DNA of 64,000 nucleotides from positions 2,548,501-2,612,500 of the forward strand of contig NZ_CP022121.1 of the NCBI RefSeq assembly GCF_002224645.1, read 5' to 3'. Made by a program: the position numbers and the translations under genes. The stretch is from Dehalobacterium formicoaceticum (GTDB taxonomy: Bacteria > Bacillota > Dehalobacteriia > Dehalobacteriales > Dehalobacteriaceae). The notes under the pieces are model-generated. The model ran no database searches. It was not told the DNA's origin and saw nothing but the letters and a program-made list of their open reading frames with translations. Each line of letters opens with the position of its first letter. Position 1 is the first letter of the stretch. This document shows, in pieces, positions 1-64,000 of this stretch.

Positions 1-135
1 GCTTCACTTTTACGCAAAGCCACTTATTTCTGCATATTAGCTGCAACATCTTGTCCTAACCAAATCCAGATGGAGAAGGTTTTTAAACTGAAGAAAAAAT
101 AAAAATATGATAAAACCCATGAAAATGGCTTGGTT

Positions 136-158
136 AAGCCCTTCTCAAGGGTTTTTTT
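136..158 (+). terminator. Rho-independent terminator of an upstream gene
   Basis: A CCCTT/AAGGG stem with a CTC loop is followed directly by seven T. It probably ends a transcript entering from before the window. The rest of 1-311 shows no convincing gene; the only notable element is a GGAGG ribosome site at about 297-301 for the next gene. Confidence 0.6.
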
Positions 159-311
159 AACATAGCTTAGGTAAGTATCTTTCATGAAATAGGAGTCAAC
201 AATCCTGGGAATAATTCGAAAAATAAAATTGCAGGATTTTCTCAATGATTAAAGAAATGATATCGATATGAAATTCTGATAGAAATTCAATTTGACGGAG
301 GAAAAGCAACA

Positions 312-959
312 ATGAATAAAACCAGAATCCTGGCCTGCCGAACAATGGAAGATGAGATCATGGAGATTTTGCCACAGGACATTGATTCCGAGTTTCTAGA
401 GTACGGGCTGCACAACACTCCGGATAAGCTGCGCCTGGAACTGCAGCAAAAGATAGACGCATCCGAAAACTATGATCATTTGCTTTTTGGTTATGGCCTG
501 TGCTCAAATGGGGTAGTAGGGCTGAAGACAGACAGGCATACTTTTGTGGTGCCACGGGTGCATGATTGCATTAGTCTATTAATAGGCTCAAAAAAGCAGT
601 ATGATATAGAGTTTGATCAATATCCTGCTACTTATTATCTCAGCAGAGGCTGGATCAAGCAAGAAGGGGATCCCTTATCCAGTTATTATAAATATCGGGA
701 TCAATACGGTGAAGAGAACGCCCTTTGGCTGATAGGGGAGGAGTACAAGAATTATCAACGGGTGGTGTATATTCATACGGTGGGAGACTCTGCAGAGTAT
801 GTGAAATACAGTCAGGAAGTGGCGGATTTTCTTAAAGTAATACATGTTGAGATGCAGGGATCCCTCAGCTATTTTGAGAAATTACTAAACCAGGAGTGGG
901 AGGAGGAGTTTCTCGTAATACCTCCCGGAAAAACAGTTACAACAAATAGTTTTTTATGA
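312..959 (+). CDS. DUF1638 domain protein
   Basis: The 215-residue product matches the DUF1638 family as I know it: the N-terminal ILACRTMEDEI, the central LLFGYGLCSNGVVGL and the VPRVHDCISLLIGS stretch are typical. The Cys and His in these blocks look like metal or cofactor ligands. The biochemical role is not established; family members occur beside corrinoid proteins and methyltransferases of methylotrophic acetogens and methanogens, which fits the MtrA-like gene directly downstream. The ATG has a GGAGG about 10 bases upstream. The protein appears cytosolic, with no signal peptide or membrane segment. It is probably co-transcribed with the next gene, which begins about 107 bases later. Confidence 0.85.
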   Translation: MNKTRILACRTMEDEIMEILPQDIDSEFLEYGLHNTPDKLRLELQQKIDASENYDHLLFGYGLCSNGVVGLKTDRHTFVVPRVHDCISLLIGSKKQYDIEFDQYPATYYLSRGWIKQEGDPLSSYYKYRDQYGEENALWLIGEEYKNYQRVVYIHTVGDSAEYVKYSQEVADFLKVIHVEMQGSLSYFEKLLNQEWEEEFLVIPPGKTVTTNSFL

Positions 960-1066
960 TGCATTTTGGAATATGAATTAACTTCGCAAAATCAGTGCTT
1001 AAAAAGCAATTCTCAGGAACTATATTACCTGCGGTTATAACTATATCATACCAGGAGATGGAAGCA

Positions 1067-2281
1067 TTGGCAGAGATCAATTCCATTAAAGAATTACGAG
1101 AGCAACTCCAAAGGGCAATGAGCCTTTCTAAATGCAGGAAGTGCGGATGCATGGAGGAGACTTTAAAAACATTGAAGATAGAACTCTCAAAATCCAAAAA
1201 AGACCAAGATAATTTCCCTGATTTATTCGAGCCATTATCGGCGTTATTGAATGAGGTAGAAAATGCACTTAATAAAATGGATCCCATTGAATATACCTGA
1301 CTGGGATGTAAACAATGCTGGTCAGCAGAAATTACGAATACTTTTACAGAAACCTTTCCCAGGTTAAATGGAATACATTCCATAGAAACTATTCTCGGTA
1401 ACAGCAGTGATTCCGGCTGTCTTCCTGCAATTGGCGAGTATCACCTGTTATCAATAGGCAAAAATTATCCGGTGGCCATATCCACCTTGGGCAATTCAGA
1501 GCTTGCTGATAAAATTTCGGAGTTAAAATCAAATGGCTTAAGTATTGTGGGTAAAACAGAAACCGAAAACATCGGTGTCGAAAAGATAATCAAAAATATC
1601 CTGGCAGTACCTTCGATTAAATATCTGATGTTATGCGGTGCAGATTCTGAGGGGCACTACAGCGGCAACACGTTGCTGTCTCTTTGGGAAAACGGCGTTG
1701 ATCATAAAATGCGCGTTATTGCTTCAAAAGGGAAAAATCCTGTTTTATCAAATTCGTCACCGCAGGAAGTAGATGTTTTTCGCAATCAGATAGAAGTTAT
1801 TGATATGATTGGCTGTGAGGATTTAAGCAAAATTTTAGAGAGCTTAGGAGAGCTGTCCGAAAAGGCTGAAAATAGCTGTAATTCTAATAGCAATTCTATT
1901 GATAACTGTACATTAGAAAATGAAGAAACTGAAAAACCGTTAATCCTATCCTTTGATACAGTTAAAACGGTTAAAACATTTGATACCGTTGAAACAATTG
2001 AGGCTGAGGAAAAAGACCCCAATAAAGTAAAATTAGATAAAGCCGGATATTTCGTGATAGTTCCAAAAGCTGATAGCAACATGATTTTTGTGGAACATTA
2101 TAGCTACAGTAATCAATTGCTTCGTATTATTAAAGGGAATGATTCAAGAAATATCTATTGGACTGTCATCGAAAATGGTTGGATTACAGAGCTTAGCCAC
2201 GCCGCTTATCTTGGGAAAGAGCTTGCTATAGCCGAAATGTCAATGGAGCAAGGATTTAAGTATGTTCAGGACAAGGCTTGA
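1067..2281 (+). CDS. MtrA-like / DUF4346 corrinoid methyltransferase protein with in-frame UGA (candidate selenoprotein)
   Basis: One reading frame runs from here to 2281 apart from a single TGA at 1298-1300. Before it lies an N-terminal part with CRKCGCM; after it comes LGCKQCW, so the UGA sits where homologues, as I remember them, have the first Cys of CxxCxxC (residue 78 from this start). Next is an MtrA-type domain (GKTETENIGVEKIIKNI, LCGADSEGHYSG, IDMIGCED); the GH in the second block is a plausible cobalt ligand. A low-complexity linker follows, then a DUF4346-like C-terminus. MtrA subunits carry a corrinoid in methyl transfer to tetrahydropterins. The chosen TTG lies 9 bases after AGGAG; ATG 1058 abuts that site and GTG 995 lacks one. 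If UGA is read as Sec the product is about 404 residues. Otherwise this is a pseudogene with one nonsense mutation. Confidence 0.75.
1307..1336 (+). promoter_or_regulatory. Candidate bacterial SECIS element
   Basis: Starting 6 bases after the in-frame UGA, TGTAA pairs with TTACG (one G-U), a 4x4 internal loop follows, then a perfect TGCT/AGCA stem closes a GGTC loop at 1320-1323. The loop G is 19 bases after the UGA. The E. coli fdhF SECIS has UGC-A-GGUC-U-GCA with its GGUC 18 bases after UGA; here it is UGC-U-GGUC-A-GCA. SelB recognises the GGU of that loop. The bulged U of fdhF is not obvious here. The similarity was judged by eye, not by a covariance model. Confidence 0.7.
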
Positions 2282-2366
2282 AATAATTTAACACATGACA
2301 GGAAAATAAAGACATAAAGCAGGATCCCGGATGAATATGATATGGAAAAAAGCTAGGGAGACTGCA

Positions 2367-3116
2367 ATGTCTAAAAAGAAAAAGTTTTTCATTTCTTTTT
2401 TAATTATGCTCATGATTCTTATTTGTGTATTCTGTATAATACTGGATTTCTACCGGTTTTCAAGTTTACCTCATGATCAAGAACTGTTTTCCAGCTACCT
2501 GATAAAGCGCATGATTGTCTTATTGTCAGTAGTTATTGTATTTGCTGCTGGGAAAGATAGTTATCACCCTAAGGATTATCAAAAGATGAAGATCATTTTT
2601 TTAGTTATCGGTCTTGGGGAAACAGCTTTTCTTCTGGAAAATACGATTAGTGCCGTTCTTTTGTTTTTCATATGTCACTTTTTACTAATTCTAAGAAACG
2701 GTAAAGGGCTGAAAAACAAACTCATTAATGCAGATGCAAGGGTAAAAACCAAACTAAGGCTTTCAGCATTATGTATTGGAATAATTTCTATTGTATTGAT
2801 AACATTGTTTTACACGTGCTTGCCTCTTAAATCTAATAGTTTACCGGTAATTTCTTATATTTATTTAATCATTTTAAGTATCTCATTTTGGGTTGGGTTA
2901 GCTGCGTATTTATTGAATTTATTTCCCCTCATCAACGCACAAATGATTGCCGTAGGAACAGCGTGTTTCTACTGTTGTGACTTATTAGTAGGTATTGATA
3001 TTTTTATTCATAGTTCATATGCAGGGTTACTTATTAGTAGTGCTGTTTGGGTTTTTTATACGCCGGCGCTTCTTTTCCTTGCTTTAAGCTGTTATAAATT
3101 CACGAAATTTTGTTGA
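2367..3116 (+). CDS. Multi-pass membrane protein, possibly YhhN-like
   Basis: The product (about 249 residues) has around seven hydrophobic segments separated by short basic loops. The segment GTACFYCCDLLVGIDIF and the ending LALSCYKF are reminiscent of the YhhN/TMEM86 (lysoplasmalogenase-like) family, but the match is weak and could be chance. I prefer ATG 2367 because GGGAG lies 7 bases upstream; an ATG at 2331 in the same frame lacks a good site. AT-rich codon use resembles the accessory neighbours rather than the housekeeping genes further right. No partner gene points to a function. Confidence 0.5.
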   Translation: MSKKKKFFISFLIMLMILICVFCIILDFYRFSSLPHDQELFSSYLIKRMIVLLSVVIVFAAGKDSYHPKDYQKMKIIFLVIGLGETAFLLENTISAVLLFFICHFLLILRNGKGLKNKLINADARVKTKLRLSALCIGIISIVLITLFYTCLPLKSNSLPVISYIYLIILSISFWVGLAAYLLNLFPLINAQMIAVGTACFYCCDLLVGIDIFIHSSYAGLLISSAVWVFYTPALLFLALSCYKFTKFC

Positions 3117-3156
3117 TTTTTCTACAAATGCTAAGTTCCTGATTGGTTCAACAAAC

Positions 3157-3192
3157 TATCAGTATGGCATGAAGAAAACCACTGCTGATAGG
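3157..3192. terminator. Possible weak terminator between convergent genes
   Basis: CTATCAG and CTGATAG can pair across a loop of about 20 bases between two convergent genes. The T-rich tail is poor, so this is only a guess. Confidence 0.3.
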
Positions 3193-3196
3193 AGTT

Positions 3197-3514
3197 TCAT
3201 TTTATGATGGAATTGGCAACATGTACCAATATCACTGCGCCCATAACCAAAATCACCACCCAGGTTCCCATGTAAGCCAGGCGAAAGTATTTTCTCGCCC
3301 CCAGGGTTATGACAATCAAGAAAAGAAGCAACATGCCCATTTTAACAAGGACAGTTGGGACAAGGCCAAATCCAAAAACCCAGCGCATGATGGGATTAAG
3401 CTCCATCTCCAACCCGTATTTGCTAATTAATTGCCAGGACGCCAGCAAATCAATGATGTTTAGGATGGCAACAATAATCAGAAGAATATTTAGCTTACTC
3501 CTCGAAGACAGCAT
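3197..3514 (-). CDS. DUF5658-like small membrane protein
   Basis: The 105-residue protein has three hydrophobic helices. After the first comes D-L-L-A-S-W and then ELNPIMRWVF, the acidic/E-x-NP pattern seen in DUF5658 membrane proteins. The function of that family is unknown. The start has a purine-rich GAAGGGAAG about 10 bases upstream on the minus strand. It is a single gene facing the preceding membrane protein and divergent from the SDR gene, so it is probably monocistronic. Confidence 0.6.
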   Translation of the reverse strand: MLSSRSKLNILLIIVAILNIIDLLASWQLISKYGLEMELNPIMRWVFGFGLVPTVLVKMGMLLLFLIVITLGARKYFRLAYMGTWVVILVMGAVILVHVANSIIK

Positions 3515-3674
3515 GATATTTTCTTCCCTTCAAAAATTTGTTTATCCTATTATTACCGATTATTATGCATTAAAATGCGTTAGATCAGTGAGTGGTTCTC
3601 TTAAGAACAGAGCGAAATCCAAAGATTAGCGATAATAAGAAAGATAATAAAAAATAATAGAGAGAGGAACGACC

Positions 3675-4421
3675 ATGAATTTTAAAGATAAAGCTGTCAT
3701 TGTCACTGGTGCCGGAAAAGGTATCGGTAAATGTATTGCACAAAGCTATGCTGCGGAAGGTGCCAAGGTAATCATAGCAGAAAAGAATCCGGAATGGGGA
3801 TTGGAAACGGAAAAATCAATTTTAGCTGCTGGCGGGAAAGCAACCTATATTCAAACTGATGTATCTCATTCAATGGATATTGAAAAGCTAATACAGAAGA
3901 CAACAGAGAGACATGGTTCAATTGATATTTTGATCAACAATGCGGGGGTTTCAAAATGGAAGTCCCCTTATCAGTTGACTGTGGAGGAATGGGATGAAAT
4001 CATCAATATCAACCTGCGTAGCGTATTTCTGTGTTCCAGAGAAGCGGCTAAAATTATGCGAAGTCATGGTGGTGGCTCTATTGTTAATATGGCATCTACC
4101 AGGGCATTAATGTCAGAGCCGGATACTGAAGCCTATGCTGCCTCAAAGGGTGGGATCATCGCTTTAACCCATGCCTTGGCAGCATCCTTTTCAGCGGATC
4201 ATATTCGGGTAAACTGTATTAGCCCGGGCTGGATTGAGACAGGTGACTATCATGGGTTAAGAGCTATTGACCATGATCAGCATTTTTCCGGAAGGGTGGG
4301 CACTCCTAAGGATATTGCCAGGGCTTGTTTGTATTTAACCGGTGCCGGAAATGAATTTATTAATGGTAGCAATATCGTCATAGATGGCGGCATGACCCGG
4401 AAAATGATCTATGAACCATAA
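3675..4421 (+). CDS. Short-chain dehydrogenase/reductase (SDR)
   Basis: A complete classical SDR of 248 residues. The N-terminal Rossmann motif TGAGKGIG binds NAD(P); the NNAG motif, the catalytic Ser in NMASTRA and the YAASK Tyr/Lys pair follow in the expected order, then the SPGWIETG segment and a typical IDGGM C-terminal tail. The acidic residue after the second beta strand (VIIAEKN) hints at NAD rather than NADP preference. The substrate cannot be deduced. GAGAGGAACGACC before ATG provides the ribosome site. No operon partner is seen. Confidence 0.9.
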   Translation: MNFKDKAVIVTGAGKGIGKCIAQSYAAEGAKVIIAEKNPEWGLETEKSILAAGGKATYIQTDVSHSMDIEKLIQKTTERHGSIDILINNAGVSKWKSPYQLTVEEWDEIININLRSVFLCSREAAKIMRSHGGGSIVNMASTRALMSEPDTEAYAASKGGIIALTHALAASFSADHIRVNCISPGWIETGDYHGLRAIDHDQHFSGRVGTPKDIARACLYLTGAGNEFINGSNIVIDGGMTRKMIYEP

Positions 4422-4441
4422 CCATAAATCAGCCGGATATC

Positions 4442-4470
4442 AAAAAAAGCCTCACAATCACTTGTGAGAC
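4442..4470 (-). terminator. Terminator of the tRNA-Trp gene
   Basis: On the minus strand CTCACAA/TTGTGAG forms a 7-bp stem extended by GC, followed by seven T. It lies just after the tRNA 3' end. Confidence 0.8.
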
Positions 4471-4485
4471 TTGAATTTGTTTAGT

Positions 4486-4561
4486 TGGCAGGGGCAGAAG
4501 GACTTGAACCCTCAACCAATGGATTTGGAGTCCACTACTCTACCAATTGAGCTATACCCCT
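4486..4561 (-). tRNA. tRNA-Trp (anticodon CCA)
   Basis: The 76-nt minus-strand gene folds as a cloverleaf: acceptor AGGGGTA/TGCCCCT, discriminator G, encoded CCA, TTCAAGT T-loop, and an anticodon loop CTCCAAA giving CCA for codon UGG. The anticodon is the ordinary one, so UGA is not expected to be read as Trp here, which bears on the in-frame UGA near 1298. Confidence 0.95.
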
Positions 4562-4576
4562 GCGCTGACAAACTCT

Positions 4577-4605
4577 ATTATATAAATAATCAGGCAGGAA
4601 GTCAA
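4577..4605 (-). promoter_or_regulatory. SigA promoter of tRNA-Trp
   Basis: On the minus strand TTGACT and TATAAT are separated by exactly 17 bases, 16 bases upstream of the tRNA start. Confidence 0.85.
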
Positions 4606-4779
4606 CTATAAAAATAAAATATTTGTAGTTATTCTGTGATAATGTTACATAATGTTACAGGTCGGAGGTAGACATATGCCTAATTTGTAGTAGATCAAGC
4701 ATATTGGGCATTAATTTGCTTCTATGAAAGATAAATATCGAAATCCTAGGTGGAATCCCATGAAAACAATTCCCTCTGA

Positions 4780-4803
4780 AGGCACCTTTTGGTGCCTTTT
4801 CCC
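4780..4803 (+). terminator. Hairpin with short T tract in the leader of the DUF2318 operon
   Basis: AGGCACC/GGTGCCT with a TTTT loop is followed by TTT. It could be a terminator or attenuator. The remaining sequence between the tRNA promoter and 4897 shows no gene I can support. Confidence 0.5.
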
Positions 4804-4814
4804 ATTCTTTATAG

Positions 4815-4831
4815 TTCACAGTTTCTTCACA
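4815..4831 (+). promoter_or_regulatory. TTCACA direct repeat, possible OmpR-family operator
   Basis: TTCACA occurs at 4815 and again at 4826, an 11-base offset typical of PhoB/OmpR-type binding sites. A plausible -10 (TATACT) lies about 30 bases downstream. The same hexamer occurs as a 22-base-offset repeat before the genes at 10808 and 12558, suggesting shared control, perhaps by the regulator at 7332. Confidence 0.45.
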
Positions 4832-4896
4832 ATTTAGGCAAAAAAACTTCAAGATTCTGTTGTATACTATGAAAAATTAAAGAAAGGGTTGTTGCT

Positions 4897-5406
4897 ATGG
4901 GAAAGAATAAAAATATTGTTCTGGCTGGGGTTGCTCTGATTGTAATTATCATTGCTGTTTATACTTCTGTTCTTCCGAAGGATCACCAGGAAAATTATGG
5001 GGCACAGCCTAAAACTGCAACTATGAACGCAATCAGCGAAAAGGGAGATTTAGTTATTCCTGTAGCTGATATTACAGAAAAAGCATCATTTTATGCTTAT
5101 AATGGGCAGGAAAACCAGATGGAGATTATTGCAGTAAAGGCATCTGACGGAACAATACGCACCGCCTTCAACACCTGTCAGGTCTGTTATAGTTCGGGAA
5201 GAGGTTATTATGTACAGGAAGGTAATATGTTAGTATGCCAAAATTGCGGCAATCAATTTCATATGGATGATGTCCAGGTTACCAAAGGCGGATGTAATCC
5301 CATACCTATCGATGCTGAGCAAAAAGTGGTTACCGATACATCCATTACGATTACCAAGGACTTTTTAACACAGGCAGAAGAAATTTTTGCTAATTGGAAG
5401 ATTTAG
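4897..5406 (+). CDS. DUF2318-type membrane-anchored metal/Fe-S protein
   Basis: The 169-residue product has an N-terminal membrane anchor (about residues 6-25) and an extracytoplasmic domain with Cys pairs CQVC and CQNCG plus a GGCNP block, the pattern of DUF2318 proteins thought to bind a metal or Fe-S centre. It precedes an HMA/TauE-like protein by 14 bases and both are probably one operon, so a role in periplasmic-face metal (perhaps copper) binding or delivery is inferred. AAAGAAAGGG precedes ATG. A TTCACA direct repeat lies upstream. Confidence 0.75.
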   Translation: MGKNKNIVLAGVALIVIIIAVYTSVLPKDHQENYGAQPKTATMNAISEKGDLVIPVADITEKASFYAYNGQENQMEIIAVKASDGTIRTAFNTCQVCYSSGRGYYVQEGNMLVCQNCGNQFHMDDVQVTKGGCNPIPIDAEQKVVTDTSITITKDFLTQAEEIFANWKI

Positions 5407-5420
5407 TCTGGTGGTGAAAA

Positions 5421-6773
5421 ATGCAACAGTCCGCAGTCCAAAAAACTATAATGCTAGAGGGGCTTTCCTGTCCCGCCTGTGAACAGAAAATAGAGAAAAG
5501 TCTTAAAAAGCTTGATGGTGTTATCGAGGTCAGAGTTGATTATGTACACTCAACCGCGGTAGTCCGTTACAAACCAGGGCAGATTTCTCTTGACACCATA
5601 CAAGAAGCCATTGAAAATGCCGGTTATCCTGTCCTTCACCTGGATACTACAGTGTCACCCGCTCAGGAACAGTCCTCCTACTCATCGATGTTTTTTATCG
5701 GCTTAATAATTGTGGGACTTTATATCATTATCAACAATACTGTTGGGTTTAACTTTTTTCCCCAGGTGAGTTCAAACATGGGATACAGTTTGCTCTTTAT
5801 TGCAGGGCTTTTTACCTCCTTCCACTGCATTGCCATGTGCGGCGGTATTAATTTGTCTCAGTGCATCGGTGACGGTAAATGTGAGAACAGGGCTATCTAT
5901 CATAAGTTCAAACCCAGTTTACTGTACAATCTTGGCCGGGTTAGCTCCTACACCATATTAGGAGGCATTGTTGGGGCATTGGGTTCTCTTTTCACTCTTT
6001 CCCTGCAAGGAAAAGCATTTATTTCTGTTATTGCCGGGGCTTTTATGGTCATAATGGGACTGAATATGTCGGGCATCCTGCCGCCTCTGCGCAGGCTAAT
6101 GCCTCGACTCCCCCAAAGCTTAACGGTTAAGTTAGAAAGTGGGAAACAAGGAAAAACCCCGTTTGTTGTAGGGGTTCTTAATGGTTTTATGCCTTGTGGT
6201 CCTTTGCAGGCTATGCAACTGCATGCCCTGGGCACCGGAAGCTTCTGGGCGGGTGCCTTTTCAATGTTTTTATTCAGTCTGGGTACTGTGCCGCTGATGT
6301 TCGCTTTCGGCGCTTTCAGCTCACTTCTCAGTTCCCGTTTTACTAAGGAAATGATGAAGGTCAGTGCTCTGCTGGTCATTATTCTTGGTATGATCATGGG
6401 AAACCGTGGCTTTTTGTTGTCCGGAATCACCGTAAGTGACGCGCTCCTTTCACCTTTGGGGATCAGCCAGACTCAGAACAACAAGGCCCAGCGTGCTGTA
6501 ATAAAAGATGGTTATCAGAATGTCACCACCCAGCTTGAATCCGGCCGATATCAGCCCTTAATCCTATACGCCGGTGTTCCTGTGAAATGGACAATTGTTG
6601 CCGAAAAAGAAAACTTAAACGGCTGTAATAATGAAATCATTATTCCGGACTATCAGCTACAGCAAAAGCTGTCAGTGGGAGAGAACGTGATCGAATTTAC
6701 CCCAAAAAGACCTGGAATAATCACGTATACCTGCTGGATGGGGATGATCAGCAGTAAAATGACCATTGAGTAA
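5421..6773 (+). CDS. HMA domain - TauE/SafE-like transporter - cupredoxin-like fusion
   Basis: The 450-residue protein has three parts. Residues about 8-75 form a heavy-metal-associated domain with GLSCPACEQ (CxxC) and a typical HMA ending. The middle (about 90-340) is a six- or seven-helix SafE/DsbD-like membrane domain with FTSFHCIAMCGG and the matching GFMPCGPLQAMQ. The last ~95 residues resemble a cupredoxin fold, with Cys and Met near the end (TYTCWMGM) as possible copper ligands. Such fusions occur in copper export or assembly contexts. The upstream DUF2318 gene is presumably in the same operon. The copper assignment is inference; silver or general thiol chemistry is possible. Confidence 0.8.
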   Translation: MQQSAVQKTIMLEGLSCPACEQKIEKSLKKLDGVIEVRVDYVHSTAVVRYKPGQISLDTIQEAIENAGYPVLHLDTTVSPAQEQSSYSSMFFIGLIIVGLYIIINNTVGFNFFPQVSSNMGYSLLFIAGLFTSFHCIAMCGGINLSQCIGDGKCENRAIYHKFKPSLLYNLGRVSSYTILGGIVGALGSLFTLSLQGKAFISVIAGAFMVIMGLNMSGILPPLRRLMPRLPQSLTVKLESGKQGKTPFVVGVLNGFMPCGPLQAMQLHALGTGSFWAGAFSMFLFSLGTVPLMFAFGAFSSLLSSRFTKEMMKVSALLVIILGMIMGNRGFLLSGITVSDALLSPLGISQTQNNKAQRAVIKDGYQNVTTQLESGRYQPLILYAGVPVKWTIVAEKENLNGCNNEIIIPDYQLQQKLSVGENVIEFTPKRPGIITYTCWMGMISSKMTIE

Positions 6774-6808
6774 AGTATAATCGAAAAAAAATAATCATGG
6801 TCTGGAAA

Positions 6809-6876
6809 TAGAAAGTAATAATCATATGGGTAAAAAATTTAAAAATTGATCATTACGATAAGATGCACACTAATAA
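6809..6876 (+). pseudogene. Relic of the 3' end of an rsgI-like gene
   Basis: About 68 bases match the last codons of the anti-sigma gene at 10605-10674 with few differences, sharing GAAAGTAATAATCATATGGG and ATAAGATGCACA. No open frame survives. It is a decayed copy, evidence that the metal-handling block was duplicated. Confidence 0.7.
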
Positions 6877-6890
6877 GATGGTATTTGAAA

Positions 6891-6936
6891 AGGGCTGTTG
6901 CAATCGAACGATTTAAGTTCATTATGCAACAGCCCT
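6891..6936. terminator. Strong hairpin terminator, T tracts on both sides
   Basis: AGGGCTGTTGCA pairs perfectly with TGCAACAGCCCT (12 bp). Plus-strand reading is followed by CTATTTTTATT, minus-strand reading by TTTTC, so it may serve both the HMA-protein operon and the cysK fragment. Confidence 0.7.
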
Positions 6937-6945
6937 CTATTTTTA

Positions 6946-7200
6946 TTATTTCTGAAATAATAATGTAGACAAGTTCCTTTCCCCTGTATCCGAGAACAGC
7001 ACCACAATGGTTTTACCGGCATTTTTCGGTCTTTGAGCTACCTGTGTTGCAGCAAAAGCTACCGCTCCTGATGAGATTCCCACCAGCAGACCTTCTGATT
7101 TTGACAAGGCTCGGGCTGATTCGAAGGCTTCTTTATTTTTCTCTTTAAAAACCTCATCAATTATATCTGTATTTAAAACATCTGGAACAAATCCAGCACC
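6946..7200 (-). pseudogene. cysK: 3' fragment of cysteine synthase (cysK-like)
   Basis: Minus-strand translation gives an 84-residue open stretch starting [17 protein letters not shown] and ending just after [14 protein letters not shown]. These are the C-terminal motifs of the PLP enzyme O-acetylserine sulfhydrylase, including GISSGA. The first roughly 220 residues, with the PLP-binding lysine, are absent: at 7200 the similarity stops abruptly and sequence resembling the region near 12923 takes over. It is therefore a truncated relic left by recombination, with no start codon of its own. Confidence 0.85.
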
Positions 7201-7201
7201 T

Positions 7202-7240
7202 TGTCATCTGGACATGCCTTCTCTATTGATATTTATGGAA
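7202..7240 (+). repeat. Copy of the segment downstream of the 104-aa gene
   Basis: This stretch matches 12923-12960 closely (shared CATGCCTTCTCTATTGAT and TTTATGGA). It marks the left edge of a duplicated unit that continues into the response regulator gene. Confidence 0.7.
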
Positions 7241-7331
7241 ATTCTAATATAATGTAAATCAGGAATCCATAGCAAAGTATGATAATATTATATAGTTTCC
7301 TGGAAAAATATAGGAAGGAGCAATATATGAC

Positions 7332-8015
7332 ATGACAGGGAAGCGTATTTTGGTGGTTGATGATGAGCCTAAGATGCGGGAATTGATCTCCTTATATCTT
7401 AAAAAAGAGAATTTTCAGGTAGTCACAGCCGGAGACGGACTTCAGGCTTTAGAGGAACTGGAGAAAGGAGATAACTTTAGTTTGTTTATCATCGATGTCA
7501 TGATGCCAAACATGGATGGCTTTACTTTATGTAAGGAAATCAGGCGTATTTCCCAAAAACCTGTGATCTTCCTCACCGCCCGTGGAGAGGAATACGAGCG
7601 CTTAATGGGATTTGAGATTGGCGCCGATGATTATATTGTGAAGCCTTTCAGTCCCAGAGAGATGGTGGCCAGAGTGAAAGCAGTTTTGAAACGAACAGAG
7701 ACAGCTTTGGAAACGGCAGGAAAACAAACATACGGTGATTTAACAATAGATGTAGAAGGCAGAGAAGTAAAAATTGAGCATGACACCCTGAGCTTAACGC
7801 CCAAAGAATTCGATTTGTTAGTCTATCTGGTAAAAAATCCTGGTAAGGTTTTGTCCCGGGAGCAAATTATGAATCATGTTTGGGATTATGAATACTATGG
7901 CGACCAAAGAACCGTTGATACCCATATTAAAAAACTACGGGAAAAACTGGGGGAAAAAACGGAAAAGTATATTAAAACTGTATGGGGTGTAGGCTACAAA
8001 TTTGAGTTAGAATAA
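7332..8015 (+). CDS. OmpR/PhoB-family response regulator
   Basis: The 227-residue protein has a receiver domain with acidic pocket D10-D11, phosphoacceptor D55 (FIIDVMMP), T82 and K104 (KPF), then a winged-helix DNA-binding domain ending in KTVWGVGYKFE. The gene lacks its expected kinase downstream; only ATGAC just after the stop resembles a kinase start. The histidine kinase at 13119, preceded by a shredded copy of this gene, is the likely partner. TTCACA direct repeats before nearby metal-related genes are candidate targets. AGGAAGGAG precedes ATG; an earlier overlapping ATG hits TGA at once. Confidence 0.92.
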   Translation: MTGKRILVVDDEPKMRELISLYLKKENFQVVTAGDGLQALEELEKGDNFSLFIIDVMMPNMDGFTLCKEIRRISQKPVIFLTARGEEYERLMGFEIGADDYIVKPFSPREMVARVKAVLKRTETALETAGKQTYGDLTIDVEGREVKIEHDTLSLTPKEFDLLVYLVKNPGKVLSREQIMNHVWDYEYYGDQRTVDTHIKKLREKLGEKTEKYIKTVWGVGYKFELE

Positions 8016-8125
8016 AAATGACGTATCAATAACCGTTTTAAGCAAGGATTTGCCGGCAAAAAATATTCCACTACAACGCCTGAAACCTTGGTCATTTAAG
8101 CCAATTTCAAAATAAATCAAAGAAC

Positions 8126-8155
8126 AGCCATCCCCAGGAGGGTGGCTGACTTTTT
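8126..8155 (+). terminator. Terminator after the response regulator
   Basis: AGCCATCC pairs with GGGTGGCT (8 bp, one G-U) with a six-base loop, followed by GACTTTTT. Confidence 0.7.
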
Positions 8156-8216
8156 AGTAACTATCCCGTAGAGGTTTTCGTTATTTTCATGATTTTTTTT
8201 AAAAAATATTTTGCCT

Positions 8217-8250
8217 ACCTCCCCAAAATATTTGACCGACTACGAATAAT
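8217..8250 (+). promoter_or_regulatory. Possible SigI-type promoter
   Basis: CTCCCCAAAAT at about 8219 and CGAA at 8243 resemble the C-rich -35 and CGAA -10 elements described for SigI promoters. The gene downstream encodes a secreted Met/His-rich protein and a SigI/RsgI pair follows. No good SigA promoter is seen here. This is motif matching by eye. Confidence 0.4.
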
Positions 8251-8310
8251 TAGGTACAAGCGGAACTTAATAAACTTTTCGCTTACAAACATCAACAGGA
8301 GGATTAAATA

Positions 8311-8805
8311 ATGGTAAAAAAACGAATTATTGGTACTATTGTAACAGCAGCACTGGGATTATCTTTAGTGGGGGCAGCCAATGCAGATACCGTGGATAAT
8401 CTTATGTCTCCGAAGGGTATGGATGGTCAGCAGGCAAAAGCAAACATAACCCAGCAGGAAATGATCGCTAAAGAGCAAAAAATGCCGTACTTAACAATGG
8501 ATAAAGCGGAAACACGAAAAGAAATAACGGTTGTAACCAAGGATACGAAAGATACAAATGATACTAAGGATACTAAGGATACAAAAGACACTGAGAATAA
8601 CAAAAAAGAAAAACAAGATGCCGTGCGTATATATCCCAATCAAATGACCCAAATGCCGGAATCAATGGTTGAGTTCCATGAAAAAAATTATGATGAGATG
8701 GTAGATATGCATGAAAGCATGCAAGATGTTCCGATGCACGGGGACATGGGGCAAATGAGCCGTCAAATGCATAACGGTGGTATGCATGGCATGATGGGAA
8801 AATAA
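8311..8805 (+). CDS. Secreted Met/His-rich protein with KDT repeats
   Basis: The 164-residue protein starts with a signal peptide (cleavage likely after GAANA, around residue 25). Residues 77-94 are six tandem KDT/NDT triplets, and the last ~55 residues are rich in Met and His (MHGDMGQM, MHNGGMHGMMGK), a composition suited to binding copper or silver. No known domain is recognised. It lies in the metal-handling block, before the SigI/RsgI pair whose sensor tail has similar MHN motifs. AGGAGG lies 10 bases before ATG. A metal-scavenging role at the cell surface is inferred from composition only. Confidence 0.75.
   Translation: MVKKRIIGTIVTAALGLSLVGAANADTVDNLMSPKGMDGQQAKANITQQEMIAKEQKMPYLTMDKAETRKEITVVTKDTKDTNDTKDTKDTKDTENNKKEKQDAVRIYPNQMTQMPESMVEFHEKNYDEMVDMHESMQDVPMHGDMGQMSRQMHNGGMHGMMGK
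8539..8592 (+). repeat. Six tandem 9-bp units encoding KDT
   Basis: Nine-base units such as AAGGATACG and AAAGATACA are repeated six times in frame. Slippage could change the repeat number between strains. Confidence 0.8.
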
Positions 8806-8860
8806 TGATTTAAAATTCTGCAAGGTATGGTTTCTTTTTAAATTTTCACATATGTAACAA

Positions 8861-8909
8861 TGCGTATATATTAAGCCGATTAATTTAATATATACGCAGT
8901 TCTTTTTTT
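8861..8909 (+). terminator. Terminator after the Met/His-rich protein gene
   Basis: TGCGTATATATTAA pairs perfectly with TTAATATATACGCA (14 bp), followed by GTTC and seven T. Confidence 0.8.
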
Positions 8910-8968
8910 CTTTATTTTATTTTGGTTTAGCTAAACATAATTTGCGCAATTGCCAAGGGGTTGATAGG

Positions 8969-9694
8969 GTGGTGCCTTTTAGATTAAAACATCATATTTT
9001 ACAGGCCCAGCAAGGTAACAAGAATATTCGTGAACATCTGATTGCCAAGCATAAGAAATACATTCTCCAAACATGTTCCAGTATCTGCAATAGATATTTA
9101 ACCTGGGAAAATGATGAAGAATTAAGCATTGGCCTATTAGCTTTTAATGAATCTATAGATGCATACGATACTGCCGGTAAAACCAGATTTACAACTTTTT
9201 CTTATTCGGTAATTAAAAAAAGACTGATTGATTATTTTAGAAGTCAGGAGAAATATCATAATGAATTATTAACTGCTTCTGCTGATACTCAGGAGTTTGA
9301 GGTATTAAATAATAAAGAAGCTATAGAAACTTATCAGGAAAATATCTCTTTAGAAAATCTGACGATATTAATTGAGCGCTACAGAATTAAATTAGATGAA
9401 TATGATATTGATATTAATAATTTACCGGAACATTCCCCTAAGCATAGGGATACCAGAGAGACTCTGCAAAATGTCAGCCGGATTTTAATTAATGATCCGG
9501 ACCTTCTTAACCACTTAATTCGTTATAAACAGCTGCCGATAAAACAGCTGATGGTGGCAACAGGTCAAAGCAGAAAGGTCCTGGAAAAGGGCAGAAAATA
9601 TATTATTGCTATTAGTATTATTTTTATTGTGCCAGAGCTTGCTCCATTAAGGAAATTTTCTAAATTTAATATTGATCGGGGTGAGTTAATTTGA
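8969..9694 (+). CDS. sigI: RNA polymerase sigma factor SigI
   Basis: The product (about 241 residues) shows a sigma-70 region 2-like segment (FNESIDAYD, FTTFSYSVIKKRLIDYFR) and a C-terminal part with PIKQLMVATGQSRKVLEKGRKYI, the distinctive SigI ending. SigI factors direct heat- or envelope-stress genes and are held by a membrane anti-sigma factor RsgI, whose gene overlaps this stop codon by four bases (TTGA). GTG 8969 is preferred because AAGGGG lies 8 bases upstream; TTG 8942 has no site. The pair is a transmembrane signalling unit. Targets may include the upstream Met/His-rich protein, which has a SigI-like promoter. Confidence 0.88.
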   Translation: MVPFRLKHHILQAQQGNKNIREHLIAKHKKYILQTCSSICNRYLTWENDEELSIGLLAFNESIDAYDTAGKTRFTTFSYSVIKKRLIDYFRSQEKYHNELLTASADTQEFEVLNNKEAIETYQENISLENLTILIERYRIKLDEYDIDINNLPEHSPKHRDTRETLQNVSRILINDPDLLNHLIRYKQLPIKQLMVATGQSRKVLEKGRKYIIAISIIFIVPELAPLRKFSKFNIDRGELI

Positions 9695-10671
9695 AAAAAA
9701 AACAGCTGATAATTATGTCCATAGATAAGGATTATACGGTTGGGTATACCGAAGATGGTCAATTCGTAAAAATTCCCCAAAAACCTGCCCATCAGGTTGG
9801 TCAGATGATAAATTATCAGCCAACAAAATTCGGATCAAGATACCATAGGGGTTTAGCTGTTGCTACAGCGATTTTATTAGTATTTTTTGCGGGGATTTTT
9901 AGTCCTTTTTTTCAGCAAGAAGCTGCCGCGTCTTATCTGAGTATTGGGCTAAATACTGGAAGCCTGGAAATATGGACTGATCATAATAATAAAGTAATTG
10001 AAACACTATATACTGATTCCCTGGAAAGGTTAAATCAGTTGGAACTCAAAGGGAAAGATATTTATGAGGCTGTTGCAGCTTTAACCGTCGAAGCCAAGAA
10101 ATATGGTCTGATAACGGAAAAGAAAGATGATATTTTATTGGTAAATCTAATAGATATAAAGGAAGACAGCCAACATCATCATGTTTCTGAGGATAAAATC
10201 AAGAAAATAATTTTAGAAGAATTAAATGCTAAAGAATACAAGGGCTTAATGATGATGGAACGTCATGATATGGATTATCTTACAAAAGCAAATGAATTAA
10301 ATCTTACAGCCAGCCAATATCAAGTTTATGAGAAAAGCAGTGCTAAAGGCCATAAGTTAGAAATGGAAAAAATCAAGCACGGTCAAATTCGTTCCGTATT
10401 GGAAGAAGCGGGAACAACTCCGGAGGAAATATTTGAAATGCCAAACAATAATATGCATAATAACACTATGAATAATACCATGCATAACAACAATCATGGA
10501 ATGTCCGCACCCATACCAACACCAAATCAGAATAATGAAACTATTGCACCGGAGCAAAGTAAAGACACAATGCAAGAACAAGAACAAGAGCAAGAGCAAG
10601 ATGTGGAAAGTAATAATCATATGGGTAAAAAAAGTATGCAAATGGATAATTACAATAAGATGCACAACTAA
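9691..10671 (+). CDS. rsgI: RsgI-like anti-sigma factor with Met/His/Asn-rich extracellular tail
   Basis: The 326-residue protein has a short cytoplasmic anti-sigma domain (about 1-55), one membrane helix (about 56-75) followed by the SYLSIGLNTG block typical of RsgI extracellular domains, then a helical region and an unusual tail of about 75 residues with MHN/MNN units, HGM and EQEQ repeats and a final MHN. RsgI proteins bind SigI and release it after an outside signal; in cellulolytic clostridia the outer domain binds polysaccharide. Here the tail suggests metal sensing. The TTG start overlaps the sigI stop, implying translational coupling. A decayed copy of its 3' end lies at 6809. Confidence 0.85.
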   Translation: MKKKQLIIMSIDKDYTVGYTEDGQFVKIPQKPAHQVGQMINYQPTKFGSRYHRGLAVATAILLVFFAGIFSPFFQQEAAASYLSIGLNTGSLEIWTDHNNKVIETLYTDSLERLNQLELKGKDIYEAVAALTVEAKKYGLITEKKDDILLVNLIDIKEDSQHHHVSEDKIKKIILEELNAKEYKGLMMMERHDMDYLTKANELNLTASQYQVYEKSSAKGHKLEMEKIKHGQIRSVLEEAGTTPEEIFEMPNNNMHNNTMNNTMHNNNHGMSAPIPTPNQNNETIAPEQSKDTMQEQEQEQEQDVESNNHMGKKSMQMDNYNKMHN

Positions 10672-10700
10672 TAGACAGAGTCAATAATATCAAAGGTAAA

Positions 10701-10728
10701 TTTCACTAAATTTCCAAGTAACTTTCAC
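10701..10728 (+). promoter_or_regulatory. TTTCAC direct repeat, likely operator of the 104-aa gene
   Basis: TTTCAC occurs at 10701 and 10723, a 22-base offset (two helical turns), each followed by AAATT-like sequence, with TTGGTCATATTTA next to the second copy. The same arrangement precedes the paralogue at 12558. No good -35 box is present before the -10 (TATGAT), as expected for an activator-dependent promoter. Confidence 0.55.
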
Positions 10729-10807
10729 AAATTGGTCATATTTACATCAAAAATAGTTCAAAATTTGTTGTTATGATGGTATTAAGAAAAAACGAGGAGG
10801 GATTTTT

Positions 10808-11122
10808 ATGAAGAAGGCTTTAGTGTTTTTAGTTATAAGTGCGCTGCTTATCGCTGTTGCCGGTACTGCGATGGCAGCGAAAGGAGAACAGGTTCCGATT
10901 CCTAATTTAGCACCGGAGAAAGTTTATACAGAGCAGACAACAGCAAAAGATGAGAAGGTGCCGACTCCCGAGCCATCCGATCAGGATCTTTATCAACAAA
11001 TGTATGAAGCTTGCCATGGCCCCAATGGATATATGTCAAAATATTTTGGTGAAGGTAATGGTCCACAAGGGTACAGAGGAATGATGGGCGGCTATGGAAG
11101 TAACACTAATAGTAACTTTTAA
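10808..11122 (+). CDS. Secreted 104-aa protein, paralogue of the one at 12558
   Basis: A 104-residue protein with a clear signal peptide ending at AMAA (about residue 24). The mature part has KGEQVPIPNLAPEK, KVPTPEPS, a single Cys in YEACHGPNGYMSKY and a Gly/Met-rich end (GYRGMMGGYG). No known domain is recognised; the lone CHGPNGYM resembles a metal- or haem-binding fragment but lacks a CxxCH. The gene at 12558 encodes a nearly identical protein with a matching promoter region, so it arose by duplication. AACGAGGAGG precedes ATG. Control by the nearby response regulator is inferred. Confidence 0.8.
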   Translation: MKKALVFLVISALLIAVAGTAMAAKGEQVPIPNLAPEKVYTEQTTAKDEKVPTPEPSDQDLYQQMYEACHGPNGYMSKYFGEGNGPQGYRGMMGGYGSNTNSNF

Positions 11123-11164
11123 AAGTAAATCTATCATCCCTGTGTTTGGGATATTTGTTATAAG

Positions 11165-11195
11165 GGAGGCATGTCATCTGACATGCCTCCTTTAA
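11165..11195 (+). terminator. Terminator of the first 104-aa gene
   Basis: GGAGGCATGTCA and TGACATGCCTCC form a near-perfect palindrome followed by TTTAATTG. The stretch from here to about 11545 holds no gene I can support; it includes a possible TTTCAC-type regulatory region near 11415-11455 with TTGGTCATTTTTA, like those at 10701 and 12449, and a -10-like TATTATAG at 11461. Confidence 0.65.
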
Positions 11196-11545
11196 TTGTT
11201 TTTGTAAATGAAAACCATCCATGAATATTTTTCTTTTAAATTCATGGTCAGTATCACGTTGAGGGGTTTTTTGAGTGCCTGTTTAGTGTGATGTCAGATA
11301 TATCCATTGGGGCCATCTTAATCCTCATCCGGGACAGTGGCTTTCGTTAACAGGATCACCCCAACCCTATGAGAATGTGTTGTGGCAGATGAGCTGCCTT
11401 TAGAAAAACCAACTTTTCACACATCTATCACAGATTCATAAATGTTTGGTCATTTTTATGTATTATTATAGCTTTATGCTAATTCGATGAAGGATAACTA
11501 TAGAGGGAGGTAAGATCTTAAGTAAAGAGATGGTTAATACTGGTA

Positions 11546-11635
11546 ATGATCATACGTGGCGGCGGAAGATATGGAGGAAGGTTTGGCGGTGGAGGCGGCT
11601 CCGGCGGCGGGGGCGGTAGTTCCAGAGAATGGTAG
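11546..11635 (+). CDS. Possible 29-aa Gly-rich peptide
   Basis: An open frame starting ATG 11546 would encode a peptide composed mostly of Gly with Arg and Ser, ending SSREW. The GGC/GGT-rich DNA stands out against the AT-rich surroundings. There is no ribosome site at this ATG; GGGAGG lies about 40 bases upstream and the frame has a stop at 11519-11521. It may be a real small protein of the following operon or only a low-complexity remnant. Confidence 0.3.
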   Translation: MIIRGGGRYGGRFGGGGGSGGGGGSSREW

Positions 11636-11668
11636 TAATAATAATTTTGTAAAGGGGTATAAAAATTT

Positions 11669-11839
11669 ATGGAGTTGATAATAAACTATGGACCGTATCT
11701 TTTATTAGGAATTTTCTTTTTTATGATGATGAGAGTCGGCGGTTGCTGCGGTGGTCATGGTGGCCATGATGACGGAAAACAGAATAATAATAAAAACACA
11801 TTAAAAAGAGCTGTCTCTGAGGCAGAGAGGAGTGAATGA
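11669..11839 (+). CDS. 56-aa small membrane protein with CC/HGGH motif
   Basis: The peptide has a hydrophobic N-terminal helix followed by MMMRVGGCCGGHGGHDDG and a charged tail. Met, Cys and His clustered just after a membrane helix suggest metal binding. It resembles very short membrane proteins found beside SHOCT proteins and copper genes, but I cannot name a family. AAAGGGG lies 11 bases before ATG. Its stop overlaps the start of the next gene by four bases (ATGA), so the two are translationally coupled. Confidence 0.6.
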   Translation: MELIINYGPYLLLGIFFFMMMRVGGCCGGHGGHDDGKQNNNKNTLKRAVSEAERSE

Positions 11840-12075
11840 GCATGATGGGTTACGGAATGATGGGCTATGGCATGGCAGTAGCCATGTTCTTATGGTGGGC
11901 CATACTCTTGGGTGGAATATTCCTAGGGTGTTATGGAATAACACTTTTAATTCGTAATAAAAATAATACCACCAACAGTAACGAAGCCTTGGAAAAATTA
12001 AAGGTGCGCTATGTTATGGGTGAAATTTCCCAAGAGGAATATACGGAAAAAAAGCAATTGTTACAGGTTAAATAA
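11836..12075 (+). CDS. SHOCT-domain small membrane protein
   Basis: The 79-residue product begins with MGYGMMGYGM, has one or two membrane helices (about 12-40) and ends with a SHOCT-type helix pair (ALEKLKVRYVMGEISQEEY). SHOCT motifs are short oligomerisation modules, often at the C-terminus of small membrane proteins with Met-rich starts in copper or efflux loci. The ATG overlaps the preceding stop, and GAGAGGAG supplies the ribosome site. Function in the metal block is inferred from context. Confidence 0.8.
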   Translation: MSMMGYGMMGYGMAVAMFLWWAILLGGIFLGCYGITLLIRNKNNTTNSNEALEKLKVRYVMGEISQEEYTEKKQLLQVK

Positions 12076-12182
12076 ATTGTTAAACAGCACATTGGACTAA
12101 GTGTTCTTAGAAATGCTTAAAATACAGATCAACTGTTTTATAACGATGGTGGCAGCCATTCGGAAAAAAGGAGGAAATGATT

Positions 12183-12410
12183 ATGTTTCTGGGTGTACCG
12201 GCTCAGGTGATGGATATAAAAAATAAAATCGGCATTGTAAAAATTGATGGTATATTTGTCAAAGTAAGCTTGGATTTAGCATCGGAAGTAAATGTAGGTG
12301 ACTATGTCTTAGTCCATGCAGGATTTGCCATTCAGGTGATCAGCTGTGAAGAAGCAGCGCTTACCTGGACGAATATTAATAAGATGATGGACAATACTAG
12401 GCACAATTAA
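12183..12410 (+). CDS. HypC/HupF-like protein lacking the N-terminal Cys
   Basis: The 75-residue protein matches HypC hydrogenase-maturation chaperones along its length: LGVPAQV near the start, SLDLASEVNVGDYVLVHAGFAIQ in the middle. HypC normally begins Met-Cys, and that Cys binds the Fe(CN)2CO precursor; here position 2 is Phe. ATG 12183 is chosen because AAGGAGG lies 8 bases upstream, which rules out an upstream Cys; ATG 12177 adds only Met-Ile. No hydrogenase or other hyp gene is in the window. It may have lost the maturation role and taken another, or be a decaying paralogue. Confidence 0.8.
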   Translation: MFLGVPAQVMDIKNKIGIVKIDGIFVKVSLDLASEVNVGDYVLVHAGFAIQVISCEEAALTWTNINKMMDNTRHN

Positions 12411-12448
12411 CCCTTTTTTTAAGAGATTGGCTGTCACATTAAGGTAAG

Positions 12449-12476
12449 TTTCACTAAATTTCCAATTATCTTTCAC
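12449..12476 (+). promoter_or_regulatory. TTTCAC direct repeat, operator of the second 104-aa gene
   Basis: TTTCAC at 12449 and 12471 (22-base offset) with the same flanks as at 10701, followed by TTGGTCATATT. Conservation between the two duplicated promoters supports a binding site. Confidence 0.55.
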
Positions 12477-12557
12477 AAATTGGTCATATTTTAATCGAAA
12501 ATATTTCAAAACTTATTATTATAATAGTACTTAAGAAAAAACAAGGAGGAATTTATT

Positions 12558-12872
12558 ATGAAAAAAGCTTTAGTATTTTTAGTTATCAGTGCACTGCTTA
12601 TCGCTGTTGCCGGTACTGCGATGGCAGCGAAAGGGGAACAGGTACCGATTCCTAATTTAGCACCGGAGAAAGTTTATTCAGAGCAGACAGCGGCAAAAGA
12701 TGAGAAGGTGCCGACTCCTGAGCTATCCGATAAGGATCTTTATCAACAAATGTATGAAGCTTGCCATGGTCCCAATGGATATATGTCAAAATATTTCGGT
12801 GAAGGTAATGTTCCACAAGGGTACAGAGGAATGATGGGCGGCTATGGAAGTAACACTAACAGTAACTTTTAA
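12558..12872 (+). CDS. Secreted 104-aa protein, second paralogue
   Basis: Nearly identical to the product at 10808; only a few residues differ (for example Leu for Pro in the PELS segment and Val for Gly before PQGYRG). It has the same signal peptide, single-Cys YEACHGPNGYM block and Gly/Met-rich tail. The upstream operator and the downstream hairpin region are duplicated as well, so the copy is a tandem segmental duplicate and recent enough to keep silent-site similarity. AACAAGGAGG precedes ATG. Function unknown. Confidence 0.8.
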   Translation: MKKALVFLVISALLIAVAGTAMAAKGEQVPIPNLAPEKVYSEQTAAKDEKVPTPELSDKDLYQQMYEACHGPNGYMSKYFGEGNVPQGYRGMMGGYGSNTNSNF

Positions 12873-12922
12873 AAGTAAATCTATCATCCATGTGTTTGGG
12901 ATGTTTGATATATCGGGAGGCA

Positions 12923-12960
12923 TGTCATTTGGGCATGCCTTCTCTATTGATCTTTATGGA
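12923..12960 (+). repeat. Copy of the segment at 7202-7240
   Basis: Shares CATGCCTTCTCTATTGAT with the sequence just before the response regulator. The GGCATG/CATGCC hairpin here may also act as the terminator of the 104-aa gene. Confidence 0.65.
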
Positions 12961-13053
12961 CGAACTATTATAAAATAAGTTAAAATTGAATTTGTAGTAA
13001 GTATCATGACATTTTATTGCTTCCTGACAAGATGGAAAGGAGCAAAAAATGAT

Positions 13054-13116
13054 ATGACAGGAAAGAGTATTTTGCTGGTTGAAGGTAAGCGCTTAATGGG
13101 ATTTGAGGTGAAATAA
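13054..13116 (+). pseudogene. Relic of a response regulator gene
   Basis: A 20-codon open frame begins MTGKSILLVE like the regulator at 7332, jumps to KRLMGFE, which matches that protein around residues 89-95, and ends with KTAA-like codons and TAA followed by AAAATGAC as in the intact copy. Two internal deletions removed about 90% of the gene. Its ribosome site is also conserved. Confidence 0.85.
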
Positions 13117-13118
13117 AA

Positions 13119-14867
13119 ATGACAGGAAGTATTGTCCTAAAATTATGGCTAACTATTGTGTTGTTAATCATCGTGGTTTTTATTGCCCTAGGCTTGGGTT
13201 TATTTCAGGCTGTGGAGAATTTTTATTACACGCAAATCGCTGCCGGACTTATTAACCAGGGTCAGGAAGTTGCTGATATGTATGCCAAGAATCCGGCTGA
13301 ATTTCAAGAAAACAATGAGATTGAATATGTGTCCCGGATTATGAATGCCCATCTAATGATTTTAAATAAAGAAAGCATTATTCAGACCTGTAACCAAATG
13401 ATGCCCATGACACCCGGGTCCTTATTTGAAGAGAATGATCTGGACCGAATTTTCACCGGTGAAACAGTAGCGAAAAGAGGTTTTCATCATTCATTTAATA
13501 ACCAAATGTTATCTATCGGCCTGCCAATTATTCAGGACAAAAAGATTGAATCTGCCTTGTTTATTTATACTCCCATAGCTTCTCTGGAACCTGCCTTGAA
13601 TACTATTCGGGGAATCATTTACTGGAGTTTATTTTTTGCCGTTATTTTAATTTCGATTTTAGCTTTTTTCCTTTCCCGCACTTTGTCGAAACCCCTGATC
13701 CAAATGAATAAAGTTGCCTTAAATCTTGCTGAAGGAGATTACAGCCAGCGTGTGCCGGTAAAAAGCGTTGATGAGGTTGGCATCTTGGGGGCATCATTAA
13801 ATTTCCTTTCGGAACAGCTAAAGAAAAACATCACTGAACTATCATATGAAAAGGAACAGATTGAAAATATCCTAAAAGGTATGTCTGATGGAGTTATTAC
13901 CTTTGATACTACAGGTAAAATAGTTCTTTTTAATCCTCAAGCTAAAGAACTGCTTGATAATTGTGTGGAGGTGGAAAAAAATAACATAATGGAGCATTGC
14001 GATTATCTGACTCAGCTTAACTCCTTATATCAGCGAACTCTGGAAACAGGAAATTTGGTAGAAGGGGAAATCACTGTTAATGAAAAAATTGTTTCTGCCA
14101 AGCTTTCCCCATTGCTGGACGTAACTGATCGAAACCTAATCGGAGTGGTCACGGTACTCCAGGATGTAACCAAGGATAGAAAACTGGAGGAGATGCGCCG
14201 TGATTTTGTCGCTAATGTCTCCCATGAATTAAGAACACCCATTAGTTTGATCCAGGGTTATTCTGAGGCAATTATTGACGATGTTGCCGAATCCCCAGAG
14301 GAGCGGAATGGTTTTATTAAAGTTATTCTTGAGGAAGCCAACAGATTGAAACGGTTGGTGGAAGATCTTTTGGAATTGTCTCGGCTGCAATCAGGTGTAA
14401 TATCGATCGAGAAAGAATGGATTGATATTAGGGAGGTACTTCTGCAGGTAAAGACTAAATTCCAGTCATTGCTGGAACAAAACAAAATAGATTTTCAGGC
14501 AGAAATAGCATCGGATGCTCCATGTCTTTTGGCCGACCGCTTTAGATTGGAACAATTATTAATTAACTTAATAAGTAATGCGATCCATTTTGCGGCCGGG
14601 AAGACTATTAAGGTAACGTCACGAAAGCTGGAAAACGGTATTGAGCTGAGTGTCAGTGATACAGGACAGGGTATTCCGGAAAAAGATCTTCCATTTATCT
14701 TTGAAAGATTTTATCGTGCGGAAAAATCCCGGAACAGGGAAAGCGGGGGGACAGGTATTGGTCTTTCTATCGTTAAAAATATCGTAGAGGTTCATGATGG
14801 AGCGATTACCGTGATGAGCAAAGAGGGAGAAGGGGCCACATTTAACATTATGTTTCCAAGCAAATAG
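13119..14867 (+). CDS. Membrane sensor histidine kinase (HAMP-PAS-HisKA-HATPase)
   Basis: The 582-residue kinase has a first membrane helix (about 8-30), an extracellular sensor region to about 165 containing Met and His (NQMMPMTPG), a second helix, a HAMP domain, a PAS domain, HisKA with VSHELRTP phosphoacceptor His, and an ATPase domain with N box (NLISNAIHF), DTGQGIP and GGTGIGLSI. It resembles PhoR/WalK-type kinases. Immediately upstream is a relic of a regulator gene, so the original operon was regulator-kinase; the surviving regulator at 7332 is the probable partner. The Met-rich sensor region fits a metal stimulus, but that is a guess. Confidence 0.92.
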   Translation: MTGSIVLKLWLTIVLLIIVVFIALGLGLFQAVENFYYTQIAAGLINQGQEVADMYAKNPAEFQENNEIEYVSRIMNAHLMILNKESIIQTCNQMMPMTPGSLFEENDLDRIFTGETVAKRGFHHSFNNQMLSIGLPIIQDKKIESALFIYTPIASLEPALNTIRGIIYWSLFFAVILISILAFFLSRTLSKPLIQMNKVALNLAEGDYSQRVPVKSVDEVGILGASLNFLSEQLKKNITELSYEKEQIENILKGMSDGVITFDTTGKIVLFNPQAKELLDNCVEVEKNNIMEHCDYLTQLNSLYQRTLETGNLVEGEITVNEKIVSAKLSPLLDVTDRNLIGVVTVLQDVTKDRKLEEMRRDFVANVSHELRTPISLIQGYSEAIIDDVAESPEERNGFIKVILEEANRLKRLVEDLLELSRLQSGVISIEKEWIDIREVLLQVKTKFQSLLEQNKIDFQAEIASDAPCLLADRFRLEQLLINLISNAIHFAAGKTIKVTSRKLENGIELSVSDTGQGIPEKDLPFIFERFYRAEKSRNRESGGTGIGLSIVKNIVEVHDGAITVMSKEGEGATFNIMFPSK

Positions 14868-14885
14868 AAAATTTTGCTTTTTGTC

Positions 14886-14915
14886 ATCCTGGGCGTTAGC
14901 CCAGGATCTTTTTTT
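14886..14915 (+). terminator. Terminator after the kinase gene
   Basis: ATCCTGGGC/GCCCAGGAT (9 bp, GTTA loop) followed by C and seven T. Confidence 0.85.
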
Positions 14916-14923
14916 AAAGGGGC

Positions 14924-15457
14924 TTAGTCTGAAGCTTCGGTGATCAAGGCCAGCAATTCATCTATTAAAGGGGTCTCCTCGCTAATCACCGGGATGCCCA
15001 TTTTTTTCAAAAGAGAGGTGGTGATCCCGGATCCGGGAATGGTTTTACCGGTAAAGGTCCCGTCATATATTTGATCTACTCCGCAGGAAGGACTTCTTTC
15101 TTTCATAATCGCCAGGGTGATGGGATAATCCTGGGCAATTTTTTGGGTGCAGAATGCCCCTTTTAAGAATTGTTCCGTTACATCCTGACCGTCTTGCAGA
15201 CAGATTTTAACATTTCCCAGGCATAAATCTGTGCTCAATTCTATTCCCGTTTCTGTTCCCGCATCTATCTCTGCTTTCGAAATAATCTCTGCAGGGGGAC
15301 GAGGTGTGGGCAGCCCTCCTAATTCTTCAGGGCAAACAGCAATGATTTCTTTATCTTTCAATAAAGAAATCAGATGGGCATTTTCATTATTGCCCCCGGA
15401 ATATTTGCAATTTTCCCCCAACAAACAGGCACTTATTAAGATCAAGTTCATCACCAT
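14924..15457 (-). CDS. DUF523 family protein
   Basis: A 177-residue protein of the DUF523 family: SACLLGENCKYSGG near the start, VCPEELGGLPTPRPPAE and the MKERSPSCG block are its hallmarks. The conserved Cys residues suggest a metal or Fe-S site; the biochemical role is unknown. No good ribosome site is visible at the first ATG, and ATG 15451 is an alternative start. It is transcribed toward the kinase terminator and follows the TtcA-like gene by about 50 bases on the same strand, so they may share a transcript. Confidence 0.85.
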   Translation of the reverse strand: MVMNLILISACLLGENCKYSGGNNENAHLISLLKDKEIIAVCPEELGGLPTPRPPAEIISKAEIDAGTETGIELSTDLCLGNVKICLQDGQDVTEQFLKGAFCTQKIAQDYPITLAIMKERSPSCGVDQIYDGTFTGKTIPGSGITTSLLKKMGIPVISEETPLIDELLALITEASD

Positions 15458-15509
15458 CTTTTATTTTTGAATTATCATAGTATCTTAGTCAAAGACAAGG
15501 TTTTTTAGA

Positions 15510-16238
15510 TTATTCTATACTTTTCCAGGCTTTGGCCTGATCCAGGTTCTTAAGCGCGGTAATAACCCTTTCCTTGGCCAGGGGATTCGTTTTCTCAATC
15601 AGTTTAATGATTTCCTTCATATCCTGCCGTTTGGTATAGCCATTGGCGGGACAAGGATTTTCAATCACCGGCAGCTGCAGCAGGCGGCACAAACGGCTGA
15701 TATCTTGCTCCGGGACATAAACCAGGGGACGAATTACCGTAATATCCTTTTGATCCAAATAGGTTTTGGGGCTGAAAGAATCCATGCGGCCCTCATAAAA
15801 CATCTTTAAAAGGACGGTTTCTACGGCATCATCCATATGGTGCGCCAAAGCAACTTTGGGAAAGCCCTTGTTTTTGGCCAGATTATTCAAGGCTCCTCTT
15901 CTCATTTTGGCACAAAGAGAACAAGGATTTTTTTCATGGCGCACCTCAAAAACCACGGGACCGATATTGGTAGGTTCATAATAAAATGGGACATCCAATT
16001 CCCGGCAGATTTTTTCCAAAGGGGCAATATCCGTATCCCATCCCATACCCACATGACCCGCCGCCAAAGGATATTTATATTTGGACACTTTCTTAAACTG
16101 ATGCATTAAATAAAGTAAGGTGATGCTGTCTTTGCCGCCGGATAGTCCCACCATAATACCCTGGGTATTATCGATCAGTTGAAAATCCCGGACGGCACTT
16201 TTGACTTTTTTTATGGTTTTATCCATGATATAGGACAA
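15510..16238 (-). CDS. TtcA-like ATP-pyrophosphatase, tRNA thiolation family
   Basis: The 242-residue protein carries the PP-loop SGGKDSITLL for ATP binding, then CSLCAKMRRG (CxxC) and a later ENPCPANG Cys, the three-Cys arrangement of TtcA-type enzymes that hold a 4Fe-4S cluster and transfer sulfur to tRNA C32 through adenylated intermediates. The family also includes TtuA-like and uncharacterised members, so the exact tRNA target is unsure. It is divergent from minC. Confidence 0.82.
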   Translation of the reverse strand: MSYIMDKTIKKVKSAVRDFQLIDNTQGIMVGLSGGKDSITLLYLMHQFKKVSKYKYPLAAGHVGMGWDTDIAPLEKICRELDVPFYYEPTNIGPVVFEVRHEKNPCSLCAKMRRGALNNLAKNKGFPKVALAHHMDDAVETVLLKMFYEGRMDSFSPKTYLDQKDITVIRPLVYVPEQDISRLCRLLQLPVIENPCPANGYTKRQDMKEIIKLIEKTNPLAKERVITALKNLDQAKAWKSIE

Positions 16239-16314
16239 TAAAATTCCCCCTCATACTCCTTATGGAGCAGGATATTATCACAAAATGACGAAAGATACAA
16301 GAGGAGGGAAGATA

Positions 16315-17007
16315 ATGGCGAAAGATTTGATTGTGATTAAAGGAAGCCGCGACGGCTTAAAATTTTATTTCAATACTCAGGAAGGATCTTTTGAAGAAAT
16401 TTATCAAACATTGGTACATAAATTTCAAGAAGCAAAAGGTTTTTTTGAGCAGGCTAAATATATTATCGACGAAAAAAACGATTTAAAAGAAGAAGAAAGG
16501 AAAAAGATTGAAGCATTATTTATTCTCCACGGCATGACCCGGCAAGAAATTAACCATAAAAAAACAGAAAACAGTCATACCGCTACCGGGAGTGGTGCCG
16601 CTGCTGGGATTGATACTAATGAAGAAACAGAGGTTTTTCAGGCTGCCCGTGATGCGGTGCTGATTGCCCGCAGCCTGCGCTCGGGGCAAAAGATTTATGT
16701 GCAGGGAGATGCGGTGATTCGGGGAGATGTTAATCCCGGAGCCCAGGTGAGCGCAACGGGAAACATTATTATTTTTGGCGCATGCCGCGGCAGTGCCCAT
16801 GCGGGGGTGCTGGGAGACATAAACGCCTTTGTCATGGCCTGCAAACTAAGGCCGACTCAAATTGCCATTGCAGATAAAATCAGCCGCGCCCCTGAAGCAT
16901 CAAGTCCTAAAGATGAGCAGGTTTACCCGGAGATTGCCTTTATTTCCGACCAGCAAATTGTGGTGGAGCCTTATATCTCATCTAAACACAAAGCGGCAAA
17001 TGCCTAG
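16315..17007 (+). CDS. minC: Septum site-determining protein MinC
   Basis: The 230-residue protein has an N-terminal MinC_N-like alpha/beta domain (about 1-75), a low-complexity linker, and the C-terminal beta-helix domain with RSLRSGQKIYVQGDAVIRGD and NPGAQVSATGNIIIFG, the typical repeats. MinC inhibits FtsZ polymerisation away from midcell with MinD. Here minD is not adjacent, and the next gene is serA. ATG 16315 is preferred because AGGAGGGAAG is close upstream; an in-frame ATG at 16285 lacks a site. Confidence 0.9.
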   Translation: MAKDLIVIKGSRDGLKFYFNTQEGSFEEIYQTLVHKFQEAKGFFEQAKYIIDEKNDLKEEERKKIEALFILHGMTRQEINHKKTENSHTATGSGAAAGIDTNEETEVFQAARDAVLIARSLRSGQKIYVQGDAVIRGDVNPGAQVSATGNIIIFGACRGSAHAGVLGDINAFVMACKLRPTQIAIADKISRAPEASSPKDEQVYPEIAFISDQQIVVEPYISSKHKAANA

Positions 17008-17086
17008 TTTTTCTATTCTTGATCTCTCTAAAATCTAATATTCTCATATTATTCTATAAATTCTTTTCTTCAAACTTAGCTGATAT

Positions 17087-17116
17087 TGTGGAAATGTGGA
17101 AAACTCTGTGTATAAG
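17087..17116 (+). other. Cluster of three DnaA-box-like 9-mers
   Basis: TGTGGAAAT, TGTGGAAAA and TGTGTATAA lie at 17087, 17095 and 17108 in the same orientation, each one or two changes from TGTGGATAA. They sit in the AT-rich gap between minC and the serA leader. No dnaA or dnaN is nearby. The gap from 17008 to 17238 holds nothing else I can support. Confidence 0.35.
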
Positions 17117-17238
17117 TAAGAGCAATTCCTATTATTCTAACATTTTCTTCATATTTCGCTAATATTTTTAATATATAATTAATTTTGTCGAATTTTCATA
17201 ATGAACGGTACAGAAGAAATAAGCATTCGATTTTCTCG

Positions 17239-17267
17239 TTGACAAATCCAGAAATTTGTATTAATAT
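17239..17267 (+). promoter_or_regulatory. SigA promoter of the T-box-serA transcript
   Basis: TTGACA and TAATAT are 17 bases apart and precede the T-box leader. Confidence 0.75.
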
Positions 17268-17289
17268 TTGTTCTAATCTAGTTTTTTAA

Positions 17290-17535
17290 AATGCGTTGAA
17301 AAAGATCAGTAAACAGTGAAAAAGTCGCAGAGAGCCAATGGTTGGTGAAAGTTGGTACCGGTAACTGTTGAATCCGCTTTTGAGCAGGCAGGGTTAACCT
17401 GTCCCGGTATTGAAACCGTTATCTTCAAATTAAGATCATGTTTTTTAAAAAGCATGATAAATCAAGGTGGCACCACGTGAGGAAGACTCCCGTCCTTGGG
17501 ATATGGATATAATATTCTAAGACGGGTTTTTTTAT
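17290..17535 (+). promoter_or_regulatory. T-box riboswitch, probably serine-specific
   Basis: The leader has a T-box Stem I with AGTA (17308), the distal GCAGAGAGCC...GGTTGGTGAAAG region, and a specifier region TGAATCCGC whose triplet TCC would be a Ser codon. The antiterminator box reads AAGGTGGCACCACG, close to the T-box consensus. CCCGTC/GACGGG then forms a terminator with seven T just before serA. Uncharged tRNA-Ser(GGA) would favour readthrough, matching serA's role in making serine. Confidence 0.9.
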
Positions 17536-17570
17536 GGCCAAAAAATGGGTAATAATAGGAGGAGTTGTTA

Positions 17571-19151
17571 ATGAAAGTATTAGTTGCCGAAAAGATTGCT
17601 CAGGAAGGAATCGATCTGCTGAATCAGGGTGATCTAACTGTTGATATAAAATTGGATTTAACCCGGGAGCAATTATTGGAGATCATTCCTGAATATGATG
17701 CCATTGTGGTTCGAAGTGTGACCAAGATCAATGAGGAATTTTATGAACGGGCGACTAATCTGAAAGTGGTTGGTCGTGCCGGTACCGGCGTCGATAATAT
17801 TGAAATGGAAGGCGCCACCATCAGAGGGATTATTGTTGTCAATACTCCAGCAGCCAATAATGTATCTGCTGCCGAACATACCATTGGACTGCTCCTGTCC
17901 TCCATTCGCAATATCGCCCGGGGGAATCAACGCATCAAGGATCGGGCCTGGTCCCGGGAAGGCCTAAAAGGGGTGGAACTTCAGGGCAAGGTGATGGGCA
18001 TTGTGGGGCTGGGCAGAATCGGCTCCCTGGTGGCCACACGGCTGCAAGCCTTTGGCATGAAATTAATTGGCTATGATCCATACATAACAGATGCCCGATT
18101 TGAAAGATTTGGCGTAACCCGCAAAGAAAACCTGGAAGATTTGATGCAGGAAGCCGATTTTATTACGGTTCATACCCCCAAGACAGAAGAAACCTTTGGG
18201 ATGATCGGTGATGAACAGTTTAAACAGGCAAAAAAGGGCCTGAGAGTAGTGAACTGTGCCCGCGGCGGCATTATTAATGAAGAAGCATTAGACCGGGCCA
18301 TCAAGGAAGGGATCGTGGCCAGTGCCGGGATTGACGTTTTGGTGAATGAACCCAATACCACTTCACCCTTGCTGGATCTTGACAATGTGGTTCTGACACC
18401 TCACTTGGGTGCCGACACGCTAGAAGCTCAGTATAATGTAGGTACCATGGTGGCTCATGAAGTGGTTCAGGCCTTAAACGGAGAGATGGTGCCCAATGCC
18501 GTTAATCTGCCTACCCTCCATGCCAGTGAGCTCCATGCCATGAGTGCCTATCTGAAATTAGGAGAAATCCTGGGTAAGATGTATCATCAGCTGGAAAAGG
18601 ATCCTGTGGAAAAAATTGAGATTATCTATAGCGGAGAAATCGCAAAATTGGAAACCACTGTGATCACCTTATCGATTTTGAAAGGATTATTTGAAACCAT
18701 TCTCAAAGAACGGGTCAACTATGTTAATGCCCAGGTGATTGCTAATAATCGGGGTGTAGATGTGGTGGAAAGCAAGGAATCCGCCCAGGGAAAATATTTA
18801 AATCTCATCAAATTAATCATTACATCGAAAGAAAAAACTTATACTCTAGCGGGTACTGTATTTGGTAAGGACGAAATCAGATTAGTGGAAGTAGACGGAT
18901 ACGAATTCGATTTGGCACCCAGCCCTCATATCCTGGCAGTGATGAATTTGGATAAGCCGGGAATGATCGGACAAATCGGCACCCTGTTAGGGGTTAACAA
19001 AATAAATATTGCCACCATGCAGGTAAGCAGAAAGAAAGATAAAGAATGGGCAATGATGTTTTTAGCCGTTGATTCCGAAGTGCCCAAGGAATCACTTAAG
19101 CTGATTAACGGCCTGGACGGGATGGCAAATGCCCGCACGATAAAAATGTAA
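17571..19151 (+). CDS. serA: D-3-phosphoglycerate dehydrogenase
   Basis: SerA oxidises 3-phosphoglycerate with NAD, the first step of serine synthesis. The roughly 526-residue product has the substrate domain, a Rossmann fold with GLGRIGSLVA, the catalytic Arg (NCARGG), Glu and His (PHLGADT), the intervening long-form domain, and a C-terminal ACT domain (HILAVMNLDKPGMIG). This is the long type of SerA. The ATG at 17571 has GGAGGAG upstream. The gene is controlled by the serine T-box in its leader. Confidence 0.95.
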   Translation: MKVLVAEKIAQEGIDLLNQGDLTVDIKLDLTREQLLEIIPEYDAIVVRSVTKINEEFYERATNLKVVGRAGTGVDNIEMEGATIRGIIVVNTPAANNVSAAEHTIGLLLSSIRNIARGNQRIKDRAWSREGLKGVELQGKVMGIVGLGRIGSLVATRLQAFGMKLIGYDPYITDARFERFGVTRKENLEDLMQEADFITVHTPKTEETFGMIGDEQFKQAKKGLRVVNCARGGIINEEALDRAIKEGIVASAGIDVLVNEPNTTSPLLDLDNVVLTPHLGADTLEAQYNVGTMVAHEVVQALNGEMVPNAVNLPTLHASELHAMSAYLKLGEILGKMYHQLEKDPVEKIEIIYSGEIAKLETTVITLSILKGLFETILKERVNYVNAQVIANNRGVDVVESKESAQGKYLNLIKLIITSKEKTYTLAGTVFGKDEIRLVEVDGYEFDLAPSPHILAVMNLDKPGMIGQIGTLLGVNKINIATMQVSRKKDKEWAMMFLAVDSEVPKESLKLINGLDGMANARTIKM

Positions 19152-19309
19152 GAGGGGATCTCACCTCCATCATAGCCAATTTTAAAAAAATATTGTATAA
19201 TAAGTGGACAATATGTGCTCAGGAAAAGCATGACCAATGCGGATGAAACAAACATTGGAAAAATGCGCATAGAAAAAGCACCAGGCAATGACAGAGGGGG
19301 AAATAAATT

Positions 19310-19522
19310 ATGCCGTCAATCGGATTTCCAGAATTAATATTAATCTTAGTGATTGCTTTAATTGTTTTTGGACCGGGGAAGCTGCCGGAAGTAGGCGCAT
19401 CCTTGGGCAGGGCGATTAATGAGTTTAAAAACGCTTCCCGTGAACTAATGTCGGATAAAAGTGCATCGGAAGAAGAGGAAGTAAAGAAAATTCCTCAAAA
19501 GAAGGATCAGACCGAAGAATAA
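19310..19522 (+). CDS. tatA: TatA/E twin-arginine translocase subunit
   Basis: The 70-residue protein has the TatA layout: a short N-terminus with [20 protein letters not shown], the FGP hinge, an amphipathic helix ([14 protein letters not shown]) and a charged tail. TatA oligomers form the pore that exports folded proteins. tatC is not adjacent. AGAGGGGGAAA precedes ATG. Confidence 0.92.
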
Positions 19523-19538
19523 ATAGTTACATTAAATC

Positions 19539-19573
19539 AAGCCTTTGTAGGTTTCCATACTACAAGGCTTTTT
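19539..19573 (+). terminator. Terminator after tatA
   Basis: AAGCCTTTGTAG pairs with CTACAAGGCTT (one bulge), followed by TTTTTG. Confidence 0.75.
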
Positions 19574-19730
19574 GTTTAACAAGCGATTGCTTTGGATAAA
19601 ATATGAAAGCAGATAATTACTGTTTTTTTGAACATATTGTTTTTTTAAACATATTTTTTGGAACATATGGGATTTATATTTCGTCTTTAAATAGGTAAGA
19701 CAAACTATAATTTTAATAGGAGATTAAGAG

Positions 19731-22280
19731 ATGCCGAAATTAAAACGCAAAAGATGTCTGAAAAGTAAGTTGATGTTTTCGATGATCCTACTGTGCTTAT
19801 GTGCTTTTCTCACCAGTCACGCTGCAGCTGCAGCAGCGGTCAAACCCATCGCTGAAGAAACCATTACCAGAGGCGCCGTGCTTCAGCAATATACGGTGAA
19901 AACCGCCTCGGGTACCTCCAAAGTATTTGTCACCAAAATTAATATTCAGGACCCTTACATAAAAATGGATGTGATCTACGGTATTGACGGTAAATTAGGT
20001 AAAAATCAAAATGTTGCCAACATGGCCCAGGAGAATAAGGCCATTGCTGCCATCAATGGTGACTTTTTTGATATGACTACAGGCAGCCTTTTTGGGCCAA
20101 TAATGAAAGATGAAAAATGGATTACCACGCCTACCACCACCATTGATGGCTTAAGTGGATTTGCCATGACAGATGGAGGTCAGCCAAGGATTCTTCCTTT
20201 TTCCTTTCAAGGCTCCCTGATCGCAGATAATGGGGCATCTTTCCCTGTGGCTGCTGTCAATAAGACTTTTTCCTGTGTCGATAAAATCAACATTTTCACC
20301 AATGACTGGGATGTATCTGCCTTACCGGGTGAAGCCCTAGGCACTTATGTCTATGTTTTAGTGCAGGATGATGAAGTGTCGGAAATCTTATTCAATGAAA
20401 AACCAAAAAGGATTTCCCGGGATGATTATGTGATCTTAGGCCATGGTTTAGGGGCTAATTTCTTAGTTAACAATCTATATGCCGGCGCAGAAGTGGAGTT
20501 TGATTTTTCCGTTGATCAGGGAGATGACTGGCAGTTTGTCATGGGCGCCCATACTCCTTTAGTTGCCAATGGAAAACGTGCTCAATTTACCCGGGATATT
20601 CCTGGATCACGGGCCCGGTCCGCGGTGGGGATTTCCCAGGATCAAAAATACGTTTATTGGATTGGCGTAGAAAAAAGCGGCACCAGTACAGGGATGACTT
20701 TGACGGAACTGGCGGATTTTATGGTGCAGTTAGGTGTCGCTCAGGGTGTCAATCTTGACGGCGGCGGTTCTACCACCGTGCTGAGCAGATCCCCGGGGGA
20801 TTTCACCCCTTCCCTTAAGAATCAGCCGGAACAAGGCAATCTGAGAAACGTACCCAATGGTTTAGCTTTGTATTCCACCGCTCCTCAGGGAACATTAAAA
20901 GATTTTGTGATTGGCGGACCATCCTTTTTGTTAATGAAGGAAAAGGCAGAATTGAGTTTAAAAGCCATTGATGAATACGATAATCCCCTTAATATGCAGG
21001 ATTCAAATATGACCTGGCAGTCAAAAAATGACAAGGCTGCGGTACAGGGGAACCAATTGCAAGGGCAGAAGGTGGGCACTGCCATCGTTGAGGCTCATTC
21101 CAATCAGATCAATCAGCAATTTAATGTAGAAATCATCGGACGGGACGGAATTCAGGAAATGGGTTTCAATACGGACTCCCTGCTCTTAAATCCGGGACAG
21201 ACTGTGACCCTGAAGCCGGTGATCACAACGAAAAACGGTGCTAGAAGGGAAGTAGATGCCTCCTTATTTAATTGGGAATGGATCAACGTGGACGGAGAAA
21301 AAACCGGACCCGCTGAATTTAAAGCAGGCATGACTCCGGGGAGCGGCTGGCTGGTGGGCACTTATGACCGCTTCAGCAAAATGGTGCCGGTTAGCATTGG
21401 AACTACATCTCAAGTGATTATGGATTTTGAAAATCAACCTCAGATCGGCTTTTTGGGCACTCCGGCTGAGGTTACCGGGCAATTTGTCTTAAATAATACC
21501 GAGAAAAAAGCAGGGCAAGCCAGCGGATCTTTGAGCTATGATTTTGCCAAAGCCTCAGCAGACGTGCAGGCAGCATATGGTCAGTTTGGAACTCAGGGTC
21601 TGCCTTTCTCCGGGACTGCTAATGGTCTTAACCTCTGGGTATACGGGGACAATAACAATTATTGGCTGCGGGCGGAGATTGTTAATCAGAAAGGGGAAAC
21701 CAGCTACCTTACCTTAGCAGACAAAGTAAATTGGTCCGGCTGGCAGGAAGTGAGCGTTGATTTTCCTCAAGCCATGGAAAATCCCATATTAAAAAGGGTT
21801 TATGTGGTAAATCTCAAGAATTCCACCGGACATCAGTCTACTGACGGAACGATTCTTTTCGATCAGATTTCTTACAAAACAACGGCCCCCAGTGCAACGA
21901 AGGTCCAGGATACCAAGTTAAAATTATTTGTCAATCAAAAGAGAATGCTGGTCAATGACCGGGAGCAGCAAATTGATCAGGGGCCCATTTTGGAAAATGG
22001 ACGCAGCTATATTCCGGCCCGTTTCATTATCGAAGCTTTGGGCGGACGGGTTTACTGGACGGCTGATGAGAAAAAGGTGCGGATTCTTTTCCCTCAGAAC
22101 ATGATTGATCTTTGGGTCAATGATAAAGAACACACCATCGTTAATGGAAAGAATCAACCGGCGGATACGGCGCCGATTATCCGAAACAGCCGCACCCTGA
22201 TCCCGGTGCGCATGGTGACAGAGAACTTAGGCTATCAGGTGGATTGGATCAAGGGTGAAATTACCATTGCCAAGAAATAA
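19731..22280 (+). CDS. Secreted phosphodiester glycosidase (NAGPA-like) with stalk-type C-terminal domain
   Basis: An 849-residue exported protein: signal peptide to about residue 35, a NAGPA-type phosphodiester glycosidase domain (about 60-385) with AAINGDFFD, and QGVNLDGGGSTTVL, then Ig/BIG-2-like and carbohydrate-binding-like regions, and two repeats at the end (RSYIPARFIIEALGG, RTLIPVRMVTENLGY) of the copper-amine-oxidase-N-like stalk domain common in clostridial wall proteins. It probably acts on wall polymer or exopolysaccharide linkages outside the cell. AGGAGATTAAGAG precedes ATG. No operon partner. Confidence 0.85.
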   Translation: MPKLKRKRCLKSKLMFSMILLCLCAFLTSHAAAAAAVKPIAEETITRGAVLQQYTVKTASGTSKVFVTKINIQDPYIKMDVIYGIDGKLGKNQNVANMAQENKAIAAINGDFFDMTTGSLFGPIMKDEKWITTPTTTIDGLSGFAMTDGGQPRILPFSFQGSLIADNGASFPVAAVNKTFSCVDKINIFTNDWDVSALPGEALGTYVYVLVQDDEVSEILFNEKPKRISRDDYVILGHGLGANFLVNNLYAGAEVEFDFSVDQGDDWQFVMGAHTPLVANGKRAQFTRDIPGSRARSAVGISQDQKYVYWIGVEKSGTSTGMTLTELADFMVQLGVAQGVNLDGGGSTTVLSRSPGDFTPSLKNQPEQGNLRNVPNGLALYSTAPQGTLKDFVIGGPSFLLMKEKAELSLKAIDEYDNPLNMQDSNMTWQSKNDKAAVQGNQLQGQKVGTAIVEAHSNQINQQFNVEIIGRDGIQEMGFNTDSLLLNPGQTVTLKPVITTKNGARREVDASLFNWEWINVDGEKTGPAEFKAGMTPGSGWLVGTYDRFSKMVPVSIGTTSQVIMDFENQPQIGFLGTPAEVTGQFVLNNTEKKAGQASGSLSYDFAKASADVQAAYGQFGTQGLPFSGTANGLNLWVYGDNNNYWLRAEIVNQKGETSYLTLADKVNWSGWQEVSVDFPQAMENPILKRVYVVNLKNSTGHQSTDGTILFDQISYKTTAPSATKVQDTKLKLFVNQKRMLVNDREQQIDQGPILENGRSYIPARFIIEALGGRVYWTADEKKVRILFPQNMIDLWVNDKEHTIVNGKNQPADTAPIIRNSRTLIPVRMVTENLGYQVDWIKGEITIAKK

Positions 22281-22316
22281 GAGTCATTAGGAATAAGAGA
22301 TCAGAAAGCAAAAAAA

Positions 22317-22356
22317 AACAGGCGGCAGGAATGAATTTCTGCCGCCTGTTTTTTTG
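22317..22356. terminator. Bidirectional terminator between convergent genes
   Basis: ACAGGCGGCAG/CTGCCGCCTGT with A run on the left and seven T on the right; works for both strands. Confidence 0.9.
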
Positions 22357-22393
22357 AATTTTGTTAGCTATGAAATGTATAGGTTACTTTTAT

Positions 22394-23065
22394 TCACTTG
22401 ATTTCGTATTTCTCCAAAGTGGAAGTGACCTCAAAACCTTCCGAGAGAAATTCTCTTTTGATCAGACCGACGCCAGCTTTATAATATTCATACATGGTGG
22501 AATCAGGATAAATTATTTCCACTTTTATCAGCTGATCAAATTTTCCGGCCGGTGTATCCAGGGAAGCATTCAGATCGATGATTTCCCGGGTACCGTCTTT
22601 CGTTTCCCATTTTGTACCCACCTCTAAAGGGGTTTTCAGAATGATCAAGTCATCGTTGGGTTCTGCATCTAAAAAGTTTTCATTCTCATAAGACTCGCCT
22701 TGAGAATAGATGGTGGTGATTGTATCTTCTGTGACTTCATATACAAGGGCACTCACGGTACCGCCGTTATCCTCTTTAATTTGAGCTCGGTTTCCTTGGG
22801 CAAACATGACTTCCCGGGAAAAGGTAGCATATTCATTGCCTTCACCCAGATACTGCCAGGTGCTGCCTACCGTCAGAGGAAGGTAGTCACCAAGAGTTAC
22901 TTTATCCTCCGGCGGTTTCTCTGTATTACCCGGTTCTTCCTGTCCCGGAGGGGGTTCATTAGGATTGGGATTAGGGGTTGGCTCTGTACTATTATTGCAT
23001 CCGGTAATCAATAATGCCATCATCAGCAACAGCAGCAAGGTAATTTTAACAGCCAGTTTTTTCAA
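22394..23065 (-). CDS. Lipoprotein of unknown function
   Basis: The product has a lipoprotein signal peptide with lipobox LITGC, a Pro/Asn/Glu-rich spacer, and a beta-rich domain of about 170 residues with LTVGSTWQYLGEG and VGTKWETKDGTRE, the kind of repeated strand-turn pattern seen in extracytoplasmic substrate-binding or wall-associated lipoproteins. No specific family is recognised. I prefer the TTG start at 23065 because GGGAGG lies 7 bases upstream on the minus strand; an ATG six codons earlier overlaps that site. Confidence 0.75.
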   Translation of the reverse strand: MKKLAVKITLLLLLMMALLITGCNNSTEPTPNPNPNEPPPGQEEPGNTEKPPEDKVTLGDYLPLTVGSTWQYLGEGNEYATFSREVMFAQGNRAQIKEDNGGTVSALVYEVTEDTITTIYSQGESYENENFLDAEPNDDLIILKTPLEVGTKWETKDGTREIIDLNASLDTPAGKFDQLIKVEIIYPDSTMYEYYKAGVGLIKREFLSEGFEVTSTLEKYEIK

Positions 23066-23331
23066 ATCTTTTCCTCCCTTCATTTCTTTCTATTATATCC
23101 CAGGGAAAGAGATTTAACCACCAGAAAATATCCGGCTTTACAGAAGGAAAAGGGGGGGTTAAGGGGAGGGATAGGGGGGGTAATGGTATGTCAGGGGTCA
23201 GGGTAATTATCGGATAAAAATTATTTATCAAGGCAAAATTATGATAAAAAAATTTGATTGGTAAGGGAGAGATGAGAAACCTATAATATACTTAGGAAAA
23301 GGAGAATAGAAAGCTGCAGGAGGTAGCATGA

Positions 23332-23958
23332 ATGTCAGTTGAAATAGATTGTCGGGGATTAAACTGTCCCGTACCGGTGATTCAAACTAAAAAAGCCATG
23401 GAAAGCAACCCGGAAGATTTGATCATTACCATTGTTGATAATGAGGCCGCCCGGGAAAATGTAAAAAAATTAGCGGAAAACGCAGGTTATCAGGTCACAG
23501 TAGCAGAAAAAACAGGATTATTTCATCTCCGTATGGAGAAGGAAAAGGCTAGGGAAGGTATGGAAATAAATCCGGCGGTGCCGGCAGCAGAAAAAGTGTC
23601 AGAGAGAAGGCCTGCGGGTGATCGTGATACCATAATCTATCTTTCCACCGATAAAATGGGTTCCGGTTCGGATGAACTGGGACAGGTTTTAATGAAAAGT
23701 TATTTTTATGCTCTGACGGAAGCCCAACCTTATCCCAAGACCCTCCTTTTTGTAAATGCAGGTGTCAACTTATCGACGGAGGGATCTCCCGTATTGGATT
23801 ATTTAAAAATCCTGGCAGATGCCGGGGTGGAGTTATTATCCTGCGGAACCTGCCTGGATTATTTTGGCTTAAAGGATCAACTTGCCATCGGTGATGTGAC
23901 CAATATGTATTCCATTGTGGAAAAAATGAACGAAGCGGCGAAAGTGATTCACATCTAA
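23332..23958 (+). CDS. yedF: YedF, sulfurtransferase-like selenium metabolism protein
   Basis: The 208-residue protein fuses an N-terminal TusA/SirA domain (DCRGLNCPVPVIQTKKAM, with the CPxP motif) to a C-terminal DsrE-like domain containing SCGTCLDYFGL. This architecture is the YedF family that co-occurs with SelD and is regarded as a marker of selenium use in bacteria; the exact reaction is not established. The DUF3343 Se/S-carrier gene follows 36 bases later and is presumably co-transcribed. AGGAGG lies 8 bases before ATG. It supports the view that this organism traffics selenium, relevant to the UGA-interrupted gene near 1298. Confidence 0.9.
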   Translation: MSVEIDCRGLNCPVPVIQTKKAMESNPEDLIITIVDNEAARENVKKLAENAGYQVTVAEKTGLFHLRMEKEKAREGMEINPAVPAAEKVSERRPAGDRDTIIYLSTDKMGSGSDELGQVLMKSYFYALTEAQPYPKTLLFVNAGVNLSTEGSPVLDYLKILADAGVELLSCGTCLDYFGLKDQLAIGDVTNMYSIVEKMNEAAKVIHI

Positions 23959-23994
23959 AGGAACAGGATAAAATAATGATCAGGAGTGAATCTC

Positions 23995-24273
23995 ATGAAT
24001 AAAGTTTTTAATGTCATATCTTTTCAATCAACCCATTATGCCATCATCACAGAAAAAACGCTTAAAGAACGGTTTCCTGTTACTTTGATACCAACCCCCA
24101 GAAGCATTACCGCCAGTTGCGGATTATCCTTAAAATTTGAGCCGGAGATGCTTCCGGATGTGGTGCAGGACTTAAAAACTACTCCCATCAACGAGGAGAT
24201 GCTGGCTCTTTATCAAATTGAGAAAACTCCGGAGGGAGACCAGGCCAGGCTGATCCCCTGGAGTGAAATTTAA
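23995..24273 (+). CDS. DUF3343 putative Se/S carrier protein
   Basis: A 92-residue protein of the DUF3343 family: it opens with VFNVISFQSTHYAIITEKTL, has LIPTPRSITASCGLSLKF with the conserved Cys, and is half the size of a regulatory protein. The family is annotated as a putative selenium/sulfur carrier because it is coupled to YedF, as here. ATG 23995 has CAGGAG 8 bases upstream; a GTG at 23986 overlaps that site. The gene ends a few bases before a convergent MutS-like gene, with no terminator visible between them. Confidence 0.85.
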   Translation: MNKVFNVISFQSTHYAIITEKTLKERFPVTLIPTPRSITASCGLSLKFEPEMLPDVVQDLKTTPINEEMLALYQIEKTPEGDQARLIPWSEI

Positions 24274-24281
24274 AAGAACTA

Positions 24282-26096
24282 TTATTCCTCCGTAATATCG
24301 ATACCGGCCATTTTCATCAGGAAAATAGCATTTCTGGTGGTGGAAACACCGGGTTTAATTTTATAATCGAAGTAAATTTTACCATTTTGATAATATTCTG
24401 CAAAATGGTAATTTTTTATTTGTGTACCTTCCTTGGCCAGATCCCCTAACTCCAGATCATGGGTGGAAACCAGTCCAATTGATCCGGTACGGCTTAGTTT
24501 CTTGATTAAATGCTTAGCTCCCGTGTGCCTGTCCCGGGAATTGGTGCCTTTAAAGATCTCATCCAAAAGAAAGAGCACCGGTATACCTTGTTCCGTTTCT
24601 TGCAAAATGGTTTTAATCCGTAAAAGTTCGGCAAAGAAAGAGGAGGTTCCCGTATCCAGATTGTCATTGATACGCATGGAGCTGTAAATTTTAAAAAAGC
24701 TGCCCTGAAAATCCTTAGCACAAACGGGACAACCCATATATGCCAGAACCAAATTAATCCCGATGGTGCGCAGAAAGGTGCTTTTCCCAGACATATTGGA
24801 TCCGGTAATCAAGAGCACTTCCCCCGGGCGGCTGATTTCCACATCATTGGCGACCCTGGTTGAGGAGAGCAGCAGGGGATGACCCAGTGCTTTGGCTTTG
24901 ATGCCAAAATTTTCAGATTTAATCACCGGAGTACACCAGTCAGGATGATCATAGGCCAGTACAGCGCAGCTGGATAGGGCCTCAACTTCCCCTAAGATGC
25001 TCAGCCAATTTTTTAAATCAGGCCCGGATTCTTTTTTCCACCTCTCCAATGCAGTCATGGCTTGAAAATCCCATAAGGTAAAGAGATTAAAAATCAGATA
25101 GAGCTGATGATGACGAATGTAGGTTTTTTTAACTCCCTGACCTAATTTTTCAATTTGTTGAAAGGCGGGCTGGTTGTTTTCCCCTCGTAATTGATACTGC
25201 ATTTTTTTGAGTTGAGGGGAGGAGAATTTTTCTTTTTCAAAGATGGTTATCATTTCCTGAAAGGTTTTCATGTGCTGATGATATTTTTCCGCAACCGCAA
25301 AAGCAGGGGCGGTATCTTTACTAAAATAATAAAGCACCAGACCATGAAGGATGAACAGGGACAGAGGGAGATAAACCGGAATCAGCTGGGGTTGGAGCAG
25401 GGAAAAGACCGTGAGCAGAATCAGAACCGCAGGACTGAGATAAAGCAAAGGACGCAGAAAAGGTCGATTCCATCTATTGTCATAAATACCGGCCCAGTGA
25501 AACAATTCTTCAGGATTTTTGTCAATGGAAGGTGACAGCATCCCTTCCCCCTCCAGTCTTTGCCTGAAGTCAAGATGGTCACCCAGTTCATAAATCATTT
25601 CCTGTCTTTTTTGGAGCTGATCCTGATCATCCATGGGAACCATCAGGAACTCCTTTAATTTTTGACGCCCCAAGAAAGTGTTGGTCGTGTTCATTAATTG
25701 AAAGAGAGAGCGCTTGCCGAAAATATCTAAATCCACCACATAAGGATGACTGTCTTCGATAAATTCACTGCCTGTATCAGGAAAGTGAGTCCAGTCTTCC
25801 GAAAGACGATCCAGGGATTTTTGATTGATCTGAAGCAGCGCCTGCACCTGCTTCAGTTCTCTTTTCAACTGTTGATGCCTTAAGACGAAAAAAACAAAAG
25901 CAGCGGCGGTAATGATAAAAACGGTGGCTGAAGCATTAGTTTTTCCTTGGAGATAGAGATAAATGATCAGACCTAGTCCCCCCAAAGAGATCAATAAGCG
26001 AAAATTACTGATTCTTTGGCCGGTTTTCTCCAGTTCCCGGATGCGGGCGGTGTATTGGTCAATCTTTTTACGATAGAGTTCCTGTGGCTGTAACAA
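24282..26096 (-). CDS. Membrane-associated MutS-family ATPase
   Basis: The 604-residue protein has two N-terminal membrane helices (about 32-70), a helical middle with two more hydrophobic stretches near 220-265, and a C-terminal MutS-type ATPase: LLITGSNMSGKSTFLRTIG Walker A, FLLDEIFKGTNS Walker B and STHDLELG. It lacks the mismatch-binding and connector domains of MutS, so it belongs to the MutS-like group often annotated as DNA mismatch repair protein but of uncertain role. Divergent from the sigma-54-type transcript at 26384. Confidence 0.85.
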   Translation of the reverse strand: MLQPQELYRKKIDQYTARIRELEKTGQRISNFRLLISLGGLGLIIYLYLQGKTNASATVFIITAAAFVFFVLRHQQLKRELKQVQALLQINQKSLDRLSEDWTHFPDTGSEFIEDSHPYVVDLDIFGKRSLFQLMNTTNTFLGRQKLKEFLMVPMDDQDQLQKRQEMIYELGDHLDFRQRLEGEGMLSPSIDKNPEELFHWAGIYDNRWNRPFLRPLLYLSPAVLILLTVFSLLQPQLIPVYLPLSLFILHGLVLYYFSKDTAPAFAVAEKYHQHMKTFQEMITIFEKEKFSSPQLKKMQYQLRGENNQPAFQQIEKLGQGVKKTYIRHHQLYLIFNLFTLWDFQAMTALERWKKESGPDLKNWLSILGEVEALSSCAVLAYDHPDWCTPVIKSENFGIKAKALGHPLLLSSTRVANDVEISRPGEVLLITGSNMSGKSTFLRTIGINLVLAYMGCPVCAKDFQGSFFKIYSSMRINDNLDTGTSSFFAELLRIKTILQETEQGIPVLFLLDEIFKGTNSRDRHTGAKHLIKKLSRTGSIGLVSTHDLELGDLAKEGTQIKNYHFAEYYQNGKIYFDYKIKPGVSTTRNAIFLMKMAGIDITEE

Positions 26097-26229
26097 TCAT
26101 TCCACACTCCTTATTCTGAATGTTGTGCGACCTGGTAGCTAATATCAATATCAATACCAATATCAAATCTAATAATAATACATCTTACCCCCCGGATTCA
26201 AGTGATGAGCCGGATAACTTTTCAGAGGA

Positions 26230-26292
26230 TGACCAAAACCCTGTCAACCTGTGTCAGGTTTCTGTTAAATAATGACTAAAAACTGACCAAAA
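26230..26292 (+). promoter_or_regulatory. Possible upstream activator sites for the sigma-54 promoter
   Basis: AACCTGTGTCAGGTT at 26246-26260 is a palindrome centred about 130 bases before the -24 element, where enhancer-binding proteins usually bind. TGACCAAAA is repeated at 26230 and 26284. No activator gene is adjacent. Confidence 0.45.
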
Positions 26293-26383
26293 TTTGACAC
26301 GGATCTATGTGAAATCTATTAAGGCTTCATCCCAGCGCCGCCATAGGAGTGACGCAAGACGATTTAACTAAGTTTATCAAATG

Positions 26384-26400
26384 TTGGCACGATAATTGCT
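26384..26400 (+). promoter_or_regulatory. rpoN-dependent: Sigma-54 (-24/-12) promoter
   Basis: TTGGCAC at 26384, five bases, then TTGCT at 26396 match the sigma-54 consensus TGGCAC-N5-TTGCW exactly. It faces the 27-aa gene. Confidence 0.85.
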
Positions 26401-26452
26401 AAATATAATGTGTAAATGTGAAAGTGATTTTAAGAACAAGGGAGGGATAAAA

Positions 26453-26536
26453 ATGAAAAAGCTGGATGTTCCGATGGTTTCTTTTTATGCCGTCTGTTAC
26501 TTTCTTTTTACCATTTTAGCCATTGTTGGCCTTTAA
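26453..26536 (+). CDS. 27-aa hydrophobic peptide under sigma-54 control
   Basis: A tiny frame preceded by a strong GGGAGGG six bases upstream encodes a peptide with one membrane helix (VSFYAVCYFLFTILAIVGL) and a short charged N-terminus. It starts about 52 bases after the -12 element and is followed by a hairpin terminator at 26690, so the transcript carries only this gene or acts as an RNA. I recognise no family; small membrane subunits of transporters are one possibility. The rest of 26100-26902 holds the regulatory sites described and no larger gene. Confidence 0.65.
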   Translation: MKKLDVPMVSFYAVCYFLFTILAIVGL

Positions 26537-26689
26537 ATTTGGTTATTAGTTTAAGTTAAGCAGTCAGTCCATTTCTTTATCCCCATTATCTTTTTTATTG
26601 TCATAAACAAAAAATAAAAAAAGAAATGAGGTGTTCAGGTGCCCCAAGTATATTACGCGTTTAGGGCAATTTTTAAAATGGCCTGTTAT

Positions 26690-26757
26690 TAAGCCAAACG
26701 GTTTCCATCAGAATGATCTGAAATATGATCTGAAATGAAACCATGGCTTATTTTTTT
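26690..26757 (+). terminator. Terminator of the sigma-54 transcript
   Basis: TAAGCCA/TGGCTTA and GGTTTC/GAAACC form a two-part stem with a 31-base loop, followed by seven T. It could also be part of the xseA leader. Confidence 0.7.
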
Positions 26758-26902
26758 GCTTTTTTTGATTCACTGCAAAACCAGGTTTTCTAATGTTTGC
26801 ATTTATGGAAGCAATTATGCTATGATGCTATTATCTTATCAGTAATCAATTAAATGGTCATGGAATGAATTCAAATCAAATGAAATAAATGGGGACAGGA
26901 AT

Positions 26903-28141
26903 TTGTTGAATAAAAGAATTCTTACCGTAAGTGAGCTTAATACTTACGTGAAATATAAAATTGAAGATGATGTTCTGCTCAGCAACCTTTGGACCAAAGG
27001 GGAGATCTCCAATTATAAGGCCCACTCTTCGGGACATCGTTATTTCGTTTTAAAAGATCAAACCAGCTCTGTACGTTGTGTCATGTTTCGCAGCCGGGCG
27101 GCTGCTTTAAAATTTGAGCCTGAACAGGGGATCAGTGTTTTGCTGCGAGGTTATTTGTCTGTCTATGAACGGGACGGCAATTATCAGATTTATGTGGAGG
27201 AAATGCAGCCGGAAGGAGTGGGTGCCCTGCACCTGGCTTTTGAGCAGCTGAAAGCCAAACTGGCAAAGGAAGGGCTTTTTGATGATCAACACAAAAAACC
27301 GCTCCCTTTTCTGCCTCGGAAAATCGGTGTGGTGACATCACCCACAGGCGCGGTATGGCAAGACATTCAAAAAGTAGCTTTGGCTCGCTTTCCTAATATT
27401 CATATTGTCTTGGCCCCGGCAGCCGTTCAGGGGGAAAGTGCGGCCGGGGAAATTGTCCGTGGCATTCAGGTTCTAAATCAAGTCAAGGAGCTGGATGTGA
27501 TCATTGTTGGCCGGGGCGGCGGTTCTTTAGAAGATTTATGGGCTTTCAATATGGAGGAAGTGGCGCGGGCGATTTTTCATTCTCAGGTACCGGTTATTTC
27601 CGCCGTGGGCCATCAGACGGACTTTACCATCGCTGATTTCGTCGCCGATCAGAGTGCGGCTACTCCTTCGGCAGCTGCGGAAATGGCTGTACCGGTGAAA
27701 AGAGACTTATTAAAGACTATATCTCTGTGGCAGAGCAAAATGGAAAAGGCCGCAGCTTCGACCCTGACTTTAGGACGGCAGCGCTTGGCTTATATGGGAC
27801 AAAGAACTGTGCTTCATAATCCGGAAAGGCTCCTCCAGGGAAAAGAGCAGTATCTGGACACCTTAAAGCTGACTTTGGAAAGAGAAATACAGGATAAAAT
27901 GAAAGACCTGAAAAACAGATATCAGTTGTTGGCGGAAAAAATGGATATGCTCAGTCCCTTAACCACCTTATCCCGGGGATATGCTGTCTGCTTGAAGGAT
28001 GCAAAAGTTATTACTTCCGAAGCGGAGGTGGCCGAGGGGGATCTGGTCCAGGTGGTTTTAGCCCAAGGGAATATCCATTGTCAGGTGCAATCGAAAGAAA
28101 AAGGTGGGATCTTTGATGGTCGCGAAAAAAATAACATTTGA
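26903..28141 (+). CDS. xseA: Exodeoxyribonuclease VII large subunit
   Basis: XseA, with XseB, forms exonuclease VII, which degrades single-stranded DNA to oligonucleotides. The 412-residue product has the N-terminal OB fold (LSNLWTKGEISNYKAHSSGH) and the XseA catalytic domain with GVVTSPTGAVWQDI, VGRGGGSLEDLWAFN and SAVGHQTDFTIADFVAD. Start is TTG: TTG 26903 or TTG 26906 after GACAGGAA. It begins the isoprenoid/OLE gene run and overlaps xseB. Confidence 0.93.
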   Translation: MLNKRILTVSELNTYVKYKIEDDVLLSNLWTKGEISNYKAHSSGHRYFVLKDQTSSVRCVMFRSRAAALKFEPEQGISVLLRGYLSVYERDGNYQIYVEEMQPEGVGALHLAFEQLKAKLAKEGLFDDQHKKPLPFLPRKIGVVTSPTGAVWQDIQKVALARFPNIHIVLAPAAVQGESAAGEIVRGIQVLNQVKELDVIIVGRGGGSLEDLWAFNMEEVARAIFHSQVPVISAVGHQTDFTIADFVADQSAATPSAAAEMAVPVKRDLLKTISLWQSKMEKAAASTLTLGRQRLAYMGQRTVLHNPERLLQGKEQYLDTLKLTLEREIQDKMKDLKNRYQLLAEKMDMLSPLTTLSRGYAVCLKDAKVITSEAEVAEGDLVQVVLAQGNIHCQVQSKEKGGIFDGREKNNI

Positions 28142-28370
28142 AGAAGCATTGGAAAAATTAGAATTAAATGTGAAATCCTTAGAATCAGGTGACCTTCCTT
28201 TAAATGAAGTTTTGAAATTATTTGAAGAAGGAGTCGGCCTGGTGCAGACCTGTTATCAAAAACTCAATGAGGCCGAGCAAAAGATCCAGGTGCTTTCCAA
28301 GAGTTTAAAAGAAAGGCAGCAGGAAGAGTCAGAAGAGAGTGAAGAGGAGAACCAGGAAAGTGAATATTGA
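28116..28370 (+). CDS. xseB: Exodeoxyribonuclease VII small subunit
   Basis: The 84-residue helical protein has FEEALEKLELNVKSLESGDL and LFEEGVGLVQTCYQKLNEAE, the XseB signature, followed by an acidic tail. It assembles on XseA. The ATG lies inside the end of xseA with AAGGTGGGA upstream, and its own 3' end overlaps the ispA start, implying translational coupling. Confidence 0.9.
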   Translation: MVAKKITFEEALEKLELNVKSLESGDLPLNEVLKLFEEGVGLVQTCYQKLNEAEQKIQVLSKSLKERQQEESEESEEENQESEY

Positions 28371-29247
28371 TTTGTATCTGAAAGAAAAGGCAAATTTAAT
28401 TAATCAGGAACTGGATCGCTTATTGCCGGAAGCAGAATTAAAACCTCAGGTGCTCCATCAAGCCATGCGCTATAGTATTTTTGCCGGGGGGAAAAGATTG
28501 CGTCCCGTTCTTTTTCTGGCAACCCTGGATGCGCTTGAAGAACCGTCCGAACCTTATCTGCCCTTTGCCTGCGCCTTGGAATTGATCCATACTTACTCCT
28601 TGATTCATGATGATTTGCCGGCCATGGATAACGATGATCTCAGGCGTGGCTTACCGACCAGCCATAAAAAATTCGGTGAAGCTCAGGCCATTTTAGCCGG
28701 TGATGCTTTGCTTACCTATGCCTTTAAGCTGATGGTGAGCCCCAAGGAAAAGGGTGCGTCTCCGGAAAAATTGTTGACCGCCATTGATGAAGTGACAGAT
28801 GGTGCCGGCTTAAAAGGCATGATTGTGGGCCAGGTGCTGGATATCGAGGCCGAAAATAAAGAAATTGGTCTGGATGAATTACAAACCATTCACCGCAACA
28901 AAACTGGGGCCCTCTTTGCAGCATCTATTCGTTCCGCCGCTGTTTTAGCCGGTTGTAATCCTGAAATGTTAGAAAAATTAACCGGCTATGCCGAAAACTT
29001 CGGCCTGGCTTTTCAGATCACAGATGATATCCTGGATGTGATTGGGGATACCGCAAAAATGGGCAAACCAACAGGCAGTGATCAGGAACAAAAGAAAATT
29101 ACTTATCCTTCCTTTCTGGGCTTGGAACGCTCCCAAGAGTTGGCCAGGGAGTCGGTTGAAAAGGCAGTGCAATATTTGATAGAGCTGCCTGCCGGTGCAG
29201 ATCCGCTCCGCGCCCTTGCGCGGCAGGTGATCGATCGGGAGAACTAG
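28360..29247 (+). CDS. ispA: Farnesyl/geranyl diphosphate synthase
   Basis: The roughly 295-residue prenyltransferase has the first Asp-rich motif in HDDLPAMDNDDLRRG and the second in FQITDDILDVIGD, plus GGKRLRP and GDALLTYAF. It elongates DMAPP with IPP to C15 (possibly C20) chains. The GTG at 28360 is supported by GAGGAG 8-10 bases upstream; a GTG at 28339 in frame is the alternative. Followed by the OLE RNA locus and dxs, the upstream enzyme of the same pathway. Confidence 0.92.
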   Translation: MNIDLYLKEKANLINQELDRLLPEAELKPQVLHQAMRYSIFAGGKRLRPVLFLATLDALEEPSEPYLPFACALELIHTYSLIHDDLPAMDNDDLRRGLPTSHKKFGEAQAILAGDALLTYAFKLMVSPKEKGASPEKLLTAIDEVTDGAGLKGMIVGQVLDIEAENKEIGLDELQTIHRNKTGALFAASIRSAAVLAGCNPEMLEKLTGYAENFGLAFQITDDILDVIGDTAKMGKPTGSDQEQKKITYPSFLGLERSQELARESVEKAVQYLIELPAGADPLRALARQVIDREN

Positions 29248-29366
29248 ATGATTCAAGAGAACCAGATAATTGATGATTGAAAGCGTGGAAATAAGAAATC
29301 ACCTTTCAATCTTTATAAATTATCTTAATTTGTGCTATAATACGGTATATAACCCTCAAATGTTTC

Positions 29367-29396
29367 TTGTTCTAAAGAAACAACACATGATATAAT
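29367..29396 (+). promoter_or_regulatory. Promoter of OLE RNA
   Basis: TTGTTC and TATAAT separated by 18 bases just before the start of the conserved RNA region. Confidence 0.5.
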
Positions 29397-29399
29397 ATG

Positions 29400-30010
29400 A
29401 ACAGTAACGGGTGATGCAGTATTCTAGTCAGTAAAGTTTGACTTTGAAAACGGGCCTAAAAATCCGTTAAGGGCATATCGATGAAGTTCCTGGCGTTGGC
29501 TTTCGACGCCCAGTCGGGGGTCGGTGCTGGGGGTTAAGGATGTGGGGCGATCTGCAATGGCATGTAGGCGTTGACCCCGCTTCCGTGGAGACCCAAGTGC
29601 GTGGGAAATTATTCTTGGTCGAATAAGGCACTATGGCTTGGGATGAACCTGCATTCGGTGAAATCTGGGTGCAGTGTAGCCTGCCTTGAGTGGTGGTGGT
29701 GGATTTTGCAATCCCGGACCAATATTTAAGACCATATAATATTGGGAAGATAGGGACTGAAACCATCTCTGCAAAAGAGGCTAGAAGTCAAAGGGAGCTG
29801 TTGGGGAAAACTCCTAGACTGTTTACGCACGTGAGGTCTTTTAAGGATTAAAGTGCTGACTAAGTGGTAATCTGGCCCTGTAGTGGTGACGCTGCAGATT
29901 GATGCATAAAGGGAAACCGCCAAATTGGTGACAATTGGGAGCGATCAATGGGAAAGCCTGCCAGACCTAAGCAGCAATGTTTACTTAAGGGACTATCACC
30001 TGAATATTTC
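29400..30010 (+). ncRNA. ole: OLE RNA (ornate large extremophilic RNA)
   Basis: The roughly 600-base stretch between ispA and the oapA gene has no credible frame, is richer in G and C than nearby spacers and is full of complementary segments. Its size, orientation and position (ispA - RNA - oapA - dxs, with xseAB, argR, recN nearby) match the OLE RNA locus described in anaerobic and extremophilic Firmicutes. OLE RNA forms a membrane ribonucleoprotein with OapA and is linked to tolerance of alcohol, cold and magnesium stress. I identify it by synteny and general appearance; I have not run a covariance model, and the ends are approximate. Confidence 0.85.
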
Positions 30011-30055
30011 TTTTTTACTGGTATAGTTGGTTCAATATAGTATGGAGTGAAATTT

Positions 30056-30651
30056 TTGGGTAATAATAAAAGTAATAAAAAAGAAAGTACTGTGAAGCAT
30101 GCCCTTGTGGTAGCTTTAGGTACTTTTTTATCGCCATTGTGATCAGCAGTTATTCTCAGCTCTTTCTGGAACGTGTCAGCTCAATGATTTTTGCCTTTGC
30201 TCTTTTATTAGCTATTATTTTAGTGGGCATTATTTTTGATATTGTGGGCACGGCGGCTACGGCAGCCACAGAAGCTCCTTTTCATGCCCGGGCATCCCGC
30301 AAGCTGCCGGGGGCAAAGAATTCCATTTGGCTCGTAAGAAATGCTGATAAGGTTGCCAATTTCTGCAACGATGTGGTGGGGGATATCTGCGGTACGGTGA
30401 GTGGTTCCGTCGGCGCCATTATTGCGGTCAGCCTTGCTCCAACTTTCCGAAGTGTTGAGGATTGGATCGTAGGTACGGCAATGATCGGCATTGTCTCTTC
30501 CCTGACAGTAGGCGGCAAGGCCTTGGGAAAAAACATGGCGATCCGCGGAGCGGATAAAATTATCCTGATCGTGGGACAGATGATGTCCTTGTTTCAAAAA
30601 AAGCCTAAGAGGCCTAACCAAACAGCGAAAAGGCAAGGAAAGGGAAATTAA
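30056..30651 (+). CDS. oapA: OapA, OLE-associated membrane protein, with -1 frameshift site
   Basis: OapA dimers anchor OLE RNA to the membrane. The frame starting at TTG 30056 (GGAG 8 bases upstream) reads MGNNKSNKK then KHALVVALGT and hits TGA after LSPL. One frame to the left the protein continues smoothly: FIAIVISSYSQL, then helices with GIIFDIVGTAATAATEAPFH, and a C-terminal basic tail. The switch falls at 30124-30130, TTTTTTA, which in the zero frame is a textbook U UUU UUA slippery heptamer; one missing T would give the same effect. Repaired length is about 198 residues with about four helices. It ends 3 bases before dxs. Confidence 0.85.
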
Positions 30652-30654
30652 AGC

Positions 30655-32562
30655 ATGAGGCCTTTGGAAAATATCGAAGACGTCAAAGATATCAAGCATT
30701 TGTCCAATCAAGAATTAGAAGAATTAGCAGCAGATATTCGTGCTTTTATGATTGACCATGTCAGCCGCACCGGAGGACATTTAGCGCCAAGTCTTGGTGT
30801 TGTGGAGCTAACTCTGGTTTTGCATCAAATCTATGATTCTCCAAAAGATAAAATTATCTGGGACGTAGGACATCAGTCCTATTGTCATAAAATCATTACC
30901 GGCAGAAAATGCCGGTTTACTTCGTTGAGGCAGTATAAAGGATTAAGCGGATTTCCCAAAACCTTTGAAAGCGAACATGACTGTTTCAATACCGGCCACA
31001 GCAGCACTTCCATTTCTGCTGCCCTGGGTATGGCCATAGCAAGGGATCTCAAGGGAGAAAACCATAAAGTGATCGCCGTGATCGGGGACGGCGCCCTCAC
31101 CGGTGGGATGGCTTTTGAGGCTTTAAATCATGGGGGAGATTTGCATACCGACCTGATTGTAGTACTGAATGATAATGAAATGTCCATTGCTCCTAACGTA
31201 GGTGCCATGTCCGGCTACCTAAGCCGCATGAGGACAGACCCCCGCTATGAGAGAGGAAAGGAAGAGCTTGAACAATTATTAAACAAAATTCCCAAAGTCG
31301 GACCCATGGTGGCCAAGACGGTGGAGCGGTTTAAAGATAGTCTCAAATACTTTGTCGTATCCGGCATGCTGTTCGAGGATATGGGGTTTACATATCTCGG
31401 TCCTATTGACGGCCATAATATCGGGGCCATGAAAACCGTTTTTTCCAACGCCAACCAGTTGAAAGGGCCGGTTTTGGTTCATGTGGTTACCAAAAAAGGC
31501 AAGGGCTATCCGCCGGCAGAGGCCAATCCGGATATTTTTCACGGGGTAGGTCCTTTTGATCCGGCCACCGGAAAGGTGTTCCAAAAAGAAGGCCCGCCTG
31601 CTTATACCAAAATATTTGGTGAGACCTTGATGGATTTGGCTAAGAACCAAGATAATATAGTGGCGATTACAGCCGCCATGCCCGGCGGCACTGGACTGGA
31701 TAAGTTCTCCAAGAAATATCCTCAACGCTTTTTTGATGTGGGCATTGCCGAACAGCATGCGGTAACTTTTTCCGCCGGACTGGCTGCCCAGGGATTCCAT
31801 CCTGTGGTGGCGATTTATGCTTCGTTTTTGCAAAGAGCATATGATCAGGTGCTCCATGATGTGGCTATGCAAAATTTACCGGTGACTTTTGCTCTGGACC
31901 GAGCCGGATTAGTAGGAGAAGACGGGGAAACTCATCATGGGATTTTTGATATTTCTATGCTGCGCCATATGCCCCGCTTGGTGATGATGGCGCCCAAAGA
32001 TGAAAACGAACTGCGGGGCATGTTAGCCTGGGCGGTAAAATACCAGGGTCCTACCGTGCTTCGTTATCCCAGGGGAGCAGGTCAGGGAGTTGAAATCACT
32101 GAAGCTTATCCGGTGATCCAATTGGGGCAAGGTGAGGTTGTTCTAGAAGGTCATGATCTCACCATGATCCCGGTTGGCCCCATGGTTTATACGGCTCTTC
32201 AGGCGGCGGAACAGTTAAAGGAGCAGGGGATCAGTGCTGCGGTACTGAATCCCCGGTTTATCAAACCCCTTGATCATGAATTAATTGTGGAATATGCCAA
32301 AAAGACAAAACGCATCGTTACTATCGAAGAACATGTGCTGGCCGGTGGTTTTGGCAGTGCCTGCCTGGAATTATTAAATCTGGAAAACACAGGGGCCGAA
32401 ATTTTCAATATCGGGCTGCCGGATGCTTTTATCGAACAGGGATCTCCCGCTCAGCTGCGGCAGGCTCATGATTTAACTGCCTCCGCCATCGCAGAAGGCG
32501 TGCTGAAAAAATGGACTTTCCCGGAGAAGCGAAAGAGGCCGGAAATAAGAGGTAAGGCATGA
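30655..32562 (+). CDS. dxs: 1-deoxy-D-xylulose-5-phosphate synthase
   Basis: DXS condenses pyruvate and glyceraldehyde 3-phosphate, opening the MEP isoprenoid pathway. The 635-residue enzyme has the thiamine diphosphate motif [18 protein letters not shown], the conserved WDVGHQSY and [11 protein letters not shown] blocks, and the transketolase C-terminal half with [34 protein letters not shown] precedes ATG and the gene overlaps tlyA by four bases. It fits with ispA in the same run. Confidence 0.96.
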
Positions 32563-33401
32563 AAAAAGACAGGTTGGACAATATTCTCACGGAGCAAGGC
32601 TTCTTTCCCAGCCGGGAAAGAGCCAAGTCGGCCATTATGGCCGGTATTGTGCTGGTCAATGGGGAAAAAATTGATAAAGCGGGAACAAAAGTGGCGGTAG
32701 ATGCTGAAATCAAAATATTGGGGAACCACTTACCCTATGTCAGCCGGGGCGGATTAAAACTGGCCAAGGCCGTCGAAGCATTTTCCCTGGATTTAAAGGA
32801 CCTGATTATCCTGGATATCGGGGCCTCCACGGGAGGTTTTACGGATTGTGCTTTGCAGCAGGGCGCCCAAAAGGTTTATGCCGTGGATGTGGGCTATGGT
32901 CAATTGGATTGGAAGTTACGCCAGGACAGCCGGGTGATTGTCCTGGAACGTACCAATGCCCGCTATCTTACCTCCGAGCAAATTCCGGAAGCTGTGGATC
33001 TGGTGACTATTGATGCCTCCTTTATTTCTTTGGATAAAATTCTTCCCGTGATTAAAAATTTTCTCAAGCCGGAAGGCAGTATCGTGGCCTTGATTAAACC
33101 CCAATTTGAAGCCGGCCGGGATAAAGTGGGGAAAAAAGGTGTGGTGCGGGATCCCAAAACCCATCAAGAGGTCATCTCTCATGTACTGGAAGCCAGCGAA
33201 ACCCATGATCTGTATCCCTGGGGACTGACTTTTTCACCGATTACCGGTCCTGAAGGAAATATTGAATACCTGGTTTTCTTAAAACGAATTCCTGCCCCAG
33301 CTTTCCAGACTGAAAGCATGGATGAAAAAATAAGAGCAGAAATGGTTGAAAATTTGGTCAAAGATGCCTTTCATCAATTAAAAGGGAAAGGAAAAATTTA
33401 G
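32559..33401 (+). CDS. tlyA: TlyA family rRNA 2'-O-methyltransferase (hemolysin A-like)
   Basis: A 280-residue protein with an N-terminal S4 RNA-binding domain ([20 protein letters not shown]) and an FtsJ-type SAM methyltransferase domain ([17 protein letters not shown], later [19 protein letters not shown]). TlyA proteins methylate riboses in 16S and 23S rRNA. Its start overlaps the dxs stop by four bases (ATGA), as in related genomes. Confidence 0.93.
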
Positions 33402-33406
33402 AATAT

Positions 33407-33426
33407 AAGCCTTTTAAGGCTTTTTT
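33407..33426 (+). terminator. Terminator after tlyA
   Basis: AAGCCTT/AAGGCTT with a minimal loop followed by six T. Confidence 0.55.
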
Positions 33427-33483
33427 CTTTATACTTTCAGAAAGTATAACTTTTAATTAAAAGGTTGAAAGTATAAGTGCAAC

Positions 33484-33534
33484 TAAGGCTTCCGCTAAGC
33501 CTTCGGCTTGGCGTAAGCCAAGTTTTCTATATTT
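33484..33534 (+). repeat. Dispersed intergenic repeat, copy 1
   Basis: CTAAGGCTTCCGC, TAAGCCTTCGGCTTGGC and AAGCC-AGTTTTCTATA also occur near 59071 (same strand) and 46492 (opposite strand), each near a GTATAA/TATACTTTC motif. The element forms hairpins and lies only between genes. Confidence 0.6.
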
Positions 33535-33539
33535 CAAGT

Positions 33540-33701
33540 TGCATAAATGCTGATAATTGATTAAAATTTATGCATAAACAGAGTTCTTTGCGTCAGGCGG
33601 AGTTTTTAACTCCATCTGAAGCGTAGAAATCGTTATCCAGGAACTTAGTGCCACTTATCTCACCGCAAGAAGCGGGGTTGTGGCAGTTAGTTATCGGATA
33701 A
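33540..33701 (+). other. Three successive hairpins in the nadK leader
   Basis: TGCATAAAT/ATTTATGCA (33540-33576), then CAGGCGGAGTT/AACTCCATCTG (33594-33618), then nested TTATC, TGCCAC and CACCGC arms closing to GATAA at 33701. The middle hairpin resembles the one near 53411. They may be ends of a small transposable element, or structured leader RNA. No gene is seen in 33402-33725. Confidence 0.4.
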
Positions 33702-33725
33702 GCTGGATAGAGTGGAGCGAAGAAA

Positions 33726-34601
33726 ATGAAATCAGTCGGCTTGGTCGTTAATATGACAAAAAAGAATGCCTCCCATGTTGCGGGTCAAATTGTTACCTGG
33801 TTACAAGAGCATAATATTTCGGCATATGAGCACGAAAGCCAGTATTGCAGTATTTCCAAGGATGTTTTGGCTGAAACAGCGCAGAAATTTAACGGGTTGG
33901 ATGCGGTAATTGTTTTGGGCGGGGATGGTACCCTCTTAAACAGTGCCCGGCTGGTAGCACCCCATCAAATCCCCATTTTAGGCATCAATATGGGCAATAT
34001 GGGTTTTTTAACGGAAGTGGATTTGGAGCATCTTTTTGAATCCCTGGAAAGGTTGGTCAAAGGAGAATATTCCTTGGAAGAGCGGATGATGCTGCACTGT
34101 GAACTAAAAAGGTCAGACAAGATCATTCAGGAATTTATTGCTCTAAACGATGTAGTGGTGGCAAAAGGATCCTTTTCCCGGATGATTTTGTTGGATGCCT
34201 TTGTTAATGACCAATATTTGGATACCTATTCCGCCGACGGCATTATTGTTTCCACGCCTACCGGTTCCACCGCCTATTCCTTGTCGGCCGGAGGCCCGAT
34301 TGTGTTTCCGGAAATCGAATTGATGCTGATGACCCCAATTTGTCCTCATACCCTGTTTTCCCGTCCCATGGTGATTGGAGCCAACAATCAAATTCATCTG
34401 GTTTTAAATACCGATTCCGAGGATGTCATGCTAACCATTGACGGTCAAAACGGATATCGATTGGAACAAGGGGATGAGGTTATTGTGCAAAAATCTCCCC
34501 TCCATACCAGGCTGGTACGCTTGAACAGCAAATCATTCGCTGATGTGCTTCGGGCAAAACTGCGGGAAAGCGGTGGTTATCATAAAGAACCAAACTGTTA
34601 A
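33726..34601 (+). CDS. nadK: NAD kinase
   Basis: NadK phosphorylates NAD to NADP. The 291-residue protein has the catalytic GGDGTLLN motif, the NMGNMGFLTE block, and YSADGIIVSTPTGSTAYSLS with the conserved NE/D region. It sits in the ispA-dxs-tlyA-nadK-argR-recN run usual for Firmicutes. Its end overlaps the following methyltransferase gene by about 29 bases. Confidence 0.95.
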   Translation: MKSVGLVVNMTKKNASHVAGQIVTWLQEHNISAYEHESQYCSISKDVLAETAQKFNGLDAVIVLGGDGTLLNSARLVAPHQIPILGINMGNMGFLTEVDLEHLFESLERLVKGEYSLEERMMLHCELKRSDKIIQEFIALNDVVVAKGSFSRMILLDAFVNDQYLDTYSADGIIVSTPTGSTAYSLSAGGPIVFPEIELMLMTPICPHTLFSRPMVIGANNQIHLVLNTDSEDVMLTIDGQNGYRLEQGDEVIVQKSPLHTRLVRLNSKSFADVLRAKLRESGGYHKEPNC

Positions 34602-35169
34602 ATCCGCCGTGGAGTGGTCTCACCAATTTCTGGCTCAAGTGCTTGGACCAGGTTCTTTAGTGATTGATGCTACGGCAGGTAACGGCAGGGATACCCTCTT
34701 TTTGGCAGGTTTAGTAGGAAGGTCAGGCAAGGTTTATGCCTTTGATATTCAGGAAGAAGCCATTATGAAAACCAGGAAACTTCTTGATGATGCCGGGATG
34801 GAAAAACAAGTCTGCCTGTTCCATCAAAGCCATGAAAGGATGGATGAAGTAATTGGGGAAAAGGTAGATGCGATCTTGTTTAATTTAGGTTATCTGCCCG
34901 GAGGAGATACCCGGATTATTACCACCGCCGGGACAACCCTGGGTGCTTTAAAAAAAGCTGCTCTGCTGTTAAAGGATTATGGTCTTTTGGTACTGGTAGT
35001 CTATTGGGGGCATCCGGGGGGTCCGGCGGAAAGAGATGCAGTAGAGGGATGGGCAGCAGATTTATCCCCCAAAGAATGGGATGTAATGAAAATTTCCTTT
35101 CCCAATCATCATTTGGCTCCGTTTGTCATGATCATGCAAAAGAAGTCAGGGGAGGCATCTATACAATGA
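34573..35169 (+). CDS. mnmM: MnmM/YtqB-like tRNA methyltransferase
   Basis: A 198-residue SAM-dependent methyltransferase with motif I VIDATAGNGRDTLFLA and the ILFNLGYLPGGD block typical of the YtqB family, known as MnmM, which makes mnm5s2U34 in tRNA wobble positions in Firmicutes. GTG 34573 is chosen from the start of similarity; an in-frame GTG at 34543 lies further inside nadK. The gene overlaps argR by four bases. Confidence 0.85.
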   Translation: MVIIKNQTVKSAVEWSHQFLAQVLGPGSLVIDATAGNGRDTLFLAGLVGRSGKVYAFDIQEEAIMKTRKLLDDAGMEKQVCLFHQSHERMDEVIGEKVDAILFNLGYLPGGDTRIITTAGTTLGALKKAALLLKDYGLLVLVVYWGHPGGPAERDAVEGWAADLSPKEWDVMKISFPNHHLAPFVMIMQKKSGEASIQ

Positions 35170-35618
35170 AAGCAGCGCGTCAACGAAAGATTCAGGAAAT
35201 CATTGAACATGAAAATATTGAAACCCAGGGGGAACTGACGGAAAAATTAAAAGAACTGGGGTTTTCCGTAACCCAGGCAACTGTTTCCCGGGATATTAAG
35301 GAACTAGGTTTCTTAAAAGTTCCCACCGGCTTAAACAGCGGAAAATACAGCATCCATAGGCAAGCACCCAACCTTCATATCCTGGAAAGAACCAGAAGAT
35401 TGTTCAGAGACAGCATCACCGATATGGATTTCAGTGAAAATATTATTGTGCTGCACACCCTGCCCGGAGCAGCCCAGGCTATTGGTTCCTGCGTTGATCA
35501 TTTGGACTGGCAGGAAATTATCGGCAGCGTCGCCGGGGATGATACTGTTATTGTCGTGATCAAACCTCAGGATCAGGTAGGTGCGATTTTGAAAAAATTA
35601 CAAGCATTGCTGGACTAA
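35166..35618 (+). CDS. argR: Arginine repressor ArgR/AhrC
   Basis: ArgR represses arginine synthesis and activates catabolism with arginine as co-repressor. The 150-residue protein has an N-terminal winged helix (RQRKIQEIIEHENIETQGEL, SVTQATVSRDIKELG) and a C-terminal oligomerisation domain with arginine-binding VAGDDTVIV. ATG 35166 follows GGGGAGG by 11 bases and overlaps the mnmM stop. Position before recN matches other OLE-locus Firmicutes. Confidence 0.95.
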   Translation: MKAARQRKIQEIIEHENIETQGELTEKLKELGFSVTQATVSRDIKELGFLKVPTGLNSGKYSIHRQAPNLHILERTRRLFRDSITDMDFSENIIVLHTLPGAAQAIGSCVDHLDWQEIIGSVAGDDTVIVVIKPQDQVGAILKKLQALLD

Positions 35619-35652
35619 AGAGGATCAGAGAAAAATTGAGGGAGATCTTTAC

Positions 35653-37346
35653 ATGTTAAAAGAATTATATGTGGAGAATTTTGGACTCATTGAACAATCT
35701 ACGATTCATTTTCTTCCGGGGTTTAACGTTTTAACCGGTGAGACAGGAGCCGGCAAATCATTAATCGTCGATGCCTTAGGTCTGATCATCGGCGGCAGGG
35801 GCTCCCAGGATTTTATTCGTTCCGGTGCCGATAAATTAGTACTTCAGGGTACATTTGAAGGTTCTTTCTCCCAGGACTTAAAGAACCTCTTGCTGGAGGC
35901 TGGATTCTCCTGGGAAGATGATACCTTGATTATCATGAGGGAGCTTGCCCGATCCGGCAAAAACACCTGTCGCATTAATTGCCGCACTGTTCCCCTCTCC
36001 TTTATGAAAGAGGTGGGCAAAAAATTGGTCAACATTCATGGTCAGCATGAACATGTGAGCCTCTTGGAAGAAGAAACCCAATTACTTCTCCTAGATCATT
36101 ACGGTGGGCAGGAAGTTTTATCCTGGAAAGAAAAAGCCGGGGCAGCATATGCAAGAATTAAGGATTTGCGCCGGCAAAAAGAAAAATGGCAGGCGAAAAC
36201 AGCGGGTGCGGCCCAAAAAGAAGATGATTTAAAATTCCTCATGGCTGAAATTGAACAGGCGGATTTAACCTTGGGTGAGGATGAGCAGCTGGAAAAAGAA
36301 AGAAAAATGCTGCAGCATAGTGAAAAAATCTCCATGGACAGTAAAATGGCTTATGAGAAACTGTATGGAGGCCGGGAAAAGGGTGCTGGGGATTTAATTA
36401 ATGAAAGTGTGCAATTATTCCAGGAGATCGCTCTTTTAGATGAGCAGGCTGCAGGAATTTTCGAAAAATTAAATGACTTGAATTTCACACTTGAAGATCT
36501 GGTCCGAGAAATCGCTGATTACGCTGGGAACGTTTACAGCAACCCGGAACGATTGGATGAAATTGAACTGAGACTGCTCTTAATCAATAAGCTGAAGAAA
36601 AAATATGGGGCGACCATTCAAGACATCCTTACATATTATCGGGAAGCAGAGGAAGAATTAGCTGCCTTGGCCGAGGAGGAAACGGATTTTAAAGAAATTG
36701 ATGCTTCCTTACATCAAGCGGAGGAATCATATCAGCATATTTGCAGCCATCTTTCACAATTAAGACATGAGGCAGGACAGGCCCTCTCCCAGGCTGTGAC
36801 AGAGGAATTACATCAACTGCATATGAAGTCCGCGCAATTTTCCGTTTTCGTTACAGAAGCAGATGATGGACGGACAGGTAAAGATAAGGTGGCTTTTTTG
36901 GTCAGTCCCAATGTGGGAGAGGAAATGAAACCGGTGATCAAAATTGCCTCCGGCGGAGAATTATCCCGGATTATGTTGGGGCTCAAGGTGATCTTAAGCC
37001 AATTGGATCAAATCCCCACCTTGATCTTTGACGAAATTGACAGTGGCCTGGGGGAAAAGCAGTTTATAATGTGGCGGAAAAGTTAAAAACCATCGCCCGG
37101 TCTTGTCAGGTTATTTCCGTCACCCACGCGCCGGTGATTGCCGCTTTTGCAGATCAACATTTAAAAATTTCCAAAGAAGAAAAAGAAGGAAGAACCTTCA
37201 CCGTGATCAGAAAATTAACCGGTGACCAGGTTGTACTGGAACTAAGCAGAATGCTCACCGGAGATCAGGTTTCGGAAGTAACTTTATCCCAGGCCAAAGA
37301 ATTGCTGAAAATGGGAAATGACGGTAATGATATGCTACAAATATAA
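35653..37346 (+). CDS. recN: DNA repair protein RecN, frameshifted
   Basis: RecN is an SMC-like ATPase of double-strand-break repair. The frame starts with the N-terminal ATPase half (TGETGAGKSLIVDALGLI), continues through a coiled coil (about 160-360) and reaches IKIASGGELSRIMLG and LIFDEIDSGLG. There the frame breaks: adding one G to the G run at 37050-37054 restores GKAVYNVAEKL and continues to 37346, ending normally. Repaired length is about 564 residues, normal for RecN. As sequenced, the protein would stop at 37086 without its last helices and D-loop region. Either a real one-base deletion or a homopolymer sequencing error. Confidence 0.88.
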
Positions 37347-37369
37347 TTCAATTAACATCTTTGATTTTA

Positions 37370-37392
37370 AGTGCCAATTGGGGCACTTTTTT
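37370..37392 (+). terminator. Terminator after recN
   Basis: AGTGCC/GGCACT followed by six T. Confidence 0.75.
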
Positions 37393-37566
37393 ATTTGCTG
37401 CGAAAAATTACTTAATAATCAAAAAGTGTAATCGGATATGGCTTTGAGCCATCTGGCAACAAAAACCTCACCTTGATGTTCTATTGAAGAGGATAAAAGA
37501 AAAATGAAAAGGTTAACTTAAGTTTAGCCAGGATATCAAATCAAATCAACGTGAGGAGTGATCAAA

Positions 37567-38925
37567 ATGCCCCCCCAGCCACGCATCCTTCAAAAAGTTC
37601 TGCTGCTCATTATTATTTTCAGTACTTCATTTACTACCGCTTTTTATTCGTATTTTTTACTGCCCAGTGAACAAAAGCTTTCTGTAGGTGATGCCCTTAA
37701 TCTGCCCCAGCTGCTGACCCCAGGAATTGATCATCATTTAAGTGTATATGTGGAAAGCAATAAAAACAATGTTCTTAAAATTAATGGTTACCCGGTTACG
37801 CAAAAAATATACAAATATAATGGTGAGCAGGCAGTAGTGACAGAGCCTGGGCAATTAAATCTGAGTTTAAAATTATTTGGCGTCATCCCCATTAAGAACA
37901 TGATGGTTGATGTCCTGCCTGAGATTGAAGTGATCCCCGGCGGACATTCTGTAGGTGTTATGCTGCAAACCGAGGGTATTATGGCGGTAGGACATGCACC
38001 TGTTTATCGGAATGACGGAACCTATGCATATCCCGCCAAAGAAGCCGGTATTGAGTTAGGAGATAATATTTTAGCAATTAACGACAGCAAAATCAAAAAT
38101 GAAAAAAATGCTGCTGAATTAATTCATCAATTCGGAGCAAAAGGAACATTGAAATTATTAGTGAGAAGAGATGGTAAAGAAAAAATAATTTCCGTTGAGC
38201 CGGAGTTTTGCCAGGACACGAAAACGTATCGCATTGGTCTTTATATCAGAGATAATGCCGCCGGGGTTGGTACGATCACCTTTTATGAGCCTAAAGGCAA
38301 AAAATATGGTGCTCTAGGTCACATGATTGCTGATTTGGATACCGTTGATCAAGCGGAAAAGGGCCGCATTGTGAAAGCGGACATTCAGGGCATTAAGCCG
38401 GGAAAAAAGGGCGATCCTGGGGAAAAAATCGGCCTCTTTGATGGCAAAGAATTAGAAGGAAATATAGAGATTAATTCTAATTTTGGGATATTTGGAAAAT
38501 TAGAAGAACCCTTGGTTAATCCTTTCTTCAAAAACGGCATTTCCATTGCATTATCCAATCAAATATCCGAAGGCCCTGCTGAAATAATTACCGTCATTGC
38601 AGGAGACAAACTGGAAAAATTCGACATTGAGATTGAACGTGTCTTGCCTCAGCATCAACCTACAGGTAAAGGATTAATCATTCAGATTACAGATCCCAAG
38701 CTTTTGAAAGCGACAGGCGGAATTATCCAGGGTATGAGCGGCAGCCCCATCATACAGGGGGGAAAACTGGTCGGTGCCGTAACTCATGTCTTCGTCAATG
38801 ACCCCACCAAAGGATATGGCTGCCTGGCGGAATGGATGATTTTAGAAGCAGGAATTGTTCATAAAGAAGCAGCATCCTTCCCGGAGATTATGACGAAATC
38901 TCCGGTTTTTATGTTTAATTTGTAA
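37567..38925 (+). CDS. spoIVB: SpoIVB peptidase
   Basis: SpoIVB is a secreted serine peptidase (S55) that signals from the forespore to activate pro-sigma-K processing. The product of about 452 residues has an N-terminal membrane helix, a PDZ domain (about 120-215, with GIELGDNILAINDSKI) and the C-terminal peptidase with catalytic Ser in GMSGSPIIQ and His in the GALGHMIADLD region. GAGGAG lies 8 bases before ATG 37567. The order recN-spoIVB-spo0A is conserved in endospore formers. Confidence 0.94.
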   Translation: MPPQPRILQKVLLLIIIFSTSFTTAFYSYFLLPSEQKLSVGDALNLPQLLTPGIDHHLSVYVESNKNNVLKINGYPVTQKIYKYNGEQAVVTEPGQLNLSLKLFGVIPIKNMMVDVLPEIEVIPGGHSVGVMLQTEGIMAVGHAPVYRNDGTYAYPAKEAGIELGDNILAINDSKIKNEKNAAELIHQFGAKGTLKLLVRRDGKEKIISVEPEFCQDTKTYRIGLYIRDNAAGVGTITFYEPKGKKYGALGHMIADLDTVDQAEKGRIVKADIQGIKPGKKGDPGEKIGLFDGKELEGNIEINSNFGIFGKLEEPLVNPFFKNGISIALSNQISEGPAEIITVIAGDKLEKFDIEIERVLPQHQPTGKGLIIQITDPKLLKATGGIIQGMSGSPIIQGGKLVGAVTHVFVNDPTKGYGCLAEWMILEAGIVHKEAASFPEIMTKSPVFMFNL

Positions 38926-38976
38926 GAATAAAAACACTATTTCAAAAGTGTGTTTGGGAGGAATACCATCTTAAGC

Positions 38977-38983
38977 TGTCGAA
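38977..38983 (+). promoter_or_regulatory. 0A box before spo0A
   Basis: TGTCGAA matches the Spo0A binding site core and lies about 60 bases before spo0A, consistent with autoregulation. Confidence 0.5.
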
Positions 38984-39044
38984 CAATAAACAATGGAAAA
39001 AATAAACATAGAAAAATATATGTTTTGAAGGCGGGGTAATTATT

Positions 39045-39815
39045 ATGGAAGAGAAAGTTAAAATTTTAATCGCTGATGATAATCGGGATTTTTGCGAAAT
39101 TATGAAAGATTATCTTCAAAACCAAGATGATTTTCAATTGTGCGGAATAGCTTATAATGGTCTTGAAGCCTTGGAATTGGTGGAACAGACAGAACCTGAT
39201 GTTTTGATTTTGGATATCATCATGCCCCATTTGGACGGCATCGGAGTGTTGGAAAAACTGGACTATCTTTCAATTCACGGAAGACCAAAAGTCATTATCC
39301 TTTCTGCTCTGGGACATGAATTAACGACCCAAAGAGCAGTGCAATTAGGTGCAGATTATTATGTCCTGAAACCTTTCGATCTGGAGGTGCTGGGTAATCG
39401 GGTACGCCAACTAGCATGGGGAAAAGCAAGCGCTCCGGCACCCTCCTTACCTGTTAAAGCCAAAAATTTGGATGCGGAGGTAACCAATATCATCCATCAG
39501 ATGGGCGTTCCGGCTCATATTAAAGGCTATCAATATCTGAGAGATGCGATTTTAATGGTCATTGATGAAGTTAGTCTTTTAGGAGCCATTACCAAAGAAT
39601 TATATCCAATGATTGGCGAAAAATATAATACCACGGCCAGCCGGGTAGAGAGAGCAATCCGTCATGCCATTGAACTGGCCTGGGATCGTGGCAATGTGGA
39701 AATGATGAACAAATTTTTTGGTTATACCATTAACGTTGACCGGGGCAAACCCACCAATTCGGAGTTTATTGCCATGGTGGCAGATAAATTAAGAATTTCA
39801 CAGAAGCTGGCTTAG
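39045..39815 (+). CDS. spo0A: Stage 0 sporulation protein A
   Basis: Spo0A is the master response regulator of sporulation. The 256-residue protein has a receiver (ADDNRDF acidic pocket, [13 protein letters not shown] phosphoacceptor Asp, KPFD Lys) and the Spo0A DNA-binding domain with [20 protein letters not shown] and [14 protein letters not shown], nearly invariant in endospore formers. GAAGGCGGGG lies before ATG. Its presence confirms the spore-forming lifestyle. Confidence 0.97.
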
Positions 39816-39943
39816 TTTATTTATTCAAATACATATAATCTATTCGTAATGAACCTAGTAATGAACCTATTAAGCATTACGAACCTTAACCCACCGAACT
39901 TATATCTAAAAACTATATCTGAAGTGAACATTTACTATGTACA

Positions 39944-39995
39944 AACCTCTGTTTTTACTTATGATCATAAGTGAAATATGGAGGTTTTCTTTTTC
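39944..39995 (+). terminator. Terminator after spo0A
   Basis: AACCTC/GAGGTT with inner CTTATGATCATAAG palindrome, followed by TTCTTTTTC. Just upstream, TTCGTAATG/CATTACGAA (39848 region) forms another pairing. Confidence 0.65.
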
Positions 39996-40084
39996 TTCTT
40001 ATATAAGGACCGAGGTTTTCCAATCAGTATAAATTTTGGTTATTAATCACATACTAATTAAAATTTTGGTTGGTGAAAAGGCCC

Positions 40085-41200
40085 ATGAAAGGAAAGATCA
40101 GGCGGGGTTTAAGAACAAAAGAGCTTGTAAAAAGCCTAGAACCCCATGAAATTGCAGTCATCGTCCATGAAGATATTGATGAGCTGGCGGCACGAGCTTT
40201 AGTGGCGGCAAAAGTGCAAGGAGTCATCAATACCGCCGCCAGTATTTCGGGGAAATACCCCCATCGGGGGCCGGAAGCCCTCCTCGATGCCGGCATTCCT
40301 GTCCTTGACCAAGTGGGCAGAGATTTTTTTGACCGGGTTGATGATGGCCTGGAAATTGAAATCAAAGGCGGGGAAATCTTTGCCGGAGGTCGTTGTCTGG
40401 GTCATGGTCAACTCTTATCCAGGAGAGTCATCCAGGAAAAAGCACATCTGGGAGAAGAACACTTTAACCTTCAATTAGGAAAATTTATTCATAATACTAT
40501 TGAGTATGCCTCCAAAGAACAGGACCTGATCGGCCGGGATTTGGTTCTGCCGGAAATGAACATGGAATTCCGCGGCCGTCACACCCTGATCGTGGTGCGG
40601 GGGAAAAATTATCTGGAAGATTTAAATGTGATTCGGCCCTATATCAACGAGGTGAAACCGATTCTCATCGGTGTGGATGGGGGTGCCGACGCCCTCAGAA
40701 GCTTTGGTTATCAGCCTGATTTAATTATTGGAGATATGGATTCCATCTCAGATGCGACGCTCAAATGCGGGGCGGAACTTCTTGTCCATGCCTATGGGGA
40801 CGGCCGGGCACCGGGCATGGATAGAATCGCCGCCTTAGGTTTAAAAGCGAAGGTGCTGCCTGCTCCCGGGACCAGTGAAGATGCGGCGATGCTTTTGGCT
40901 TATCAATTGGGCACGGAATTGATTGTGGCTGTGGGCAGTCACTCCAATGTTATTGATTTTTTGGAAAAAGGACGTCAGGGAATGGCCAGTACTTTTTTGA
41001 CACGCCTGAAGGTGGGCTCCATTTTAGTTGATGCCAAAGGAGTGAGCAAGCTTTATCGTCAAAAACTAAAAATTCGTTATATTGTCCTGCTTGTGATCGC
41101 TGCCCTGATTCCTTTTTTTATTTACAGCTTTATCTCACCGCAGGTTTCCCAATTCCTGAGGCTGCTTTATATGAAATTACGCATTCTGATTAAAATGTAG
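40085..41200 (+). CDS. steA: SteA-like cytokinetic ring protein
   Basis: The roughly 371-residue protein begins MKGKIRRGLRTKELV, followed by IAVIVHEDIDELAAR, a middle domain resembling thiamine pyrophosphokinase (GVDGGADALRSFGYQPDLIIGDMDS) and ends with a membrane helix and basic tail. This layout is the SteA family, placed at the division ring in actinobacteria. ATG 40085 is preferred from similarity; TTG 40070 and GTG 40073 in frame lack ribosome sites. It is followed by GT2, MraY-like and DUF3866 genes as in many clostridia. Confidence 0.85.
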   Translation: MKGKIRRGLRTKELVKSLEPHEIAVIVHEDIDELAARALVAAKVQGVINTAASISGKYPHRGPEALLDAGIPVLDQVGRDFFDRVDDGLEIEIKGGEIFAGGRCLGHGQLLSRRVIQEKAHLGEEHFNLQLGKFIHNTIEYASKEQDLIGRDLVLPEMNMEFRGRHTLIVVRGKNYLEDLNVIRPYINEVKPILIGVDGGADALRSFGYQPDLIIGDMDSISDATLKCGAELLVHAYGDGRAPGMDRIAALGLKAKVLPAPGTSEDAAMLLAYQLGTELIVAVGSHSNVIDFLEKGRQGMASTFLTRLKVGSILVDAKGVSKLYRQKLKIRYIVLLVIAALIPFFIYSFISPQVSQFLRLLYMKLRILIKM

Positions 41201-41245
41201 CAAGAGGAAATGGGAATATAAAATTATAAGAATTCAGGTGAAACC

Positions 41246-41923
41246 ATGGAGGTAAGTCTTCTGATTCCCGCTTACAATGCCGGTGCTTTGATTCAACAGA
41301 CGATCCAATCCGTCCAAACTGCATTTCCTGATTTTAAAGAAATCATCGTCGTGGATGACGGCTCCCAGGATGATACCAAAATAAAAGCGGCAAATGCAGG
41401 CGCCCGAGTGCTAAGGTTGGAAAAAAATAGGGGTAAGGGCAATGCCTTGAATCAAGGGGCACCTTTGGTACAGGGAGAGATCGTAGTTCTGCTGGATGCA
41501 GATCTGGGGGAAAGCGCAGCCATGTTTATGCCATTATTAATACCGGTGCTAAATCAAAAAGCCGATGTGACCATCGCAAAATTTCCGCCCCCTCCCATTA
41601 AGGGCGGTTTTGGATGGGTAAAGGGGTTGGCCCGGCATGGCATTTTTTCTTTAACGGGAAAAAATATTGTCTCTCCTTTATCCGGGCAAAGGGTGATGAC
41701 CCGGGAGGTTTTCCAAAGCCTTTTACCCTTTCAGGAGGGTTTCGGCGTAGAAGTAGGTGCTGCCATTGATATCCTGAAGCAGGGCTGGCGATGGGAGGAA
41801 ATAGAGATTGATAATCTGCATCATGCTTATACAGGGCGTAATTTAGGCGGTTTTTTACACCGGGGCCGGCAGTTTTATGATATCTCCCGGACTCTTATCA
41901 AGAAATCAGGAGAAAGATCATAG
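41246..41923 (+). CDS. Glycosyltransferase family 2
   Basis: A 225-residue GT-A fold enzyme: LIPAYNAGALIQQTIQSV at the start, IIVVDDGSQDDT, GKGNALNQGAPL, and the DxD in VVLLDADLG. Such enzymes move a sugar from a nucleotide donor; the acceptor here is unknown, but the adjacent MraY-like phosphosugar transferase suggests a wall-linked polymer or lipid-linked sugar. The end overlaps the region just before the next start. Confidence 0.88.
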   Translation: MEVSLLIPAYNAGALIQQTIQSVQTAFPDFKEIIVVDDGSQDDTKIKAANAGARVLRLEKNRGKGNALNQGAPLVQGEIVVLLDADLGESAAMFMPLLIPVLNQKADVTIAKFPPPPIKGGFGWVKGLARHGIFSLTGKNIVSPLSGQRVMTREVFQSLLPFQEGFGVEVGAAIDILKQGWRWEEIEIDNLHHAYTGRNLGGFLHRGRQFYDISRTLIKKSGERS

Positions 41924-41933
41924 GGAATATAAG

Positions 41934-42749
41934 ATGGCAAACATTATCTTTTTTATCATCGCCTTTACAATTTCTTATTATATTACGCCCAAGATTTTGG
42001 AGATGCTGAGCAGGGGAGGCATCAAGGAAAAGAATATCCGGGGCAGGACCATCCCTGTTGCGGCAGGCATTATTTTTACTGCCGTGTTGGCGCCAGTCTT
42101 TTTCCTGCAAGCTTTATTTTTTGATTATGGGACGGAAGCTTATATGTACCTGGGATTTGTGACCTTGGTTTCTTTCGCAGGTTTCGTGGATGATGCCGCC
42201 GGAACCGGGGAGAGCAAAGGATTTTCCGGACACTTTTCTTATCTGTTGCATCAAAAAAAATGGACCACCGGGATTTGGAAGGTGGCCCTTTGCGGGATCA
42301 CAGCTGCTCTGGCATCCCTTGTCTTCAGTAATTCCTGGTATGATTTGATCATTAATACGCTCCTCATCGCCCTGATGGCAAATTTCTTCAACCTTTTGGA
42401 TGTCTGTCCGGGGCGCAGCATTAAAGTTTTTTTGTTGGGTTCCCTTTTGATCATGGTTTTTCTTCCTTCGGATACTGTGAATATTTTGCTGCTTCCTTTA
42501 TTAGGCGCAGTAGGTGCTTATGCCATTTATGATTTTCAGGGCCAAGGGATGATGGGTGATGCCGGATCCAATGTGCTGGGTCTGGCCTTGGGACTCACCC
42601 TGGTGGCCGCAGGAAGTCTAAGTTTGCGGGTGGTGACACTTGTTCTTCTTGTGCTCCTGCACGGAGTTTCTGAAAAAATTTCCTTTTCAGAGATTATCAA
42701 AAACAACAAAATGCTTGATCAGCTGGATCGCTTGGGAAGGAGAGATTAA
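41934..42749 (+). CDS. MraY/WecA-like phosphosugar transferase
   Basis: A 271-residue protein with about nine membrane helices and the family motifs: AGFVDDAAGT (DD), NFFNLLDVCPGRSIKV with the NLxD/D pattern and GMMGDAGSNVLGLALG. It resembles polyprenyl-phosphate GlcNAc-1-phosphate transferases but the C-terminal HxxHH motif is not obvious, so the reaction is uncertain. ATG 41934 follows TAGGGAATATAAG. Part of the steA-GT2-MraY-like-DUF3866 run. Confidence 0.8.
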   Translation: MANIIFFIIAFTISYYITPKILEMLSRGGIKEKNIRGRTIPVAAGIIFTAVLAPVFFLQALFFDYGTEAYMYLGFVTLVSFAGFVDDAAGTGESKGFSGHFSYLLHQKKWTTGIWKVALCGITAALASLVFSNSWYDLIINTLLIALMANFFNLLDVCPGRSIKVFLLGSLLIMVFLPSDTVNILLLPLLGAVGAYAIYDFQGQGMMGDAGSNVLGLALGLTLVAAGSLSLRVVTLVLLVLLHGVSEKISFSEIIKNNKMLDQLDRLGRRD

Positions 42750-42754
42750 AGCAA

Positions 42755-43849
42755 ATGGAAAGAATTGAATCCAAAATTGGCAAGGTGAAAAATATCCTTA
42801 TGCAAAGGGAAGGATTTTCAGAAATTGAGGTTGCTTTGGAGGGGCGCCTGGAAAAAGCGATTAATTATGAGGATCTGACCGGAAAGATCGATTTGGGAGA
42901 CCGGGTCTTATTAAATACCACCGGTGTCAAGCTTGGTTTGGGAACCGGGGGTTATCATTTTGTTGAGACCAACCTGTCCCATCCCCTGACCTCGCTTGCG
43001 GGCAAAGGTCACATTATGAAACTCAACTACACACCTCAACAAATAAAGGTCCTCAGTGTGGAAGAGGAAGCGGCGGGTTTTCAGGAGGTATTTAACAATT
43101 TTCACTCCCTGGAAGGTTTGCCGGTGATGATCTTTTCCCTGCACAGTGCCTTAGCTCCTTTGGTCCTATCCTATAAGCTGATCCAGCCCCAAGCCCGCCT
43201 GGCTTATATTATGACCGACGGCGGCGCCTTGCCGGCAGCCTTCAGTCATACTTTAGCCCGCTTAAAGGAGGAGGGTTGGATTAAAACTGTGCTGACCAGC
43301 GGACATACCTTTGGGGGAGATTATGAAGCGGTCAATATTTATTCCGCTCTCATTGCGGCCAAAGAAATTGCCGGAGCAGATGCCGTCTTAATGGGGTTGG
43401 GTCCCGGACATGTGGGTACCGGGACAAAATGGGGTTTTAGTGCCATCCAATTAGGGGAAGGGGTGAATGCCGTCAATATTTTGGGCGGTCGGCCGATTTT
43501 TTGTCCCCGGATCAGTTTTTTAGATCCACGTTTGCGCCATCAGGGTATCAGCCACCAGTCCCTGACCATTCTCTCTCAGGTAACTTTGTCGCCGGCCCTC
43601 GTAGTGCTGCCTCACTTACCCGAGGAACAGGAAAAAATGATTAAGCAGCAAATCGAAGCATACAAAATTGAAGAAAAACATAGTGTGATTTGGGAGCATG
43701 GAAAAATGGGCTGGGAGCATTTACAGGAAACCTCTTATTCTTTTCAAACCATGGGCAGAGGACTTTCGGAAGATCAAGCCTACTTTTTGGGCATCTGCGC
43801 CGGCGGCATTTATGCTGCCAAGATCGCCGAAGGAAAAGGATTCAATTAA
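42755..43849 (+). CDS. DUF3866 family protein
   Basis: The 364-residue protein matches DUF3866: it opens with a small beta domain (LLNTTGVKLGLGTGG, ETNLSH) and continues with an alpha/beta body (AYIMTDGGALPAAFSHT, VLTSGHTFGGDYEAVN, MGLGPGHVGTGTKWGFSAI). Function unknown; it may bind a nucleotide or sugar through the GGYH and GPGHVGTG loops. The gene follows the MraY-like gene by five bases and is part of the conserved clostridial cluster. Confidence 0.85.
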   Translation: MERIESKIGKVKNILMQREGFSEIEVALEGRLEKAINYEDLTGKIDLGDRVLLNTTGVKLGLGTGGYHFVETNLSHPLTSLAGKGHIMKLNYTPQQIKVLSVEEEAAGFQEVFNNFHSLEGLPVMIFSLHSALAPLVLSYKLIQPQARLAYIMTDGGALPAAFSHTLARLKEEGWIKTVLTSGHTFGGDYEAVNIYSALIAAKEIAGADAVLMGLGPGHVGTGTKWGFSAIQLGEGVNAVNILGGRPIFCPRISFLDPRLRHQGISHQSLTILSQVTLSPALVVLPHLPEEQEKMIKQQIEAYKIEEKHSVIWEHGKMGWEHLQETSYSFQTMGRGLSEDQAYFLGICAGGIYAAKIAEGKGFN

Positions 43850-43885
43850 GGATTTCTTTCAGGTAAGCATCTTAAGGCAAGGATC

Positions 43886-44014
43886 TTAATGCAAGCTACC
43901 ATGTAATAACTCTTTTAAGGTTTGATATTCCTGCTGCCAGAGCTGCAAGTGACAGAGCAATTCTTTTACCTGCCCGGTGAAAATCATTTGATTCTTCATG
44001 ATTACCAAGGTCAT
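43886..44014 (-). CDS. 42-aa protein of unknown function
   Basis: A short minus-strand frame with a near-ideal GAGGAGG six bases before its ATG. The peptide is helical (QVKELLCHLQLWQQEYQTL) with one Cys and no membrane segment. I recognise no family; it does not show the SQELD motif of Spo0E-like peptides. It lies between convergently and divergently placed genes (DUF3866 and nudix) and could be a small regulator. The strong ribosome site is the main support. Confidence 0.5.
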   Translation of the reverse strand: MTLVIMKNQMIFTGQVKELLCHLQLWQQEYQTLKELLHGSLH

Positions 44015-44140
44015 AAAATTCCTCCTCATCTTAAACCATTCTTCAATTGGGGTTTTCTGATTTGCTCTTTTGGTTTGAGTTTCTCTTAATTATATGGGAA
44101 AATAGGATAAATATACTTGTCAGACAAAAGGAGGAATAAC

Positions 44141-44677
44141 ATGATGGATAAATATGAACAGACCCTGGAATCAACTTACATATATCAGGGGAAAATCCTT
44201 TCTTTACGTAAAGATCAGGTACAGCTTCCCAATGGTAAAACATCTGTGCGGGAAATTGTGGAGCATGCCGGTGCCGTATCTATTGTTCCTGTCACGGAGG
44301 AAGGAAATATTATTTTAGTCAAGCAATATCGAAAACCGGTGGAACAGGAAACCATTGAAATCCCCGCCGGTAAACTGGATCAGGGAGAACGTCCGGAAGA
44401 TTGTGCCCAAAGAGAACTCCGGGAGGAAATTGGCTTTTCCGGTGACCTGGATTTGAAATTTTCTTATTATACGACGCCCGGTTTTTCTGATGAGCTTTTG
44501 TATTTGTATGTGGCTCGTAATTTGAAGCATGCCCCTCTGGCATGTGATGATGATGAGCTGATCGAAAAATTGGAGGTCTCTTTGGAAGAAGCCATGCATA
44601 TGATTACCCAAGGGGAAATTGTGGATGCCAAAACAATCATTGGAATCCTAACGTTGAAACAGGAGGGTCATCTTTGA
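44141..44677 (+). CDS. nudF: ADP-ribose pyrophosphatase (Nudix)
   Basis: The 178-residue hydrolase has an exact Nudix box, from GKLDQGER through RELREEIGF, which binds the metal and diphosphate. The N-terminal ISxRKDQVQLPNGKTSVRE and GAVSIVPV blocks fit ADP-ribose pyrophosphatases of the NudF/YqkG type, which split ADP-ribose to AMP and ribose 5-phosphate. ATG 44141 follows AAGGAGG; the gene overlaps the following TTG start by four bases. Confidence 0.88.
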   Translation: MMDKYEQTLESTYIYQGKILSLRKDQVQLPNGKTSVREIVEHAGAVSIVPVTEEGNIILVKQYRKPVEQETIEIPAGKLDQGERPEDCAQRELREEIGFSGDLDLKFSYYTTPGFSDELLYLYVARNLKHAPLACDDDELIEKLEVSLEEAMHMITQGEIVDAKTIIGILTLKQEGHL

Positions 44678-45372
44678 CCATTACCCAGGTAGAAGTTTTG
44701 CAAGATGCCAGCGGAGCCTTTTTTGGAGCGATGAAAGGGAATATTGTGGTGATTGTTGATGTCATCAACATGTCCACAACCTTGGAGGCGTCACTTGATG
44801 CAGGTGCTTTAGGTGTGTTTGGGGCTAGTCCCGACACGACCAGGGCGCCTGTTTCTGTTAATCCGGAGGCCGTCGGGTTTCATGCCGGCCGCTTTGCCCG
44901 GCAATATCACAGTGATCTGATTTTAGTGACCGAGCCCCGGGTCGGCACCGAAAGAGAAAGAAGAGAACATGCTTCCCGTGCTATTGCCGGGATCAGAAGA
45001 GCAGGCATTAATCACATCACTGTACTGCCCAATTTGGGGGCAGAGACGGTGAAACTGGCTGACTTCAAAAATAAAGTGGTGCTTGCGGTGACAGACAGCG
45101 GCGGTGTTGCCTATGATGCGGCATTTAATGTTGGCGCCACCGTCACCACCGCTACCGTGGCCCGCAGCTTAAGAAAAAAAGGTCTTGCCTCAGTTCATGA
45201 TGGTGTCATCAGAGCACTATCACAAGCCGGGGGGAATCATCAGGGCATCAGTGTTGTCGCGGCCAGTTCCAACTCTTTGGAAGACATATTGGCGGCAAAT
45301 TTTATTGCCCAATATTTTGAATCCTACATCGAGCATGGTCATGACATCTTGCAGGGAAACTTTTATTCATAA
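44674..45372 (+). CDS. ComB-like (2-phosphosulfolactate phosphatase-related) protein
   Basis: The 232-residue protein resembles ComB in its start (VVIVDVINMSTTLEAS), its GAETVKLADF block and the DSGGVAYDAAFNVGA segment. ComB removes phosphate from 2-phosphosulfolactate in coenzyme M synthesis, but Firmicute members of this fold in the nudF-spoIIM neighbourhood have no proven activity. The TTG start overlaps the nudF stop, so the two are coupled. I cannot see whether all catalytic residues are conserved. Confidence 0.6.
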   Translation: MTITQVEVLQDASGAFFGAMKGNIVVIVDVINMSTTLEASLDAGALGVFGASPDTTRAPVSVNPEAVGFHAGRFARQYHSDLILVTEPRVGTERERREHASRAIAGIRRAGINHITVLPNLGAETVKLADFKNKVVLAVTDSGGVAYDAAFNVGATVTTATVARSLRKKGLASVHDGVIRALSQAGGNHQGISVVAASSNSLEDILAANFIAQYFESYIEHGHDILQGNFYS

Positions 45373-45426
45373 TTCAGAGAAAAATACATAAATATCTGTA
45401 AAAAATGATGGGAGGGCATCATCATT

Positions 45427-46062
45427 GTGGCGGGGAGATTACGCAATTTAATCATTAATAGCTTCCAGGATAATTTTATTATTTATTTGATCATTCCTGT
45501 TATTTTTGCCATCGGAATTTTTTTTGGTATGATGGGGGCAAATAACTTAAATGATCAGCAGGCACAGGATTTAGTGGGATATGTGGATGGCTTTATCAAT
45601 AATTTACCGACTGCTGCCGTTGATGCCCCGTCTGAAACAAAATATGCTTTAATCTTGAATCTTAAGACTTTGTTTTACATTTGGTTTTTGGGCTTAACGG
45701 TCATTGGCATCCCTTTGACCATGGTGATTACTTTTTCCCGCGGTTTTGTTTTAGGTTTTACCACCGGATTTTTAATTCAGGAAAAAGCAATGCAGGGGAT
45801 CTGGGTTGTTTTATTAACGGTGGTGCCGCAAAATCTTATTCTGGTTCCGGTTATATTAATCGCGGCGGTAACCTCGATTTCATTTTCCTTATTTGTTATC
45901 AGAGGGAAATTTGCCGGAAGAACTCTGAATCTCTCCAAAAGATTGCTTAGTTATACCTTTTCTTTCCTGGTCCTTGGTTTATTTGCCGTGCTTTCCGCAC
46001 TTATTCAAGGATATATCTCACCCTCTTTGGTGAAGGCAGTGTTTTATTTTACATCAAGGTAA
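45427..46062 (+). CDS. spoIIM: Stage II sporulation protein M
   Basis: SpoIIM, with SpoIID and SpoIIP, forms the engulfment complex at the forespore septum. The 211-residue membrane protein has an N-terminal helix (FIIYLIIPVIFAIGIFFGMM), an outward loop, and four further helices with FSRGFVLGFTTGFLIQ and PQNLILVPVI, a typical DUF95/SpoIIM pattern. Start is GTG with GGGAGG 11 bases upstream. Neighbouring xerD and deoB follow as in many clostridia. Confidence 0.9.
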   Translation: MAGRLRNLIINSFQDNFIIYLIIPVIFAIGIFFGMMGANNLNDQQAQDLVGYVDGFINNLPTAAVDAPSETKYALILNLKTLFYIWFLGLTVIGIPLTMVITFSRGFVLGFTTGFLIQEKAMQGIWVVLLTVVPQNLILVPVILIAAVTSISFSLFVIRGKFAGRTLNLSKRLLSYTFSFLVLGLFAVLSALIQGYISPSLVKAVFYFTSR

Positions 46063-46169
46063 AGTCTGCTCAAGGTACCATTGATGTAAATTGATATAAA
46101 TTGGTATAAAATGTGCAATTGGTGTAATAAGTATAATAGGTGCAGAAATTATTAAGGAGGCAGAGGATT

Positions 46170-46412
46170 ATGATTCTGATAACCATTACCCATGCCAGAG
46201 AAAAAGGTCTTTTACTGATGAAAATTGCTTTGGTGGCGATATTATTAGGATTAATTGTCCCAAATTTGTATGGGATGCTTTCTGATGCCGGATCTTTGGA
46301 ACGTTTTGCTGAGGAGGAAAAATTGCCTCAGGAACCCATGCGGGTGGAACAAATCGAAACAGAAAGTGAGGAAATGTCCCTGTGGTCACATATTGTCAAC
46401 AGCTTTAAATAG
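46170..46412 (+). CDS. 80-aa single-pass membrane protein, unknown
   Basis: The product has one membrane helix (KIALVAILLGLIVPNLYGML) and an acidic outer tail with EEEKLPQEP and ESEEMSLW. It lies where B. subtilis has the small YqzK gene near xerD, and a similar role is possible, but I see no clear match. AAGGAGG lies 11 bases before ATG 46170; an in-frame upstream start at 46140 lacks a site. Confidence 0.55.
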   Translation: MILITITHAREKGLLLMKIALVAILLGLIVPNLYGMLSDAGSLERFAEEEKLPQEPMRVEQIETESEEMSLWSHIVNSFK

Positions 46413-46491
46413 CTCAAATGTCTTTTTCTTGCTTCGAGAGAAGGATTAACAGTCTGATATGTAGAAATATTACAATAGTATCCCAGGTTAA

Positions 46492-46550
46492 ATATAAGAA
46501 AACCTGGCTTAAGCTAAGCCGAAGTCTGAGGCGGATCCTTAATAATTATA
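46492..46550 (-). repeat. Dispersed intergenic repeat, copy 2 (inverted)
   Basis: Minus-strand reading gives GTATAATTATTAAGG, CTTCGGCTTAGCTTAAGCC and GTTTTCTTATATTT, matching copies near 33484 and 59071. Confidence 0.55.
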
Positions 46551-46597
46551 CTTTCTCAATAACAATAATATAAGCAAATCAATTGGAGGTATCACAT

Positions 46598-47044
46598 ATG
46601 TATCAAAAAATTTTAGTAGCAACAGACGGTTCTGAGTATTCCATGAGAGCAGCAGATTACGCACTGACAATAGCTGAGAAAAGCAAAGCCGAGGTTATGA
46701 TTATCAGCGTGGCCCAATATTTGCACGAAGATGTGGCATATACTGAATTGGCAACAGCCATTAAATTAAAGGATTCTGAGAAATTTATCCAACGGATGAG
46801 AGAGCAGGCTGCTAAGATTGTCTCACAAACAGCCCGGATCTTTAACGAGCGCAATATTCCTGTTCAAGCAATCGTCGAAGTGGGCAATCCGGCAGATATT
46901 ATTTGCCAAAAGGCAGAAGATCTGGGCATTGATTTGATTGTCATGGGAACCCGGGGGAACTCAGGTGTGACGCGTTTTATGTTGGGAAGTGTCAGTTCTA
47001 AAGTAGTGACTCATGCTCTCTGCTCCGTCTTTGTTGTCAGGTAA
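46598..47044 (+). CDS. Universal stress protein (UspA family)
   Basis: The 148-residue Usp domain starts YQKILVATDGSEYSM and ends with the ATP-binding signature GTRGNSGVTRFMLGSVSSKV, so this is a nucleotide-binding Usp. It is a single domain. TTGGAGG precedes ATG 46598; the in-frame ATG 15 bases earlier overlaps that site. Its role in stress survival is general to the family. No operon partner, transcribed alone before xerD. Confidence 0.92.
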   Translation: MYQKILVATDGSEYSMRAADYALTIAEKSKAEVMIISVAQYLHEDVAYTELATAIKLKDSEKFIQRMREQAAKIVSQTARIFNERNIPVQAIVEVGNPADIICQKAEDLGIDLIVMGTRGNSGVTRFMLGSVSSKVVTHALCSVFVVR

Positions 47045-47113
47045 GTATTCCCAGTTTGATGGCTTTCTTCCTGGTAATAGAAGATCAAAGAAGTTTTTAC
47101 GAGGTTTAGTGCC

Positions 47114-48004
47114 ATGAAAACATTGATAGACAACTTCTTATATTATTTGGCCGTAGAGAAGGGATTGGCAGATAATACAGTAAAAGGTTACCAATTAGAT
47201 TTAAAATCATTTCTTGATTTTCTCAATGAAAAATCGTTGACGGAAATGAAAGAGATCACACGTCATCATATTATTGCTTATCTAATGAAATTACAAAATG
47301 AGAAAAAATCTCCAGCTACTTTGGCGCGGCGCTGTGCATGTCTCAAATCTTTTTTCCATTTTTTATTGCGGGAAAAAATCATCGATCTGGATCCCACCAG
47401 TCATCTGGAGGTCCCTAAGCTGGCTGGCACCCTGCCCCAGGTTCTGTCGATAGCGGAAGTGGAGCGGCTGTTAAGCCAACCCCAGACAGGAACACTGTTA
47501 GGATCCAGAGACAAAGCCATGTTGGAAGTAATCTACGCCACCGGTTTACGGGTTTCGGAGCTGATCAATTTGGATCTCCAGGATATCAACCTGGAGATGG
47601 GCTTCCTGCGTTGTCTGGGCAAAGGTTCAAAAGAAAGAATTGTACCCTTGGGGTCTTTCGCGATCCAAGCTTTAGAAGAATATTTAAAAGGATCCCGTGT
47701 TAAATTAACTTTGAAATCAGCAGAAAAAGCATTATTTGTCAATCAGCATGGGCGGAGACTGACCCGTCAAGGTTTTTGGAAAATACTCAAAGCTTATGTC
47801 ACGGAGGCTCAGATCAGCACCCCCATTACACCCCATACCTTCAGGCATTCCATTGCCACCCACATGTTGGAAAATGGGGCTGATCTGAGAACCGTGCAAG
47901 AAATATTGGGACATGCTGATATTTCCACCACTCAGATCTATACTCATCTTACGAAGTCACATCTAAAAGAGGTTTATGACCATTGCCATCCCAGAGCAAA
48001 GTGA
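47114..48004 (+). CDS. xerD: Site-specific tyrosine recombinase XerD
   Basis: XerD, with XerC, resolves chromosome dimers at dif. The 296-residue protein has the SAM-like N-terminal core-binding domain (FLYYLAVEKGLADNTVKGY) and the catalytic domain with Arg (YATGLRVSELINLDL), HTFRHSIATHML, GHADISTTQIYTH and the Tyr nucleophile. Position before deoB matches xerD in Firmicutes rather than a phage integrase. Confidence 0.92.
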   Translation: MKTLIDNFLYYLAVEKGLADNTVKGYQLDLKSFLDFLNEKSLTEMKEITRHHIIAYLMKLQNEKKSPATLARRCACLKSFFHFLLREKIIDLDPTSHLEVPKLAGTLPQVLSIAEVERLLSQPQTGTLLGSRDKAMLEVIYATGLRVSELINLDLQDINLEMGFLRCLGKGSKERIVPLGSFAIQALEEYLKGSRVKLTLKSAEKALFVNQHGRRLTRQGFWKILKAYVTEAQISTPITPHTFRHSIATHMLENGADLRTVQEILGHADISTTQIYTHLTKSHLKEVYDHCHPRAK

Positions 48005-48028
48005 ATTAAAATGAAGGAGGTAAGCACC

Positions 48029-49207
48029 ATGGGGAAAAGAGTCATTTTAATCGTACTGGACAGTGCCGGAATCGGTGCTTTGCCGGATGCACATCTTTAT
48101 GGAGATGAGGGCAGCGATACCTTAGGTAATTTGGCACGGCAGGTAGGGGGATTGCATCTGCCTCACTTGGGTCAGTTTGGCTTAGGTAACATTCATGATA
48201 TTGCCGGTGTGCTGCCGGAAGCAAAACCGAAGGCTGCATTTGGCCGCATGGCGGAAAAATCCCCCGGTAAAGACACCACCACAGGCCATTGGGAGATGTC
48301 CGGGATTATTCTGAGCCAAGCCTTTCCCACCTATCCCAAGGGATTTCCTCCCTCTGTCATCACCCAGTTTGAGCAGGCCATCGGCAGGAAGGTACTGGGC
48401 AATATTGCCGCCTCCGGCACAGAAATTATCAAGGAACTTGGGGACCGGCATCTGGAAACGGGATATCCCATTGTCTATACTTCCGCCGACAGCGTATTTC
48501 AGATTGCCGCCCATGAGAAAATTATTCCTCTGGAAAAATTATATGAAATGTGTACCATCGCCCGGAAAATTTTAGTTGGGGAACATGCGGTAGGTCGTGT
48601 CATTGCCCGGCCTTTTGACGGTCCCTCCGGTGCCTTTTACCGTACCGCCGGACGCCATGATTATTCACTCCTGCCCACAGGCGAAACAATGCTGGATCTG
48701 ATCAAGGCTGCCGGACAGGAAGTGATCGGTGTAGGAAAGATCAAGGATGTTTTTGCCGGCCAGGGACTTACTAAAACCATCAAAGCCACAAATAACCGGG
48801 AAGGCATGGCGGCGACCTTAGACGCCATGGAGCAAGCGGACCAGGGGCTGGTGTTCACAAATCTAGTGGACTTTGATATGCTTTTCGGTCATCGCAACGA
48901 TGCGGAGGGTTATGCCCATGCTTTGGAGGAATTTGACCAATTTGTGCCCCGCTTCCTGAGCAAGCTGAGAGAAAAGGATCTCTTGATCATTACGGCAGAT
49001 CACGGCACGGATCCTACAACCGGCAGTACCGATCATTCCCGGGAATATGTGCCTTTGTTGATTTATGGCAAAAATGTTCCGGGAGGAATAAATTTAGGCA
49101 CCAGGGAAACCTTTGCTGATCTGGGAGCCACGATTGTAGATTATCTTGAATCAGGAAAACTGCAGCATGGTATCAGCATGGTTCCCGAGTGGGATCAACA
49201 AGATTAA
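48029..49207 (+). CDS. deoB: Phosphopentomutase
   Basis: DeoB interconverts (deoxy)ribose 1- and 5-phosphate. The 392-residue metalloenzyme of the alkaline phosphatase superfamily has [17 protein letters not shown], the phosphoacceptor Thr in [11 protein letters not shown], and [17 protein letters not shown] with Asp/His metal ligands. ATG 48029 has AAGGAGG upstream; the in-frame start at 48011 overlaps that site. It is followed by pyrimidine-nucleoside phosphorylase, the previous enzyme of nucleoside salvage. Confidence 0.96.
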
Positions 49208-49220
49208 GTGGGTGTGACAG

Positions 49221-50528
49221 ATGAGAATGTATGATATTATCAACAAAAAGAAACATGGCATCGTCTTAACCCAAGAGGAAATGGCATTTTGGGTTCAGGG
49301 ATTTGCCGAGGGAAATATCTCCGATTATCAAGCTGCCGCCTTGTTAATGGCGATTTATTTTCAGGGTTTGTCCATAGACGAAACCTCATCTTTGACCTCC
49401 TCCATGATCGATTCCGGAGAAACCATTGATTTAAGCCGGGTACCGGGTATCAAGGGAGACAAACACAGCACAGGGGGTGTGGGTGATAAAACGACCTTGG
49501 TCTTAGCGCCCCTCTTAGCCTCCATGGGTATTACAGTTGCAAAAATGTCCGGGCGGGGACTGGGTCATACGGGTGGCACTCTGGACAAGCTGGAATCCAT
49601 TCCCGGTTTTCAGGTGGATCTATCCCCGGAGGAGTTTATGAAGCAGGTGGAAAACATTGGGGTGGCCATCGTGGGTCAAACCAGAAATCTGGTACCGGCG
49701 GATAAAAAGATCTATGCCTTAAGAGATGTCACGGCTACTGTAGATTCTGTGCCCTTAATCGCCGCCAGCGTGATGTCAAAAAAGTTGGCGGCAGGCGCAG
49801 ATATCATTGTGCTGGATGTTAAATTCGGCTCCGGCGCCTTTATGAAAACGCGGCCAGAAGCAGAAAATTTGGCGCGCATGATGGTGGATATCGGCAAAAA
49901 AAAGGGCAAAAAGATGGCCGCGATACTAACGGGTATGGAAACTCCTCTGGGTTATGCCGTAGGGAACGCTCTGGAGGTCAAAGAAGCGATCCATGTTCTC
50001 CAGGGCGAAGGGCCTCAGGATTTAAGGGAGCTCAGTGTTTATCTGACCGGTATTACCCTTTGGCTGGCGGGAAAGGTCTCTGATGCAGCAAAAGGCCGGG
50101 TTCAGGCGGAAAAGCATTTGGATGACGGCTCAGCATTGGAAAAATTCCGGGAACTTATTGCCGCGCAGCATGGTAATCCCCAGGTGATCTATGATGAGAG
50201 TTTGTTTCCGGAAGGAAAGTTCCGTTATTCCTTGTTAGCAGATCAGGATGGCTATCTTGGCTCCATGGATACGGAAGGGATCGGGCTGGCGGCGATGAAG
50301 CTGGGCGCAGGGCGCAGCAAAAAAGAGGATTTAATTGATCCCGCAGCAGGCATTATCTTTTATAAAAAAACAGGAGACCGGATCAGAAAAGGGGAAACCA
50401 TCGCCATGCTCCACGGCAATAATGAAGAGCAAATTGACGAGGGAAGGGATTTCCTGAAGAAAAGTCTAACCTTGCAGCAGGAAGCAAAAGCCATTCCATC
50501 CTTGATTGACGATCTGGTGATCATCTAA
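49221..50528 (+). CDS. pdp: Pyrimidine-nucleoside phosphorylase
   Basis: The 435-residue enzyme splits thymidine, deoxyuridine or uridine with phosphate to yield the base and sugar 1-phosphate, which DeoB then isomerises. Motifs: KHSTGGVGDKTTLVLAP (phosphate site), KMSGRGLGHTGGTLDKLES (family signature) and KFGSGAFMK. The gene follows deoB by 13 bases, so the pair forms a salvage operon. GTGTGACAG precedes ATG. Thymidine phosphorylase (deoA) is a related alternative. Confidence 0.94.
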   Translation: MRMYDIINKKKHGIVLTQEEMAFWVQGFAEGNISDYQAAALLMAIYFQGLSIDETSSLTSSMIDSGETIDLSRVPGIKGDKHSTGGVGDKTTLVLAPLLASMGITVAKMSGRGLGHTGGTLDKLESIPGFQVDLSPEEFMKQVENIGVAIVGQTRNLVPADKKIYALRDVTATVDSVPLIAASVMSKKLAAGADIIVLDVKFGSGAFMKTRPEAENLARMMVDIGKKKGKKMAAILTGMETPLGYAVGNALEVKEAIHVLQGEGPQDLRELSVYLTGITLWLAGKVSDAAKGRVQAEKHLDDGSALEKFRELIAAQHGNPQVIYDESLFPEGKFRYSLLADQDGYLGSMDTEGIGLAAMKLGAGRSKKEDLIDPAAGIIFYKKTGDRIRKGETIAMLHGNNEEQIDEGRDFLKKSLTLQQEAKAIPSLIDDLVII

Positions 50529-50637
50529 GCCAAATCATCTATGACTCAAAAATCTTTGCCAAAGATATTTTTTATGTATAACCGGTCCTCTTTCTTCATA
50601 AGATTTAATAAGGCAGACAACCTAGAAGGAGGAATAG

Positions 50638-51795
50638 ATGATGTGGAAAAAGATGGCTTATTATGTACTGACAATATGTTTGATTTTAACCTTGCTGCCC
50701 GCCCCTTCCCTGGCCGCCAATGAGTTAAATATTGAGGGTGAAGCCTGCATTTTGGTGGATGGAATCTCCGGACAGGTTCTATATAGCCATAATGCAGATA
50801 AAAAATGGTTTCCCGCCAGTACCACAAAAATTATGACCCTAGTTTTGGCTTTGGAGGCAGTGGCAGAGGGCAGAGCCAGTTTGGAAGATCCCGTAACCAC
50901 CAGCGAATATGCCGCCGGTATGGGAGGCTCACAGGTTTATTTATATCCCGGAGAAACGAGAACCCTGCATGAAATGTTAATCGCTATTGCGGTAGGGTCA
51001 GGAAATGATGCCAGTACGGCAGTGGCAGAATATTTAGGCGGCAGTAATGAAGGTTTTGTCAAAATGATGAACGATAAAGCCAAAGCCTTAGGCATGAAAA
51101 ATACCAATTTTGTCAACAGTCATGGTCTCCATGACGACAACCATTATACCACAGCTGAGGATATGGCAAAACTGGGTGTCTACGCCCTGAAAGTGCCCAA
51201 AATGCTGGAATATACTTCTATTTATGAATATGATTTTCGCCCTGAACCAAAACCGTTAAAACTATGGAACACCAATCGTCTGCTGAAATGGTATGAAGGC
51301 TGTGACGGGTTAAAAACCGGTACCACTGCGCTGGCAAAAAGAAATTTGGTCAGTACGGCGGAAAAAAACAACCTGCGTCTGGTGGGCGTGGTTTTAGGTG
51401 TAGGAAAGACCAACGGCCATTTTACGGAGTCCATGAAATTACTTAATTACGGCTTTAATCAATTCGAATTTTTGGAGATGTATCCTGCCGGGAAAGAATT
51501 GATCACCCTTCCCATTGGCAAAGGAGAAGTGGATCAGGTTGGGTTGGTGACAGCGAACAAAGTGGGGATTGTCCAAAAGAAGGGGGAGAAAGCCAATCTT
51601 TCTTCAAAAGCTACCGCTACGAAATACATCACAGCACCGATCAAAAAAGGGGATAAACTGGGTGAGCTTACCTTGATCCGCGATGGCAAAGAAATTGATA
51701 AAATAGATTTGGTCGCCAATCAAGATGTAGGGCGGGGAGGTTTGGGCAGACAAATAACGAAAATGCTGCGCCAGGTGACACTAGCTCAAAAATAG
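50638..51795 (+). CDS. dacF: D-alanyl-D-alanine carboxypeptidase (DacF/PBP5-like)
   Basis: The 385-residue secreted enzyme trims pentapeptide stems of peptidoglycan. It has a signal peptide (to about residue 25), the SxxK motif in PASTTKIMTL, the SGNDAS (SxN) motif, DGLKTGTT (KTG) and the C-terminal PBP5_C beta domain, ending with a basic amphipathic helix for membrane attachment. In endospore formers such genes often sit before spoIIA and act in cortex formation; here spoIIA lies 5 kb further on. GAAGGAGGAATAG precedes ATG. Confidence 0.92.
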   Translation: MMWKKMAYYVLTICLILTLLPAPSLAANELNIEGEACILVDGISGQVLYSHNADKKWFPASTTKIMTLVLALEAVAEGRASLEDPVTTSEYAAGMGGSQVYLYPGETRTLHEMLIAIAVGSGNDASTAVAEYLGGSNEGFVKMMNDKAKALGMKNTNFVNSHGLHDDNHYTTAEDMAKLGVYALKVPKMLEYTSIYEYDFRPEPKPLKLWNTNRLLKWYEGCDGLKTGTTALAKRNLVSTAEKNNLRLVGVVLGVGKTNGHFTESMKLLNYGFNQFEFLEMYPAGKELITLPIGKGEVDQVGLVTANKVGIVQKKGEKANLSSKATATKYITAPIKKGDKLGELTLIRDGKEIDKIDLVANQDVGRGGLGRQITKMLRQVTLAQK

Positions 51796-51847
51796 AAAAG
51801 ACAAAGCTGTGATGGGCATAAGATCAATTTTTTATGAGATGGCAAAA

Positions 51848-51871
51848 GGCCTGGTTAAAAAAACCAGGCCT
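51848..51871. terminator. Hairpin between convergent dacF and molbindin genes
   Basis: AGGCCTGGTT/AACCAGGCCT with a short A loop; the T tract on the plus strand is weak. Confidence 0.6.
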
Positions 51872-51893
51872 CTATTGATTTCGCAGAAAGGTA

Positions 51894-52106
51894 TCAGTCA
51901 TCGATTCCTACCATAACCGAAGTTGCTTTGATTATGGCGTAAGCATCTGAACCAACCTTTAGACCAAGTTCCGAAACAGCGTCCATTGAGATTGTCGCGC
52001 TAATTTTGTTGCCACCGCCGATATCAAGGATGACAATTGAATTGACGGCGCCTTCTTTAATCTGAGTGATCTTACCTTTAATCTGATTTCTTGCGCTGAT
52101 TTTCAT
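51894..52106 (-). CDS. Molbindin (Mop/TOBE domain) protein
   Basis: The 70-residue protein is a single TOBE-type domain (ISARNQIKGKITQIKEGAVN, TISMDAVSELGLKVGSDAYAIIKAT) as in Mop molbindins, which bind molybdate or tungstate as hexamers. GGAGG lies 6-9 bases before ATG 52106 on the minus strand. Near it lie remnants of a moeA-like and a nifH gene, so a molybdenum-related locus may once have stood here. Confidence 0.88.
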   Translation of the reverse strand: MKISARNQIKGKITQIKEGAVNSIVILDIGGGNKISATISMDAVSELGLKVGSDAYAIIKATSVMVGIDD

Positions 52107-52259
52107 GTAAATCACCTCCCTGATTATTCTGATTATTCAACAATAATCAATTGAATTATAAATTAATTAAGAATAGGAAGTCAAGTTAAAACAAGGGTGC
52201 ATGTCAAAATAGAGGCAGAAAAGTAATGGGGGCGGTTCGTGCCTGATAGAATTATGATA

Positions 52260-52288
52260 TTGACATCATTTAGATATCCCGATATACT
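52260..52288 (+). promoter_or_regulatory. SigA promoter of the methyltransferase gene
   Basis: TTGACA and TATACT are 17 bases apart. The 160-base leader that follows contains ATCAAG/CTTGAT and TTGT/ACAA inverted repeats but no known riboswitch that I recognise. The stretch 52107-52455 holds no gene. Confidence 0.7.
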
Positions 52289-52455
52289 TACGTGGGAATA
52301 ACGCTTTTAAAATCAAGTATTCTTGATATCCTGCTATATTGTCAAGACACAACGATTTTCAGATTTAATTGCATAGATGAATTCATCCAATTATAATAAA
52401 AATCAGCCCAAAAAGGGTCATCAAACCGATTACTTAAAATAAAGGGAGAATGATC

Positions 52456-53340
52456 ATGACGAAAGTGGAATTAGCAAAGGCTGAACATGAATGGGATAAA
52501 ACGGATGATACCCGCAAGGCAAATCGAAAGCGGCTTTGGGATCTGCGGGCGAATGAATGGGAAGAAGGCTTGCGCTGCAACGAAGTGAAGCGCAAACGAA
52601 ACGAGGAACGCATCTTGGCTTCAATAACTTGGCTTGAGCAGTTCGGCCTGTTTCAGGGAGATGGGAACGTGGCGGATATCGGCTGCGGTGTGGGCCGTTT
52701 TGCCGCTGAATTTGCTAAGAAAAGCCGTTATGTTTTAGGCGTGGACATCTCGCCGCGCATGACAGAATTAGGAAACGCCTATGCTAAAGAAATGGGACTT
52801 TTAAATACAGAATTTTATACCGGTGACTTTACCGCACTGGATGTGGCAGTGGCAGGTCTCGGCTGGCAGAACCAATTTGATCTGGTTTTTACCTCCATCA
52901 CACCGGCTATTCGAGGCAAAAGCGGTCTGGATAATATGATTGCCATTTGCCGGGCTTGGTGTTTCAACAGTTGTTTTATCTATTTCCGTAATGAACTTTA
53001 TGATCAGATTATGACGGAGCTATTCCAGCGACCGCCCTTTCGGGAAAAAACCTCCCATTCAAATTGGTTTAAGAAATTGTTTGATGTGTTGTGGTTTAGG
53101 GGCTACCAGCCCTATATTCATTATTTTAAAGAATACCGTGATGAAAATCGCTACGTCGATCTGTCTTTTGCGCAAAACATTGCCGGCCTTTTACTGGATG
53201 AAGAAGGAAAGGATGAAAATGCGGAACGTATTCTGCGCTTTCTGGAGCAAAAAGCCGATCAAAATGGTGAGGTATCTTTTAACAGCGAGTGCTGGTATGG
53301 GTGGACCCTTTGGAACGTTAACGAGCGTATCTGCCGCTGA
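52456..53340 (+). CDS. Class I SAM-dependent methyltransferase
   Basis: The roughly 294-residue protein has motif I ADIGCGVGRFAAEFAKKS for SAM binding and a conserved VLGVDISPRM. The N-terminus is a charged helical extension, and FRNELYDQI follows the fold. In other anaerobes such genes lie beside Fec-type iron ABC transporters and nitrogenase-like genes; here relics of such genes follow. The true substrate is unknown. AAAGGGAG lies before ATG 52456. It appears intact, unlike its right-hand neighbours. Confidence 0.75.
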   Translation: MTKVELAKAEHEWDKTDDTRKANRKRLWDLRANEWEEGLRCNEVKRKRNEERILASITWLEQFGLFQGDGNVADIGCGVGRFAAEFAKKSRYVLGVDISPRMTELGNAYAKEMGLLNTEFYTGDFTALDVAVAGLGWQNQFDLVFTSITPAIRGKSGLDNMIAICRAWCFNSCFIYFRNELYDQIMTELFQRPPFREKTSHSNWFKKLFDVLWFRGYQPYIHYFKEYRDENRYVDLSFAQNIAGLLLDEEGKDENAERILRFLEQKADQNGEVSFNSECWYGWTLWNVNERICR

Positions 53341-53344
53341 CATA

Positions 53345-53485
53345 TAGGACGCAGGGGAACCCTTTTAATCTGCGAGATATGAACTCGTTCAGCTTAAGCT
53401 GAACATCGGGCTTCAGATGGGGAATCTACCCCACCTGAAGTGAAAATAGGAGCTCCCACTTATAGAAGTAGGAGTCTTGGAATTT
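53345..53485 (+). mobile_element. Hairpin-rich element end, possibly an IS200/IS605-type or MITE remnant
   Basis: GCAGGGGAACCC, TTCAGCTTAAGCTGAA, TTCAGATGGGG/CCCCACCTGAA and CTCCCACTT/AAGTAGGAG form consecutive hairpins, ending GGAGTCTTGGAATTTG. Such arrays occur at the right ends of IS200/IS605 elements and their non-autonomous derivatives. No transposase is present. A related hairpin stands in the nadK leader. Confidence 0.45.
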
Positions 53486-53554
53486 GATTAATCATATTGA
53501 ACAGTAAAATTTTGTACAAGCATTCAGTACGAACCCAAGGAGATTTAAGTTGAC

Positions 53555-53668
53555 ATGAAAAAGGATTATTTTGCGCTAAAGATCTCAATACTTATCTCTC
53601 TGACCATCATCGGTTTTTTTGGTTCCTTTCTGGTGGGGAAATATCCCATCCCGCCAAGTAACGCTTAA
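53555..53668 (+). pseudogene. N-terminal fragment of a FecCD-type iron ABC permease
   Basis: A 37-residue frame with AAGGAGA upstream encodes a charged start and one membrane helix followed by FLVGKYPIPPSN, like the first helix and SxxxGxxPIP motif of FecCD permeases. It stops abruptly at TAA after 37 codons, whereas a permease has over 300. I read it as a truncated relic; a genuine small protein is the alternative. Confidence 0.5.
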
Positions 53669-53685
53669 AAAAGGAGGCGAAGAGC

Positions 53686-54216
<531 letters not shown>

Positions 54217-54220
54217 TAAG

Positions 54221-54301
54221 ACTGTATGTGAGATTTATCCCGATAGTCCCATCATCAAAGAATATGAATCTTTGGCGCTAGCAATGCTGGCACAAAAATA
54301 G
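54221..54301 (+). pseudogene. nifH: C-terminal fragment of the nifH-like gene, opposite strand
   Basis: Plus-strand reading TVCEIYPDSPIIKEYESLAL followed by AMLAQK and TAG resembles the C-terminal end of NifH proteins (TVxEYxPDSxxAxEYxxLA). The junction with the inverted middle part lies at about 54217-54220. Confidence 0.7.
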
Positions 54302-54327
54302 AATAGACCACGATGCAAAGATCATCA

Positions 54328-54355
54328 AAAAGGGAACCTGAGAGGTTCCCTTTTT
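54328..54355 (+). terminator. Terminator after the nifH remnant
   Basis: AAAAGGGAACCT/AGGTTCCCTTTT with a GAG loop and T-rich tail; the symmetric A and T flanks allow use in both directions. The stretch from here to 54547 holds no other feature than a ribosome site. Confidence 0.85.
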
Positions 54356-54547
54356 GATTGATTTTTTGAGATGATTTTTCTGCTTAGCGTGTGTTATTTC
54401 GACAATATTTTGAAATGGACAAGCACCTTTATAAAGCAGCCGGAATATATTGATGATATAAAGGGACAAGGGGGGAGGGATTCATATTTAGGTATTAGCT
54501 TTACGTGATCACTATTTTTTTAAAAAATTTAAGGAGGATTTTTTATT

Positions 54548-55015
54548 ATGACAAAAGAGTTAAACCAAACTGAAACCATGGTTGAGGAGGAAATTTGTTG
54601 TGCTGATCCCCCGGTTGATTGTTGTGCAGATAGTCGAAATTTAAGTATTGGAGCTTGTGCTTTGTTTGAAGATCCCATAGTTCCATCCACTGGATCTTTT
54701 GAATTAAGATGCGCGGGCAGAATTATTAAACCCAGAATTAGAATTCGCGTATGTAATAATAAGAAAGTCATCATGGCAGTGGTAGTTTGTGACAATGATC
54801 CTACTATCGGCGGAGTGGCCAATCCAAATTTTGGAACCATCTTAGGCTACAAGGTAGTAGAATTCACTTCAAATCCAACACCCACAGGCTGCTCGGTTAA
54901 TGAAGTAACAGGTATCTGCTTTGCCATCCCGGGCGATCCTTGTGCTCCGAGGAATCTGATTATTAAAGTAATTGCACATTATTCCCCAGACCCGCTATGC
55001 ACCTTCCTCCCCTAA
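54548..55015 (+). CDS. Cys-rich 155-aa protein, unknown
   Basis: The product has 12 Cys, in pairs near the start (EEICCADP, DCCADS) and singly later (RVCNN, VVCDN, TGCSV, GICFA, DPCAP, LCTFLP), with a beta-rich body. No signal peptide or membrane helix. I recognise no family; in spore formers such proteins are often coat or exosporium structural proteins, but this is only an analogy. AAGGAGG precedes ATG by 11 bases, and it sits alone between terminators. Confidence 0.7.
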   Translation: MTKELNQTETMVEEEICCADPPVDCCADSRNLSIGACALFEDPIVPSTGSFELRCAGRIIKPRIRIRVCNNKKVIMAVVVCDNDPTIGGVANPNFGTILGYKVVEFTSNPTPTGCSVNEVTGICFAIPGDPCAPRNLIIKVIAHYSPDPLCTFLP

Positions 55016-55175
55016 ACGAGAGAAAAATATAAGTAACAATCGAGAGTCTGTACCGTGTTTTAGTACAGGCTCTCTCTAAGTCCTTAAAGAAAACGTCTTA
55101 CTTGCAATAATTATCAAGTCGTATTCTTAAAAGGAGTAGTGGTTAACATTATAATACAAAATTGGGGGGATTCAT

Positions 55176-55526
55176 ATGTTCGATGTCAGCGTGTATTTTA
55201 CTGCGGCGTTTCTTTTAATTGGGGTGCTTGGTTTAGTTCTATATTTAAGATTGCAAAATCATAGCAACCATGATTTAAAAGAAAAACTATCAAATTTACA
55301 AAGTAACCTGGAGCTTATTAATAACCAAAAAGAAAAGGAAGAAGAAAGGATATCCAAACTATTTAACCTGGAAAAACAAAAACAAAATCAACAAACAAAC
55401 TTAAATAAACCCGTTGCCCCTTCGGATGGGATACATGTCGTAAACATTGCGGATGATTGCAGCTATGAAGGAATAGTACAATTATCGCCAAAACAGGAGG
55501 AAATTTTCATTGATTTAGAAATGTAA
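55176..55526 (+). CDS. Membrane-anchored coiled-coil protein, unknown
   Basis: The 116-residue protein has one N-terminal membrane helix (AAFLLIGVLGLVLYL), a coiled coil (about 35-70, HDLKEKLSNLQSNLELINNQ) and a C-terminal segment ending QEEIFIDLEM. No family recognised. The GGGGGG before ATG acts as the ribosome site. Confidence 0.6.
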   Translation: MFDVSVYFTAAFLLIGVLGLVLYLRLQNHSNHDLKEKLSNLQSNLELINNQKEKEEERISKLFNLEKQKQNQQTNLNKPVAPSDGIHVVNIADDCSYEGIVQLSPKQEEIFIDLEM

Positions 55527-55695
55527 AAAAAAACTCTTTTCGATGATTAATTTAATATTGACGTGGAAAGTATAAGTGTGAAAAATATTTTTTGAAGAAA
55601 TTTTAATTTAAAACAGGATTTTTCAGTTAACTGACGAATTTTTTTCATAAGTCGATCAGGCAAAAAATATTTATCTCATCGAAAGAAGGGAATAT

Positions 55696-56229
55696 ATGAA
55701 TACAAAAATCACAAAAAATTTAGAGGTTATTGAAGCAATGCTTTATTATTGGAATGCCTTGAAAGATAAAGAAAAGGTTACGGAAAAATTCATTTATGAC
55801 ATTGGGGAGATGCCGGGATTAACAAACGCCTATGATGAGGAATTTGACAGTGAATCAGTGCGGCGTACTTTAAGTGCTATCAAAAACAGGGAACGCTTTA
55901 CCAGCCGCACCAAGAAAGAGGCTCGTTTTTGGAACAATAATCTTTGGATGATGGAAGATTTGGGTTATACAGATGCGATGATACAGCCTTTAAAAAAATT
56001 AAATTTAGATGATCTTGGGGAAAATATTCAGGAGCTAGCAGAAAGTAAAAACTTTGATCAACTGGAAGTAATTTTCGCCCCATTGCATTTTGATGATTAC
56101 TCTATCAAGGAAAATAAATTGATTATTAATTTTTTTAAAGTAAAGCCCGTGGAAGATAAAGCATATATTGGAGAACAGGAATTGACGGAATTTATCAAGG
56201 AAAAATTAATTGAACTCTTGGAAAAGTAA
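55696..56229 (+). CDS. TDE2712-like conserved hypothetical protein
   Basis: The 177-residue soluble protein contains EAMLYYWNALKDKEKVTEKF, YDEEFDSESVRRTLSAIKNR and RFWNNNLWMMEDLGYTDAM, an arrangement I associate with the TDE2712 family of unknown function. GAAAGAAGGG precedes ATG. The family name is given from memory and should be checked. No domain or neighbour suggests a task. Confidence 0.6.
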   Translation: MNTKITKNLEVIEAMLYYWNALKDKEKVTEKFIYDIGEMPGLTNAYDEEFDSESVRRTLSAIKNRERFTSRTKKEARFWNNNLWMMEDLGYTDAMIQPLKKLNLDDLGENIQELAESKNFDQLEVIFAPLHFDDYSIKENKLIINFFKVKPVEDKAYIGEQELTEFIKEKLIELLEK

Positions 56230-56274
56230 AAAGCAAGGAGACAGAAGGACGCTAAGAAGCGTCCTGTTGTTTTG

Positions 56275-57075
56275 TTACAACCGCAATGCTTCCTTTTCCT
56301 TATTCGTCTTCTCTGCTTGTTTTAATGCTTGCTTTTCGGCCCAATTACCCAGCAATTTCTTGTACCAGCTAAGCTTAACAGGGTAATAATATTCTGAATC
56401 CAGCCAGCCATGCTCCTGATAATAACGGTGATCCGGCGCCATCCCTCCATTGGTGGAATGGAAGGCCCTGACTGACCGGAAAATAGCAACTTCTTTTAAA
56501 CCAGGTATGGGGTCTGCTTCGTTGTTAAGCTGCCGAAAGAATCTTTCCGCGGCATTGTTGATTTCATGATTAATTTTTTCTTCCTCTGAGGGGAGAGGAT
56601 TTTCCCAAGCTACGGTCAGACCAAGACCAGGGCAGGTTTTGAAACCCCAAAAACGGGCTACCTCATCAAGATACTTTAATACATCTTTAGCTCCGTAAAC
56701 ACCTTGGGTGACAATGGGTAAAAAAGATTTATGAAAGAAACAGGGACGATGAAAAATGTAAGCCAAACGATCCAGAAGTTTCTTTAGTTGCGCGGTTACT
56801 TGGAGGGAATATACCGGAGTAGCAAAAATTACACCGTCACTATGCATCATGGTATTAAAAATTTCGCCTCTATCGTCCTTCAGAGGACAGTGCTCTTCAC
56901 CTTTCTCCAGACAAGCACCGCAGCCCCGGCATTCCTTCAAATCCGCAATATTTAGAAAAATATATTCGAAATCTACCTCCCCCAGCTTCTTTATCTCCAG
57001 TTCAAAACGGTTAACCACATTTAAAGTTCTACCCTTATGGGGACTGCCCATAATCACGGTGATTTTTTTTGCCAT
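56275..57075 (-). CDS. Flavodoxin-fold NAD(P)H-dependent FMN reductase family protein
   Basis: The 266-residue protein has the FMN-binding start ITVIMGSPHKGRTLNVVN, a four-Cys cluster CRGCGACLEKGEEHCPLKD typical of iron-sulfur flavoproteins and multimeric flavodoxin reductases, and GVIFATPVYSLQVTAQLKKL. The C-terminal extension of about 80 residues is family-specific. It likely reduces a quinone, flavin or oxidised substrate. GGGAGGG lies 6-9 bases before ATG 57075; a longer frame upstream lacks a site. Confidence 0.85.
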   Translation of the reverse strand: MAKKITVIMGSPHKGRTLNVVNRFELEIKKLGEVDFEYIFLNIADLKECRGCGACLEKGEEHCPLKDDRGEIFNTMMHSDGVIFATPVYSLQVTAQLKKLLDRLAYIFHRPCFFHKSFLPIVTQGVYGAKDVLKYLDEVARFWGFKTCPGLGLTVAWENPLPSEEEKINHEINNAAERFFRQLNNEADPIPGLKEVAIFRSVRAFHSTNGGMAPDHRYYQEHGWLDSEYYYPVKLSWYKKLLGNWAEKQALKQAEKTNKEKEALRL

Positions 57076-57376
57076 AAAAATCCCTCCCTTTATTGCAAAT
57101 ATCCTTTGTTTGTGCAACCATGAACTGTGATTGATCATGCTTAAATAATAAATAATAATTCGCTGTATTATGGTGATTACCTTCTATGCTTCACCCGAGC
57201 CCATACATTTTACTTTAAAAGACAGATAATGACAGGATTAGTGTTCTTTCTTTGCAGGATAGTACTGTTAAAAAATAGAAATAATAGTAATGATCTGATA
57301 AAATAATCGGAAAAAAAGATGCAGCACAATTAATAGGAAGAATCATCGGTTAAAATGATTAATGGAGGGGCTCGTT

Positions 57377-57718
57377 GTGAAGTTGGATTTTAAAAGTGAA
57401 AGGGACAGGCTTTATGTAAAGATTCATGGTGAAATTGACCTATCGGTGGCAGCGGATCTGAGACAAGACTTAGACCAGAATCTGGATAAAAAGCAGGCAC
57501 GTCACCTGATTCTGGATTTTACAGAAGTGAGTTTTATTGACAGTTCAGGTTTAGGCGTGATTTTAGGAAGGTATAAACGACTTACGGAAATAGGAGGTAC
57601 AGTTCAAATCTGTGGTGTGAATGATCAGATCGAAAAAATATTAGAGCTGTCCGGTTTCGGACGTATTATGAAAATTAGTCCCCAAGGGAGTAAAAAAAGT
57701 CATGGAACCAGTTTTTAA
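57377..57718 (+). CDS. spoIIAA: Anti-sigma F factor antagonist SpoIIAA
   Basis: SpoIIAA releases sigma F from SpoIIAB in the forespore. The 113-residue STAS protein has the phosphoacceptor serine in SFIDSSGLGVILGRYK. GTG 57377 has GGAGGGG 6 bases upstream; ATG 57362 overlaps the site. It begins the spoIIA operon with spoIIAB and sigF downstream. The C-terminal tail (KKSHGTSF) runs past the usual end by a few residues and overlaps the spoIIAB leader. Confidence 0.93.
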   Translation: MKLDFKSERDRLYVKIHGEIDLSVAADLRQDLDQNLDKKQARHLILDFTEVSFIDSSGLGVILGRYKRLTEIGGTVQICGVNDQIEKILELSGFGRIMKISPQGSKKSHGTSF

Positions 57719-57731
57719 GGAGGAAAACATA

Positions 57732-58169
57732 ATGGAGAAACCAAAAAATAGTGTGCTGATCCAATTTAAAAGCATTCCGGAAAATGTTTCTTTGGCCAGA
57801 GTGCTGGTCGCATCCATCGGAGCTCAATTTGATTTAACCATTAGTGAATTGGATGAATTAAAAGTCGCTGTATCAGAAGCGGTGTCTAATGCCATGATCC
57901 ACGGTTATTTGAATGATCCGGACAAAAATGTGGAGATGGAGATCTTATGTTTTGATGAAAAGCTGATTATTCGCGTTACTGATTATGGGGTTGGGATCGC
58001 CGATGTTCAATTAGCCTTACAACCATCCTATTCTACAGAGGATGACCGCATGGGATTGGGCTTTGTTTTTATTCAATCCTTTATGGACAAGATGGACGTG
58101 AAGTCAAAACTGAATCAAGGCACAACCGTCACTATGGTGAAAAATCTGGTTCATCAGCAAGAAAGTTAG
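57732..58169 (+). CDS. spoIIAB: Anti-sigma F factor SpoIIAB
   Basis: SpoIIAB is both a serine kinase on SpoIIAA and an anti-sigma factor. The 145-residue GHKL protein has LDELKVAVSEAVSNAMIHGY (N box), RVTDYGVGIADV (G1) and MGLGFVFIQSFMD. AAGGAGG lies 8 bases before ATG 57732. Second gene of spoIIA. Confidence 0.95.
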   Translation: MEKPKNSVLIQFKSIPENVSLARVLVASIGAQFDLTISELDELKVAVSEAVSNAMIHGYLNDPDKNVEMEILCFDEKLIIRVTDYGVGIADVQLALQPSYSTEDDRMGLGFVFIQSFMDKMDVKSKLNQGTTVTMVKNLVHQQES

Positions 58170-58177
58170 GTGGTAAA

Positions 58178-58984
58178 ATGATACAGAGGTTGTCGGAGAT
58201 GAATCTCCCGCGCTTTCCTCTGTTGTCTGAAACGGAAACAAAAATACTACTGCAGAAAACCAGACAAGGAGACGAAGCAGCCCGGGAAAGATTGATCAAT
58301 TGCAATTTAAGACTTGTATTTAATATGGTACAAAGGTTCAAAAACAGAGGTTACGAATTGGAGGATTTATTTCAAATTGGCACAATTGGCTTGATGAAGG
58401 CCATTGATAAGTTTGATCCATCCTTTGATGTCAAGTTTTCCACCTATGCCGTACCCATGATTATGGGAGAAATTCGCCGTTTTATGAGAGACGACAGCCC
58501 GGTTAAGGTCAGTCGCTCATATAAAGAATTGGCTGTGCGCATTTATCGCTGCAAAGAAAGCTTAACAAACAAATTAGGCCGGGAGCCTACCATCGGAGAA
58601 CTGGCAGAGGAATTAGCAGTCTCCAAAGAAGAAATCGTAACTTCATTAGAAGCCATTCAAGTGCCTTCATCTATTCATGAAACTGTTTTTCAAAACGATG
58701 GGGATCCAATTTATCTCCTTGATCAATTAACTTCTGAAAGCAATTCAGATAGCAAAATGTTCGATAATCTGATGTTAAAAGATGTTTTGGGACAGCTCCC
58801 CTTAAGACTTAAGGAAGTAATTCTGATGCGTTTTTTTCAAGATCAAACTCAAGTTGAGGTAGCAAAAAAATTAGGGATCTCTCAGGTGCAGGTGTCCCGC
58901 CTGGAGCGTCAGGCTTTAAAGGAAATTAAACTATTGTTAAGTGAAGGTAATGAAGATCAGGAAGACAGGGAAGATAAAGAATAA
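58178..58984 (+). CDS. sigF: RNA polymerase sigma-F factor
   Basis: Sigma F drives the first forespore-specific programme. The 268-residue protein has an N-terminal hydrophilic region, sigma-70 region 2 (NCNLRLVFNMVQRFKNRG, DLFQIGTIGLMKAIDKFD, FSTYAVPMIMGEIRRF), region 3 and region 4 with LGISQVQVSRLERQALKE. Third gene of spoIIA, 8 bases after spoIIAB, translated with AGGTGG. Confidence 0.96.
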   Translation: MIQRLSEMNLPRFPLLSETETKILLQKTRQGDEAARERLINCNLRLVFNMVQRFKNRGYELEDLFQIGTIGLMKAIDKFDPSFDVKFSTYAVPMIMGEIRRFMRDDSPVKVSRSYKELAVRIYRCKESLTNKLGREPTIGELAEELAVSKEEIVTSLEAIQVPSSIHETVFQNDGDPIYLLDQLTSESNSDSKMFDNLMLKDVLGQLPLRLKEVILMRFFQDQTQVEVAKKLGISQVQVSRLERQALKEIKLLLSEGNEDQEDREDKE

Positions 58985-59070
58985 AAGAAAATCTAATTGA
59001 ATTATTATCAACAGATGTCCGGCCGGGTGATTGATCAATCTCTCGGTTCGGGCTTCTTTTTTTATACTTT

Positions 59071-59116
59071 CAGGCTTTCGCTCAGCCTTCGGCTTGGCAG
59101 AAGCCTAGTTTTCTTT
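59071..59116 (+). repeat. Dispersed intergenic repeat, copy 3
   Basis: CAGGCTTTCGCTCAGCC, TTCGGCTTGGC and AAGCC-TAGTTTTCTTTA match copies near 33484 and 46492. TATACTTTC precedes the repeat. It lies after sigF, whose likely terminator is CCGGGTGATTGATC/GATCAATC... just upstream followed by seven T. Confidence 0.6.
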
Positions 59117-59245
59117 ATCGATCATACTTTTCTATTAGCTTTCCATTTCCCCCCTTTCCACTCTCTCTTTCTGCTTTCCATGTATAAGCAAAAAATGGGG
59201 TGGACAAGATAAAAGTATAAACATTTATCTAACAGGAGGTTCACT

Positions 59246-59452
59246 ATGCAAGTTAAAGTAATCGAGTTAATCGGGGAGTCAAATGACAATTGGAATGATG
59301 CCGTGAAGCAAGCCGTCAGACAAGCTTCCAAAACCATCCCTAATATCACCGGGGTAGAGGTTTATAATTTGACGGCAGGGGTGTCTTCAGGTCGCTTAAT
59401 GGAATATAAGGCGAATGTAAAAGTAGCATACAGTGATGAAGGTTCTTTTTAA
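59246..59452 (+). CDS. Dodecin family flavin-binding protein
   Basis: A 68-residue protein of the dodecin family: VKVIELIGESNDNWNDAVKQA, then VRQASKTIPNITGVEVYNL and YKANVKVAYSD. Dodecins assemble as 12-mers that store and protect flavins. AACAGGAGG precedes ATG. It is a single gene between spoIIA and spoVA. Confidence 0.92.
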   Translation: MQVKVIELIGESNDNWNDAVKQAVRQASKTIPNITGVEVYNLTAGVSSGRLMEYKANVKVAYSDEGSF

Positions 59453-59488
59453 TTAAAAGAATAAAAAAAATTTGCTGCAAATAACCAC

Positions 59489-59520
59489 AGTAAAAAAGCG
59501 CGACTGAGCGCTTTTTTACT
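59489..59520. terminator. Terminator after the dodecin gene
   Basis: AGTAAAAAAGCGC/GCGCTTTTTTACT with a six-base loop, A-rich left and T-rich right arms. Confidence 0.8.
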
Positions 59521-59559
59521 GTAAAGATGCTTTAATCCCATCTTAAATCCGGTGTTAAA

Positions 59560-59589
59560 GAATATGGAAGCAAGAAAATGGCAATAATA
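59560..59589 (+). promoter_or_regulatory. Possible sigma-G (or sigma-F) promoter of spoVA
   Basis: GAATA at 59560, 17 bases, then CAATAATA resembles the sigma-G consensus GAATA-N17-CATACTA, as expected for spoVA. Confidence 0.5.
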
Positions 59590-59616
59590 GTAAAAAATCA
59601 AGGGTGGTGAAGCATA

Positions 59617-60099
59617 TTGTCTCCCAAGAAAAGCAAAATGTTGGAGGATATTGAACAAGCGATCCAACAAAACAAAGAGAAAGAATATCAGACAATGGTG
59701 CATAATATCAAGCCCAGCCCGCCGGTTTTAAAAAATGCCATCGCGGCGTTTGGAGTAGGAGGTTTCATCTGTGCCTTTGCCCAAGGAATTTTAAATATCT
59801 TACTTCAAATGGGACTAACAAATAAAGATGCCGGAACCGTGACCCTGATTTTGATGATCCTGATTGGGGCCGTATTAACAGGTTTTGGCATCTATGATAA
59901 TTTAGGTAAATTTGCCGGAGCAGGCTCCATTATCCCCATTACCGGTTTTGCCAACTCCATTGTCGCTTCCGCTTTGGAATGGAAAAGGGAGGGCTACGTT
60001 TTCGGGGTCACAGCAAAAATGTTTACCGTGGCCGGCCCGGTACTGGTCTATGGGACACTGATTTCTGTCCTGATTGGAATCATTTCCTTAATAATTTGA
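59617..60099 (+). CDS. spoVAC: Stage V sporulation protein AC
   Basis: SpoVAC is a membrane protein of the spore inner-membrane channel for dipicolinic acid. The 160-residue protein has a helical charged N-terminus and four helices with AFGVGGFICAFAQGI and GAGSIIPITGFANSIVA, the family pattern. The TTG start follows GGGTGGTGAAGCATA. First gene of the spoVA operon, about 30 bases after the sigma-G-like promoter. spoVAA/AB are absent as in other Clostridia. Confidence 0.93.
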   Translation: MSPKKSKMLEDIEQAIQQNKEKEYQTMVHNIKPSPPVLKNAIAAFGVGGFICAFAQGILNILLQMGLTNKDAGTVTLILMILIGAVLTGFGIYDNLGKFAGAGSIIPITGFANSIVASALEWKREGYVFGVTAKMFTVAGPVLVYGTLISVLIGIISLII

Positions 60100-60115
60100 G
60101 ATCGGAGGTTTACCA

Positions 60116-61120
60116 ATGAGACGAGTCGGAAAGCAAACCATAGTTTTTCAAGATCCTCCTTTGATCCTTAACCACGCATCAGTGGTGGGACCGAAAGAAG
60201 GGGAGGGCCCCTTACAAAAAACCTTCGATTTGATTTTGGATGATACCCTTTTTGGGGAAAAAAGCTGGGAAAAGGCGGAGTGCAAAATTCTACAGGCAGC
60301 GGTCAATCTGGCTTTGGATAAGGAGAATTTGGGCAGAGATGAAATTGATTTTCTCTTGGCAGGGGACTTGTTAAATCAAAATATTTCAGCAAATTATGCG
60401 GCGCGGCAATTAGCTATCCCTTTTTTTGGCTTATACGGAGCTTGCTCTACTATGGCCGAAAGCCTTATTTTGGGAGCGGTCCTGGTCGATGGGGAATTTG
60501 CCGAAAAGGTAGTCGCAGCTGTTTCCAGCCATCATGATACGGCGGAAAGACAATACCGTTTCCCAACGGAACAAGGTGTGCAAAGACCACTTACTGCTCA
60601 GTGGACTGTTACGGGAGCAGGAGCAGCTTTGATCGGTAAAGGTGAAAAAGGTACGCGCATAACCCATGCCACCGTGGGCAAGGTCATTGACTTGGGCATT
60701 AAGGATCAAAGTGATATGGGAGCGGCCATGGCACCGGCGGCAACTGATACTTTGATCCGCCATTTTACAGATACCGGTCGAAAACCGGCGGATTATGATT
60801 TAATCATTACGGGAGATTTAGCAACTATCGGAAAAGAATTGACTCACCAATTAATGGAACAACAAGGCTATCCCCTGGGCGAAAATTTTGCGGATTGCGG
60901 TTTGCTGATCTACGATCCCACCCAAGATACCCATGCAGGGGGCAGCGGCTGCGCCTGTTCCGCGGTGGTGACCTGCGGACATCTTTTGCATAGTATGAGT
61001 GCCGGAATGTATCAAAAAATCATGCTGGTAGGCACAGGGGCTTTGTTAAGTCCCATTAGTATGCTTCAAGGTGAGTCCATACCCGGTATTGCCCATGCTG
61101 TGGTGATAGAAAACTATTAA
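60116..61120 (+). CDS. spoVAD: Stage V sporulation protein AD
   Basis: SpoVAD is a cytosolic thiolase-fold protein that binds dipicolinic acid. The 334-residue protein has FGLYGACSTMAESLILGA, AAVSSHHDTAERQYRFP and GGSGCACSAVV, typical of SpoVAD. ATCGGAGG precedes ATG by 8 bases. Second gene of spoVA. Confidence 0.95.
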   Translation: MRRVGKQTIVFQDPPLILNHASVVGPKEGEGPLQKTFDLILDDTLFGEKSWEKAECKILQAAVNLALDKENLGRDEIDFLLAGDLLNQNISANYAARQLAIPFFGLYGACSTMAESLILGAVLVDGEFAEKVVAAVSSHHDTAERQYRFPTEQGVQRPLTAQWTVTGAGAALIGKGEKGTRITHATVGKVIDLGIKDQSDMGAAMAPAATDTLIRHFTDTGRKPADYDLIITGDLATIGKELTHQLMEQQGYPLGENFADCGLLIYDPTQDTHAGGSGCACSAVVTCGHLLHSMSAGMYQKIMLVGTGALLSPISMLQGESIPGIAHAVVIENY

Positions 61121-61136
61121 GAGGGAGGGATTTATA

Positions 61137-61496
61137 GTGCAGGAAATCTTGATGGCCTTTTTGTTAGGAGGGACGATTTGTCTCATTGGTCAGTTGATTA
61201 TGGATTTAACGCCTTTTTCCGTCACCCCAACCCATATTCTGGTGGGTTTTTTGGTCGGGGGCGCCATTCTCAGCGCTTTTGGGCTTTACCAACCCCTCAT
61301 TGACCTGGGCGGAACAGGGGCAACTATTCCTTTAAGCGGGTTTGGTCATTCTTTAGCCCAGGGTGCCATCGAAGGTGGAAAATCCGGGGGTCTTCTGGGG
61401 GTGCTGGGTGGAGGCATAGAGGCCACAGCAGCCGGGGTTGGGGCAGCGATCATATTTGGCTACCTGGTTGCAGTGATATCAACCCCTCAAGGTTAA
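61137..61496 (+). CDS. spoVAE: Stage V sporulation protein AE (SpoVAEb)
   Basis: A 119-residue membrane protein with three to four helices, GGTICLIGQLIMDLT, GGAILSAFGLYQPLIDLGG and GATIPLSGFGHSLAQGA, paralogous to SpoVAC. Start is GTG after GAGGGAGGG. It is part of the DPA channel. Confidence 0.92.
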   Translation: MQEILMAFLLGGTICLIGQLIMDLTPFSVTPTHILVGFLVGGAILSAFGLYQPLIDLGGTGATIPLSGFGHSLAQGAIEGGKSGGLLGVLGGGIEATAAGVGAAIIFGYLVAVISTPQG

Positions 61497-61500
61497 GATC

Positions 61501-62088
61501 ATGGATCATAAAAAAAGAAAAGTGATTATTATTACCGATGGAGATGAAGTGGCCAAAAAGACCATCGAAAAAGTGGCAACAAAAGTTGGCGGCTGCTGTA
61601 TTTCCGCGTCAGCGGGGAATCCAACGCCTCTCTCAGGGGAAGAAATAATTTCGCTAATTAAGGAAGCAAGATCAGATCCTGTCCTTGTCATGCTGGATGA
61701 TAAGGGCTGCTGCTCCCAAGGTAAGGGAGAAAAGGCTTTGGAATATCTCGCTAAAAGCGAAGAAGTTCAACTGATCGGCGTCTTGGCCGTTGCCTCTAAT
61801 ACCTTGTTTACTCAAGGGGTAAGTATTGATCATGCCATCACCATGGACGGGCAAATGATTCATCGTCCGGTAAATAAGGACGGGGAGCCGGAAAAAACGG
61901 GACATCATATTTTAGAAGGAGATACGGTGGGTATTTTAAATTCATTAAAAAACCAGATCCCCATGATTATTGGCATTGGGGATATCGGCAAAATGCATGG
62001 CCGTGACCATGCGGCAAGCGGGGGAAAAATTACGACCCAGGCAATTAAATATCTTTTAAAGAGGGATGGTGAATCAGGTGACGCTTAA
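61501..62088 (+). CDS. spoVAEa: SpoVAEa-like cytosolic protein
   Basis: The 195-residue soluble protein has VIIITDGDEVAKKTIEKVA, DPVLVMLDDKGCCSQGKGE, VLAVASNTLFTQG and GIGDIGKMHGRDHA, matching SpoVAEa of spoVA operons. The role in the DPA machinery is unclear. The ATG lies four bases after the spoVAE stop and its end overlaps spoVAF. Confidence 0.88.
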   Translation: MDHKKRKVIIITDGDEVAKKTIEKVATKVGGCCISASAGNPTPLSGEEIISLIKEARSDPVLVMLDDKGCCSQGKGEKALEYLAKSEEVQLIGVLAVASNTLFTQGVSIDHAITMDGQMIHRPVNKDGEPEKTGHHILEGDTVGILNSLKNQIPMIIGIGDIGKMHGRDHAASGGKITTQAIKYLLKRDGESGDA

Positions 62089-63637
62089 GAAAGAAAAGGA
62101 ACTTCCCCAGGACTTGTCCCATAACTATCAAAAAAACTTAGATGATTTAAAGACACAATTAGGTGTAGGGGCCAATTATGATGTGATTTGTCATGAAGTA
62201 TTAGTAGGAGGAAAAAGAGGGGCATTTTTTTGCATTCAGGGTTTTATTGATTCGGAAGTTCTTTCCCATATTTTGCAGAGTTTAACATGTTTGACCAGGG
62301 AAGAGATCATTCCCAATACCATTGATAAATTTAAAAAGCAATATCTGGCTCATTTCCAATTGGATTCATCAGAAAAGATATCAAAAATTATCGATGGAGT
62401 CTTAATGGGACAAGTTGCTTTTATTATCGAAGGAGAAGCTGAAGGAATTCTCATTGATTTACGAAAATTTGCCGCCCGAGGCCCGGAAGAACCGGATCTG
62501 GAAAAGGTAGTGCGGGGATCTCGTGATGGTTTTACGGAAACCCTGGTTTTTAACACGACCTTATTAAGACGGCGCGTCAGGGACAAAAGCTTGCGCATGG
62601 AAGTGATGCAGGTGGGCCGCAGATCTCGGTCTGATATTTGTATCAGCTATCTTGCAGATGTGGCTAATCTGCACCTGGTAGAAGAAATTAAAAAAATGCT
62701 TCGTTCCATTGATATTGACGGCTTACCTATGGCAGAAAAATCAGTGGAAGAACTGATCACCCCCGGCAGCTATTGGAATCCTCTGCCCAAGGTACGCTAT
62801 ACGGAAAGACCGGATGTAGCAGCTCAGCATCTTTTTGAAGGACATATCCTGGTGATGGTTGATACATCCCCCAGTATTATTATTTTGCCTGCTACTTATT
62901 TTCATCATCTGCAGCATGCCGAGGAATTCCGGCAAGGTCCTACCGTCGGCATCTATTTAAGATGGGTCCGGTTTTTTGCCGTCTTTACATCCATTTTTCT
63001 CTTGCCCGCTTATTTTCTGGTTTCCGTTGAACCATCCTTGTTACCGGAATCTTTAAAATATATCGGACCTAAGGATGTGGGCAAGGTACCACTGATGTTT
63101 CAGTTTGTTTTAGCGGAAATTGCTGTGGATGTGCTGCGCATTGCCGCTGTACATACCCCATCACCACTTACCACCTCGTTAGGATTAATTGCTGCATTGA
63201 TGGTGGGGGATTTAGCTATCTCCGTGGGCCTATTTACCCCAGAGGTGGTCATGTATACGGCGGTCGCAGCTACCACCGTCTTTGCCACTCCTAGTTATGA
63301 GCTGGGTATGGCCAATCGTTTGGCGCGTTACTTTTTGCTCTTTGCCGTTTATATTTTTAGACTGCCGGGATTGATTATTGGGTCCATTGCTTTGCTTGTT
63401 TACGCCGGATTTACAAAATCCTTCGGCATTCCTTATTTGTGGCCTTTAATCCCCTTTGATGGCAAGGCCTTAAAATCAGTACTGGTGCGTACACCAATAC
63501 CGGCTCAGAATCAAAGGCCCAGCATCCTGCAAACCCAGGATATTACGAAGCAAAAGGTACAGCCCTCACCATCATTTAAACCTATGCCTAAAAAGAAAAA
63601 ATGGGCACGCACCGTGGAAAGGAAAAAAGATGAATAA
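62066..63637 (+). CDS. spoVAF: Stage V sporulation protein AF, GerA family
   Basis: SpoVAF is a GerA-type membrane protein that helps germination. The 523-residue protein has a large N-terminal cytosolic domain (GGKRGAFFCIQGFID, VLMGQVAFIIEG), five helices with RFFAVFTSIFLLPAYFLVS and PLTTSLGLIAALMVGDLAI, and a basic C-terminal tail. ATG 62066 overlaps spoVAEa by 23 bases; GTG 62078 is an alternative. It ends overlapping the next start by 8 bases. Confidence 0.93.
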   Translation: MVNQVTLKKEKELPQDLSHNYQKNLDDLKTQLGVGANYDVICHEVLVGGKRGAFFCIQGFIDSEVLSHILQSLTCLTREEIIPNTIDKFKKQYLAHFQLDSSEKISKIIDGVLMGQVAFIIEGEAEGILIDLRKFAARGPEEPDLEKVVRGSRDGFTETLVFNTTLLRRRVRDKSLRMEVMQVGRRSRSDICISYLADVANLHLVEEIKKMLRSIDIDGLPMAEKSVEELITPGSYWNPLPKVRYTERPDVAAQHLFEGHILVMVDTSPSIIILPATYFHHLQHAEEFRQGPTVGIYLRWVRFFAVFTSIFLLPAYFLVSVEPSLLPESLKYIGPKDVGKVPLMFQFVLAEIAVDVLRIAAVHTPSPLTTSLGLIAALMVGDLAISVGLFTPEVVMYTAVAATTVFATPSYELGMANRLARYFLLFAVYIFRLPGLIIGSIALLVYAGFTKSFGIPYLWPLIPFDGKALKSVLVRTPIPAQNQRPSILQTQDITKQKVQPSPSFKPMPKKKKWARTVERKKDE

Positions 63638-64000
63638 AATATTAATTCCGAAAACAGTTCCCAATAAAATTCCGAAAACCATCGGCATACCGAAAGGAAT
63701 GCTTTATTACGACTATCATATTTTATGGGAAAATTTTTTTCAAAACCTGGGTTTTGAAGTGAAGGTATCATCCGATACCAATAAAAAGATGATCAATGAA
63801 GGGATCATGGCTGCTGTAGATGAAGCCTGTTTACCGGTAAAGGTATTCTATGGCCATGTTTTAGATCTGGCATCTCAGGTAGATTATCTTTTTATTCCCC
63901 GGATCGTGAGCATGGTTAAAAAAGAATATATGTGTCCAAAAATATTAGGACTGCCGGATATGCTGCGGGTGTCATTGGTGAATCCGCCCCCTGTGATTGA
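63630..64000 (+). CDS. Acyl-CoA dehydratase activase-related protein (DUF2229), partial
   Basis: The frame runs off the right edge. The visible 123 residues start with KILIPKTVPNKIPKTIGIPK and contain GMLYYDYHILWENFFQNLGF, DEACLPVKVFYGHVLDLA and YLFIPRIVS, the pattern of the DUF2229 / acyl-CoA dehydratase activase-related proteins that contain Cys for an Fe-S cluster. Its position after spoVAF, with the ATG inside the end of spoVAF, is a common arrangement in Clostridia. The C-terminal half is not in view. Confidence 0.8.
   Translation, partial: MNKILIPKTVPNKIPKTIGIPKGMLYYDYHILWENFFQNLGFEVKVSSDTNKKMINEGIMAAVDEACLPVKVFYGHVLDLASQVDYLFIPRIVSMVKKEYMCPKILGLPDMLRVSLVNPPPVI

Follow-up and report, generated by a model that had tools for sequence, protein, structure and literature searches.

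The window analysed here, a 64,000-nt stretch of the Dehalobacterium formicoaceticum genome, carries a sigI-rsgI operon set among genes for secreted, membrane and regulatory proteins (Table 1). The SigI/RsgI pair recognised at 8969-10671 in the preliminary description was borne out by Pfam, which detected Sigma70_r2 in the product of sigI (E 2e-6) and both RsgI_N (residues 7-42, E 1e-7) and RsgI_M (residues 81-215, E 3e-9) in the product of rsgI. Region 4 gave no Pfam match in the window SigI; from end to end the protein could be aligned with SigI orthologues, to which it is 39-49% identical. The ORF enclosing sigI spans 8942-9694, and, judging by the AAGGGG directly 5' of it, the GTG at 8969 is most likely the start codon. 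The TTG start of rsgI overlaps the stop codon of sigI, its cognate gene immediately upstream.

Table 1. Coordinates of the sigI-rsgI operon and of associated features in the window
Feature	Position	Strand	Basis or remark
HMA - DsbD_2 - cupredoxin-like membrane protein, heavy-metal domain	5421..6773	+	Pfam
OmpR-type response regulator	7332..8015	+	Pfam
SigI-type promoter (putative), CCCCAAAA-N14-CGAA	8221..8246	+	64 nt 5' of the 8311 ATG
Secreted partner, 164 aa	8311..8805	+	signal peptide, then Met/His-rich C-terminal part
Intrinsic terminator, 15-bp stem and T run	8861..8898	+	between partner gene and sigI; z -4.8
sigI, sigma-I factor	8969..9694	+	GTG start, Pfam, ortholog alignment
rsgI, anti-sigma-I factor	9691..10671	+	TTG start, Pfam, predicted model
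Asn88-Thr89, place of the canonical Asn-Pro bond	9952..9957	+	alignment and predicted model
Met/His/Asn-rich RsgI tail	10438..10668	+	residues 250-326, predicted disordered, pLDDT 43-58
Small SHOCT-domain membrane protein	11836..12075	+	Pfam
Sensor histidine kinase	13119..14867	+	Met/His-bearing extracytoplasmic loop

The predicted model of RsgI contains a single membrane helix (about residues 55-69), a periplasmic domain (residues 81-247) and the C-terminal tail. In a Foldseek search, the nine best matches were all RsgI periplasmic-domain structures (E 6e-7 to 3e-5, TM 0.62-0.71 on target), headed by 8t9n, the GGG mutant of Bacillus subtilis RsgI. As modelled, the window protein keeps the RsgI/SEAL-type periplasmic fold and joins it to a disordered tail. 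Pfam found no C-terminal carbohydrate-binding or hydrolase domain in it. The second SigI/RsgI pair of the host genome (L001) is canonical, with an Asn-Pro bond and a Lys-rich tail.

The 77-residue tail comprises 10 Met, 5 His and 18 Asn, and its Met+His content of 19.5% was reached by none of 1255 other 77-aa stretches, sampled outside the tail from window ORFs longer than 150 aa. Among 84 RsgI of the phylum it ranks fifth by Met+His, the four higher ones being its nearest relatives. The tail had been described as Met/His/Asn-rich; Met and His proved to be the informative residues, both co-varying with the composition of the secreted partner (see below), and Asn was rejected as a signature residue since it shows no such co-variation (r 0.16). 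Of the proposed likeness to copper/silver-binding stretches, the Met/His richness stood; SilE-like motif spacing was rejected, as MH dyads are present and MxxH/HxxM spacing is absent.

Directly 5' of sigI lies the gene of a secreted protein, the 8311 protein, whose mature part contains 17% Met+His. Its resemblance to the tail, noted earlier as one of motifs, was confirmed as a Met/His-rich composition common to both. By motif count it contains three HxxM, four MxxM and no MxxH. Pfam gave no significant match for it; homologues are encoded at 9782-10135 of L037 (E 1.5e-12) and at 5215-5703 of L123 (E 1e-8). The SigI-type promoter upstream of this gene is one of five exact matches to the strict pattern in the 3.77-Mb genome, where the reversed-pattern control gave ten, and it is the only well-placed one; the other four were rejected as SigI promoters, having no plausible target downstream. 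We therefore claim no genome-wide regulon, and since the motif alone does not exceed chance across the genome, the promoter argument rests on placement and conservation. Among loci of the clade defined below, the pattern CC-N0-2-AAA-N14-16-CGAA occurs 5' of 33 of 54 sigI genes and of 15 of 43 genes for Met/His-rich or DUF2680 secreted proteins, compared with 13 of 657 other genes of the same loci, and seven of these 13 also code for small secreted proteins. In the ten-row group that contains the window, a SigI-type promoter precedes every identified partner gene (window, L037, L039, L040, L044, L123, L124 and L134). SigI thus probably drives the secreted partner gene. No SigI-type promoter was found directly 5' of the window sigI.

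A search for RsgI homologues with MH-rich tails, suggested in the preliminary description, uncovered a whole clade, 55 of 149 RsgI. RsgI loci were taken with their surroundings from 398 genomes of the phylum; a single-protein scan of genome contigs gave no close relatives. For 80 further loci, a named set from GTDB species genomes, SigI served as the query because RsgI diverges too fast. The first tree, built from 84 concatenated SigI+RsgI rows under the C20 mixture model with the tail and cleavage columns left out, placed the window inside an 18-row clade (SH-aLRT 98). In the second tree (149 Bacillota RsgI rows) it fell into a 55-member clade (SH-aLRT 99), within inner groups supported at 100 and 99. 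The members are largely Desulfosporosinus/Desulfotomaculum-like anaerobes, among them Desulfosporosinus metallidurans (several copies), D. lacus, D. nitroreducens and Desulfotruncus arcticus, together with Paradesulfitobacterium ferrireducens, Peptococcaceae BRH_c8a and Soudan-mine Clostridiales. D. metallidurans has at least four SigI/RsgI pairs of the clade (L130, L131, L136, L145). The open-licence papers searched contained no description of this RsgI branch and no link between RsgI and copper sensing.

Median tail Met+His was 11.4% in the clade versus 2.3% outside it (Mann-Whitney p 1.5e-14; such p-values, like the Fisher tests, ignore shared ancestry and are descriptive). Low values were found in a Desulfosporosinus group (L137, L140) and in L148 and L141, and members such as L137, L140 and L148 may sense another stimulus. 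In some sub-branches Cys/Gly/Trp-rich or His/Thr/Pro-rich tails stand in place of Met/His-rich ones. Orthologues without a tail, which the preliminary description had regarded as telling against metal sensing if function were otherwise conserved, are confined in the ten-row group to Desulfotruncus arcticus (L125), and there the adjacent partner is lost too. Bacillota MES5 (L122) keeps the tail with no recognisable partner nearby.

In canonical RsgI, self-cleavage takes place at an Asn-Pro bond that joins strands one and two of the periplasmic domain, as reportedly described by Chen 2023 and Brogan 2023. In the window RsgI the corresponding Asn88-Thr89 lies in the predicted turn between beta1 (residues 81-87) and beta2 (residues 90-96). 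In the PDB search, the matched second chain of RsgI6, 8her_B, reads SIELW from its residue 2 and so begins just after the bond, in agreement with cleavage there. Aligned sequences contain Asn-Pro in 2 of 55 clade members (it is missing from 53) as opposed to 91 of 94 other RsgI. At Asn-Thr or Asn-Ser, some slow cleavage might persist. Outside the clade, Asn-Pro has also been lost in L050, L101/L103 and L175 (His-His, Asn-Ser and Gly-Pro, respectively), apparently independently. In the known signalling model, autocleavage precedes intramembrane proteolysis, and a clade that keeps the fold without the cleavage bond makes cleavage-independent RsgI signalling directly testable. The question of such signalling already arises from RsgI8 and from cleavage mutants of B. 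subtilis RsgI. The RsgI periplasmic domain autocleaves and its strand beta1 separates; Clostridium thermocellum RsgI8 is reported to lack both self-cleavage and a distinct carbohydrate-binding domain, and B. subtilis RsgI with a blocked site partly retains signalling (PMC12203970).

We compared the surroundings (up to 5 kb from rsgI) of 52 clade loci with those of 89 other loci, with a simple hydrophobicity criterion to predict signal peptides and TM segments. Met/His-rich secreted proteins were encoded at 23 of 52 clade loci and at none of the 89 others; for DUF2680 secreted proteins, found with an HMM made from Pfam-confirmed members, the counts were 18/52 and 2/89. P1B metal ATPases (9/52 versus 1/89), a response regulator with a kinase (19/52 versus 2/89) and SHOCT small membrane proteins (18/52 versus 0/89) were likewise more frequent in the clade. 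The window lacks a P1B ATPase, as do most clade loci within the 5 kb surveyed. Across nine divergent pairs, Met+His of the kinase loop followed Met+His of the tail (rho 0.73, p 0.025). Together with the trees, these data strongly support a distinct SigI/RsgI branch in which Met/His-rich tails go together with Met/His-rich secreted proteins, with metal ATPases and with two-component sensors that bear Met/His in their loops. A metal-sensing branch of the system had been suggested from motifs that resemble copper/silver-binding stretches; the distinct Met/His-tailed branch is upheld by tree and neighbourhood, and the copper/silver specificity is not, because the linked ATPases include, by eye from conserved motifs, both Cu-type (L037, L052, L156) and Zn/Cd-type enzymes (L038, L042, L037, L130, L140). 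A copper-specific reading was rejected as too narrow.

The regulator and kinase genes of the window lie 5 kb apart with the sigI-rsgI island in between; in the orthologous loci L040, L044 and L042 the two are adjacent. DUF2680 (PF10925) secreted proteins hold the partner position in a sister part of the clade. Their genes adjoin or diverge from sigI at L038, L041, L047, L066, L082 and L142, several of them with a SigI-type promoter. We found no functional paper on DUF2680 in the open-licence literature.

To compare each tail with its partner, pairs were chosen blind to composition, the partner being a gene with a SigI-type promoter, or a signal-peptide gene within 450 nt 5' of sigI, with a product of at most 260 aa; 20 divergent pairs, separated by more than 0.6 changes per site, were used. 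With the mean removed, tail composition was correlated with the composition of the cognate partner (mean r 0.36), a value reached by none of 3000 shuffles (sd 0.06). The same tails correlated hardly at all with the remaining secreted genes of the locus taken together (r 0.07, p 0.17), with pooled long ORFs (r 0.11) or with their own periplasmic domains (r 0.13), and genome composition was rejected on these controls as the cause of the match. Residue by residue, the correlation was strong for Trp (0.83), Cys (0.80), Met (0.76) and His (0.58); values for other residues included Ser 0.60, Pro 0.39, Gln 0.34 and Asn 0.16.

This matching bears on whether the system is in decay, that is, whether the pair is degenerate or SigI unregulated while the tails drift. 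The lost cleavage motif, the highly variable length and sequence of the tails and the absence of both tail and partner at L125 would fit such decay. The clade is nevertheless large and intact, with conserved domain make-up, operon and promoter, and the tails cannot be drifting freely since they track their partners; we regard decay as very improbable.

Our preferred explanation, held with moderate confidence, is that the window pair belongs to a distinct SigI/RsgI clade whose predicted signal is an extracytoplasmic soft metal ion. We infer a soft metal ion as the common ligand because the matching residues are the usual ligands of Cu(I), Ag(I) and Zn and because metal ATPases are enriched. Ag+ binding by residues of this kind is known from SilE, which is extracytoplasmic, disordered and Met/His-rich (PMC5008109). 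Alternatively, the tail could gauge the secreted partner itself, or its absence, through like-with-like low-complexity contacts; RsgI would then report how much partner is in the wall, and so feed back on the production of a cell-surface protein with no metal involved. This would agree with the SigI-type promoter on the partner gene, with the correlations of Ser and Pro, and with tails that match partners even where metal ligands are few, as in L136 (Thr/Pro/His/Val) and L144 (His/Thr/Pro). Such a feedback seems unlikely to us, as the strongest matches are those of Met, His, Cys and Trp and not of Gln, Asn, Asp, Glu or Lys, and it predicts neither the enrichment of P1B ATPases nor the Met/His-bearing kinase loops.

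A further alternative is a general envelope-stress RsgI resembling that of B. subtilis, with a tail that reads wall integrity, incidental Met/His and partners acting as Spy/CpxP-like chaperones. DUF2680 proteins, present at 18 of the 52 clade loci and in one case weakly LTXXQ-like (Spy/CpxP-like), are consistent with it, as is B. subtilis RsgI, whose extracellular part senses wall defects (PMC10202637) and which signals partially without autocleavage (PMC12203970). It accounts poorly for the association with metal ATPases, for the matching of ligand residues and for Met/His-rich secreted neighbours being confined to the clade (0/89 at other RsgI loci), and we think it quite improbable.

If a soft metal ion is the signal, the following sequence of events can be envisaged. 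RsgI would keep SigI at the membrane until its tail binds metal, for which the secreted partner would compete. The loaded or folded tail might then expose RsgI to a site-1 protease, or free another restraint; we propose metal-driven exposure to the protease because the self-cut bond of canonical RsgI is absent. Intramembrane proteolysis would follow and release SigI, which would transcribe the partner gene and, by terminator read-through, sigI-rsgI. With the terminator 5' of sigI in the window, one promoter could yield much partner and little sigma factor. In the wall space the partner would serve as a sponge for the metal, and by taking it up would empty the tail and end the response.

More tentatively, we suggest that the sensor tail co-evolves with the secreted protein of its own regulon as a ligand-matched pair, in which the Asn-Pro trigger has been replaced by ligand-driven folding and regulated proteolysis. 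The tail would then be a membrane-tethered counterpart of the sponge, the two competing for one ion, and sub-branches might have been retuned to different ligands (Met/His, Cys/Gly, Trp/Gln, His/Thr/Pro). Since sensor tail and regulated product co-vary, an unusual case, the type of ligand may be readable from sequence. If metal sensing is correct, SigI/RsgI would serve not only to sense polysaccharides and the wall but also in the metal homeostasis of anaerobes, Desulfosporosinus among them.

The closest fold match is B. subtilis RsgI with its SEAL domain, also an extracellular sensor of a cell-surface signal, which differs in that its signal is a wall defect. Its wild-type form carries the canonical Asn-Pro site, and we know of no Met/His tail or partner for it. 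With the carbohydrate-sensing pairs of C. thermocellum (RsgI1, 2, 6 and 9) the window shares the sigI-rsgI operon, RsgI_N, the single membrane helix, the periplasmic fold (Foldseek 8hdj, 8heq, 8her, 8u9o) and A-tract/CGWA promoters. In contrast to them, the window RsgI has no carbohydrate-binding domain and carries Asn-Thr for Asn-Pro, and only the window has the Met/His-rich disordered tail and the paired secreted gene. For C. thermocellum RsgI8, no Met/His tail or secreted partner is reported (PMC12203970). SilE/PcoE resemble the tail and the 8311 protein in being extracytoplasmic, disordered or of low complexity, and Met/His-rich (PMC5008109). However, we detected no homology of SilE/PcoE to the 8311 protein, which has no Pfam match and lacks the SilE repeat MxxHxxxxxHxxM as well as repeated HxxMxxxHxxM motifs; unlike them, it is apparently SigI-driven, and a tail of the ligand type is fused to the anti-sigma factor.

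Several further genes lie close to the operon or to its orthologues. Upstream of the regulator, at 4897-6773, an FtrD-like protein is followed by the HMA-DsbD_2-cupredoxin-like fusion; the two are likely a metal or thiol trafficking pair, and the fusion protein is possibly a member of the same metal neighbourhood. Downstream of rsgI, a small secreted Gly/Met/Tyr-rich protein (GYRGMMGGYG) is encoded in two copies (10808-11122 and 12558-12872). The duplicated DNA (10803-11102 and 12553-12852) is 94% identical over 300 nt, its copies 1750 nt apart, and the 114-nt regions 5' of both are 81% identical. Between the two copies lie the SHOCT gene, a gene at 11669 for a short Cys/His-rich membrane protein and, at 12177, a lone hypC. 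Near Met/His-tailed RsgI of other loci we also observed a polytopic 4Fe-4S membrane protein (L040 811-2148, L044 2797-4131, L068 10867-12243), with Fer4_5 in L044 and NapH/NosR-like by eye. At L044 and L068 its neighbour is another protein of Met/His-rich or YtkA-like type.
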